Source: an uncultured Bacteroidales bacterium
Lineage (GTDB): Bacteria; Bacteroidota; Bacteroidia; Bacteroidales; UBA4417
Direction of reading: 5' to 3'
Length of the DNA: 44,157 nt
Assembly (NCBI GenBank): GCA_903946925.1
Contig: CAJAXK010000192.1
Location: 1-44,157, forward strand
The position numbers and the translations under genes were made by a program. Each line of letters opens with the position of its first letter. The first letter of the stretch is position 1. Below are positions 1-44,157 of the stretch, piece by piece. The notes beneath the pieces are model-generated. The model did no database searches. It was given only the letters and a program-made list of their open reading frames with translations, and was not told the DNA's origin.

Positions 1-50
1 AGCGAAGCAGGGCAGAATTTTTAATTATACCCGGTTTCTCAAATTACCTT

Positions 51-85
51 TACCTCTGACAGGGTTTTGAACCCTGTCAGAGGTA
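51..85. repeat. Perfect 16-bp hairpin
   Basis: Bases 51-66 are the exact reverse complement of 70-85, with the 3-base loop TTG. The arm core is CTCTGACAGGGTT. No gene end is visible next to it, so it is better read as a dispersed palindromic (REP-like) unit than as a terminator of a gene in this window. A gene ending just left of the window could still use it. Confidence 0.75.
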
Positions 86-100
86 TAAGAGGGTACTATC

Positions 101-590
101 AGCCACCCCGACAATAAAGGAAAAACCCAAAAAGAAACCAATAACAGCACGCAGTGTCGGGGTGACGAAAAAGTCGCCCCGACACATGCCGAAACAGCAC
201 GGATACTTACCGGGAATTGTCGGGGCGACTTTTTCAGTTACCCCGTCAATCTTTTAGCTACTTTAGCTTTGCCTGAAGATATTTCCAAAACAGGTCTTTT
301 AATGCCAGAGGCATTACATATTTATAAAAAAGAACCAACCTTATGTGGTTCGACCCCTTTGGGGTCGCTTCACCTGCTGATTTTCCTTTGCTATACATAT
401 TTGAATCCTCTGGATTCTGGCAAGTCTGGGCGTGGCTCCAAGCCGCACTCCGACTAAAGGGCACAGAGCCACTACCGGATATTGTCGGGGCGACTTTTTC
501 AGTCACCCCGACAATAAATAATAGAGAAACTCAAAAAGAAGCCAATAACAGCAAGCAGTTTAGTGGTGTCGAAAAAGTCGCCCCGAAACT
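101..590. repeat. Cluster of GTCGGGG-type hairpin repeats
   Basis: Three hairpins of one family occur at 154-185, 216-250 and 481-515. Arms read approximately ATTGTCGGGGCGAC against GTCACCCCGACAAT around a 6-7 base loop containing TTTTT or AAAAA. The 154-185 copy is inverted relative to the others. Single arms remain near 104-115 and 569-588. Roughly 80 bases that include the words AAAAAGAA and CCAATAACAGCA appear twice (about 101-178 and 500-582), so a whole unit was duplicated and has diverged. Confidence 0.7.
300..417. repeat. Three-hairpin palindromic element
   Basis: Three small perfect hairpins, each with a 3-base loop, follow one another: TAATGCC/GGCATTA (300-306, 310-316), CGACCCC/GGGGTCG (351-357, 361-367) and GAATCC/GGATTC (403-408, 412-417). 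The spacing and the repeated 3-base loops suggest one composite element, possibly a small non-autonomous mobile repeat of the kind common between genes in Bacteroidota. Mobility is inference. Confidence 0.55.
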
Positions 591-929
591 ATCCAAAACT
601 ATTGATAGTGTTGCATTCCCAATTACCCCAACAATTTTTAGAAGCGAAAGAAAAGTATTGAGGATAAACACCGTTTAGCAGTGTGGAATCCTTGTTGCTT
701 CGGCAGGCAATTCAGTAGGCTCATTGTGGCACTCAGCACAACACTCCGTGGTAAAAACAAAATTTATATGCGATAATTTATCCCTTATTAAGTATAATGG
801 ATTTTGAATCCCAATCTATAAAACTGATTTATTACAATTGCCTAAAAATATTTCAGTGCCCATCGCTGGTTTTTCAAAAGCAATGTGTCTATATCTTAAA
901 CGTTTTAAAAACACTTAAAATTTACGAAA

Positions 930-1265
930 ATGAAAAACCTAAGCAAAATTTTTCTGGCATCGGCAATCACCTTGTTTTTTGCCATGCAGGCCAATGCCCA
1001 AAACAATGTTCAAACAACACAGGCAGCCGAAAAAACAAAATCAGTAAATTCAGCATCTGGCAATTTTGTTGACAAGGATAGCAACGGCGTGTGCGATAAC
1101 CGCGCTACACGCAAAGGGAATGGGCGTGGTGCCAATTTTAATGACAAAAATGGAGATGGGGTTTGCGATAACCAAGCAAATGCCGGAAATAAACGCAAGA
1201 ACGGACAAGGCAACCAAAACAGGAATGGCCAATGCCGTGGGCCAAGGAATTGTGGAAAAAAATAA
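930..1265 (+). CDS. Small secreted protein with Asp/Asn-rich calcium-loop-like repeats
   Basis: A 111-residue protein with a clear signal peptide (MKNLSKIFLASAITLFFAMQ, cleavage probably after ANA). The mature part carries two similar segments, DKDSNGVCDN and DKNGDGVCDN, at about residues 50-80. They resemble DxDxNG calcium-binding loops of EF-hand or thrombospondin type-3 repeats, although the 12th-position Glu of a canonical EF-hand is absent. The tail is rich in Gly, Asn, Lys and Arg and holds further Cys. It lies 175 bases upstream of an ECF sigma operon on the same strand and may be a target or part of the same envelope response. Function is unknown; metal binding is inferred from the loops only. 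Confidence 0.75.
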   Translation: MKNLSKIFLASAITLFFAMQANAQNNVQTTQAAEKTKSVNSASGNFVDKDSNGVCDNRATRKGNGRGANFNDKNGDGVCDNQANAGNKRKNGQGNQNRNGQCRGPRNCGKK

Positions 1266-1316
1266 AGGCGTAGTCGGCAACCCGCAACAAACACCGGAAC
1301 AAAAAACAAAATAACT

Positions 1317-1429
1317 GGAATCAGAGGTTGAAAATCATATCTTTGAACATTGAACAGGATGACGCCAAGCAAGCTGACATTCAGCTAAAACCAAAATAGG
1401 ATCAAATTGATTTTTAAACCTCTGATTCC
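1317..1429 (+). promoter_or_regulatory. Long inverted repeat with embedded -7 box ahead of sigma gene
   Basis: GGAATCAGAGGTT at 1317-1329 is the exact reverse complement of 1417-1429. A second paired segment, AAAATCA (1331-1337) with TGATTTT (1408-1414), extends the stem to 20 pairs around a 1x2 internal loop, enclosing about 70 bases. TATCTTTG at 1338-1345 fits the Bacteroidota -7 box TAnnTTTG, though no TTG lies at the usual distance. The structure ends 11 bases before the sigma start, so it could act on transcription or on translation of the sigma operon. Confidence 0.5.
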
Positions 1430-1440
1430 CTTTTACATTA

Positions 1441-2025
1441 ATGACTGACCATGAACTAATTACCGGTTTATTAAACCATGACAAACCGGTCGTGCAATTT
1501 ATGGTAAACAAGTTTCACAAGCAGGTGATCACAACTGCTTTTCATTTTGTACACGACATGGATGATGCCGAAGATATTGCCCAGGATGTGTGTGTCGAAA
1601 TTCTCGAATCGGTGGCTGGATTTAAAAAAACATCCTCATTATCTACATGGATTTACAGGGTTACGGTGAATAAATCCTTAAATTTCGTGCGGAAAAATAA
1701 GCGCAAACAGCTTGTTGGGCAATTCGAGGCTTTCTTTTTCAAAAAAGATGGCGCCGATAACCAAACCATTGCGGAACCAACTTCGGGCAATAGCCCTTTT
1801 GAGGACACCGAAAGGAAACAGATACTTGACAAGGCTATAAACAGCCTGCCCGAAAACCAGAAAACAGCCTTTATCCTCAGCAAATACGAGGAATTATCCT
1901 ACAAGGAAATTACCGAAATAATGAATCTCAGCCTGGCAAGTGTAGAATCGCTGCTGCAGCGGGCAAAACAAAACCTACAGAAGAAATTAATCGTCCACTT
2001 CTCCGAATATTCAAATAAAAGATAA
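1441..2025 (+). CDS. ECF-family RNA polymerase sigma factor
   Basis: A 194-residue sigma-70 family protein of the extracytoplasmic-function class. Region 2 is at about residues 15-85, with DDAEDIAQDVCVEI and STWIYRVTVNKSLN. Region 4 is at about 125-185, with LPENQKTAFILSKYEELSY followed by the helix-turn-helix (EITEIMNLSLASVESLLQRA). Regions 1 and 3 are missing, as expected for ECF factors. Only one base separates its stop from the next gene, a zinc-finger anti-sigma, so the two are co-transcribed and presumably form a regulatory pair. The promoter it recognises is not known; the long inverted repeat just upstream is a candidate control site. Confidence 0.93.
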   Translation: MTDHELITGLLNHDKPVVQFMVNKFHKQVITTAFHFVHDMDDAEDIAQDVCVEILESVAGFKKTSSLSTWIYRVTVNKSLNFVRKNKRKQLVGQFEAFFFKKDGADNQTIAEPTSGNSPFEDTERKQILDKAINSLPENQKTAFILSKYEELSYKEITEIMNLSLASVESLLQRAKQNLQKKLIVHFSEYSNKR

Positions 2026-2026
2026 A

Positions 2027-2476
2027 ATGAACCACTGCGAAACCCTGCACAATAATTTATTTGATTACGTAGATAAAAAGATGCCCCCATCCTTGATGCT
2101 GCAATTGGACAAGCATGTAAGCGAATGTGCCGAATGTAAAAGGATTGTGGCCGGATTCAGGGATATGTCGGTATTGATGGAGGAACAAAAGCACATCGAA
2201 CCCTTGCCTTTTGCCGAAACACGTATTTTGCAGGCAGTGGAAACCAGGATGGAAAAAGGGAAAACTACATATAGCCCTGTATTTGTAAGGGTTTTGAAAC
2301 CTGCAGTCATCAGTTTTGGTGTAGCGGCTTCGTTGGCGGTTGGTTTTTTTATTGGTTCAGATTTCGCCGGTACACAATCGGCATATAGCCAAAACGAAGA
2401 AATAATTGAGGCCGTGAGAAGCGATTTGAACGTGCCTGAATTTATGACAGACGATCTTTTTTATTTCACCGAATAA
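2027..2476 (+). CDS. Membrane anti-sigma factor with zinc-finger domain
   Basis: A 149-residue protein starting one base after the sigma stop. The N-terminus has the zf-HC2/ZAS-type arrangement, with C4 and HVSECAEC at about residues 29-36 (HxxxCxxC), the zinc-binding fold that usually clamps ECF sigma factors. One transmembrane segment at about 90-110 (VISFGVAASLAVGFFIG) leaves a short outer tail ending with acidic residues. The usual role is to hold the sigma factor at the inner membrane until an envelope signal arrives. The short periplasmic part suggests that sensing may depend on the next gene product, which is inference. Confidence 0.88.
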   Translation: MNHCETLHNNLFDYVDKKMPPSLMLQLDKHVSECAECKRIVAGFRDMSVLMEEQKHIEPLPFAETRILQAVETRMEKGKTTYSPVFVRVLKPAVISFGVAASLAVGFFIGSDFAGTQSAYSQNEEIIEAVRSDLNVPEFMTDDLFYFTE

Positions 2477-2486
2477 ACCAAACAAC

Positions 2487-3014
2487 ATGAATATTTTGAA
2501 CAATAACCGTTCTGTTTTCTGGGTACTTATTTTCTTGGTGCTGATCAACTTAACTGCATTGGCTACCTACTTTATCTTTATACAGAAACCTGCCAATAGA
2601 CCCAATTCAGAATCTGGGCTGAAGAAAGGGATTGCTTTAAAAGACGAATTGGCGTTAGATGCGGCCCAATCCATTGCAGTGAATAAAATTAATGCAACCT
2701 ATCAGGCTTCGAGCGAGCCGATAGTGGCTGCAATCAGGGAGAAAAAGGCGGATTTGCTTGATGAATTGTCGAAAGCAAGTTCGGATTCGGTGGCAATTAT
2801 AAGTATTGCAAACGAAGTGGTTGCGGCGCAGAAAGAACTTCAGTTTGCCAACATAAAGCAATTTCTCGATTTGAAAAAAGTATGCACCCCCGAACAAACC
2901 AAAAAGCTTTCGCAGATATACGCCGAGCTATACGGTTTCGGGAATAAAGGTAAAGGGCAGGGAAAGGGGATGCGTCATCGCTATGGACAACAAAAAAATG
3001 TGCCAAAACAGTAG
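2487..3014 (+). CDS. Spy/CpxP-like periplasmic stress or metal-sensing protein
   Basis: A 175-residue protein with an N-terminal membrane anchor (VFWVLIFLVLINLTALATYF) and a largely helical, charged outer domain. The segment CTPEQTKKLSQIYAEL at about residues 132-147 resembles the LTxxQ-type motif of Spy, CpxP and the heavy-metal sensor CnrX/ZraP group. The tail is Gly, Lys, Arg and His rich. It is third in the sigma/anti-sigma operon, 10 bases after the anti-sigma gene, a placement common in Bacteroidota for a periplasmic sensor or chaperone. Assignment to the broad family is fairly safe; the ligand or client is unknown. Confidence 0.72.
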   Translation: MNILNNNRSVFWVLIFLVLINLTALATYFIFIQKPANRPNSESGLKKGIALKDELALDAAQSIAVNKINATYQASSEPIVAAIREKKADLLDELSKASSDSVAIISIANEVVAAQKELQFANIKQFLDLKKVCTPEQTKKLSQIYAELYGFGNKGKGQGKGMRHRYGQQKNVPKQ

Positions 3015-3102
3015 GGCGTTTGCACCTATTGAAGTTTTGTTGTTCAGATTCCAGATGCAAATCTTTCCCTCAGTTTAGGGGCTTTCGGGAACATAACCCA
3101 GT

Positions 3103-3210
3103 TTATCTACCGATGTTTTTCTCAAACCTTTTAAGCATCAGTTTTATAGCATAAAAAGAAACTGCTATAAGCACCGGCCATGTAAAAAGCCATATTATTT
3201 GTGTCAACAT
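3103..3210 (-). CDS. 35-residue single-pass membrane protein downstream of cydB
   Basis: Read on the minus strand, an ATG at 3208-3210 opens a 35-codon frame ending with TAA at 3103-3105. The product begins MLTQ, has one hydrophobic span centred on WLFTWPVLIAVSFY, and ends in a basic tail (KLMLKRFEKN). It lies 129 bases beyond the cydB stop on the same strand, separated by a 9-bp tandem repeat. Size, topology and place match the tiny subunits of cytochrome bd oxidases (CydX, CydS and CydH are single-helix proteins of this scale), but I recognise no specific family. The leader before the ATG is AT-rich, normal for Bacteroidota. The role in the oxidase is inference from position and shape. Confidence 0.6.
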   Translation of the reverse strand: MLTQIIWLFTWPVLIAVSFYAIKLMLKRFEKNIGR

Positions 3211-3266
3211 TTTATTTGGTTTTAAATTTATCTTTCAAGAAAACTCTTTCAACTTCTTTCATTCCC

Positions 3267-3334
3267 CACTTCAAGTACTTTAGGCACTTTAAGTATTTTA
3301 GGCACTCAAGGCACTTTAAGTACTTCAGCCACTC
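3267..3334. repeat. 9-bp tandem repeat (AGTGCCTAA type) after cydB
   Basis: On the minus strand the sequence after the cydB stop is built from 9-base units close to AGTGCCTAA and AGTACTTAA. It begins almost at the stop codon with GGGGAGTGGCT. The same element follows the stop at 6731. Units contain stop codons on the minus strand, so it is not a coding extension of cydB. Confidence 0.8.
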
Positions 3335-3339
3335 CCCTC

Positions 3340-4512
3340 TCAATAAACATGCGTTTCGTTATTCAACTCTTCCATATCAATTTTCTTATTGTCAATGGAA
3401 CGCCAGGCAACGAAAATATAGGCAATTACAAATGGCACCAACAAGGAAACATAGCTCATAACTGTTAATGTATATAGGCTCGATGAGCTATTCTGTATGG
3501 TCAACGAACTTTGCAGATCGAAAGTGGAAGGATAGTAAGCCGTATTGTTGAAACCTGCAAGCAGGAACAAAGCCAAAACAGTGAACACAGTGCCAATACC
3601 GGCTCCCCAAATCCCTTTGGTGCTGCATTTCTCGAAACAGGTAAGCGGGTGGATTATCCCGATCAAAACAAAAGCCACACCCAAAACAAACATTGCTGCA
3701 ACCACTGGCATTTCAATCAGGTTATGAAGGTATTTGTACGGTTCCATAAACACTTCTTTGGTATCGGGGTTAACAGCAAAGCCACTCGAAAGCAAGGTCC
3801 ATATTACGAAAAGCAGAAAGAAAAAAACAAATGGGAATGCATTTATAAGAAGTTGTTTTTTAACACGTTCCATCATTTCAGCATGTTTAATGCGATTCAT
3901 AAAATAGAGCAGGGCAAGCACACGCGAAAGGAAAAGGACTGCCAATCCAAGGCTAAGGTTCTGTAGGCTTAAGGCTGCTTCGAGGCCATGTGCAGGCCCG
4001 GTCCATTCCGAAATAATCGGCATTTTGTTGCCGGTAAGCCGGGTAATGTTCATAAAATCAACTGAAAATTGAGAACCAGTAAAAAAAGTCGCTACCGCGG
4101 CCCCGATCAATACAGGTGCAAGGATGCCATTTAGAAGCAGGAATGTTTCGTAAACCCTTTTGCCAAGAAAGTTGCCCACTTTGCTGCGGTATTCGTACGA
4201 AACAGCTTGTATGACAAAAGCAAACAAAATTACGATCCAGACCCAGTAAGCCCCACCAAAGCTGGTGGAATAAAACAAAGGGAACGATGCAAAAAACGCA
4301 CCTCCAAAAGTTACCAATGTGGTAAATGTGAACTCCCATTTCCGACCCAACAGGTTGATTAGGATTGTGCGTTCGTCATCGGTTTTGCCAATGGTGTAAA
4401 TGAGCGTTTGCCCACCCTGAACAAACATCAGGAAGACGAGTATTGCCCCGAGTAATGAAACAATAATCCACCAATACTGCTGCAAGGTTATATATGAGAA
4501 TGCTTCGAACAT
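3340..4512 (-). CDS. cydB: Cytochrome bd ubiquinol oxidase subunit II
   Basis: A 390-residue polytopic inner-membrane protein, the usual CydB length, with about eight to nine hydrophobic segments. The N-terminal span with ILVFLMFVQGGQTLIYTIG and the following DERTILINLLGRKWEFTFT are characteristic of CydB. With CydA it forms the quinol-oxidising, oxygen-reducing bd oxidase used at low oxygen; CydB binds no haem of its own in most members. It starts 11 bases after cydA, so the two are translated from one message. The stop is followed within a few bases by a 9-bp tandem repeat and then by a possible small third subunit. Confidence 0.95.
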   Translation of the reverse strand: MFEAFSYITLQQYWWIIVSLLGAILVFLMFVQGGQTLIYTIGKTDDERTILINLLGRKWEFTFTTLVTFGGAFFASFPLFYSTSFGGAYWVWIVILFAFVIQAVSYEYRSKVGNFLGKRVYETFLLLNGILAPVLIGAAVATFFTGSQFSVDFMNITRLTGNKMPIISEWTGPAHGLEAALSLQNLSLGLAVLFLSRVLALLYFMNRIKHAEMMERVKKQLLINAFPFVFFFLLFVIWTLLSSGFAVNPDTKEVFMEPYKYLHNLIEMPVVAAMFVLGVAFVLIGIIHPLTCFEKCSTKGIWGAGIGTVFTVLALFLLAGFNNTAYYPSTFDLQSSLTIQNSSSSLYTLTVMSYVSLLVPFVIAYIFVAWRSIDNKKIDMEELNNETHVY

Positions 4513-4523
4513 GGTTTCAGGTT

Positions 4524-6104
4524 TTATAAGTTAGTATTTGCGGTTAAAGTTTCGGGTGTGGTTGTATCTTCGCCAGGCCCTTTTTTGATCTGTACTGTCA
4601 TGATTTTAATTTCGGCAATCAGCAAGGCAGTAAAAATAACAAAGAACATCCAGAAAGTGATTTGCACCGATGCTGGTTGCAATTGCGACACGGCAGCAAT
4701 GGAAGGCAGTATATCCTGTATAACCCATGGCTGTCGGCCAACTTCAGCAACAACCCAACCTAATTCGACAGCTATGTAAGCCAATGGGATGGTCCATAAA
4801 GCAGTATAGAGAATCCACTTGTTTTTCGCAATTTTATCCTTTAAGGTCAGTACTAAAACAACGAAAAACAGTAGCATAAAATGAAACCCAAGGCCCACCA
4901 TTATACGGAAAGAGTAAAAAGTAGTGGGTACATGAGGCACCAGTTCGTGTACATCGCGACCAGCATAATAACCATACCCAAAGTATTTGTAGTTTTCCTC
5001 GAATGTTGCGAGAGCTGTGGCTGCAAGACTATCATTGCCCGCTTTTCTGGCATTTTTATAATCGGCAAGGGAGGTAATGGCAAGTTTTCCAATCTCACTT
5101 TTTTGTTTATAGGATAAAATATTGCGTTCCGGATTTCCGTGAACCAAATCCTGGATTCCAGGCACATACGCATTTGGGTCGAGGAATGCCATGTACGATA
5201 GCATATTAGGTATCTCGATCATAAAGCGGAAATCTTGCTTTTTGTGGTCTGCTTGCGCAGCATTTTCTTTCAGAATACCAATAGCAACCAAGGGCGCATT
5301 CTGTTGGCCGATATAGAGGTTTTCCATTGCGGCAAATTTCATAGGCTGAAACTGAGCCATGTTCCGAGCAGAACCATCGCCTGTTAAAACAATAAATGCA
5401 GATGTGATCAACCCGAAAACACTTGCCACAATCATGCTGCGTTTTGCAAAAAGGTGTTCCCTGTTTTTGAGCAAATACCAGGCACTTACACCCATAACGA
5501 ATACTGAAGCAAGCACATACCCCGATGAAATGGTATGCAGGAATTTATTGATTGCCACAGGCGAAAACAATACTTCCCAGAAATCCACCATTTCGTTGCG
5601 GGCAGTGTCAGGGTTAAATTTCATCCCAACCGGATTCTGCATCCATGCATTGGCAACCAAAATCCATAGAGCCGAAAGGTTTGATCCAATAGCCACCAGC
5701 CAGGTGGAAAGCAAATGGAATTTCTTGCTAACCTTATTCCAGCCAAAAAACATAACGGCTATAAACGTGCTTTCGAGGAAAAAAGCCATGATGCCTTCAA
5801 TAGCCAACGGGGCACCGAAAATATCGCCAACAAACCAGGAATAGTTGGACCAATTGGTGCCGAATTCAAATTCGAGGATAATCCCGGTAGCCACACCAAT
5901 GGCGAAATTGATACCAAAAATCGTCATCCAAAATTTGGTGATGCGTTTCCATTCCGGATTTCCGGTACGAACATACAGGGTTTCCATAAATGCTACAATG
6001 AAGGAAAGCCCAAGGGTAAGCGGCACAAAAAGCCAATGGTACATGGCTGTGAGCGCAAATTGTGCCCGCGACCAGTTTACAAGCGAGAAATCTATGTTTT
6101 CCAT
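4524..6104 (-). CDS. cydA: Cytochrome bd ubiquinol oxidase subunit I
   Basis: A 526-residue membrane protein carrying the haems b558, b595 and d. Likely axial ligands are H23 (in TAMYHWLFVPLTLG), H190 (in NKFLHTISSGYV) and M402 (in FYSFRIMVGLGF). The signature GRQPW is near residue 450. The segment between helices 6 and 7 (about residues 250-390, beginning KFAAMENLY) is about as long as in E. coli CydA, so this is the long Q-loop form. It oxidises quinol and reduces oxygen to water without proton pumping. The operon order is DUF4492, cydA, cydB; the gap to DUF4492 is unusually long (262 bases) and filled with a tandem repeat. Confidence 0.96.
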   Translation of the reverse strand: MENIDFSLVNWSRAQFALTAMYHWLFVPLTLGLSFIVAFMETLYVRTGNPEWKRITKFWMTIFGINFAIGVATGIILEFEFGTNWSNYSWFVGDIFGAPLAIEGIMAFFLESTFIAVMFFGWNKVSKKFHLLSTWLVAIGSNLSALWILVANAWMQNPVGMKFNPDTARNEMVDFWEVLFSPVAINKFLHTISSGYVLASVFVMGVSAWYLLKNREHLFAKRSMIVASVFGLITSAFIVLTGDGSARNMAQFQPMKFAAMENLYIGQQNAPLVAIGILKENAAQADHKKQDFRFMIEIPNMLSYMAFLDPNAYVPGIQDLVHGNPERNILSYKQKSEIGKLAITSLADYKNARKAGNDSLAATALATFEENYKYFGYGYYAGRDVHELVPHVPTTFYSFRIMVGLGFHFMLLFFVVLVLTLKDKIAKNKWILYTALWTIPLAYIAVELGWVVAEVGRQPWVIQDILPSIAAVSQLQPASVQITFWMFFVIFTALLIAEIKIMTVQIKKGPGEDTTTPETLTANTNL

Positions 6105-6145
6105 ATTTTGTTTTTTAGGGAATTTGTTGGTTGTTAAGTTTGTTT

Positions 6146-6330
6146 GTTCAAGGGCTCAAGGGTTCAAAGGTTCAATGCTTCGCGTTCAAGGTTCAAGGGT
6201 TCAATGCTTCGCGTTTAAGGTTCGATGCTTCGCGTTCAAGGTTCGATGCTTCGCGTTCAAGGGTTCAATGCTTCGCGTTCAAATGTTCAATTGTTCGAAT
6301 GTTCTATTGTTCAATTATTCTATTGTTATT
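6146..6330. repeat. Degenerate tandem repeat between DUF4492 and cydA
   Basis: Runs of TTCAAGG and TTCGATG alternate with the 12-base word ATGCTTCGCGTT, which occurs five times (starting 6175, 6204, 6225, 6246 and 6268; spacing 29, 21, 21 and 22). The flank toward DUF4492 decays into TTCAATTGTTC and TTCTATTG words. It sits inside what should be one transcript, so it is transcribed but untranslated. Confidence 0.85.
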
Positions 6331-6366
6331 TTCAAAAAAAACATTCGCATTGAAACACATAAACCT

Positions 6367-6573
6367 TTATTTCGTCAATTGTTCAATTACATGATCGCTT
6401 CTTTCCTGATCCGTATCAAAGTTGGTTTTCAAGTAGTTGGGGAAAAAGAACAGTTTCAATATCAAGAACATTACTACAAGCTTGATGAGAATGATTGCCC
6501 ACAACTTTTTCCCCAAGGTCATACTTCTGAACCCTTGCCAATAAAATTGGTATATGTTTCTGATAATTTGCAT
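6367..6573 (-). CDS. DUF4492 small membrane protein of the cyd operon
   Basis: A 68-residue protein: a short amphipathic N-terminus with IYQFYWQGFRSMTLGKKLW, then one hydrophobic helix (AIILIKLVVMFLILKLFFF) and a charged tail. The FYxxGFRSMTLGKxLW pattern followed by LKLFFFP is what I know of the DUF4492 family, which is repeatedly found directly upstream of cydA in Bacteroidota. It is therefore a candidate accessory or assembly subunit of the bd oxidase, though no biochemical role is established. No good TAnnTTTG box is visible upstream; the 9-bp tandem repeat lies between this gene and the preceding NifX-like gene. Confidence 0.85.
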   Translation of the reverse strand: MQIIRNIYQFYWQGFRSMTLGKKLWAIILIKLVVMFLILKLFFFPNYLKTNFDTDQERSDHVIEQLTK

Positions 6574-6650
6574 TCAACTAAACGTTTAAATCTTGAGTTC
6601 GTAAAATTACTTTAACTATTGATTTGGATTACAATTCAGGACATTTTCAG

Positions 6651-6729
6651 ACACTTCAGGCACTCCAAGTACTTTAGGCACTTTAGGCACTTTAGGCACT
6701 TTAGGCACTCCAAGTACTTTAGCCACTCC
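6651..6729. repeat. 9-bp tandem repeat (AGTGCCTAA type) after the NifX-like gene
   Basis: Second copy of the repeat seen after cydB. On the minus strand it starts right after the stop at 6731 with GGGGAGTGGCTAAAGTACTT and continues with exact AGTGCCTAA units in the centre. The shared boundary sequence next to the stop shows that both copies are one element rather than chance low complexity. Confidence 0.82.
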
Positions 6730-6730
6730 C

Positions 6731-7117
6731 CTAATGGCTACACTGATGCCCACCACCTTCGCCATGATGCGATTCATGTTGATGGCAACTCTCTCCGCTA
6801 TCGGAGATCAAACCTGAAATAAAATTTTTCACCACTTCTTGGGCATCGCCTGAGCAGCCTCTTATTACTTCGATTCCAGAGTTAGCCAATACATTTATTG
6901 CACCTCCACCAATTCCGCCAGCAAGCATGATCGTTACGCCATCAGCGGCCAACACACCGGCTATATTCGACTTACAGCCGCATCCTTGAACAGATGGCAT
7001 TATGTTGATTTTGGTTATCTGGTTTTCTTCGGATACGGTGAATACACTGTAAAACTCACAATGGCCAAAATGACCATCAACCTGATTAGTACTTGTTACC
7101 GGAACTGCTATTTTCAT
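6731..7117 (-). CDS. NifX/NifB-type dinitrogenase cofactor-domain protein
   Basis: A 128-residue protein with the NifX/NifY/NifB C-terminal fold: MKIAVPVTS at the start, VDGHFGHCEFYSVF at about residues 13-26, and the glycine-rich ADGVTIMLAGGIGGGAINVL at about 59-78. The family binds iron-sulfur or iron-molybdenum clusters in nitrogenase assembly, but many members, such as MTH1175-like proteins, occur in organisms without nitrogenase. The last 20 residues are His, Cys and Glu rich (CHQHESHHGEGGGHQCSH), suggesting metal binding. It sits with DUF134 and DUF1847 genes, a grouping that points to a redox or metal-related role rather than nitrogen fixation; no nifHDK genes are present. Confidence 0.87.
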   Translation of the reverse strand: MKIAVPVTSTNQVDGHFGHCEFYSVFTVSEENQITKINIMPSVQGCGCKSNIAGVLAADGVTIMLAGGIGGGAINVLANSGIEVIRGCSGDAQEVVKNFISGLISDSGESCHQHESHHGEGGGHQCSH

Positions 7118-7140
7118 CTTAATTTCTATTTTTATTGCTT

Positions 7141-7199
7141 GTTACTATTTTCTTTTTACTGTTTACTATTTCCCAATTTCTATTTCCCAATTCCCAATA
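7141..7199. repeat. TTACTATTT / TTCCCAATT low-complexity repeat across a stop codon
   Basis: Short words (TTACTATTT, TTTCTATTT, CCCAATTT) repeat from 7141 to 7199. The repeat overlaps the DUF1847 stop at 7180-7182 and encodes that protein's last residues (LLGIGK), so the repeat either wore into the gene or supplied a new C-terminus. Confidence 0.6.
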
Positions 7200-7734
7200 A
7201 AGGTGCATGGTTGAATTTCCTGTCTTTAACAACAAGGGTCGTAAAATCCATGGAAAGGTTACGGTTCAGCAAAATGTCGTGCCCCATGCAGATCCCGACG
7301 ACCAAGGTCAAATCAACTTTTTCGGCATTAAGCTGCTCGGCCTGCCCCAGTGGGTTGCACGAAACTTTATGGATACAGCTTGCCGCGTTCACCTCGCTTT
7401 GTTTCAACCCGCCAACACTGCACGAAACGGCCGAAACATCAAACCATTCGTTGGTTAAAAGCGTTTCGATGGCTTTTGCCTGCTGCTCCATGCCGTAGCA
7501 ATAGGCTATCCCAATTTTTTGATAATCCATCCGCTTGGCAAACTCAATTATTTCCTCAATCCGCGAAAGCGTTCCAGCCTTTCCCGAATCCACAAGTTCC
7601 GCTGCTGCTTTAATAATTTCGCTGTGCGAAGCATCCTTGTATTGTTCAATAATTTCAGATTTCACGAAACCCTCTCGGTTGCAGGAAGTTTGTTGCTTGC
7701 GGCATACTTTGTCCCCGCATGTGGTACAATTCAT
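7180..7734 (-). CDS. DUF1847 putative metal-binding protein
   Basis: A 184-residue cytoplasmic protein with an N-terminal Cys cluster (MNCTTCGDKVCRKQQTSC) and further conserved Cys in KIGIAYCYGMEQQA, VSAVSCSVGG, ASCIHKVSCNPLGQAE and VVGICMGHD. This layout matches the DUF1847 family, described only as metal-binding. It overlaps the DUF134 gene by ATGA and precedes the NifX-like gene by 62 bases, so the three form one operon. The extreme C-terminus is encoded by a low-complexity repeat. No catalytic activity can be assigned; the Cys content suggests an iron-sulfur or thiol-metal site. Confidence 0.82.
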   Translation of the reverse strand: MNCTTCGDKVCRKQQTSCNREGFVKSEIIEQYKDASHSEIIKAAAELVDSGKAGTLSRIEEIIEFAKRMDYQKIGIAYCYGMEQQAKAIETLLTNEWFDVSAVSCSVGGLKQSEVNAASCIHKVSCNPLGQAEQLNAEKVDLTLVVGICMGHDILLNRNLSMDFTTLVVKDRKFNHAPLLGIGK

Positions 7735-8144
7735 TTTATACTATTTAAGTTTACCAATTCTTTGTTTCCGAAGGAATCGCAACCCTTGCATTTGATATGG
7801 TTTTCAATGCCTTCGATTAGCTTGAAGCACTTATTGCACTTAAACCATTGCTTTTCGAATTCAATGTTCCCACCTTCAATTTCAATAGCCATACACTCAA
7901 CAAAAGCTTTTGCGATTTTTTTCAATGCCCTGTTATAAATCCTTGTAAACGTGGGTCTTGAAACTCCCATTTTTTCAGCAGCAATATCCTGTGGCAGGTT
8001 TTGATAGTTTACCAGGTTGATGCTTTCATATTCATCAAATTGCAACTTCACAACTTCAAGCTCGCACAACGGCATTCCAAATGGCTTAAAGCCAGCCATT
8101 TTTGGTGGGTCGAGTATTTTACGATTTCTGACTGGCCTTGGCAT
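7731..8144 (-). CDS. DUF134 (UPF0251) HTH transcriptional regulator
   Basis: A 137-residue protein. The N-terminus MPRPVRNRKI and the segment FKPFGMPLCELEVVKL are typical of UPF0251/DUF134. A sigma-70 region-4-like helix-turn-helix follows (LPQDIAAEKMGVSRPTFTRI, about residues 51-70), and the C-terminus has CNKC and CKGC pairs that could bind metal. It is first in the operon with DUF1847 (ATGA overlap) and the NifX-like gene. A well-formed promoter with a perfect palindrome between its two boxes lies just upstream, which suggests autoregulation. The signal sensed is not known; the cysteine pairs make a metal or redox cue plausible. Confidence 0.86.
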   Translation of the reverse strand: MPRPVRNRKILDPPKMAGFKPFGMPLCELEVVKLQFDEYESINLVNYQNLPQDIAAEKMGVSRPTFTRIYNRALKKIAKAFVECMAIEIEGGNIEFEKQWFKCNKCFKLIEGIENHIKCKGCDSFGNKELVNLNSIK

Positions 8145-8170
8145 GAGTTAATCCTTGCCTTAATAATCAG

Positions 8171-8201
8171 CAAATGTAATGAACCTACGTTCATTATTCA
8201 A
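8171..8201 (-). promoter_or_regulatory. DUF134 promoter with embedded palindromic operator
   Basis: On the minus strand TTG (8199-8201), a 20-base spacer and TACATTTG (8171-8178) match the Bacteroidota housekeeping promoter TTG-N19/20-TAnnTTTG. Inside the spacer, TAATGAAC (8177-8184) and GTTCATTA (8189-8196) form a perfect 8-bp inverted repeat with a 4-base centre. A protein bound there would cover the spacer and part of the -7 box. The start codon at 8144 is 27 bases downstream of the -7 box. Confidence 0.7.
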
Positions 8202-8378
8202 ATGAGTGTATTGCAATTTTAAAATGTTTTTTTCCTGATAAGGACCTCAAATCCTGTTTCCCTAAATACAAGCAGCGTATTTGTGGATTCAACTTCATTC
8301 TTACTTATTTTTTCGTTACCGCTGGTTTTATAGGATTTGATTGTCTAAACGATATTATAAACCTAAAATAATACTAAC

Positions 8379-9143
8379 ATGAAAACTCTAAAAAGAAATT
8401 TACTTTTGGCCATATTGTTGACCGGAGGAGTATTTGCATTTTCGGAATGTACGAAAGAAACAGAAATTGATGGTGTCCAAACCCAATCGGATACAAAATC
8501 GCTTAACGCGAACGGGCAAACAGGAAGCAATTCCACTGATGCCACAACAACCCAAAGCACAGCAGCGGGTTATCTATCCGATTGTATTGCTTCTTTTGTT
8601 ATCGAACCACTGAGCGTTACCGAAACAGAAGCGTTGGTAACTATGCGCGAAGAGGAATTGCTTGCCCATGATGTTTATGTACAGCTTTACTCCCTTAATA
8701 AAATGCCCATTTTCGACAATATTTCCAAATCCGAAACCCAACATTCGGAAGCTGTAAAAAACTTGTTGATCAAATATAACATTGCCGATCCTGCCGATAA
8801 CCATATTGCTGGCACTTTCGTAAATGCCAATTTACAAGCACTTTACACAAGCCTTGTGGCACAGGGAATTACCTCCTTGAATTCGGCACTTTCGGTAGGG
8901 GCTACTATTGAAGACCTCGACATAAACGATCTTCGCAACCATATTGATCGCGACGTTGACAACGAGGATATTTTGTTTGTTTTTGGAAACCTCGAAAAAG
9001 GATCCCGCAATCATTTGCGTTCATTTTATAAATTGCTTACAGCACGAGGTGGCACCTACAATCCCCAGTTTATTTCGGTGGAATATTTTAACCAAATTAT
9101 TTCCTCCCCACACGAAACCGGTCCAGCTGGTTGCTCAAAATAG
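8379..9143 (+). CDS. DUF2202 ferritin-like lipoprotein
   Basis: A 254-residue exported protein. The signal peptide ends in FAFSEC, a likely lipobox, placing the protein on the membrane. A Thr/Ser/Gln-rich linker (residues about 30-65) leads to a ferritin-like four-helix domain of the DUF2202 type: MREEELLAHDVYVQL, ISKSETQHSEAV, TIEDLDINDL and LEKGSRNHLRSF supply the repeated Glu/His positions expected of a di-iron site. The reaction is unknown; iron handling or peroxide protection are possibilities. It is a single-gene unit with its own terminator at 9160-9193, divergent from the DUF134 operon. Confidence 0.86.
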   Translation: MKTLKRNLLLAILLTGGVFAFSECTKETEIDGVQTQSDTKSLNANGQTGSNSTDATTTQSTAAGYLSDCIASFVIEPLSVTETEALVTMREEELLAHDVYVQLYSLNKMPIFDNISKSETQHSEAVKNLLIKYNIADPADNHIAGTFVNANLQALYTSLVAQGITSLNSALSVGATIEDLDINDLRNHIDRDVDNEDILFVFGNLEKGSRNHLRSFYKLLTARGGTYNPQFISVEYFNQIISSPHETGPAGCSK

Positions 9144-9159
9144 TAAAACCATTTTCTTG

Positions 9160-9193
9160 AAAAGCGTTTGTCCCAGGAGATAAACGCTTTTTT
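9160..9193 (+). terminator. Rho-independent terminator of the DUF2202 gene
   Basis: AAAAGCGTTT (9160-9169) pairs with AAACGCTTTT (9182-9191) around a 12-base loop and runs into a T tract, 17 bases after the DUF2202 stop. Confidence 0.8.
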
Positions 9194-9349
9194 GTATTTT
9201 ATCACTGTACAATTCAGAATATCAATCATATAATTATATTTTCGATAAAACTATTCAATTTAAAGGCGAGCATTGTTGCCCATATTTATAATGAACGTAC
9301 TTAGCTTTCCGCATTTCTTCAACTCCTTTTTGTTAAGTGAATTTGAAAC

Positions 9350-9384
9350 AAAAAGCCGGATCACTCTTCAGCAATCCGGCTTTT
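9350..9384 (-). terminator. Rho-independent terminator of nifJ
   Basis: On the minus strand AAAAGCCGGAT and ATCCGGCTTTT (9351-9361 and 9374-9384) form an 11-bp stem with a 12-base loop, followed by a T run. It begins 20 bases after the nifJ stop. Confidence 0.85.
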
Positions 9385-9404
9385 AATCAATTTAATTATT
9401 GGAT

Positions 9405-13519
<4,115 letters not shown>

Positions 13520-14518
13520 ATGATCAACCTCACCACCAATTACATGGGGATAGAACTTAAAAACCCCATTATTGCAGGAGCATGTAGCTTATCGTCAGAT
13601 ATTAACATGCTTAAAAAATTAGAAGCAGCCGGAGCAGCGGCTGTTGTATTCAAAACTTTGTTTGAAGAGCAGATAGACCTCGAAAGTGCCCATTTCGACG
13701 ACCAGTTGGAAGTTATGGGTGGGTTACATGCCGAAATGACCAGTCTGTATCCTAAACTGCAACATGCCGGCCCCGAAGAACATTTGGTGAATTTGCGCAA
13801 GGCAAAGGAAACACTTAACATCCCGGTAATTGCCAGCCTTAATTGCCTTTACGACAATACTTGGCTCGAATATGCCCGCCTGATTGAAAAAACAGGTGTG
13901 GATGGTATTGAGTTGAATTTCTATTTTGTACCTGGCGATTTTGACGTTGATGGACGGTCAATTGAAGAATCACACCTCGATCTGGTAAAAGCCATCAAAT
14001 CAAAACTTACTATCCCGGTAAGCGTTAAACTTAGCTCTTTCTATTCAAACCCTTTAAACTTTATTTCCCGTTTGGATAAAACCGGCGTTGGTGGGGTTGT
14101 GGTTTTCAACCGTATGTTTGAACCAGAAATAAATACACAGGACGCAAAACACGTTGCGCCTTTTTACCTAAGCCACGAAGGCGACTATAGGCTTACGCTC
14201 AGGTACGCGGGCTTATTGTTCGGTAGGATAAATGCACAGGTTTGTGCAAATACGGGAATTTATCAGGGAAATGATGTGATAAAAATGCTTTTGGCCGGAG
14301 CCGATTGCGTGCAAGTAGTTAGTACACTTTACAAGCATAAACCCGAACATATTTCGACTATGCTTGCTGATATGGAAACTTGGATGGAATCGAAAAAATA
14401 TACTTCAATAGCTGATTTTAAAGGAAAACTCTCGAAGAAATCGCTGAAAGATCCTTTTGTTTACAAACGCGGTCAATACATTGATCTGCTGCTCGGCTCC
14501 GACCAGTTGCTTAAATAA
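13520..14518 (+). CDS. Dihydroorotate dehydrogenase-like flavoprotein
   Basis: A 332-residue TIM-barrel protein of the dihydroorotate dehydrogenase superfamily: LTTNYMGIELKNPIIAGAC at the N-terminus, IPVIASLNCL, GVDGIELNFYF, IPVSVKLSSF, GGVVVFNRMF and AGADCVQVVSTLYKH mark the successive strands and the FMN phosphate site. True PyrD carries a fixed catalytic Ser or Cys loop and substrate Asn residues that are not clearly preserved, and proteins of this kind are normally annotated only as DHOD-like. It is divergent from nifJ and ends in its own terminator. A role in pyrimidine synthesis should not be assumed; an oxidoreductase coupled to ferredoxin metabolism is a reasonable guess. Confidence 0.85.
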   Translation: MINLTTNYMGIELKNPIIAGACSLSSDINMLKKLEAAGAAAVVFKTLFEEQIDLESAHFDDQLEVMGGLHAEMTSLYPKLQHAGPEEHLVNLRKAKETLNIPVIASLNCLYDNTWLEYARLIEKTGVDGIELNFYFVPGDFDVDGRSIEESHLDLVKAIKSKLTIPVSVKLSSFYSNPLNFISRLDKTGVGGVVVFNRMFEPEINTQDAKHVAPFYLSHEGDYRLTLRYAGLLFGRINAQVCANTGIYQGNDVIKMLLAGADCVQVVSTLYKHKPEHISTMLADMETWMESKKYTSIADFKGKLSKKSLKDPFVYKRGQYIDLLLGSDQLLK

Positions 14519-14541
14519 CTCTAAAAAACATTACTTTAATG

Positions 14542-14572
14542 AAACCCTGTGCTGTTAAAGCCGGGGTTTTTT
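14542..14572 (+). terminator. Rho-independent terminator of the DHOD-like gene
   Basis: AAACCCTG (14542-14549) pairs with CGGGGTTT (14562-14569), with one T-G pair, and is followed by further T residues. It lies 23 bases after the stop. Confidence 0.75.
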
Positions 14573-14655
14573 ATTATGGTTTCAGATTCACAAGCAGAGT
14601 ATGGATTTCTGGATGGAAAAAAAACACTATTGCTTTATAAAACATAACTGGGCAT

Positions 14656-14680
14656 AAAAAAACCGGCTGATGCCGGTTTT
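14656..14680 (-). terminator. Rho-independent terminator of the TPR anti-sigma gene
   Basis: On the minus strand AAAACCGGC pairs with GCCGGTTTT (14672-14680 with 14659-14667) around a 4-base loop and ends in a seven-base T run. It begins 19 bases after the stop at 14699. Confidence 0.85.
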
Positions 14681-14698
14681 ATAATATCTATCAAGATT

Positions 14699-15436
14699 TT
14701 ATTTTTGCTGTAATTTCTCTAGAATATTTGTTGCCTCCTGGCGATGAAAATTGTCGGGGTTGGATGCTACAACAACAAACTGGTCAATTGCTTTTTCTTT
14801 TTGGTTGTTCTTGAGGTAGCAAAGCCCCAAGTACCATTGGGCATGTTCGATATAAAGGTTGTCGTTTTGGGTAATTATGGTGTTGAAAGCTTTAATTGAG
14901 TTGTTGTAGTTTTTGGTTTCGATGTTTGCAATGCCATAATAAAACCAAACTGCAATATTGGAATTGTCTTTTTCCAGGATTTTTTTAAACAAACCGGAAG
15001 CGGAAACAAAGTCCTTTTGTTGGAATTTAATAACGGCTTCCACAATGTTTTCATCGCCACGTGTTTGGTCTATTATATTCTCGGAAGAATAATACTGCGA
15101 GAACAAGGAGTCGTTAGAAACGTTATGTCTGTTTTGAAAATAGAGGGTGGTGCTCAAAGCGAAAACCACAACCACTGAAGCCGCTGCGTACCACAGTTTT
15201 TTGATTTTCAACCGTTTAACAGGGGTTTCGTTTTTACTGGCATTTATAAGCTGTTTCCTTAGTTCCAAAATATCGTCCCTTAAAAGAGCTGCATCAATGC
15301 TTTGTGAAAGCTTAAGCTCTTCGGCAAGGTCGGCATTCGATTTTAATTCTTTAATAAAAGCGGTTCTTTCAGTAGGTGCCATTTCATCAGCAAGAAACTG
15401 CTCAATACTGGCGGAGTGTTTAAAGTTGGTTGTCAT
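14699..15436 (-). CDS. Anti-sigma-like membrane protein with TPR repeats
   Basis: A 245-residue protein: an N-terminal helical region of about 85 residues (IEQFLADEMAPTERTAFIKE), one transmembrane helix at about 85-105 (LWYAAASVVVVFALSTTLYF), then tetratricopeptide repeats at about 130-240 (AVWFYYGIANIETKNYNNSI, HAQWYLGLCYLKNNQKEKAI). Its start lies 17 bases inside the upstream ECF sigma gene, so the two are translationally linked. This layout, cytoplasmic anti-sigma-like segment plus outer TPR sensor, is common in Bacteroidota. No zinc-finger Cys/His motif is present, so sigma binding is inferred from position. Confidence 0.82.
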   Translation of the reverse strand: MTTNFKHSASIEQFLADEMAPTERTAFIKELKSNADLAEELKLSQSIDAALLRDDILELRKQLINASKNETPVKRLKIKKLWYAAASVVVVFALSTTLYFQNRHNVSNDSLFSQYYSSENIIDQTRGDENIVEAVIKFQQKDFVSASGLFKKILEKDNSNIAVWFYYGIANIETKNYNNSIKAFNTIITQNDNLYIEHAQWYLGLCYLKNNQKEKAIDQFVVVASNPDNFHRQEATNILEKLQQK

Positions 15437-16010
15437 TTTTTATAAATTTTCTGCTACGTGGGTCATTGGCAATTCGCTTCTTCAGTTCTTCCTTGCACAT
15501 GTACTTACGGGTTTTTGCATAATTTTCGGTTTTAAAACCCATAGTAACAGCTATTTCGCGCAAAGGTATTTTTTTAACAAACATTTTCAATATCTTCTGG
15601 CAATCTTCGGGCAGGGATAGAAAATGGATCTGTATTAGCCTGTGCAATTCGGTTTCTTCATAACCCGATTCCTGGAGCATATCTGTAGGCAAATCAATAT
15701 AGCCTTCAATATCAGTGAGCCTGTCGAAAATCGCCTTTCGTTTGGCAAGCTTTTGAAGCCAAAGGTTTCGGCAAACCGAATACATGTATGTTTTGAATGA
15801 ACAAGTCAGTTTTAGCTGGCCAACAATTATCAAATTGTAAATTATGATGACCCCATCCTGAAAAACATCCTCCGCATCTTCGGCTGAGCCACTATTTTGG
15901 GTTACAAGAAACTTGATTAGTGGAAAGTAATCTTTGTAAATGTAATTAATTACAAAATCACTTCTCAATCTTACCCCTTCCAATATAGCTTCATCTGATA
16001 AATGAATCAT
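15420..16010 (-). CDS. ECF-type RNA polymerase sigma factor
   Basis: A 196-residue sigma-70 family protein. Region 2 is at about residues 15-90, with SAEDAEDVFQDGVIIIYNLI and FKTYMYSVCRNLWLQKLAKR. Region 4 is at about 125-180, with LPEDCQKILKMFVKKIPLRE and the recognition helix around GFKTENYAKTRKYMCKEEL. It is the divergent type common in Bacteroidota rather than a close RpoE relative. It overlaps the TPR anti-sigma gene by 17 bases. A 19-bp near-palindrome 27-45 bases upstream of the start is shared with the divergent secreted-protein gene, so both may answer to the same regulator or to this sigma factor itself. Confidence 0.9.
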   Translation of the reverse strand: MIHLSDEAILEGVRLRSDFVINYIYKDYFPLIKFLVTQNSGSAEDAEDVFQDGVIIIYNLIIVGQLKLTCSFKTYMYSVCRNLWLQKLAKRKAIFDRLTDIEGYIDLPTDMLQESGYEETELHRLIQIHFLSLPEDCQKILKMFVKKIPLREIAVTMGFKTENYAKTRKYMCKEELKKRIANDPRSRKFIKNDNQL

Positions 16011-16036
16011 TGCACGTTATATTATCCAGATTTTTG

Positions 16037-16055
16037 AAAAAGGTAATACCATTTT
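16037..16055. promoter_or_regulatory. Palindromic operator candidate, copy 1
   Basis: AAAAAGGTA, a central A, then TACCATTTT: symmetric apart from one mismatched pair. It lies 27 bases upstream of the ECF sigma start codon and shares AAAAGGTAATACC with the second copy read on the other strand. Confidence 0.5.
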
Positions 16056-16236
16056 GAGTCTTATTTTAATATTTTTTTCATAAAAGCATACATCTACCAG
16101 TAAATCAATGGTTTAGGTTTGGCAAAAAAAGCTAACTATTATTTTTTCAGGGAGACTTGACGTAAATTTATTCGTTTAGAATCAAATCATCTGCAAATAT
16201 CACATAAATTTGCAGATTCCTTGAAATAAATTTGTT

Positions 16237-16253
16237 AAAAGGTATTACCTTTT
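16237..16253. promoter_or_regulatory. Palindromic operator candidate, copy 2
   Basis: AAAAGGTA (16237-16244), one central T, then TACCTTTT (16246-16253): a perfect 17-bp palindrome. Its centre is 199 bases from that of copy 1, close to 19 helical turns, and it lies about 140 bases before the plus-strand cargo gene. Confidence 0.55.
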
Positions 16254-16391
16254 CGGAAAAAATGGATAAAGCAAGGTATGGGTATCCGAACATTGCTCAT
16301 TCATTTTACTAAAACCAAATCAAAAACAACTTTCGATTCCTGAATTTGCCTGCTTTCGATTTATTTAATCCCTGCCTAAAAACCGTTCACC

Positions 16392-17624
16392 ATGAAAAAA
16401 ACTTTAAATCTTGTTGCTGTACTACTCATTACGCTACTCTCTCTCCATACTCTTACTGCTGGCACTATCGGCGGCAAAGTACTGTATCAAGGCGATAGTA
16501 CCCGACCAATTGGCAATGTTACTGTTGCTTTGAAGAACCTTGGAACTAACGCAATCCAAACATTTACCACAACCGGAAATGGCATTTACCAGTTTTCGAA
16601 TGTTGTAAATGGAAACTACAAATTAACCGGCACAACTGCCAATGTAAGTGGCGGGGTAACTTATTATGATGCGGTAATGGTATTCCTTAATATTATTGGG
16701 GTTTATCAATTCAGTCCTATGGAGTTTTTAGGTTCCGATGTTAATGGAAGTGGCACAATTACTTGGTCGGATTACAACCTGATAATTTCTCATTTATTGT
16801 GGGGCACCCCATTCCCAGTTGGGCCTTGGAGGTTTGAATCGCCAACATTTACGATTTCGAATTTCAAAGATGGCGTACCTCATGGTTTGGGCGGAACATG
16901 TTCAGGAGATGTTGGCGGCACATTTGTACCTCAATATAACAATACACCAGCTTTGCCTGTTGCTCAAACCGGAACCATTAATGTTGGCTGTGGCGAACCT
17001 TTCACCACCCAAATAATCACAAATAAACAACTTTCGATTACAGGTGCTGGGATTGTAATCACTTATCCTTCCGAGTTATTGAATATCGAATCTGTTGATT
17101 TTAAAGGCACTGATTATCAGTACAGTATTGATGGGAACAAGATAAACATAGTTTGGGGCAATCCAAAAACAGCGGCTATAAATTTTGCTTCGGGCGAAAC
17201 TTTTGTTACTTTACACGGAACTACCACTGGAGCTTTTAAAGCTGGCATGGCTGCAAACTTTGGCCTCGATGGCAATACCAACTTAATTGATGCCTCGAAC
17301 CAAGAAGTTAAAAATTTAAGTTTTGCCACACCGCTTATCCAAGCCAGCAATGCAACGCTTAAACTGAGCAATTTCCCAAATCCGTTTACAGCTTCAACCA
17401 AACTATCTGTTTTTAATACCGCGGATGGCGTAGCCAAAGTTGAAATATTCAGTGCGACAGGACAATTGGTAAAAACAATTGCCATTGGCGATTTAAGTGC
17501 CGGTTACCACGAAATAGATTTGGATGCATCGCAGTTGGCTCCTGGATATTATGTTTGCAGGTTGCACCTACAAAATACCGTTGGCGAAACAACCAAGGCC
17601 ATACGCCTTGTAAAAAGCGAATAA
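16392..17624 (+). CDS. Secreted cohesin/dockerin-like protein with T9SS sorting domain
   Basis: A 410-residue exported protein. After a signal peptide (MKKTLNLVAVLLITLLSLHT) comes a small beta domain of the Cna-B/SdrD type (GGKVLYQGDSTRPIGNVTVA, residues about 26-85), a dockerin-like calcium loop (GSDVNGSGTITWSDYNLIIS, about 114-133), a cohesin-like beta-sandwich at about 185-310, and a type A C-terminal sorting domain (FPNPFTASTKLSVF, VEIFSATGQLVKTI, LAPGYYVCRL; about 330-410). The last directs export by the type IX system and attachment to the surface. Having both a cohesin-like and a dockerin-like segment in one chain suggests surface assembly rather than a cellulosome. It is divergent from the second ECF sigma gene and may be its target. 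Confidence 0.82.
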   Translation: MKKTLNLVAVLLITLLSLHTLTAGTIGGKVLYQGDSTRPIGNVTVALKNLGTNAIQTFTTTGNGIYQFSNVVNGNYKLTGTTANVSGGVTYYDAVMVFLNIIGVYQFSPMEFLGSDVNGSGTITWSDYNLIISHLLWGTPFPVGPWRFESPTFTISNFKDGVPHGLGGTCSGDVGGTFVPQYNNTPALPVAQTGTINVGCGEPFTTQIITNKQLSITGAGIVITYPSELLNIESVDFKGTDYQYSIDGNKINIVWGNPKTAAINFASGETFVTLHGTTTGAFKAGMAANFGLDGNTNLIDASNQEVKNLSFATPLIQASNATLKLSNFPNPFTASTKLSVFNTADGVAKVEIFSATGQLVKTIAIGDLSAGYHEIDLDASQLAPGYYVCRLHLQNTVGETTKAIRLVKSE

Positions 17625-17945
17625 CAAAAAAACAAACCGGCGATTTTTTGAAAATTGATTCGGTTTGATGTAAAATCACCAGTAATTTGTTGATAGGGCT
17701 GGTTGCCTTAAAGACAAAATACTGGTGATTTTTTTTATTGCAAAATATTTTCGCCAATCGCTAAGATGCCACAAAGGCACACTGTCTCAAAAGTTCACAA
17801 AGTAAAGTAAATCAAGATTGTTGCCAGATATAAAATTGGAGGGCTTTAATTCCATCCTAAACTTTGGCGAGGCGTTTTTTAGCTAAAACTTTTCGGAGCC
17901 TACTTTAGGCTTTGGGGTATTCCACTTTTTTAAACCTGATGCGTT
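17625..17945. other. Convergent intergenic region
   Basis: It holds the hairpin terminator at 17672-17738 and then about 200 bases without a gene. Around 17755-17805 there is low-complexity text (CACAAAGGCACA, TTCACAAAGTAAAGT). A small hairpin, GGAGCCTACTTTAGGCT, near 17898-17914 could help end the minus-strand operon. I see nothing else. Confidence 0.5.
17672..17738 (+). terminator. Probable terminator of the cargo gene
   Basis: AAAATCACCAGTA (17672-17684) is the exact reverse complement of 17720-17732, followed by a T run to 17738. The loop is long (35 bases), so it is less standard than the other terminators here, but the 13-bp perfect stem with a T tract is convincing. Confidence 0.65.
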
Positions 17946-18968
17946 TTATTCGCTTTTGGCAACGTTCACAATGCGTATTGATTCTACTGATTTTAAAGCA
18001 CGATCGGAGAAAAAATCGGGGGCAGGATAAACCATAAATGCTCCGCCATCGCCATCCTTATCAACTTCAGTAACAAGGAATTCGGATTGGTCGTTCCTAT
18101 TCATTACTTCGCTTAAGCTAAATGTGGCATGGTATCCGTCTTTTCCTGCAATAACAAACATTCCGGTTTTTAAGCTATTTTCATCAGGAAGTATATATTT
18201 TGACAATAATTCCTTGAGCAAAATTCCATTAAACGGGGTTGTTCCGTGGATGCCTCGTCCGCGGCCATAAAAAACTGCCGGGTAAGTCAGCTTTTGTAAA
18301 CCAACTGGCAGGATTTTTATTTCAGCCAATTGTTTTGAATCTTGGGAAATGGAAAAACCCTCGCTAAACATGGGGCTCATTCCTTTGACAATCATATATT
18401 TGCCCGAATACGATTTCACAGTAATGCGGGTTGGGTTGCTAATGTTGCGGTGGGTTAGCAAATCGGCTGCCACAACAAGCCTCGAATCTGTTGGCAAAGG
18501 CCATAAATCCTTGGTTTTTGAAGGGACAATACGTGCAACCTGTGTGGCAACAAGTATTTCGTGGCGGTGGATTGGGTAATAAATTTCGCCCCAACTGAAA
18601 ACCACTTTTTCACCTTTAGCATTCTCAACTTCCACATATAGATCTATGATTGGTGGGAATTCGGCTTCGTTTTTCTTTTTCAGCACTGCAAGGTTAAGTA
18701 TATCGTACAGCGAATATCCATCATATCGGTAAGCACCAACAAATTTATCTTTCCCATCCTGCAAAAGGGTTTCCTTAACTATTACCGAACGTAAAGGCAA
18801 AGTTTCAAGGCTAATTTTTCCGGGATTAGCTATTTCGCCAAGCAGTTCAATGCTTGTAGTTTTAAGTTTGATGGTTTCGGCATCATCGTAAAAATCGTTG
18901 GTTTGGGCTTTTAAACCTTGAAAACATAACAGGGCTGAAGCTAAGGCAAGCAGGAATAGGTTTTTCAT
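17946..18968 (-). CDS. Periplasmic protein with molybdopterin-oxidoreductase-like fold
   Basis: A 340-residue exported protein (signal peptide MKNLFLLALASALLCFQGLK). Two segments look like the sulfite-oxidase/molybdopterin-binding fold: residues about 40-180 (LLGEIANPGKISLETLPLRS, YRYDGYSLYDILNLA, LPTDSRLVVAADLL) and about 225-335 (PFNGILLKELLSKYI, GKDGYHATFSLSEVM, SDRALKSVESIRIVNV). The mature protein has no cysteine at all, so the usual Mo-ligating residue is missing and catalysis is unlikely; it may be a binding protein. It is last in the operon, 11 bases after the TonB receptor, suggesting a role in handling whatever that receptor imports. Confidence 0.68.
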   Translation of the reverse strand: MKNLFLLALASALLCFQGLKAQTNDFYDDAETIKLKTTSIELLGEIANPGKISLETLPLRSVIVKETLLQDGKDKFVGAYRYDGYSLYDILNLAVLKKKNEAEFPPIIDLYVEVENAKGEKVVFSWGEIYYPIHRHEILVATQVARIVPSKTKDLWPLPTDSRLVVAADLLTHRNISNPTRITVKSYSGKYMIVKGMSPMFSEGFSISQDSKQLAEIKILPVGLQKLTYPAVFYGRGRGIHGTTPFNGILLKELLSKYILPDENSLKTGMFVIAGKDGYHATFSLSEVMNRNDQSEFLVTEVDKDGDGGAFMVYPAPDFFSDRALKSVESIRIVNVAKSE

Positions 18969-18979
18969 TTTATTGGGAT

Positions 18980-21319
18980 TTAAAAATTAATGGTAAATTC
19001 AGCGGTAATAAAGCGGCCTGGGCAAACAGCATACTTGCTATCGTAAAACTTAACATCCAACAGGTTTTGAACATTCAACGAGATTTTATAATGCCCTTTT
19101 ATCATTTTCCACAATTTTAGGTCTATGGTTGTATAGGCTGGATATTTGTCTGACAACAGGATTTCGTCCCAAGTATTTTGGTCGTTGATATACATGGCAC
19201 CGTTGTAACGAACCAACAAACTTGTATTCACGACAGGGTTGTTATAATTTGCACCGGCAGTAAATATATGTTCAGGCACATCGGCAAGGAATTTTCCCGA
19301 CAGGTCGATTGTATCATTTCCAGCAATTTTATTATACTCGATAATTGCAGAATGTGTGTAGGCGTAATTTGCGAAAAATGAGAGCGATGCAGTGAAATCG
19401 TATCTGATTTCGGCTTCGAAGCCATACATTTCAACATCGCTGATATTGGCGCGGATAAAAATAGGCCTTTCACCAAAACCCATATCAATGGTTTCGCCAT
19501 TGCTCACATAATACTGGAAATCAGTTCCCCGCGAGTAATATATTGAAGTTGCAAAAGTTGATTTAGCGGTAGGTTTAAGGTCGATACCAGTTTCATAATT
19601 GTTGAGGTATTCGGGTTTAACAGTAGGGTTTGCCAGTTTAAACCCACCTTTAATCCTGCCAGATCGGCAAAGGTCGTCGAGTACCGAAGGCCTGAAACCA
19701 CGCGAATACATGGCATATAAACGTGTGCTTTCGTTCCATTTGTATTGAGCCGAAAAGCGCGGGCTAACGGCGTTCCAGGTTTGGGTTGGCATGTTTGGAG
19801 CCTGATAATCAAACATAAATTCTGTTTCCATCGAAGGTGTTTCTATATAAAACGAACCATCGTAAAAAGTTGCCAAATCGAAACGGATTCCGGCAATGAG
19901 CCTGATTTTTTCGTTAAATAACCTAACTTCATCTTGAGCAAACAATGCATAGGTGTTCATTTTTCCCTTGTTATACACAATATCGGTTGACGTGAAGTAT
20001 TTATCATAAGCATCAACGCTTCCGTTTTTAAAATCAAAACCTGCCGTAAGCACTTGATTATGGAGTATGTCGGTTGAAACAGACGAAGATAAACCAAGGT
20101 CGCGCCGTGTTGACAAAACATCATACCAGGTATAGTCGTCTTTCAGATATTCGTTAACTTTTTTATAGTTCTCGGTAAGACCAAAAAGGGAGGAGTTTAT
20201 TTTAAAATTCTTTAAATTGCTACGATAGTTAAGTATCAATCCATACGAATCGTGGTCGGTAGTATTCCCTTCGGGTTGATAGACTTTTTCACCGGTTCCG
20301 CGCCTATCGTTATAATAATTCACTGTGGCTTCCAAAATATGCTTATCCGAGATCGAAAAACCAGTTTTAAAATTGAATCCGGCTTCCTGCATATTGGATT
20401 TTACGATATATGGATTTGCTTTTACATCAGCTTCCGATTGGGTAATATAGCCATCGCTCTTTTTGGCCGAGAGGTTTGCCTGCCAAAACCAAGTATTAGC
20501 TGGCTGTTTCAGGTTAATTTTACCACCTGCATTAAAACGGCCGCCTATTGTATTAAAGGTGCCATATTCGAGCGAGGCGTTTACAAAAAGCTTTTTGTCG
20601 GGGGTTTTTGTTATGAAATTTATAATCCCACCCATTGCATTTCCACCATATACTGCTGATCCTGCACCCTTTGTAATTTCCGCCTTTTGCACTGTACTTA
20701 TATCAATCATATTCCAATCAACGGTTCCACCATCCGATTTATTGATCGGTACCCCGTCAATCAGCACCAATACGCGGCCTTGTTCCTTCCCACTCATACC
20801 ACGCATGGTTACAATCCCTTTGGTGCTGAAAATCCCAAAAGGCCGGCTGTAATTGATACCTGGAGCATATTTCAGGACTTCGTCAATATTTTGCATAGGT
20901 ACACTGTTCAGCATTTTCGGTGAAATCAAATTGACCCTTACCGGAGTATTTAACATGCGGTTATCGGTACGTGTGGCGGTAATTACAAATTCATCCATGT
21001 TAATGGCGGTTGGCGAAAGAGTAAAGACCGGCAATTTATTTTCGCCAGGTTTGAGACTGGCTTTATATACAAATTTCTCGAAACCAATAAAACTAACCGA
21101 AATTGAAACCGAATCGGATGCTAATCCTGAAAGCTGAAAATTTCCATTCAAATCGGAAATTGTTCCTTTATCCAAAACGGAAATAGTAGCGTTAGAAATA
21201 GGTTTACCATCAAAGGCACTAATTACCTCACCATTGATGGATGATTGCGCCATAATCCTAAACGGAAAAGCCAAAACAATTCCACCTAATACAATAATCA
21301 GAAATGAGAGCTTTTTCAT
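18980..21319 (-). CDS. TonB-dependent outer-membrane receptor
   Basis: A 779-residue outer-membrane protein. After the signal peptide there is a carboxypeptidase-regulatory-like domain (residues about 28-110; SINGEVISAFDGKPISNATI), then a TonB box region and plug (about 115-240; VRVNLISPKMLNSVPMQNID and GAGSAVYGGNAMGGIINFIT), then a 22-strand barrel ending in GRFITAEFTINF. The EFVITATRTDNRM stretch just before the plug is typical of siderophore, vitamin B12 and metal receptors rather than SusC proteins; no SusD partner is present. It follows two paralogous lipoproteins and precedes the molybdopterin-fold protein. The substrate is not evident, and no riboswitch or Fur-like box was recognised. 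Confidence 0.92.
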   Translation of the reverse strand: MKKLSFLIIVLGGIVLAFPFRIMAQSSINGEVISAFDGKPISNATISVLDKGTISDLNGNFQLSGLASDSVSISVSFIGFEKFVYKASLKPGENKLPVFTLSPTAINMDEFVITATRTDNRMLNTPVRVNLISPKMLNSVPMQNIDEVLKYAPGINYSRPFGIFSTKGIVTMRGMSGKEQGRVLVLIDGVPINKSDGGTVDWNMIDISTVQKAEITKGAGSAVYGGNAMGGIINFITKTPDKKLFVNASLEYGTFNTIGGRFNAGGKINLKQPANTWFWQANLSAKKSDGYITQSEADVKANPYIVKSNMQEAGFNFKTGFSISDKHILEATVNYYNDRRGTGEKVYQPEGNTTDHDSYGLILNYRSNLKNFKINSSLFGLTENYKKVNEYLKDDYTWYDVLSTRRDLGLSSSVSTDILHNQVLTAGFDFKNGSVDAYDKYFTSTDIVYNKGKMNTYALFAQDEVRLFNEKIRLIAGIRFDLATFYDGSFYIETPSMETEFMFDYQAPNMPTQTWNAVSPRFSAQYKWNESTRLYAMYSRGFRPSVLDDLCRSGRIKGGFKLANPTVKPEYLNNYETGIDLKPTAKSTFATSIYYSRGTDFQYYVSNGETIDMGFGERPIFIRANISDVEMYGFEAEIRYDFTASLSFFANYAYTHSAIIEYNKIAGNDTIDLSGKFLADVPEHIFTAGANYNNPVVNTSLLVRYNGAMYINDQNTWDEILLSDKYPAYTTIDLKLWKMIKGHYKISLNVQNLLDVKFYDSKYAVCPGRFITAEFTINF

Positions 21320-21422
21320 GAATCAAGTGAAGTAATTAGATTTTGGCAATCAGATATATACATACAAAATTGGTTTCAATAAGTGAGCTGGGTAAGTTTT
21401 GACTTGCTTCTGTTTTCAGTAA

Positions 21423-22373
21423 TTATTTCTGGACTTTTATCGAAATCTGGATAGAACCGTCATCCTTCTGGTCGGCATGAACCACTTTAACCAAACCATA
21501 TTTGCCTTCCTGTGTTTTGAAGGGCACCACTTTGCCTGTATAACCATATTTGCAATTACCACTAACCTTGTCCGATTTGTAAGCACTTACGAGCAGGCTA
21601 TCGTTCTCAGCAGCATCAAACTGTTCAGGTGTAATCAGGTTGTTGTCGCTGGTTTGATAATCGTATAGGGTAGTGTTCTTAACCGGCCAAGTGGCAATTT
21701 GTGGGAAATACCCTGTGGCAGCAGTATAACCGGGACATGTAAATGTAGGCGATGGCAAACCTGAAGTAATGTAGTAATATGCCATAATGTCAATTTCTGA
21801 TTCATGCCCAATTACCAAAGTTTCACTGAAAGTATTACCTGTATTAACATCAAGATAGTGTCCATATAAATCCCCATTTTGGAAACTGAGTTTGATATTC
21901 TCAAAATAATTTATTGGGCCATAAGCTGTTCCCGTTCCTTTATAGAAGGTGAGAGTGCTCATGGCAGTGTCGCGGTCAGAATTCATAACCATAATCTGCC
22001 ATTGCTCTACTGTAGAAGTATCTTTTGAAAACAGGAAATCGGCATCATACCCTTCGTTTCCCACATAAATTCCGCGATCCCATTGGGTTACCGTATCTGT
22101 TGGGGTAATCCTATCTATCCGGATATAAGTAAGTGGAACACCGGCACCCGATGCCAAAACCCCGATTTTAATACTACCACCAACCGGTATATACTCTCCA
22201 TTTTTAGAATATGAAGCTCCCGTTTTTAATATTAAGGAGGATTGTTTAATCGGTTCATCCTTGGTGCATGAAAAGAATGCAATACTTAATAAAAGCATTG
22301 AAAGCATAAAAGACCACAATCCTTGTGGGAAGAATTGTGGTCTTTCGTTTGTTAACCGGTTAAGAATTAACAT
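21423..22373 (-). CDS. Surface lipoprotein of unknown function (paralog 2)
   Basis: A 316-residue lipoprotein with lipobox LLSIAFFSC. The ATG at 22373 is one base after the upstream stop and gives an n-region with two Arg residues. An internal ATG at 22307 would give a shorter signal without basic residues but would remove a 12-bp inverted repeat from the coding part, so the start is uncertain. The C-terminus (ITPEQFDAAENDSLLVSAYK and EGKYGLVKVVHADQKDDGSI) is clearly related to the neighbouring gene (LTAAQFDAVTNDAVILQAYG and TGKYGLYKVTAVDGTETGTL), so the two arose by duplication. Mostly beta-rich, with no catalytic motif seen. Position before a TonB receptor suggests ligand capture. Confidence 0.75.
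   Translation of the reverse strand: MLILNRLTNERPQFFPQGLWSFMLSMLLLSIAFFSCTKDEPIKQSSLILKTGASYSKNGEYIPVGGSIKIGVLASGAGVPLTYIRIDRITPTDTVTQWDRGIYVGNEGYDADFLFSKDTSTVEQWQIMVMNSDRDTAMSTLTFYKGTGTAYGPINYFENIKLSFQNGDLYGHYLDVNTGNTFSETLVIGHESEIDIMAYYYITSGLPSPTFTCPGYTAATGYFPQIATWPVKNTTLYDYQTSDNNLITPEQFDAAENDSLLVSAYKSDKVSGNCKYGYTGKVVPFKTQEGKYGLVKVVHADQKDDGSIQISIKVQK
22309..22345 (-). other. 12-bp inverted repeat at the start of the second lipoprotein
   Basis: AAAGACCACAAT (22309-22320) and ATTGTGGTCTTT (22334-22345) pair perfectly around a 13-base loop. On the minus strand the hairpin lies 30 bases after the first lipoprotein's stop and ends in TCTTTT, like an intrinsic terminator or attenuator, yet it is inside the open frame if the 22373 start is used. 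Confidence 0.6.
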
Positions 22374-22374
22374 C

Positions 22375-23259
22375 TTATTTCTGAATTTTTACATCAATTT
22401 GAAGGGTTCCGGTTTCGGTGCCATCAACGGCGGTTACTTTGTACAAGCCATATTTTCCGGTATGTAGTTTAAATGCAAACACATCACCAACAGTAAGCAG
22501 ATTAGCTTTTTTATATGCTTTGGCCGATCCATAAGCCTGTAATATTACAGCATCGTTCGTAACTGCATCAAATTGGGCGGCAGTTAATGTAGTTTTTACA
22601 AAGAAGGTAACATTCTTTATAGTGTAAAAATCAGGAGCTGTTGTTCCAGTAAAAATGCCGGTTATATTTGAGCCCGGTGCAGCCAAAGTCATCTTGTTAA
22701 CATGTGAAGCCGTGTTTTCATAAAAGCAGAACATATTGATATCGGCCTGGTGGTTAAACGCATCAGCCTGAAAATACATAGTCGAAACCCCGCCCGTTAA
22801 CGAAAGGAAACTTTTTTCGGTTGTATTGTTCTGAGCACCAAACTTAATAGAATTAACAGAAGTTATTTCGCCAAAACTTCCTGTAATTGTTATTGAATCC
22901 GATTTTGTGTTCCCGGCAATGTCGGTAGTTACAAATTTCCAGACTTCTTTATCGAGCACTGACTTTACCGAATAAAAATCAAAAGTAAAGCTAGCTGTGT
23001 TGATTGTTGAATCAACTAATTGGTTACCATTGGCATATACCTGAAATTTTACCAGATTATCGATTCCATTTGATTTGGCAATAATCCCAAAGTTGAGAGT
23101 GTCGGCATAATTGGCCGTTGTATTTGCCGAGATATAACCTGCTTCTTGCTTGTATGTAATTGTAGGGAGAACAATTGGATCTTCTTCTTTTGAGCATCCC
23201 GTGAGGAAAAGCGAAGTGGAAACAAGGAAAAGGCAAATGATTGCAAAAAGATTTTTCAT
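22375..23259 (-). CDS. Surface lipoprotein of unknown function (paralog 1)
   Basis: A 294-residue lipoprotein starting MKNLFAIICLFLVSTSLFLT with lipobox LTGC. An upstream in-frame ATG at 23313 would add 18 residues, but the promoter at 23322-23351 leaves that ATG almost at the transcription start, so 23259 is preferred. The N-terminal half (residues about 30-140) is a beta-sandwich-like region; the C-terminal half is homologous to the next gene. First gene of the lipoprotein-lipoprotein-TonB-periplasmic protein operon. I do not recognise a named family; a ligand-binding role at the cell surface is inferred from context. Confidence 0.77.
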   Translation of the reverse strand: MKNLFAIICLFLVSTSLFLTGCSKEEDPIVLPTITYKQEAGYISANTTANYADTLNFGIIAKSNGIDNLVKFQVYANGNQLVDSTINTASFTFDFYSVKSVLDKEVWKFVTTDIAGNTKSDSITITGSFGEITSVNSIKFGAQNNTTEKSFLSLTGGVSTMYFQADAFNHQADINMFCFYENTASHVNKMTLAAPGSNITGIFTGTTAPDFYTIKNVTFFVKTTLTAAQFDAVTNDAVILQAYGSAKAYKKANLLTVGDVFAFKLHTGKYGLYKVTAVDGTETGTLQIDVKIQK

Positions 23260-23321
23260 TGGTTTGGTTTTTGGTTGATTAATAAAATACTTTCGTTTGG
23301 AATGGTTGTTCATATCGGCTG

Positions 23322-23351
23322 CAAAAGTAGTTTTTTAAAAATATGCTACAA
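23322..23351 (-). promoter_or_regulatory. Promoter of the lipoprotein/TonB operon
   Basis: On the minus strand TTG (23349-23351), a 19-base AT-rich spacer and TACTTTTG (23322-23329) match TTG-N19-TAnnTTTG. Expected initiation about 6 bases downstream gives a leader of about 55 bases to the ATG at 23259. Confidence 0.7.
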
Positions 23352-23443
23352 CACAAGGCAAAATATTTTTTTTCTGCGTTAAGCGATGAAAGAAATACTG
23401 TTATATACTGATAATCAGCCGTCAGAAAATATACGGTGTTGTT

Positions 23444-25576
23444 TTATAAATTTTGGTCATAATACTCAGCAAGTTTTTGGTAGAGGTGCAGCCTATCAGT
23501 ACCACCTACGTTATGCTCATGTTGGGGATAAACAAAATAGTCAACCTGTTTGCCTTTTTGAATGCAGGTTTGAATAAACTGAAGACTGTTTTGCCAAACT
23601 ACAGTGTTGTCCTGCGCTCCATGAATTACTAATAGTTTGCCATCAAGCTTATCAACATAATTGAGGATGCTTGCCTTTTTGTAGCCTTCAGGATTTTGCT
23701 CAGGGGTATCCATATAGCGTTCGCCGTACATAATTTCGTAATATTTCCAATCAATAACAGGGCCGCCACAGGTTGCAACTTTAAAAACTCCAGGATTCCT
23801 AAGTGTCAACGTAAGGGTTAAAAAACCGCCGTAACTCCATCCATCAATGCCAATCCTGGCAGCATCCACAAACGGCAAGGATTTTAAATAATTCACACCA
23901 ATCATTTGATCTGCACTTTCAAAATCGCCCAAACTTCGATGTATTTTCTGCTCGAAATCAGCACCGCGGCTGGATGTTCCATGGTTGTCGAGGGTCCAAA
24001 CAATATAGCCTTTAGTAGCAAGATAGTTGAAATACAAATTTGCCCCGCCCAACCAGGTGTTGGTAACCAACTGTGAATGAGGCCCGCCATAAACATAAAC
24101 CAGAACCGGATATTTTTTTGAAGCGTCAAAACCAAGCGGTAAAATCAGCCTTCCGTACAAATCATTCCCATCATCTGATTTTAAAGTAACAAGACTTGTT
24201 TTGCCCAGGCTATACTCTTTGAGTGGGTTAACATCCTCGGCAATAAGTCTTGGCGTCTCTGACTTTTCACTGATCAAAACTGTGCGTGAACCAATATCAA
24301 TGCTGCTCAATTTGTCGAGGATAAATTTTCCATCTGCAGAAATGTAGGTTGTGTGTGTGCCTTCTCCTACCGTATATTTTTGGGTTTTCCCTGATTTCAA
24401 ATCAACGGAATACAAATGCCTTTCGAGAGGGCTTTCCTGTGTGGAAGTGTAAAATATTTTAGTTTCTTTATCGTCAAAACCTTGAAATGCAGTAACTTCC
24501 CATTGTCCTTTAGTTATTTGGTTAATCAGATTCCCATTTATATCGTACAAATAAAGATGATTAAAACCATCGCGGCGGCTTTGCCAAATAAACTTAGAGT
24601 GGTTTGTTTTCATAAAAACCAAGCCATTCAGTGGTTCAACATACTCATTGTCAGTTTCCTCGAAAAGGGTTTTGATAAAATCGCCGGTAACCGCATCGTA
24701 TTTATTCAGCCATAAATGGTTCTGGTCGCGGTTTACAACAGCTATATAAATGTATTTTTCATCAGGGCTCCAGCTAATATTGGTTAGGTATTGCTCAGCA
24801 GGTTCACCGGTTTTCAGGAAAACGACCTGGTTTTTATCAGGGTTAAAAACACCAACAGTTACATGGTGGCTTGCCATCCCAGCCATGGGGTATCTAATGT
24901 ACTCTACTTTTGCCACACGTTCATCAATATTAACTAATGGATATTCGGTAACCATGCTTTCGTCCATACGGTAAAAAGCTAGCAAATTACCTTTTGGCGA
25001 CCAAAACGTGCCACCTTTTATGCCAAATTCGTTGCGGTGAACGGTTTTCCCGTTTACTATCCCTTTATTTGTATCGGCAGTAACAGCAACAACTTTCCCG
25101 TTATTTGAAACGTAAAGATTGTTTTCATTGGTGAATGCAATGCGGTTTGTAGTTGGTTCAAAATCTATATTTTCGGCAGTTGCATCGTAGCTGCTTGCCA
25201 AAATAAGGTTCTTCGTAAGTATGTTGAACCTGAATATTTTCGAGTCGTTTGTGAACCTAAACGTACTTTCATCTTCCCATTTATAGGCGGGTATGCTTTT
25301 TAATTTCTTTTGGTTTGATTTTTCTAACTCCAGGTTAAGGTTTTCGAGTTTGAGGATTGTATCCACAGCAACTGTTTTAACCTGACCTTGAACAATACAG
25401 TTATTTGAATTCCAAGTAAATAAAGCGCTATTGCGCCATTGCAAATTCGACAGGGATGAAGGAAACAATTTTCGGTTCATCAGGTCGTCTATAGCCAATT
25501 GTTTTTGTTGGGCGAATAGAGGTTGAGCGGCAATAAACGCAAGAAATAGCAGGAATGGAAGGGATTTGTTTTTCAT
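23444..25576 (-). CDS. Dipeptidyl-peptidase IV-like S9 serine peptidase
   Basis: A 710-residue exported protein (signal peptide ending LFAQ). The N-terminal part (residues about 40-460) is a beta-propeller of the DPP-IV N-terminal type; the C-terminal part (about 470-710) is an alpha/beta hydrolase with the catalytic Ser at S581 in GWSYGGF, Asp at D656 in GAQDN, and His at about H686-H688 in PQHEHNV. It removes Xaa-Pro dipeptides from peptide N-termini, probably in the periplasm. It starts 14 bases after the GGGP synthase gene and is presumably co-transcribed, with no obvious functional link. The low-coordinate end lies close to the opposing lipoprotein promoter region. Confidence 0.92.
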   Translation of the reverse strand: MKNKSLPFLLFLAFIAAQPLFAQQKQLAIDDLMNRKLFPSSLSNLQWRNSALFTWNSNNCIVQGQVKTVAVDTILKLENLNLELEKSNQKKLKSIPAYKWEDESTFRFTNDSKIFRFNILTKNLILASSYDATAENIDFEPTTNRIAFTNENNLYVSNNGKVVAVTADTNKGIVNGKTVHRNEFGIKGGTFWSPKGNLLAFYRMDESMVTEYPLVNIDERVAKVEYIRYPMAGMASHHVTVGVFNPDKNQVVFLKTGEPAEQYLTNISWSPDEKYIYIAVVNRDQNHLWLNKYDAVTGDFIKTLFEETDNEYVEPLNGLVFMKTNHSKFIWQSRRDGFNHLYLYDINGNLINQITKGQWEVTAFQGFDDKETKIFYTSTQESPLERHLYSVDLKSGKTQKYTVGEGTHTTYISADGKFILDKLSSIDIGSRTVLISEKSETPRLIAEDVNPLKEYSLGKTSLVTLKSDDGNDLYGRLILPLGFDASKKYPVLVYVYGGPHSQLVTNTWLGGANLYFNYLATKGYIVWTLDNHGTSSRGADFEQKIHRSLGDFESADQMIGVNYLKSLPFVDAARIGIDGWSYGGFLTLTLTLRNPGVFKVATCGGPVIDWKYYEIMYGERYMDTPEQNPEGYKKASILNYVDKLDGKLLVIHGAQDNTVVWQNSLQFIQTCIQKGKQVDYFVYPQHEHNVGGTDRLHLYQKLAEYYDQNL

Positions 25577-25590
25577 TTGGTCGAAATAAA

Positions 25591-26343
25591 TTATTTTTTT
25601 GTCAGGCCATGCACCGCATCAGCCATTTCGGCAATTAGGTTGGAATTGGTTTCAAAAGCTGTTCCAACCACAACAATATCGGCACCAGCCTTTACAGCTG
25701 CATTAGCTTGCTGTGGATTACGGATACCGCCACCTGTTATAAGCGGGATATTTATATTCTGTTTAACTTGCTCTATCATGCTAATTGGAACGGTAGATTT
25801 CGCGCCACTACCGGCCTCCAGGTATATCATTTTCAGCCCAAGCATTTCGCCAGCCATGGCGGTACAAATGGCGATATCCATTTTATCGGAAGGTATTGGC
25901 AAGGTGTTGCTCATGTATTGTACAGAGGTGGTTTTACCGCTTTCGACAAGCATATAGCCGCACGAAATTATTTCGAGAGGGCTGCGTTTGAGGTAAGGAG
26001 CCGAAACTACATGGCGGCCAATGAGCATTTCGGCATTCCGGCCACTAATGAGTGAAAGGAAAAGGATAGCATCAGCTTCCGAGCTTAATTGCATCGTATC
26101 GCCAGGGAAAAGGATAACAGGGATATTGCTGATATTTTTCAGTGTCCTGACACAGTTATCCAATTCGTTGTTTACCAACAAACTACCTCCTACAAAAAAG
26201 TAATCAACTCCGGAATTAACCGCTTGAATTGCTGTTTTTTCAATATCAGCATTGGTTGATTTGTCTGGATCGATTAAAATTGCCAGTCGTTTTTGCCCTT
26301 GTTCCGATTGGGCGAGTATGTTCTGATAGATGGTCATTCGCAA
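25591..26343 (-). CDS. Geranylgeranylglyceryl-phosphate synthase (PcrB-like)
   Basis: A 250-residue TIM-barrel enzyme that joins an isoprenyl diphosphate to sn-glycerol-1-phosphate. Family marks are LAILIDPDKS (residues about 20-29), VDYFFVGGSLL, IPVILFPGDTMQLS (about 75-88), KMIYLEAGSGA and the phosphate-binding ITGGGIRNPQQ with GADIVVVGTAFE. Bacterial members are well known in Bacteroidota; their lipid product is not firmly established. The start may be at 26343 or at the Met two codons later (26337). A possible -7 box lies only 12 bases upstream, next to the metF terminator, so it likely has its own promoter separate from metHF. Confidence 0.9.
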   Translation of the reverse strand: MRMTIYQNILAQSEQGQKRLAILIDPDKSTNADIEKTAIQAVNSGVDYFFVGGSLLVNNELDNCVRTLKNISNIPVILFPGDTMQLSSEADAILFLSLISGRNAEMLIGRHVVSAPYLKRSPLEIISCGYMLVESGKTTSVQYMSNTLPIPSDKMDIAICTAMAGEMLGLKMIYLEAGSGAKSTVPISMIEQVKQNINIPLITGGGIRNPQQANAAVKAGADIVVVGTAFETNSNLIAEMADAVHGLTKK

Positions 26344-26354
26344 AGTTTAGGAGG

Positions 26355-26362
26355 CAAATTTA
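26355..26362 (-). promoter_or_regulatory. Possible -7 box of the GGGP synthase gene
   Basis: TAAATTTG on the minus strand fits TAnnTTTG. The expected -33 TTG is replaced by TTTC-like sequence inside the metF terminator. The leader would be only a few bases long. Confidence 0.35.
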
Positions 26363-26363
26363 T

Positions 26364-26404
26364 AAAAAAGACGTTAATTGAAACTTTTAGTGTCAATTAA
26401 CGTC
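26364..26404 (-). terminator. Rho-independent terminator of metHF
   Basis: On the minus strand GACGTTAATTGA and TCAATTAACGTC (26393-26404 and 26370-26381) form a perfect 12-bp stem with an 11-base loop, followed by six T residues. It lies 77 bases after the metF stop. Confidence 0.88.
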
Positions 26405-26481
26405 GTTAAACGCAGATTTAGAACCTTGATTTGTGAACAGGGGTTTACTTAATTCAAACAATTTTGCTTTGTAAGGACTTA

Positions 26482-27438
26482 TTAAAAAATTTCATGAGCT
26501 ATTTTTCGGATGTTGTCCGATTTGCCCATGGTGTAGAAATGCAAAACAGGAACCCCGAATTCAATCAGCTCGCGCGATTGCTGTATTGCCCATTCAACAC
26601 CCGCTTGCCTGACCTGTTGGGTGTCAGTACATTTTTCAACTTCTTTCACGAGTTCGTCGGGAATATCAATAGAGAAAGTACGTGGCAAGGTTGAAAGCTG
26701 CGACTTTAACGAAATTGGTTTTAATCCAGGGATAATCGGGATGGTTATTCCTGTTTCGCGGCAAGCTTTAACAAAATCGAAATATTTCGAGTTGTCGAAA
26801 AACATTTGTGTTACAATGTAATCGGCACCGGCATCCACTTTTGCTTTAAGATATTGAAGGTCTGTGGCCAGATTAGGCGATTCGATATGTTTTTCGGGAT
26901 AGCCAGAAACACCGATACAAAAATTGGTAGGCACAGGGTTCAGCATATCCTCTTCAAGAAAAATACCTTTGTTCAGTTTAATTACTTGTTTTACCAAATC
27001 GATGGCATAGCGATGGCCATCAGGCTCAGGCTTGAATTGCTTTTCGCCGCGCAAATTGTCGCCCCTGATGAGCAAAATATTGTCAATGCCTAAAAACTGA
27101 AGATCAATCAATGCATTCTCGGTTTCTTCCTGACTAAACCCACCACAAATTAAATGGGGGACCACATCAATTCCATATTTGAATTTTATAGCTGCAGCAA
27201 TACCAACGGTTCCAGGCCGTTTGCGGACTGTACGCCGTTCGAGCAGACCATCTTCGCGTTCTTTAAAAATTACCTCTTCGCGGTGGTAGGTAACATCAAC
27301 AAAGGAAGGGTTGAATTCGATTAGCGGCTCAATGGTTTGGTATATGGAATTTATGTTTTCGCCCTTCAGAGGTGGCAGCAATTCGAAAGTGAACAGGGTT
27401 TTACCTTTGCTTTTCGCGATATATTCAGTAACTTTCAT
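26482..27438 (-). CDS. metF: 5,10-Methylenetetrahydrofolate reductase
   Basis: A 318-residue FAD-dependent TIM-barrel enzyme that reduces methylene-THF to methyl-THF, the methyl donor for MetH. Recognisable parts are TLFTFELLPPLKG with the catalytic Glu near residue 19, FVDVTYHREEV, NILLIRGDN (the DN pair at about 145), FCIGVSGYPEKH and DYIVTQMFFDNSKYFDF. It starts 18 bases after metH on the same strand, so both are expressed from one message under the SAM riboswitch. A strong terminator follows. Confidence 0.96.
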   Translation of the reverse strand: MKVTEYIAKSKGKTLFTFELLPPLKGENINSIYQTIEPLIEFNPSFVDVTYHREEVIFKEREDGLLERRTVRKRPGTVGIAAAIKFKYGIDVVPHLICGGFSQEETENALIDLQFLGIDNILLIRGDNLRGEKQFKPEPDGHRYAIDLVKQVIKLNKGIFLEEDMLNPVPTNFCIGVSGYPEKHIESPNLATDLQYLKAKVDAGADYIVTQMFFDNSKYFDFVKACRETGITIPIIPGLKPISLKSQLSTLPRTFSIDIPDELVKEVEKCTDTQQVRQAGVEWAIQQSRELIEFGVPVLHFYTMGKSDNIRKIAHEIF

Positions 27439-27456
27439 TGTTGAGGTTTTGTAATT

Positions 27457-30400
27457 TTAGTAGTTGAGGTTTGATGCCAGAAGTTTTTCTATTTCTTTTA
27501 CCGACAGATTTTTACGCACAGCATAATCTTCAACTTGCTGACGGCTGATGCGGCTTATGGCAAAATATTGTGCATCGGGGTGGGCAAAATAATAACCGCT
27601 TACGGCAGCCGCGGGGTACATGGCGAAATTTTCGGTAAGCGTTATGCCAGCTTTGTTGGCATCTAGCAAATCGAAAATTGTTCCTTTTTCGCTGTGTTCG
27701 GGGCAGGCAGGGTAACCAGGTGCGGGGCGGATTCCGGCGTATCCTTCGTGAATAATGGCTTCAATGCTCAGGTTTTCATTTTTCGCATAAGCCCAATATT
27801 CCTTGCGCACTTTCTCGTGAAGTAATTCGGCAAAAGCTTCCGCAAGCCTGTCGGCCAATATTTTGACCATTATGGCATTGTAATCATCGTTCTGATCTTC
27901 AAAATGTTTAACCCACTTTTCGATACCAATACCGGCAGTAACGGCGAACAAACCGATATAATCATTATATCCGGATTCCTTTGGGGCAATAAAATCGGAA
28001 AGTGAAAGGTTGGGCAGTGCATTTTCCTTTTCTTCTTCGTTTCGCAGGAAATGCAACATGGTATTTTTCGAACCACCTACATTTAGCTCAATGCTATCGC
28101 CGATTGAATTTGCTGGGAAAAATCCAAATACTCCGTTTGCCTGCACCATTTTTTCGTCAAGTATGCGCTTTAACATTACCTGTGCATCGTTGAAGAGTTT
28201 ACGTGCTTCAACACCTTTTAATGGATCCTCGAAAATGGCAGGATATTTTCCGCTGATTTTCCAGGCATGGAAAAAGAAAGTCCAATCAATGTAGCGGCTT
28301 ATTTCTTCCAAAGGATAATTTTCCAAGTGGTTAACACCTAAATATGAAGGTTTTACAGGCACAAAACCAGCCCAATCAGTCTTGAAACGGTTGGCTCGGG
28401 CTTGCTCCAAAGTAACATACGTAACACCTGCTTTAGTACTTTCGTGCTTAAGGCGCAATTGCGAATATTTTTCAGAAACCGAATCAAGGAATGGTTTTTT
28501 TCCATCCTGCGAAAGCAAGGCGGCCACTACCCCTGTTGCCCTGGATGCATCGCGCACATGCACCACAGCCTGACTGTATTCGGGTGCAATTTTAACGGCG
28601 GTGTGCATTTCGCTGGTTGTGGCCCCACCAATCAATAATGGGATTTTCAATCCTCGCCGCTCCATTTCGGAAGCCACAAAACCCATTTCCTCAAGGGAAG
28701 GAGTTATAAGTCCGGAAAGTCCGATTATATCAACTTTTTCCTTAATTGCCGCATCCAGTATTTTTTCGGCATGAACCATTACGCCAAGGTCTATAACTTC
28801 ATAATTGTTACATCCCAAAACCACGCCTACTATATTTTTCCCAATATCGTGAACATCACCCTTAACAGTAGCCATCAGGATTTTACCGGCTTTACTGCCT
28901 TCACCTTTAATTTTTTCGGCCTCTATATAAGGAAGTAAAACTGCAACAGCTTTCTTCATAACCCGCGCACTTTTAACCACTTGCGGAAGGAACATTTTAC
29001 CAGCCCCAAACAAATCGCCAACTACGTTCATGCCAGCCATTAAAGGGCCTTCGATCACTTCGAGTGCCCGGGCGAAACTTGGCCTGGCTTCTTCCACATC
29101 GGTAGCAACATCGGCATCGAGGCCGTGAACCAAAGCATACGTTAGGCGTTCGTTAACCGGAAGACCGCGCCAGGCTTTTGCCGCTGCTTCGGTTTTTTCG
29201 GTTGCTTTCATTTTCGAAGCATAACCTATAAGCCTTTCGGTGGAATCGGGACGGCGGTTAAAAAGCACATCTTCAATCAGTACAAGCAAATCGGCCGGGA
29301 TATCATCGTAAACCGGCAAGTTTCCAGCATTTACTATCCCCATATCCATGCCAGCCTTTATGGCATAAAACAGGAAAACGGAGTGCATGGCTTCGCGCAG
29401 TTCGTCGTTGCCACGGAAGGAAAACGAAAGGTTGCTAATGCCTCCGCTTATCCTTGCAAAAGGCAGGTTTTCTTTTATCCAGGTAATGGTATTTATAAAA
29501 TCAACCGCATAATTGTTGTGCTCCTCAATGCCGGTAGCAATGGCTAAAATATTGGGGTCGAATATGATATCCTCTGGAGGGACACCAATTTCGTCAACCA
29601 GAATATGATATGCCCGTTTACAGATTTCGGTGCGACGTTCTAAAGTGCTTGCCTGCCCGTCTTCGTCAAAGGCCATAACCACCATGGCTGCACCATAATT
29701 CCTGATTTTTCGGGCATGCTCACGAAATACAGATTCGCCCTCTTTTAAGCTAATAGAGTTTACTATAGCCTTGCCTTGCAAGCATTTCAGCCCTGCTTCA
29801 ATAACCTCCCATTTTGAGGAGTCAATCATTATAGGCACTTTGGCTATTTCGGGCTCCGACATGAGCAGGTGGAGGAAACGGGTCATTTCGCGTTTGGCAT
29901 CCAGCAAGGCATCGTCCATGTTTACATCAATGACCTGTGCGCCTGCTTCAACCTGCTGGCGGGCAACTTCCAGGGCTTCGTCGTATTTTTCTTCGCGTAT
30001 GAGCCTGGCGAATTTTTTTGAACCTGAAACGTTAGTGCGTTCGCCAATATTGATAAAGTTGCTGTTTTCAAAAGCCATTAACGGCTCCAACCCACTAAGC
30101 CGCAAATGCTTATCGAGCAATGGAATATGCCGCGGTGTGGCTTGTTTTGCGATGTTGCACAATTCCCTTATGTGTTCGGGGGTTGTGCCACAACATCCAC
30201 CAATAATGTTTACCGATTTGTTATGAAGTATAGGTTTTACATGGGATGCCATCTGTAACGGCGATTCATCATATTCGCCAAACTGGTTGGGCAAACCTGC
30301 ATTAGGATAAGCACTTACATAAAAAGGTGCTTTCCGCGAAAGCTCTTCGATAAAAGGGTTGAGTTGTTCGGCTCCCAAAGAACAATTAAAACCAACACTC

Positions 30401-31119
30401 AACAAATCAATATGCGAAACCGAATTCAGGAAGGCTTCCACAGTTTGGCCCGAAAGTGTGCGGCCGCTTAAATCGGTAATTGTACCCGAAACCATAACGG
30501 GCATGTGCAGGCTCCTTTCGGCCAGTACTTCGTTTATTGCGTAAAGTGCAGCTTTGGCATTAAGCGTATCAAAAATTGTTTCTACCAATAGCAAATCCAC
30601 ACCGCCATCAATCAATCCTAGGACTTGCTCGGCATAAGCATCTTTCAATTGATCGTAGCTAACGGCGCGGAAACCGGGATCGTTAACATCGGGCGACATG
30701 CTGGCAGTTTTGCTTGTTGGGCCCACAGCCCCGGCAACAAAGCGTGGTTTATCCGGATTTAAAGCGGTGAACTTTGCAGCTTCGGCAACGGCAATTTCGG
30801 CAGCAGCCACATTTATTTCGTAAACAATGGGTTCCAATTGATAATCGGCCATTGAAACGGATGTAGCGTTAAAAGTGTTTGTCTCTAAAATATCGGCCCC
30901 AGCCTCCAGATATGCCTGATGAATTTCGCGGATTACTTCTGGCTTGGTAAGGCAAAGCAAGTCGTTACAGCCTTTAAGATCAATGTGGTGGGTAGCAAAA
31001 CGGATTCCCCGATAATCAGATTCCGTTAGTTTGTAACGTTGAATCATGGTACCCATGGCACCATCCAGGACCAAAACCCGATTTTTTAATACGTTGTAGA
31101 TATTTTCCTTTTTTGTCAT
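27457..31119 (-). CDS. metH: Cobalamin-dependent methionine synthase
   Basis: A 1220-residue full-length MetH that transfers a methyl group from methyl-THF to homocysteine through cobalamin. Domains in order: homocysteine-binding barrel (residues about 10-330) with zinc ligands C246, C309 and C310 ([15 protein letters not shown]); pterin-binding barrel (about 350-620; [18 protein letters not shown]); cap and B12-binding domain (about 640-890) with the lower-ligand motif DVHDIG (His near 755); and the SAM-dependent reactivation domain (about 920-1220) with [14 protein letters not shown]. The organism therefore needs cobalamin and flavodoxin-type reactivation. It is preceded by a SAM-I riboswitch and followed by metF. 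The start [20 protein letters not shown] fits the family. Confidence 0.97.
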
Positions 31120-31227
31120 AATACTTATATGTTTAGCCCCGCCAGCTACCTAAACAAAGTAGTTGGACAGAAGTTTTTAACTTAACACATTCAGTTTAAC
31201 CCAAACTTGGGAATAGGAGTGTGTTTC

Positions 31228-31332
31228 AATTATAATCACCCTTTCGGGTGCAGGTATTGGCACCTTGCTCACCAAGCGGTGGTGGTTGCCAGAGGTTCAA
31301 TGAGCCTGTTCTCTCCCCTCTTCTGTATAACT
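31228..31332 (-). ncRNA. SAM-I (S-box) riboswitch upstream of metH
   Basis: On the minus strand the leader shows the S-box core in order: GAGGGGAGAGAACAGGCTC, then TGAACCTCTGGCAACC, then AAGGTGCCAATACCTGC, then the P4 hairpin ACCCGAAAGGGT. P1 closes with AGTTATA (31326-31332) pairing to TATAATT (31228-31234). This aptamer binds S-adenosylmethionine and lowers expression of methionine genes. About 108 bases separate it from the metH ATG; I see no classic terminator there, so control may act on translation or through a weak terminator. Identification rests on recognised conserved core strings, not on a covariance search. Confidence 0.88.
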
Positions 31333-31362
31333 CAAACCTCCGTAAAAGGAATTTTGAAGTTG

Positions 31363-31370
31363 CAAAGATA
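31363..31370 (-). promoter_or_regulatory. Probable -7 box of the metHF operon
   Basis: TATCTTTG on the minus strand matches TAnnTTTG and would start transcription about 24 bases before the riboswitch P1 stem. The -33 element is poor (TTTC instead of TTG), which may fit a controlled promoter. Confidence 0.5.
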
Positions 31371-31531
31371 TATGAAATTTTTGAAATATGGTGAAGTACT
31401 CTTTTATGAAAAGTAAAGGGTTTTCTCAAATACCATTTTATGCTCAAAATGGGAAAATTGTCTTTTAGAAATTTTTGTTCTACTACGAATTGAATGGGCT
31501 TTTAGACTTTTAGGCCTTTAAGTCCCTTTGT

Positions 31532-31625
31532 TTCCCCATCTCCTTGTCTCCCAGTCTCCCCATCTCCCAGTCTCCCGTTCTCCTTGTCTTCCCTTCTCCT
31601 TGTCTCCCCGTCTCCCCATCTCCCC
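31532..31625. repeat. TCTCCCC-type tandem repeat beyond murA
   Basis: About 94 bases made of 7-8 base words such as CATCTCC, TTGTCTCC, CAGTCTCC and CGTCTCC. On the minus strand it reads as GGGGAGA and GGGAGAC words and begins 9 bases after the murA stop at 31635. It is strongly purine/pyrimidine biased: the minus strand is almost pure purine. Confidence 0.85.
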
Positions 31626-31634
31626 TCAAACTTT

Positions 31635-32939
31635 TCAAATCCTCCTAATCTGCGCACCAAGAGCATTTAATCGTCCATCAATATTTTGATATCCTCGGTC
31701 AATTTGGTCAATATTATCAATTATGCTTGTCCCTTTGGCTGATAAAGCTGCAATTAAAAGTGAAACCCCAGCCCTGATATCGGGGGATGACATACGGATT
31801 CCACGCAACCTGTGTTCGCGGTTAAGCCCGATAACAGTGGCACGGTGCGGGTCGCAAAGTATAATTTGAGCGCCCATATCTATCAGTTTATCAACAAAGA
31901 ATAACCTGCTTTCGAACATTTTTTGATGTATAAGCACACTTCCTTTTGCCTGAATGGCTGTTACAAGGACGACACTTATAAGGTCAGGTGTAAACCCCGG
32001 CCAGGGCGCATCCGATATGGTCATAATGCCACCATCCATAAAGGATTCCACTTCGTAATGATCCTGTGCAGGAATATGGATATTATCGCCTTGGTGTTCT
32101 ATTTTAATTCCCAACCTACGAAATACGTCGGGAATAATCCCAAGAGCCGGGTAATTTACGTTGCAAATGGTAATATCGCTCCGTGTCATAGCGGCAAGGC
32201 CAATAAAACTGCCGACCTCGATCATGTCGGGAAGCAAAGTGTGGGAAGTTCCGGTTAAGGTTTCCACTCCTTCAATCATCAACAAATTGGAACCGATACC
32301 TGTAATTTTGGCACCCATGCGAACCAGCATTTCGCTGAGTTGCACCAAATACGGTTCGCATGCTGCATTAAAGATGGTCGTTTTACCTTCGGCCAACACG
32401 GCTGCCATGAGGATATTGGCGGTTCCGGTTACTGAAGCTTCGTCGAGCAGCATGTAAGCACCGGTGAGTTTTTCGGCTGTAACACGGGTGAAGCCTTTGG
32501 ATGAATCGAAATCGAATGTGGCCCCAAGTTTTTGCAAACCAATAAAATGCGTATCCAACCTGCGACGACCAATTTTATCGCCTCCGGGTTTAGGGATGCT
32601 TCCTTTGCCATAACGGGCCAGAAGCGGCCCTAAAACCATAACCGAACCACGAAGGCTCGATGCTTGTTGCCGGAACTCGTTGGTTTCCAAGTAATCCAGA
32701 TTAGTGTTTTCGGCTTTAAAAGTGTAGCTTCCAATCCCGATTTTATTAACCGTAACTCCCATCGCACCAAGCAGATCAATCAGCTTGTTGACATCTAAAA
32801 TATCGGGGATGTTGTGGATTGTTACTTCACTGGACGTGAGCAACACCGCACAAAGGATTTGGAGAGCCTCATTTTTTGCGCCCTGTGGGGTTATTTGGCC
32901 ATTGAGTTGAAGGCCACCTTGTATTTCGAAAGAACTCAT
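31635..32939 (-). CDS. murA: UDP-N-acetylglucosamine 1-carboxyvinyltransferase
   Basis: A 434-residue cytoplasmic enzyme that transfers enolpyruvate from PEP to UDP-GlcNAc, the first committed step of peptidoglycan synthesis. K22 (GAKNEAL), the RGSVMVLGPLLARYGKG strand and the C-terminal RGYQNIDGRLNALGA fit MurA. In the catalytic loop (KPGGDKIGRRRLD) residue 121 is Asp where E. coli has Cys115. That substitution occurs naturally in other lineages and removes the residue alkylated by fosfomycin, so the enzyme is expected to be insensitive to that drug. It lies 87 bases downstream of DUF3109, with a 7-bp tandem repeat between, and is followed by another tandem repeat. Confidence 0.95.
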   Translation of the reverse strand: MSSFEIQGGLQLNGQITPQGAKNEALQILCAVLLTSSEVTIHNIPDILDVNKLIDLLGAMGVTVNKIGIGSYTFKAENTNLDYLETNEFRQQASSLRGSVMVLGPLLARYGKGSIPKPGGDKIGRRRLDTHFIGLQKLGATFDFDSSKGFTRVTAEKLTGAYMLLDEASVTGTANILMAAVLAEGKTTIFNAACEPYLVQLSEMLVRMGAKITGIGSNLLMIEGVETLTGTSHTLLPDMIEVGSFIGLAAMTRSDITICNVNYPALGIIPDVFRRLGIKIEHQGDNIHIPAQDHYEVESFMDGGIMTISDAPWPGFTPDLISVVLVTAIQAKGSVLIHQKMFESRLFFVDKLIDMGAQIILCDPHRATVIGLNREHRLRGIRMSSPDIRAGVSLLIAALSAKGTSIIDNIDQIDRGYQNIDGRLNALGAQIRRI

Positions 32940-32973
32940 AGAAGTGATTTATTTTAAGCCAAAATCAGAAAAA

Positions 32974-33008
32974 ATTGCGGATTGCGGATTGCGGATTGCG
33001 GATTGCGG
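32974..33008. repeat. Five exact copies of a 7-bp repeat
   Basis: ATTGCGG occurs five times in exact tandem, 18 bases beyond the DUF3109 stop (minus strand) and 35 bases before the murA start. Perfect copies suggest recent expansion. Confidence 0.95.
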
Positions 33009-33026
33009 AGGTGGATAAAAACCTGA

Positions 33027-33587
33027 TTAGTGCTTTTTAAAGGATTCGACCAATTCGTTGTACCATGCTTCGCCATATTTCCTTATTAATGAGTCTTTTA
33101 AAAAGACGTAGAGCGGTACGTTGTTTCTTTTGCCGTTCAGCACTGCTGGTTTACAGATATGCCACTCGTGGTAATTTACGGCATCAAAATCCTTGTATTT
33201 ATTTATCCGGACCGGATATAAATGACAGGAAATAGGTTTAAGATATTCAATCTTTCCTTCTCTATTGGCCTTTTCAATGGCACAAAAGGCGATCCCGTTT
33301 TCGCGATAAACAAAAGCACATTCCCTACCATTAACCAAAGGCGTAACATAATGCCCGAACATATCGTAGTCGAAAACGCCGCCTAATTCTACCACTTCCA
33401 ACCCGTCCTCGGTCATATATGGTTTTATTTGATCCAGGCTATCTTCGAGAATGCTAATCTCTTCTTCTTCCAAAGGTGCGCCTGCATCGCCATCCACACA
33501 ACATTCGCCTTTGCAAGCCATCAGGTCGCATGCAAAACATTCGGTGCGAAGATCATCGGAAATCAAAGTCTTATCAATTGCTATCAT
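33027..33587 (-). CDS. DUF3109 cysteine-rich protein
   Basis: A 186-residue cytoplasmic protein of the DUF3109 family, common in Bacteroidota. Its Cys residues (TECFACDLMACKGECC at about residues 15-30, then REC, AFCAIEK, ISCHLYPVRI and WHICKPA) resemble the YkgJ/Fli-B type cysteine cluster that can hold zinc or iron-sulfur. The pattern CKGxCCVxGDAGAPLE is characteristic. Function is unknown. It lies upstream of murA on the same strand. A TACTTTTG box ends only 5 bases before the start codon, so the message may be leaderless. Confidence 0.88.
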   Translation of the reverse strand: MIAIDKTLISDDLRTECFACDLMACKGECCVDGDAGAPLEEEEISILEDSLDQIKPYMTEDGLEVVELGGVFDYDMFGHYVTPLVNGRECAFVYRENGIAFCAIEKANREGKIEYLKPISCHLYPVRINKYKDFDAVNYHEWHICKPAVLNGKRNNVPLYVFLKDSLIRKYGEAWYNELVESFKKH

Positions 33588-33591
33588 CCTG

Positions 33592-33599
33592 CAAAAGTA
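33592..33599 (-). promoter_or_regulatory. Possible -7 box of DUF3109
   Basis: TACTTTTG on the minus strand fits TAnnTTTG and resembles the box at 23322. No TTG lies 19-21 bases upstream. Being 5 bases from the ATG it predicts a leaderless or near-leaderless transcript. Confidence 0.4.
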
Positions 33600-33747
33600 C
33601 TGTTTTTTGGAAAGGGGCGGAAAGTTGCGGACTACATATTATTTTGATGTACTGGCTTATTACTTGATGGAAAAGTGATTAGGATTACTTCTTTATTGGT
33701 ATTATTGAATTTAATACAATCTCTTTTCCTTACTTTTTGCTTCATAT

Positions 33748-34103
33748 TTCGACAAGCTCAGTACAGGGCGAAAAGTAACAACTTAGCAATGCGATTTCAT
33801 GAGCACCAATAAAAAATAGAAAATGAGCGAACAAAAAAATCAAGTCTTTATAAAAATACAATGCGTTTCTAAGCCGAAGGTAAACCGCGTGGGCTTATGC
33901 GTAGCAAAACACAGCTTCATCTGCTCCATGGTCGTTGAACCTTAACTGTCAAGCCTTGTTTTGCGGGTGTTTACCGAGGCGTACAGATGTGTAAAATTTC
34001 TATAAAACCGTGACATTTTATTCGCCCTTAGCTTATTTTTAAAGGAGCTCATGAGACCGCTTCGCTAAGTTGATCCTTTTGCTACTTTACTGAGCTTGTC
34101 GAA
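33748..34103. repeat. Possible MITE-like element with 16-bp terminal inverted repeats
   Basis: TTCGACAAGCTCAGTA (33748-33763) is the exact reverse complement of 34088-34103. The 324 bases between hold no gene but include nested complementary segments: GGTAAAC (33879-33885) with GTTTACC (33969-33975), GCAAAACA (33904-33911) with TGTTTTGC (33957-33964), and GCTT (33914-33917) with AAGC (33951-33954). The end sequence is a word I know to be widespread between bacterial genes. No target-site duplication was confirmed. Confidence 0.5.
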
Positions 34104-34282
34104 GTATCAGGATAAAAGGACAAGAAAAAACAGAAACTCATTCAGAAAAAACCTAAAAGTCCTTCAACACATCAAAATATATTTAGCCAAACTACACAAA
34201 CGGATAAATTGACAAAATGGCTCATTACGAATTGAATGGGATTTAACATAGTAAAAATAGGGCCAAACAAACAACAATACAG

Positions 34283-35356
34283 CTAAAGAGGTTTTAAACC
34301 TGGCAAATAAACCGCACCTCCTGTTACGTTGTACGTTGCACCAGTAACGGAAGCCAAACAGTTGGGAAGCGATTTCATCCGCAAAAGCCCAAGAAACGCA
34401 AAAACCAAAGCTTCTTTATAATTAATGGTTTTTGCATCAGGTAAAATTAGTTCAACGGAGGTATTCTCAGCAATTTTCTTCATCAAGTAAGTATTGAAAG
34501 CGCCACCTCCGGTTACAAGCATTTTCTTGCCTGGCCCACTTTCAACACAGGCAGCTATTTGAACAGCAATATGTTGGCAAAAAGTACAAGCCATATCCCG
34601 AAGGCTGATTGTAGGGCAATTCAACAGTGGAAGTATTTGCTTTTCTACCCATTCCCTTCCAAGTGATTTGGGTGGCTGTTTTTGGTAAAAATCCAAACTG
34701 TTAAGTTTCGCAAGTAATTCAGTATCAATTTCCCCCGAAGCTGCCAATTTCCCACCTTCATCAAAATCTTTTCCTGCTTTATTGGCAATATGGTTCAGGA
34801 TAATGTTGGCAGGCGAAATATCGAAAGCAATCCTTTTACCTTCCTTTTTGGTAGAAATGTTGGCAAATCCGCCCAAATTCAGGCAATAATCATATTCAGG
34901 GAAAAGTAATTCATCCCCAATCGGGACAAGAGGCGCACCTTGTCCGTGGGCAGCCACATCGCTGCTGCGGAAATCGCAAACCACCGGAAGCCCACATTCC
35001 ATGGCCATGGCTGCACCATCGCCAATTTGGGCCGTATATCCCATATCTGGATTGTGAAATATAGTATGGCCATGGCTGCTTACAAAATCGGCTGTCAACT
35101 GATTGGTTTGCATAAAGCCTTTTACAAGTTGCCCAACATAACGCCCATAAGACACATGGGTTTCGGCATATTCAACTGCTGGGGACTGAGGCAAAGCTTT
35201 TAGTCTATCCAGCCAAAATCCGGAATAAGGAATGGTTTCACAACTTCCTAATTTAAATGAATATTTCCCATTGGATTCCTGAAATGTACAATAAGCAAGG
35301 TCAATCCCATCGAGTGAAGTGCCCGACATTATTCCGATTATTTTATGTGTTCCCAT
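34283..35356 (-). CDS. anmK: Anhydro-N-acetylmuramic acid kinase
   Basis: A 357-residue cytoplasmic sugar kinase that opens and phosphorylates 1,6-anhydro-MurNAc to MurNAc-6-phosphate in cell-wall recycling. The N-terminal phosphate loop IIGIMSGTSLDGIDLAYC, FVSSHGHTIFHNPD, the catalytic DFRSSDVAAHGQGAPLVPIG region and LVTGGGAFNTYLM are characteristic. An in-frame ATG at 35446 would add 30 residues unlike the family, so the start MGTHKIIG at 35356 is chosen. It lies downstream of murF with a 152-base gap, giving a synthesis-plus-recycling neighbourhood for peptidoglycan. Confidence 0.94.
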   Translation of the reverse strand: MGTHKIIGIMSGTSLDGIDLAYCTFQESNGKYSFKLGSCETIPYSGFWLDRLKALPQSPAVEYAETHVSYGRYVGQLVKGFMQTNQLTADFVSSHGHTIFHNPDMGYTAQIGDGAAMAMECGLPVVCDFRSSDVAAHGQGAPLVPIGDELLFPEYDYCLNLGGFANISTKKEGKRIAFDISPANIILNHIANKAGKDFDEGGKLAASGEIDTELLAKLNSLDFYQKQPPKSLGREWVEKQILPLLNCPTISLRDMACTFCQHIAVQIAACVESGPGKKMLVTGGGAFNTYLMKKIAENTSVELILPDAKTINYKEALVFAFLGLLRMKSLPNCLASVTGATYNVTGGAVYLPGLKPL

Positions 35357-35508
35357 TGGCAGTTGTTTTTGGAAGGTTGTTTGAAGCAAATTCAAAGTTG
35401 AATTGCTGTAATGCGTTGAAACGGAAGGATATGTTAACCGAAACAATCCATATTAAATATCAGGATAACAACATTATGAAGTAAAGAAATAAGCTATATG
35501 AACACAAA

Positions 35509-36798
35509 TCAAAGTGCTTCCAGTACTTTTTCCATTTTTATTCCGCGCGATCCTTTTACAAGTATTAAGAAACCCTCGATATTTTGATCCGACAGCCATT
35601 TTGTGGCTTCGTCGGAAGTAGTGAAACAGAGAAATTTTTGCCCGGTAGCAGTAGAAAAGTCTGGACCTACTAGCACTGCCTTCTCAAAACCTAAGTTTTC
35701 GATGAGGGCAACTATTTCGGCATGCTCGTTCAGGCTTTCATCCCCAAGTTCGAGCATATCGCCTAAAATCAGCAATTTAGGGTTATGAGGCAATTTCTTG
35801 AAATTTTCAATGGCAACCTTCATACTTGTTGGATTGGCATTGTAGGCATCGAGCACAATCGAGTTTTTTTCGGTTTTCAGTGATTGTGAACGGCTGTTGG
35901 ATGGAAGGTATGAGTCAATTGCCAACTTGATTTTTTCGGCAGCCACACCGAAATAGGAACCAATGCAAATAGCTGCCATTACGTTTTCGAAATTGTATGC
36001 TCCTATAAGGTTGGTTTTTATTTTCACACTCCCTTTTCCCGAAACCCATTCAAGTTCCAGGTTTGCTGTATTGCCATTAAGCTTTCCGTAAGCAAATACA
36101 TTTTCGTTACTGCCGTAGAGTGTGGTTACCATCCCATCACTAAGCTTCATCAACAATGGGTTATCATAATTTACGTAAGCAACCGAATCCCATTTGCGCA
36201 GCCAATCGTAAAGTTCATTTTTGGCTTTTATTACTCCTTCATAACCACCAAAACCGCCTAAGTGCGCCCTCCCAATATTGGTAATCAAGCCATGAGTAGG
36301 TTCTGCAATTTCGCAAAGTGCCGCAATTTCGCCTTGGTGGTTGGCTCCCATTTCGATAATTGCAATATCGGTTTCGCGGGTAATGCTCAATATGGTTAAT
36401 GGAACGCCAATATGGTTATTGAGGTTGCCCTTTGTGGCTGTAACCTTATATTTTTGGCTCAGAACTGCGTTTGTCAACTCCTTGGTGGTGGTTTTTCCGT
36501 TGCTTCCTGTAATGGCAACAACCGGTATATCGAATTGCTGGCGGTGCATTTGCGCCAATTGCTGCAACGATTGGAGCACATTTTTAACCAAAAGCGTGCG
36601 CTTGCCTTTATATGTAGGGTTGTCGGTAACTGCATAAGCCGCACCTGTTTCCAAAGCGCTTTGTACAAAGTTATTGCCATCGAAATTGTCGCCTTTTAGT
36701 GCAAAGAAAATACAGCCAGGTACAATTTGTCGCGAATCGGTGGCTACAACACTGTATTCTTGAAAAAAAGAATATAATTTCTTTAAGGAAGTACGCAT
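35509..36798 (-). CDS. murF: UDP-MurNAc-tripeptide--D-alanyl-D-alanine ligase
   Basis: A 429-residue cytoplasmic Mur ligase adding D-Ala-D-Ala to the UDP-MurNAc-tripeptide. The N-terminal uridine-binding domain has VVATDSRQIVPGCIFFALKG; the ATP loop is at about residues 98-105 (GSNGKTTTKE); GNLNNHIGVPLTIL, MGANHQGEIAALCEIA, the domain 3 signature LDAYNANPTSMK and GDMLELG follow. It is near the short end for MurF but complete. It follows gldJ, separated by a terminator, an adjacency I believe to be common in Bacteroidota. Confidence 0.95.
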   Translation of the reverse strand: MRTSLKKLYSFFQEYSVVATDSRQIVPGCIFFALKGDNFDGNNFVQSALETGAAYAVTDNPTYKGKRTLLVKNVLQSLQQLAQMHRQQFDIPVVAITGSNGKTTTKELTNAVLSQKYKVTATKGNLNNHIGVPLTILSITRETDIAIIEMGANHQGEIAALCEIAEPTHGLITNIGRAHLGGFGGYEGVIKAKNELYDWLRKWDSVAYVNYDNPLLMKLSDGMVTTLYGSNENVFAYGKLNGNTANLELEWVSGKGSVKIKTNLIGAYNFENVMAAICIGSYFGVAAEKIKLAIDSYLPSNSRSQSLKTEKNSIVLDAYNANPTSMKVAIENFKKLPHNPKLLILGDMLELGDESLNEHAEIVALIENLGFEKAVLVGPDFSTATGQKFLCFTTSDEATKWLSDQNIEGFLILVKGSRGIKMEKVLEAL

Positions 36799-36837
36799 TT
36801 TGTGTATCGGTTTAGAAAATGCAAATTACTGAAAATT

Positions 36838-36868
36838 AAAAACCCATCCGTATCGGGGATGGGTTTTT
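36838..36868 (-). terminator. Rho-independent terminator after gldJ
   Basis: A 12-bp perfect stem (36838-36849 with 36857-36868; core ACCCATCC/GGATGGGT) with a 7-base loop, ending in a T run on the minus strand, 18 bases after the gldJ stop. Readthrough would be needed for gldJ-murF co-transcription. Confidence 0.87.
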
Positions 36869-36885
36869 AAGCAAAATAAATATTC

Positions 36886-38376
36886 TTATTTCCCTCTTGG
36901 CGACGAACCGCCTACACGGCCCATTGCACAACGGAAACCTATATAGTGTGTTGATTTGTCTTCGGCCAAATAGCGACGGGCAGCAGGACTGAGATAGAAA
37001 GCTGGATCGCGCCATGAGCCTCCTTTGTAAACGCGGGCATGGTCATCAACGAGCGATGATACACCATAGTCATACATGGTTTTGGTAGTATTAGCACCCT
37101 CTTCGGCTGGAGCCGCCCAGTCAACACCAACCAAAGATTGATGGTCGCCGTCCAGATAATTTATATTGTCAGCCTTGCGGTAATTAAACCTGTTGGATGC
37201 TTCTTCTGTAGTAACATCGCGGTATTTTATCCGGCCTAAGCTATCCTTAGGGACAAGGAATCCCTGAGCATCGGTTTCTTTGGTTTTAAAAGTATTCCCA
37301 CGGAAAGGGGCAAAATCGCTCACATCTTCAAAACTTAACGGACGATAAACATCCAATACCCACTCGGCAACATTGCCGGCCATATTGTACAAACCATAAT
37401 CGTTTGGCCATAAAGAACCTACTTCTTGTGTGATATCGGCTCCATCGTTCAGGTTGCCTGCAACACCCATGTAGTCGCCACGGCCACGTTTAAAATTTGC
37501 TACATAGCTCCCATAAAATTTCTTGTCGTCGGTACGCAATATGGTTCCGTTCCAGGGATACATCCTGCGTTCTACAACCCTTTCGAAATGTGTATTGCCA
37601 ATAAGCCCGTAAGCGGCAAATTCCCATTCAGCTTCCGTTGGCAGCCTGTATTTAGGCAAAAGGATACCATCTTCGAGGCGTACAAGGCGAACTCCTGTGG
37701 TATTTGCTGGGTTAAAGTCTTTTTTTTGTTTGAGCGGAATCCCTGTATATTGCCCGGCAAGATATGCTTCGGTATTAAAATTAGTCTCGTCTTTTTGTGC
37801 TGGATCTAAATCCAAGATGCCTTCCTGAACAAGCAGTATTTCATTAACCCTATCGGTACGCCACAAGCAGTAATCGCTTGCTTGTAACCAACTTACACCA
37901 ACTACAGGATAAGCCTTATAAGCCGGATGGCGAAGGTATGTTTCAACCAGAGGCTCGTTGTATCCAAGTTTATCGCGCCAAACAAGTGTGTCGGGCAAAG
38001 CTTTACGGTAAACCTCCGGATAACTGCCGCCAAAAACACGGCCTAGCCAATATAAATACTCTACATAATCAATGTTTGAGACCTCGGTTTCGTCCATATA
38101 AAAACTGGGGATGGTAACTCTACGCGGGATATTGTTCCATTCGTACATGGGGTCGTCGCTCATGCGACCCATTGTAAAAGTTCCGCCTTCGATAAACACA
38201 AGACCCGGACCGGTTATGGGTTCCCTATATTCCGCTACTTCAAAACCACCATTTTTGGGATCGTTATAATCCCAACCCGTAGTGCGCGATTGATCATTAC
38301 TTTTGCAAGAAACCAGTGTTGCAATTGTTGCTGCAAAAATCACTTTTGCTGCTAATTTGCCGTATTTAGCCATCAT
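36886..38376 (-). CDS. gldJ: Gliding-motility/T9SS lipoprotein GldJ
   Basis: A 496-residue lipoprotein with lipobox ATLVSC (C24). After TTGWDYNDPKNGGFEVAEY comes a formylglycine-generating-enzyme-like (SUMF1) domain over most of the protein: PGLVFIEGGTFTMGRMSDD at about residue 57, FYMDETEVSNIDYVEYL, YPVVGVSWLQASDYC, YRLPTEAEWEFAAYG, NMAGNVAEWVLDVY and the C-terminal RVYKGGSWRDPAFYLSPAAR. GldJ is an outer-membrane-associated structural component needed for gliding and type IX secretion; it is not known to be a catalytic FGE. GldK (PorK) is a relative, but the N-terminal pattern and the neighbouring murF favour GldJ. It starts 25 bases after the PorP/SprF gene. Confidence 0.9.
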   Translation of the reverse strand: MMAKYGKLAAKVIFAATIATLVSCKSNDQSRTTGWDYNDPKNGGFEVAEYREPITGPGLVFIEGGTFTMGRMSDDPMYEWNNIPRRVTIPSFYMDETEVSNIDYVEYLYWLGRVFGGSYPEVYRKALPDTLVWRDKLGYNEPLVETYLRHPAYKAYPVVGVSWLQASDYCLWRTDRVNEILLVQEGILDLDPAQKDETNFNTEAYLAGQYTGIPLKQKKDFNPANTTGVRLVRLEDGILLPKYRLPTEAEWEFAAYGLIGNTHFERVVERRMYPWNGTILRTDDKKFYGSYVANFKRGRGDYMGVAGNLNDGADITQEVGSLWPNDYGLYNMAGNVAEWVLDVYRPLSFEDVSDFAPFRGNTFKTKETDAQGFLVPKDSLGRIKYRDVTTEEASNRFNYRKADNINYLDGDHQSLVGVDWAAPAEEGANTTKTMYDYGVSSLVDDHARVYKGGSWRDPAFYLSPAARRYLAEDKSTHYIGFRCAMGRVGGSSPRGK

Positions 38377-38401
38377 TTTTAATGGTTTGTTTTGGTATTA
38401 A

Positions 38402-39391
38402 CTAAAAACTTGGGCATTTTATTGCCTTGTACCTAAATTCTTTTTTGGGGCATGGAAGAAACCAAGCAAAAGCGATTTCGTGAGCCCCGCCTGCTGGTAT
38501 CCCTATTTTTGACAGGGTATAATCGAAACTATATCCTACTTTAAACTCAGGTTGTTGAAAACCCAACATTAGTATCAAAGCATCTGGATTTTCGAAATTA
38601 TGGCGAAACCACAAGCCGCCAACAAAGGGGTAAACGTTTACGTACATACCTGCATTGAGCTGGTGGAATTTGCCTTGCTGCATGTAAACAATATTTGGCG
38701 AAAACGACAGTTTTTCATTTTCGCTGGTTTGCAAGCCTTCATCCAACCCTATTAATGCCCCGGCATGAATGGTAATCCGCATATCAAGCTTGCTGGAACC
38801 ATCGGCATAAAATGACAAATCAGGCATGGTTACATGATGAACTGCACCACCAAGAAACATACGCTCGTTGTACCCAAACACAATGCCCGTGGAGAAATCC
38901 ATATCCCCAACTTTAAGTTTTTCAGGTTGTTTTTCGCTTCCGGCAATAATCTCCCCGGTTCCGGTTTCGATCATATCTTCAAAAATAAGATCTTCCCAAT
39001 TTAGCTTATACTGCATGTAACCAGCCTGTAACGCAGCATTCATGGTAATTTTTTCACTGAGATTGACGTGATATGAATACACTGCACTTCCCGAAAGGGA
39101 ACCTAACAGACCGGTCATATCGGCAGAAGCCATCACTGCAACACCACCTGAAATAGCGCTTATATATGAATCAGCTCCAGCACTATAGGATACATAATGA
39201 TTGCCAAGAGCCGGATACTGATTGCGGTAATTTAGGGTAATACGTGGGCAAATCCTGTTGCCGGCAAGGGCAGGGTTAAGATAAACCGGATTGGAATAAA
39301 ATTGCGAAAATGCCAAATCCTGACCCGAAACGCTTGAAAACGTGAGGATTATACTTACCAGCAATAATATGTGTATGGCTCGTTTACGCAT
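38402..39391 (-). CDS. PorP/SprF-family type IX secretion membrane protein
   Basis: A 329-residue outer-membrane beta-barrel protein. The signal peptide (ILLLVSIILTFSSVSG) is followed by DLAFSQFYSNPVYLNPALAG, the standard N-terminus of PorP/SprF proteins, and by repeated amphipathic strands. Members anchor or help secrete T9SS cargo, often with type B sorting domains. Several paralogs usually exist per genome, so the specific partner is unknown. It is directly upstream of gldJ on the same strand, so the two are probably co-transcribed; the porKLMN core is not in this window. Confidence 0.9.
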   Translation of the reverse strand: MRKRAIHILLLVSIILTFSSVSGQDLAFSQFYSNPVYLNPALAGNRICPRITLNYRNQYPALGNHYVSYSAGADSYISAISGGVAVMASADMTGLLGSLSGSAVYSYHVNLSEKITMNAALQAGYMQYKLNWEDLIFEDMIETGTGEIIAGSEKQPEKLKVGDMDFSTGIVFGYNERMFLGGAVHHVTMPDLSFYADGSSKLDMRITIHAGALIGLDEGLQTSENEKLSFSPNIVYMQQGKFHQLNAGMYVNVYPFVGGLWFRHNFENPDALILMLGFQQPEFKVGYSFDYTLSKIGIPAGGAHEIAFAWFLPCPKKEFRYKAIKCPSF

Positions 39392-39483
39392 GTGTTTGTG
39401 AGTACAATATTACAAAATAAATTGCTATTATCGGGATTGGCAACCATATTTTCCACGAAGGCAGCTTAATAAAAAATGTTGCC

Positions 39484-41178
39484 TTAGGAACTAAACAAAT
39501 CTTTGACCCTTTCAAATAACCTTTTTGCAATCAAATCGTGATAAGATTTGGTGGCATGGATCCCATTTTTATTAAAATATCCAACACCATCATGTGCATT
39601 AGATACCATACCGTCAACGTAATTTATTTTGTTTTCCTTCAAATGCCTTGCCATAAATTTATTGAGCCTCACCGAAAAAACTGCCTCAATAAATGTGCAT
39701 GAACGTTTAGCCGGGCCCAAAACCACTAGTTTTATTTGATGATTATCGCAATATCCAATCACCTTTTTAACTAATTCGAGATATTTATACAAAGCATAAT
39801 ATTGGTTTCCAATGCAATAGCCAGCCAAATAATTGAGATTGACAAATAATTTATGAAAAACTGAAGGCTTTTCAGGCACGGGAAAAGCGGGTAGTTGGGA
39901 TAAGTGCAAGAGGTCGTATTTCTCAGGGTTAAGAATTTGGAAGAAAGGAAGGTTGAAAGAGCGCCTGAGTTTAAAATTAGCATCCAAATACTTGTAATAC
40001 AGCTTTGTAATCCGCAAAAAAGGTTCCGGACGGATATGAAAAACCAGGCAATCTATAGGATTGTTTTCATGATAGGATGTTATCTTTTTTAGGCAATTTT
40101 CAAATTGCTCGTATCTTATTATATTGATATTGAATCTAATATCTAAATCGACTTCAAGCTTACGCTTTAATGTTTGATGAAAAATGTCTTCAAACAAAAT
40201 ATCGTACTGTACGGGGAAACATCCGCCAACAAAGGTGAAATGAACAACTTTTTCTTTCCATTTGGCCATTTGCTGTTTAGCCGACAAGTACTCCTGTGGC
40301 GAAATCAGGGTTTTTGTTTCAGTATTTATGGTGAAACCTAGCCCCTTGTTACCAGCCTCAAACAGAGTAATCAGCGTTTCTGAAAATTGTTTCTCAATAT
40401 CCAGTTTAAGCCTGCTTTTTAAGGTGATTTCACTATAATTCTTTTGTTCCGAAAACGAACCACATAATAAAGTTTGTTGATGGGTTAAGGTAAATTGACC
40501 GAAATCGCCATTACAAATACGTTGCAAACGCGATAGCATGGATTGAAAAAACACCAAATCTTCAAGATTAAGAAAAGCTGAATTGATAAATTTAATTTTT
40601 CGTGGGGTCAAAATGGAGATAATATAATCGACCCATTTCCAATATTCAAAACTATCCTGATGGAAAAACGGGAACGCCTCGATGCTGTAATTATAATCGC
40701 AATGCCCGAAGCCGACTTTTGTAACCGGGAATTCGGAAAGTAAAATATCTTCTAAATTTATAAGCCCACTGTGTGTTTCAATAATTGGGATTAACTCGTT
40801 GAAAACAATATTTTTAGCTTTTAAATCAATAACGATGCCATCAATATTTGCCCGATTTTCGACCTTTGGGAGTATAATTGAATGGACTTTACAATTGGCA
40901 GGAATTGCTTCCAAATCTAATTGTTGCTGGCCGGATTCCTCCGAGTTGAGTCTTATCCCGAATTTTATTGGAGGTTGCTCCACATCAAGCTTTTCCAATA
41001 TGGAAGTGAGGATTTTTCGGTATTCTATTTTTACAGCATTGCCATTCGGTACATCCAAATAGTTAAAAATACTGTCTTCCAAATCGAAACAAATAACCGC
41101 ACCCGATAAAGATTTTTTCCTGAGGCTATCGAGGCTTGTATCCTTATTGTATTTAATAAATTGATAGATATCCTGCAT
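39484..41178 (-). CDS. CitE-like aldolase/lyase fused to an SGNH-like domain
   Basis: A 564-residue cytoplasmic protein with two parts. Residues 1-230 look like the CitE/HpcH TIM barrel: GAVICFDLEDSIFNY (about 26-40), KFGIRLNSEE (72-81), HSIILPKVENRANID (99-113), PIIETHSGLINLEDIL (131-146) and VGFGHCDYNYSI (155-166). Residues about 310-564 look like an SGNH/GDSL hydrolase fold: HFTFVGGCFPVQYD as block I, DCLVFHIRPEPF, KLVVLGP (about 483-489) and a final NGIHATKSYHDLIAKRL with H541. Block I has GGC in place of GDS, so Ser is missing and C320 may be a nucleophile or the domain may be inactive. I know no named family of this architecture. It lies between RlmI-like and PorP/SprF genes, with no metabolic neighbour. 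Confidence 0.65.
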   Translation of the reverse strand: MQDIYQFIKYNKDTSLDSLRKKSLSGAVICFDLEDSIFNYLDVPNGNAVKIEYRKILTSILEKLDVEQPPIKFGIRLNSEESGQQQLDLEAIPANCKVHSIILPKVENRANIDGIVIDLKAKNIVFNELIPIIETHSGLINLEDILLSEFPVTKVGFGHCDYNYSIEAFPFFHQDSFEYWKWVDYIISILTPRKIKFINSAFLNLEDLVFFQSMLSRLQRICNGDFGQFTLTHQQTLLCGSFSEQKNYSEITLKSRLKLDIEKQFSETLITLFEAGNKGLGFTINTETKTLISPQEYLSAKQQMAKWKEKVVHFTFVGGCFPVQYDILFEDIFHQTLKRKLEVDLDIRFNINIIRYEQFENCLKKITSYHENNPIDCLVFHIRPEPFLRITKLYYKYLDANFKLRRSFNLPFFQILNPEKYDLLHLSQLPAFPVPEKPSVFHKLFVNLNYLAGYCIGNQYYALYKYLELVKKVIGYCDNHQIKLVVLGPAKRSCTFIEAVFSVRLNKFMARHLKENKINYVDGMVSNAHDGVGYFNKNGIHATKSYHDLIAKRLFERVKDLFSS

Positions 41179-41302
41179 TTGTGGATTCCGGAGATTTTAA
41201 CAAGCTATTAGTTTCCTGATTTGCAATTAGTTGTAAAAAACAACTGGTTAAATCTTCAGGAACAATTAGCGGGGATGTGAAAAACAAGCAATATTAACAA
41301 CC

Positions 41303-42493
41303 CTATTCAACAAACAAAACCAATCCTTTCAAGTATTCGCCTTCCTGATGGAAAATATTTACAGGATGGTCGGCTGGCTGCGAGAGATGCTGTATTACCC
41401 TCACCTTACGGCCTGCATCAATAGCTGCTGCGGTAACTGCCGAGGTAAACATTTGCCTGTCAACCACCTGCGAACATGAAAAAGTGAATAAAATTCCCCC
41501 ACTTTTTATTTTTGCCAAAGCCAAAGCGTTTAAGGTACGATAACCTTTGAGTGCCTGATTTCGGGAAGCTACATTTTTAGCATAGGCCGGAGGGTCCAAA
41601 ACAATTAAATCGTACTGGTTAGGCTCCATGGTTTCGATGTATTTGCGGGCATCAGCCGTGAAGCAGGAATAGTTTGGCGAATCAAACCCGTTTATCTTCA
41701 TGTTTTCTTGTGCAATGGCGATAGCTGGGGCCGAACTATCCACAGTATGAACCATATTTGCGCCAGCTTTTGCGGCATAAACCGAAAACCCACCAGTATA
41801 ACCAAACATATTGAGCACATTCCTTCCTTCCGAAAACCGGGCCAGTAACTCACGGTTTTCGCGCTGATCGAGAAAAAAGCCGGTTTTCTGTCCAGTAACG
41901 GCATTTATACTAAAACGGTTGTTGTTTTCAAGAATTTCGCATCCGCCCATATCCCCAACAAGAAAACCATCATCAACTATGCGTCCTGTCATTTTTCGTA
42001 TAGCTTCGGAACTTTTATCGTAAACGCTTATAATTTTTCCTTCGCTGGCTTCCACAACAGCATCGGCAAGCAACTGCCTTATGTCGTGCATTCCGGTAGT
42101 ATGGGCCTGCAATACAGCCATATTGCCGTAAACATCCACTATCAACCCCGGCATAATGTCGCCTTCGTTGTGAACGAGCCGGAAAGCAGTTGTAGCGGGG
42201 TTATCAGTAAAACCCAAGGATTTGCGGATCGCCCAAATTGCTTTTATTTTTCCAAACCAAAACGCCTTATCAATTTTCTGCTGTGTAAAGGCAAACAGTT
42301 TTACTGCAAGGGAACCGGGCATACAATGGCCTGTTGCGAGGTAAGCGCCCTTTGAATTAAAACACTCAACCACATCGCCTTCAGCCGGTTGACCTTCGGT
42401 TTTATCAATGGCCCCCGAAAAAACCCAAGGATGAAAACGCAAAACCGGTGTTTCCTTGCCGGGTTTTAATATTATTTTTGGATAGCTTACCAT
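41303..42493 (-). CDS. rlmI: RlmI-like 23S rRNA cytosine-5 methyltransferase
   Basis: A 396-residue protein with an N-terminal PUA domain (residues about 5-80; HPWVFSGAIDKTEGQPAEGD) and a class I SAM methyltransferase domain (about 180-396): TGQKTGFFLDQRENRELLA, VLNMFGYTGGFSVYAAKAGA as motif I, VHTVDSSAPAI, YDLIVLDPPAYAK as motif IV and FTFSCSQVVD as motif VI with its catalytic Cys. E. coli RlmI makes m5C1962 in 23S rRNA; the exact target here is assumed by homology. It is downstream of the tRNA-Leu terminator and has no close operon partner (124 bases to the next gene). Confidence 0.9.
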   Translation of the reverse strand: MVSYPKIILKPGKETPVLRFHPWVFSGAIDKTEGQPAEGDVVECFNSKGAYLATGHCMPGSLAVKLFAFTQQKIDKAFWFGKIKAIWAIRKSLGFTDNPATTAFRLVHNEGDIMPGLIVDVYGNMAVLQAHTTGMHDIRQLLADAVVEASEGKIISVYDKSSEAIRKMTGRIVDDGFLVGDMGGCEILENNNRFSINAVTGQKTGFFLDQRENRELLARFSEGRNVLNMFGYTGGFSVYAAKAGANMVHTVDSSAPAIAIAQENMKINGFDSPNYSCFTADARKYIETMEPNQYDLIVLDPPAYAKNVASRNQALKGYRTLNALALAKIKSGGILFTFSCSQVVDRQMFTSAVTAAAIDAGRKVRVIQHLSQPADHPVNIFHQEGEYLKGLVLFVE

Positions 42494-42577
42494 GTGAAAT
42501 TGAGATTAATGGGAGAAGTATTGAAAAGGAATAAGGGAAGTCAAGGTGTAGAAGGTAGCGCTGAAACATTCAGAAAC

Positions 42578-42611
42578 AAAAACCACCTACAAGATCTAAT
42601 CTTATAGGTGG
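42578..42611 (-). terminator. Terminator of tRNA-Leu
   Basis: On the minus strand CCACCTATAAGAT pairs with ATCTTGTAGGTGG (42599-42611 with 42583-42595, one G-U pair) around a 3-base loop and runs into five T residues. It begins 16 bases after the tRNA 3' end. Confidence 0.92.
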
Positions 42612-42626
42612 CAGTATTTTTAAATG

Positions 42627-42710
42627 TACCCCGGGCCGGAATCGAACCGGCACATACTCACATATATCGGTTTTTGAGACCGACGCGTCTACCAATTCCG
42701 CCACCGGGGC
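42627..42710 (-). tRNA. tRNA-Leu (anticodon CAA)
   Basis: An 84-base class II tRNA. Acceptor stem GCCCCGG with CCGGGGT (one G-U at the end), D-arm GCG/CGC, anticodon stem TCGGT/ACCGA around loop CTCAAAA (anticodon CAA, reads UUG), a 15-base variable region as expected for leucine, T-arm GCCGG-TTCGATT-CCGGC and discriminator A. CCA is not encoded; the following bases are CAT. It is a single-tRNA unit with its own -7 box and terminator. Confidence 0.97.
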
Positions 42711-42713
42711 AAA

Positions 42714-42748
42714 TTGGAGTGCAAAGGTAATTATTTTTTTCACTCCAA
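42714..42748 (-). promoter_or_regulatory. tRNA-Leu -7 box bracketed by an inverted repeat
   Basis: TACCTTTG (42722-42729, minus strand) fits TAnnTTTG and lies 12 bases before the tRNA. The nearest TTG (42746-42748) gives a 16-base spacer, shorter than usual. TTGGAGTG (42714-42721) and CACTCCAA (42741-42748) are exact inverted repeats on either side, and could also be a weak terminator for the upstream pseudouridine synthase. Confidence 0.45.
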
Positions 42749-42783
42749 CATGGTTCAGTACAGATTTTTTGAAATTGTTCCAG

Positions 42784-44157
42784 CTATTTTATCATTTGTA
42801 GGAAATTCACTTCTTTTTCGCTTAGAAAACGCCAGCGGCCGCGGGGCAAATCCTTTTTAGTAAGCCCTGCAAACACCATTCTGTCGAGTTTAACTACCTC
42901 GTAACCTAAGGATTCGAAAATGCGGCGCACAATCCGGTTGCGTCCTGAATGGAGCTCAACCCCAATTTCTTTTTTACTGCTTCCATTTTCAACGTATGAA
43001 ATCTCATCAACCAAAGCAAGGCCATCTTCAAGTTCAATGCCTTCGCCAATGGTAAGCATATCGGCTTTTGTAAGGGCTTTATCAAGTTCCACATGATAAA
43101 CTTTGCGTACTTTATGGCTCGGGTGCATGAGTTTGGTTGCAAGTTCGCCATCATTGGTAAAAAGCAACAATCCGCTTGTATTGCGGTCGAGGCGTCCAAC
43201 AGGATAAATTCTTTCGCGCCCTGCATCGGCAACAAGCGCCATAACCGTATTCCGGTCATAAGGGTCATCGGTGGTTGTTATGTATCCTTTTGGTTTGTTG
43301 AGCAATACATATACAAGTTTCTCCCTACGGACTTTTTCGTCGCCATATTGAACTTTATCGGTAGGCAGTATTTTTGTTCCCAATTCGGCAACAATTACCC
43401 CATTTACCATCACAGCTCCTGCAACTATCAGCTCATCGGCTTCGCGGCGGGAGCAAATGCCTGAGTTGGAAAGGAATTTATTTAACCTCATGCTGCCATC
43501 AGCACTTGGGGGATTTGGCTTGCTGCCCGGATAATCTTTTTTGGCTGGTTTACGGTCGTAATTGCTTTTTCTATCTGAGCTTCTTTCATACGATCTACGT
43601 TCTGGCCTTTCGCTATCGCCACTTCTTTCATAAGATTTGCGGGCGGGCCTTTCTCCATCTCCACTTTTGTCGAATGAACGACGGGCGGGGCGTTCGCCAT
43701 CTCCACTTCTTTCGTAAGGTTTGCGGGCTGGTCTTTCGCCATCACCGCTTTTATCAAATGAACGACGAGCTGGCCTTTCACCATCTCCACTGTTATCAAA
43801 TGAACGACGGGCGGGGCGTTCCCCATCTCCACTTCTTTCGTAAGTTTTGCGTGCTGGTCTTTCGCCATCACCGCTTCTGTCGAATGAACGACGAACTGGC
43901 CTTTCACCATCTCCACTTTTATCAAATGAACGACGGGCAGGGCGTTCGCCATCTCCACTTCTTTCATAAGGTTTGCGGGCTGGCCTTTCACCATCGCCAC
44001 TTTTATCAAATGAACGACGGGCAGGGCGTTCGCCATCTCCACTTCTTTCATAAGGTTTGCGGGCTGGTCTTTCACCATCGCCACTTTTATCAAATGAACG
44101 ACGGGCAGGGCGTTCGCCATCTCCACTTCTTTCATAAGGTTTGCGGGCTGGTCTTTC
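42784..44157 (-). CDS. RsuA/RluB-family pseudouridine synthase, 5' end beyond window
   Basis: The catalytic part (from MRLNKFLSNSGICSRREADE at 43491) has an S4 RNA-binding domain (residues 1-60 of that part) and the RsuA-type synthase domain: GYITTTDDP, YPVGRLDRNTSGLLLFTND with the catalytic Asp, and ELHSGRNRIVRRIFESLGYE. It isomerises uridine in rRNA. The frame stays open upstream from 43491 to the right edge, adding at least 222 residues, so the ATG at 43491 is internal. This extension is 14 tandem 14-residue repeats (ERPARRSFDKSGDG and ERPARKPYERSGDG alternating) and a short linker with KKDYPG. It is highly charged and disordered, with Arg/Gly content typical of RNA binding. Basic low-complexity N-termini occur on related Bacteroidota enzymes. 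The true start is off the window. Confidence 0.88.
   Translation of the reverse strand, partial: ERPARKPYERSGDGERPARRSFDKSGDGERPARKPYERSGDGERPARRSFDKSGDGERPARKPYERSGDGERPARRSFDKSGDGERPVRRSFDRSGDGERPARKTYERSGDGERPARRSFDNSGDGERPARRSFDKSGDGERPARKPYERSGDGERPARRSFDKSGDGERPARKSYERSGDSERPERRSYERSSDRKSNYDRKPAKKDYPGSKPNPPSADGSMRLNKFLSNSGICSRREADELIVAGAVMVNGVIVAELGTKILPTDKVQYGDEKVRREKLVYVLLNKPKGYITTTDDPYDRNTVMALVADAGRERIYPVGRLDRNTSGLLLFTNDGELATKLMHPSHKVRKVYHVELDKALTKADMLTIGEGIELEDGLALVDEISYVENGSSKKEIGVELHSGRNRIVRRIFESLGYEVVKLDRMVFAGLTKKDLPRGRWRFLSEKEVNFLQMIK
43570..44157 (-). repeat. 42-bp coding tandem repeat (14 residues x at least 14)
   Basis: Fourteen consecutive 42-base units in the pseudouridine synthase frame, mostly alternating between a Phe-Asp form (RRSFDKSGDG) and a Tyr-Glu form (RKPYERSGDG), giving an 84-base higher-order unit. 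Unit identity is highest at the right edge and decays toward the linker at 43570. The array continues past 44157. Confidence 0.95.

Follow-up and report, generated by a model that had tools for sequence, protein, structure and literature searches.

The window, the whole stretch of 44,157 nt that was analysed, carries the genes of a cytochrome bd oxidase followed on the same strand by an open reading frame (ORF) of 35 codons. The question raised by this locus is whether the ORF encodes a small subunit of the oxidase and, if so, to which family that subunit belongs. On the evidence given below, the ORF is very probably a Bacteroidota member of the CioY family, the single-helix third subunit of a long-Q-loop bd oxidase encoded by a cydW-cydA-cydB-cioY gene set.

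The ORF and its operon

Four genes lie in a row on the minus strand, namely cydW (6573-6367), cydA (6104-4524), cydB (4512-3340), and the 35-codon ORF. The features of this region are as follows.

3103..3210, minus strand: 35-aa small membrane protein, candidate subunit of the CioY/CydY(Allen) family, based on sequence, conserved place, purifying selection, CioY homology, and predicted helix
3211..3339, no strand: 129-nt gap between cydB and the ORF, containing a 9-nt tandem array at 3277-3333
3340..4512, minus strand: cydB, 390 aa (PF02322, E 2.3e-65)
4524..6104, minus strand: cydA, 526 aa, long Q-loop type (PF01654, E 1.2e-170; 157 residues between the two landmarks used)
6367..6573, minus strand: cydW, 68 aa, DUF4492 (PF14899, E 4.5e-31)

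The DUF4492 gene is called cydW following the naming used for Porphyromonas gingivalis (PMC4668044). Translation of the minus strand at 3103-3210 gives MLTQIIWLFTWPVLIAVSFYAIKLMLKRFEKNIGR*, with an ATG start, a TAA stop, and 35 codons, at the place that the first-pass annotation had stated. The coordinates also confirm its spacing, with 129 nt between the cydB stop (cydB ORF end at 3340) and the ATG at 3210. The stretch from cydB to the ORF was found to have two promoter-like sites and no terminator-like one; because of the promoter-like sites, and because the gap is 129 nt in the window and about 19 nt elsewhere, co-transcription of the ORF with cydB is not certain. An Rfam scan of window positions 2400-9000 gave no family at threshold.

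The protein has a single hydrophobic stretch and a basic tail, and AlphaFold2, run on the 35-mer as a single sequence, predicted one helix at residues 2-34 with a mean pLDDT of 88.5, in agreement with the one transmembrane helix and basic tail described initially. Residues conserved in the family are W7, W11, P12, I15, and an aromatic residue at 19, where the alignment places F19 of the window protein at the Y position of the family. No relevant Pfam or NCBIfam model was found for the 35-aa protein or its 74 aligned relatives.

The surroundings of the operon were also inspected. NifX-like (PF02579), DUF1847, and DUF134 genes lie 5' of cydW on the same strand (6731-8144). The operon is flanked by a 9-nt tandem repeat (CACTTTAGG and variants) at 3277-3333, where it fills the gap between cydB and the ORF, and at 6652-6727. 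An 18-mer of this repeat, with up to 3 mismatches allowed, occurs 178 times in genome G000 as against 12 times for the reversed pattern, and several contigs have pairs of arrays in facing orientation at a distance of about 137-156 nt (for example, C145:157 and 295; C225:30058 and 30195), an arrangement that resembles a dispersed inverted-repeat element. Elsewhere in the window, a minus-strand ORF at 31635-32939 is bordered by two tandem arrays, a perfect one of 7 nt (ATTGCGG x 5) immediately 5' at 32974-33009 and one of 8 nt (TCCCCGTC x 11.6) on its 3' side at 31533-31625, and long tandem repeats of 42, 84, and 126 nt lie within a minus-strand frame at the window end (43580-44157).

Conservation and selection

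The 35-mer was searched against 60 genomes, among them its own. It matched at E < 0.05 in 23 places, all directly 3' of cydB and in the same orientation; the 7 weaker places examined as loci (E 0.07-0.38) had no adjoining cydB. A profile of 20 rows (A1), searched against 198 genomes of the order, gave 74 strong matches (E of 1.1e-4 or lower), and 71 of these are directly behind cydB on the same strand, 69 by coordinates (63-669 nt beyond the point where the cydB match ends) and 2 by sequence (L171 and L173). The remaining three are away from cydB and comprise a match at a contig end (L172), a doubtful match (L175, in G439), and a real one (L174, in G380); none of the 19 weaker A1 matches (E 0.0056-0.045) adjoins cydB. 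The first-pass annotation had proposed looking for the ORF behind cydB in relatives, and within the order it recurs there. Among the matches listed from 296 genomes drawn evenly from the phylum, none other than that of the window itself fell under E 0.001. A search of phage records was unproductive. A record labelled Acinetobacter phage, CAKLQH020000031.1 (L403), carries cydABX together with ybgE and has the look of misfiled bacterial chromosome.

ORF statistics were calculated from 76 loci (the 69 and 2 above and 5 of the window's genus), for which the median length was 37 codons and the median gap to cydB was 19 nt. An ATG is present near the expected start at all 76 loci, a count that means only that, since the choice of start favoured ATG. 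The last 20 nt before the start are 50% A, and the window ORF and most Bacteroidota members have this A-rich DNA upstream instead of a Shine-Dalgarno-like site. Bacteroidota are not known to make much use of such sites, and a Shine-Dalgarno-like site is not a family-defining trait of CioY.

The pooled pN/pS of the ORF was 0.29 (bootstrap 0.25-0.34) over 14 pairs, most of them near saturation at synonymous sites, and the 5 unsaturated pairs gave a pN/pS of 0.28 (dN/dS 0.21), so that the synonymous-biased substitution suggested as a check is indeed seen. When the coding sequence was compared with its flanks (60 nt before and 100 nt after) in same-genus pairs, it was 68-76% identical as against 27-42% for the flanks in 3 of 5 pairs; in the other two, which are the closest, coding sequence and flanks are all similar and too alike to discriminate. 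The window's genus is represented by 15 further genomes; cydB is present in 11 of them and is of the long type in 7. The first-pass annotation had named a missing or interrupted frame in close relatives as the result that would count against a gene; the ORF is intact in 6 of these 7 genomes, and G012 has no ORF behind its long-type cydB. In one of the six, G015, the first codons of the ORF read N. The 35-codon ORF is a conserved protein-coding gene.

Homology to CioY

Allen et al. (2014) gave the name CydY to a protein of Epsilon- and Deltaproteobacteria, a helix with W at its start that is encoded behind cydB in long-Q-loop operons without cydX (PMC4325964). Froschauer, Svensson et al. (2025) renamed the Campylobacter jejuni protein CioY; it has conserved W, P, and Y residues, is predicted to dock on CioA as CydX does on CydA, and was shown to bind CioA by co-immunoprecipitation (PMC11955535). 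In print, CydY denotes two different proteins, the CioY of Allen and the Escherichia coli CydH/YnhF.

A sample of 40 named Campylobacterota genomes (40 of 80 loci), picked by title before the cyd genes were examined, was searched with a profile of 75 Bacteroidota rows (A2). The profile matched an ORF behind cydB in 16 of the 17 genomes that have cydB, and in the seventeenth the contig stops about 40 nt past the cydB match. No A2 match at E < 0.001 was obtained in the 23 genomes without cydB. Alignment of the Bacteroidota and Campylobacterota profiles with hhalign gave a probability of 99.0% (E 2.3e-18), and in reciprocal profile searches at E < 0.01 the Campylobacterota profile recovered 74 of the 76 sequences from Bacteroidota, and the search in the other direction 16 of 16. 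Across the 92 sequences, P is conserved in 100%, I in 91%, W in 90%, Y in 82%, and the first W in 77%, and the moment of conservation peaks at 100 degrees, the helical period, with 245 of 10,000 shuffles as high. The five Campylobacterota CioY examples tested matched no Pfam or NCBIfam model. Judged by these profiles, the 35-aa protein is homologous to Campylobacterota CioY.

The proposal that the ORF is a candidate small subunit of a Bacteroidota bd oxidase is supported by the location of 71 of 74 matches behind cydB and by homology to the CioA-binding CioY. The first-pass annotation very probably had the kind of protein right, a tiny single-helix bd subunit; the family appears to be CioY and not one of the examples that it named (CydX, CydS, and CydH). 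The CioY family itself is already known, and its presence in a second phylum, Bacteroidota, appears to be new. No description of it in Bacteroidota was found in the open-licence literature, subscription papers being outside that scope, and among the papers found there for cydABX with Bacteroidetes, no title concerned a small bd subunit. Published accounts give the bd oxidase of Bacteroidota as CydAB with CydW upstream.

Operon company and Q-loop type

In Bacteroidota, 120 of the 124 loci that have a full cydA carry cydW before it, as do 15 of the 16 Campylobacterota loci where cydA is complete (none was found in L389). Allen et al. describe an unnamed hydrophobic protein 5' of all long-Q-loop operons without cydX (PMC4325964), which is probably CydW. 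The Q-loop region measures 157 residues in the window, 146-172 in Bacteroidota with the ORF, 139-187 in Bacteroidota without it, 154-155 in Campylobacterota, 152-156 in 5 CydX-type CydA, and 85-95 in 47 short-type CydA. From these lengths, the ORF goes with the long type, and the long type does not require the ORF.

The DUF4492/cydW protein of the window (6367-6573) has a weak similarity, below cut-off, to the NCBIfam model (E 0.0024) of CydP, a putative oxidase small subunit. The value for a Campylobacterota cydW was 0.0019, and 4 others tested gave no match. CydW may be a second small subunit; no literature on DUF4492 was found among open-licence papers.

Absence of the gene

Within the order, cydB was found in 137 of 198 genomes at 141 places. 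The ORF is present at 69 of these, cydW is on the contig without an ORF match at 49, and neither is found at 23. Two of the 49 are contig breaks with the gene on the other half (G424 and G368) and one is G380; at the other 46 cydW-bearing operons, the frames behind cydB gave no match (best E 0.56; 3 had under 600 nt available). The 18 short-type loci of the order gave no convincing match (best 0.0056, 6 bits). In G380 no family ORF lies behind cydB, and a family member (L174, G380:C112:19364-19468) is located between peptidase-like and thymidylate-kinase-like frames away from cydAB, a natural relocation that may be likened to E. coli CydH outside its operon.

In an initial rapid tree of 145 CydA rows, a 32-row clade (SH-aLRT 100) was entirely without the gene, and 19 more negative rows were scattered among the positives. 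The clade includes Bacteroides ovatus, Parabacteroides distasonis, and Prevotella nigrescens; that CydA rows of these named genera fall within the order is the basis for taking it to be Bacteroidales. In the labels of this tree, the negatives L169 and L170 are contig breaks whose genomes carry the gene (L173 and L172), and L167 is positive on account of an unlinked copy. A more careful tree was built from 64 hand-picked rows with the longest branches left out, and in it the 9 sampled members of the gene-less clade group at 100/100 inside gene-bearing branches. The pattern reads as one loss in the Bacteroides/Prevotella/Parabacteroides lineage and many separate losses. The scattered losses imply that the gene is not indispensable. 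The P. gingivalis study reports no downstream small subunit, with no cydX, cydY, or cydZ behind cydAB (PMC4668044), and this agrees with the gene-less lineage seen here.

Loci L143, L147, and L150 form a sister CydA lineage of the window's genus with no gene behind cydB, apparently a recent loss and a useful comparison. The 145-row tree also placed Campylobacterota inside Bacteroidales (SH-aLRT 95, 29-row clade); transfer between the phyla was dropped as unsupported, since the 64-row tree unites 51 Bacteroidales in one clade (99/99).

Proposed role and orientation

By homology to CioY and analogy with CydX, the small helix most likely stabilises CydA. In the membrane, the uncharged N-terminus of the helix would point outward and the basic tail would lie on the cytoplasmic side, while the residues of the conserved face (W, W-P, I, and Y) would pack against transmembrane helices of CydA. 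The helix would in this way keep the core that bears the haems, and the part next to the quinol site, active and stable, a role likened to that shown for CydX in E. coli. CydX is placed against TM1, 4, 5, 6, and 7 of CydA and is needed for assembly and stability (PMC8951039). We infer that the Bacteroidota copy likewise binds CydA.

The N-terminal flank has a charge of zero or below in 75 of 76 Bacteroidota members and the C-terminal flank a positive charge in 72 of 76; in Campylobacterota the N-terminal flank is neutral or acidic in 16 of 16 and the C-terminal flank basic in 14 of 16. From these charges and the positive-inside rule, the N-terminus is predicted to be outside and the C-terminus inside. 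The N-terminus of CydX is cytosolic according to Allen et al. (PMC4325964), the reverse of this prediction, so either the CioY-family and CydX helices are antiparallel or one assignment is wrong.

A broader evolutionary reading may be put forward tentatively, and it is judged rather less probable than its negation. CioY would be the ancestral third subunit of the cydW-cydA-cydB-cioY long-Q-loop lineage, pre-dating the split of the Campylobacterota and Bacteroidota operons. It would not be related to CydX; both would occupy one side of CydA, with CioY running the other way (N-out, C-in). The Bacteroides/Prevotella/Parabacteroides lineage would have lost it at its base, and this loss would have altered the oxidase of these oxygen-scavenging anaerobes of gut and mouth.

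For free-living Bacteroidales, the family adds a candidate third oxidase subunit whose Campylobacter relative has biochemical evidence behind it, and genomes that have or lack the gene form natural pairs for asking what such helices do. The profile missing from NCBIfam and Pfam is now supplied, so these genes can be called.

Alternative explanations

That the frame is open by chance and has no product has a negligible probability. It is short, and 103 ORFs of 25 aa or more occur in 8 kb, but the pN/pS of 0.29 (0.25-0.34) rules out a chance ORF, and start, length, and motif are conserved across two phyla. It is very improbable that a translated protein follows cydB by accident and serves something else, such as its own leader or the neighbouring sigma-factor/anti-sigma genes; the long gap and promoter-like sites in the window would suit such an arrangement, whereas across loci cydB is constant, the downstream genes vary with no common second gene following, and only 3 of 74 matches (L172, L175, and L174) are away from cydB. 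A genuine CioY-family membrane protein could also act as a transient helper (in assembly or haem insertion) or as a regulator of the oxidase rather than as a standing subunit. The scattered losses and the G380 gene away from cydAB fit a helper as well as a subunit, but the placement of 71 of 74 matches directly behind cydB, the confinement to one CydA type, the single conserved helix face, and the finding that the C. jejuni relative co-immunoprecipitates with CioA (PMC11955535) all speak for a subunit, and a helper is regarded as quite unlikely.

Outright CydX identity was rejected on the missing YxxWxxG motif, the lack of reciprocal profile matches, and the lack of a match to CydX models. The motif, which is accompanied by E/D 15 residues later in 97% of CydX homologues (PMC4325964), was found in 0 of 92 CioY-family sequences and 5 of 5 CydX controls. 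It is still conceivable, though unlikely, that CydX and CioY are early-diverged branches of one family, which would make the ORF the Bacteroidota CydX. Gene order, long-Q-loop CydA, and size are the same, a W-x-x-x-W pattern can be aligned, and hhalign of the Bacteroidota family to CydX gave 30% (E 5.6e-4, 28 columns) with a small CydX set of 6 rows, 5 of them distinct because one was entered twice. The comparison of CioY with CydX gave 2%. Against a common family, at E < 0.01 no CydX is recovered by the A2 or CioY profiles and no family member by the CydX profile, PF08173 and TIGR02106 matched three CydX controls and 0 of 75 family members, and the tail charge is opposite to that of the family in 4 of 5 CydX. 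Membership in CioY, as distinct from CydX, is the reading preferred here. A CydZ identity was likewise rejected, as no PF10617 match was obtained in 75 members and the operon is of the long-Q-loop type.

The A1 and A2 profiles were also compared with PDB chains and matched none at E <= 10, though the library has 6RKO (E. coli bd-I) and 5DOQ (Geobacillus); the CydH and CydS chains are so short and diverged that the lack of a match says little about kinship to them. The 7 distinct matching PDB CydA sequences include, by their names as deposited, no Bacteroidota or Campylobacterota bd structure.

Comparison with known systems

CydX/AppX (PF08173, TIGR02106) is, like the Bacteroidota family, a small single helix encoded behind cydB of long-Q-loop oxidases with a W near the helix start; the Bacteroidota family differs in having no YxxWxxG, an invariant P after W, and a basic tail, whereas the CydX tail is mostly acidic. 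CydZ (DUF2474, PF10617) is also a small helix behind cydB, but it belongs to short-Q-loop operons (PMC4325964), unlike the long-Q-loop operon of the ORF. CydH of E. coli (YnhF, also called CydY) and CydS of Geobacillus are single-helix bd subunits as well; CydH is encoded outside its operon (PMC8951039), unlike the ORF behind cydB. CydW/DUF4492 is a small protein of the same operon (PMC4668044) but is encoded 5' of cydA, has 68 aa, and has a model unrelated to the 35-aa protein. The closest resemblance is to Campylobacterota CioY, with which the Bacteroidota ORF has in common profile homology, the place behind cydB, the conserved W, P, and Y, a similar length (31-55 aa in the 16 Campylobacterota members read), the cydW-cydA-cydB order, and a long CydA Q-loop. 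The two differ in phylum and in the DNA before the ORF, which has AGGAG-like sites in Campylobacterota and is A-rich in Bacteroidota, and the demonstration of binding belongs to C. jejuni only (PMC11955535).
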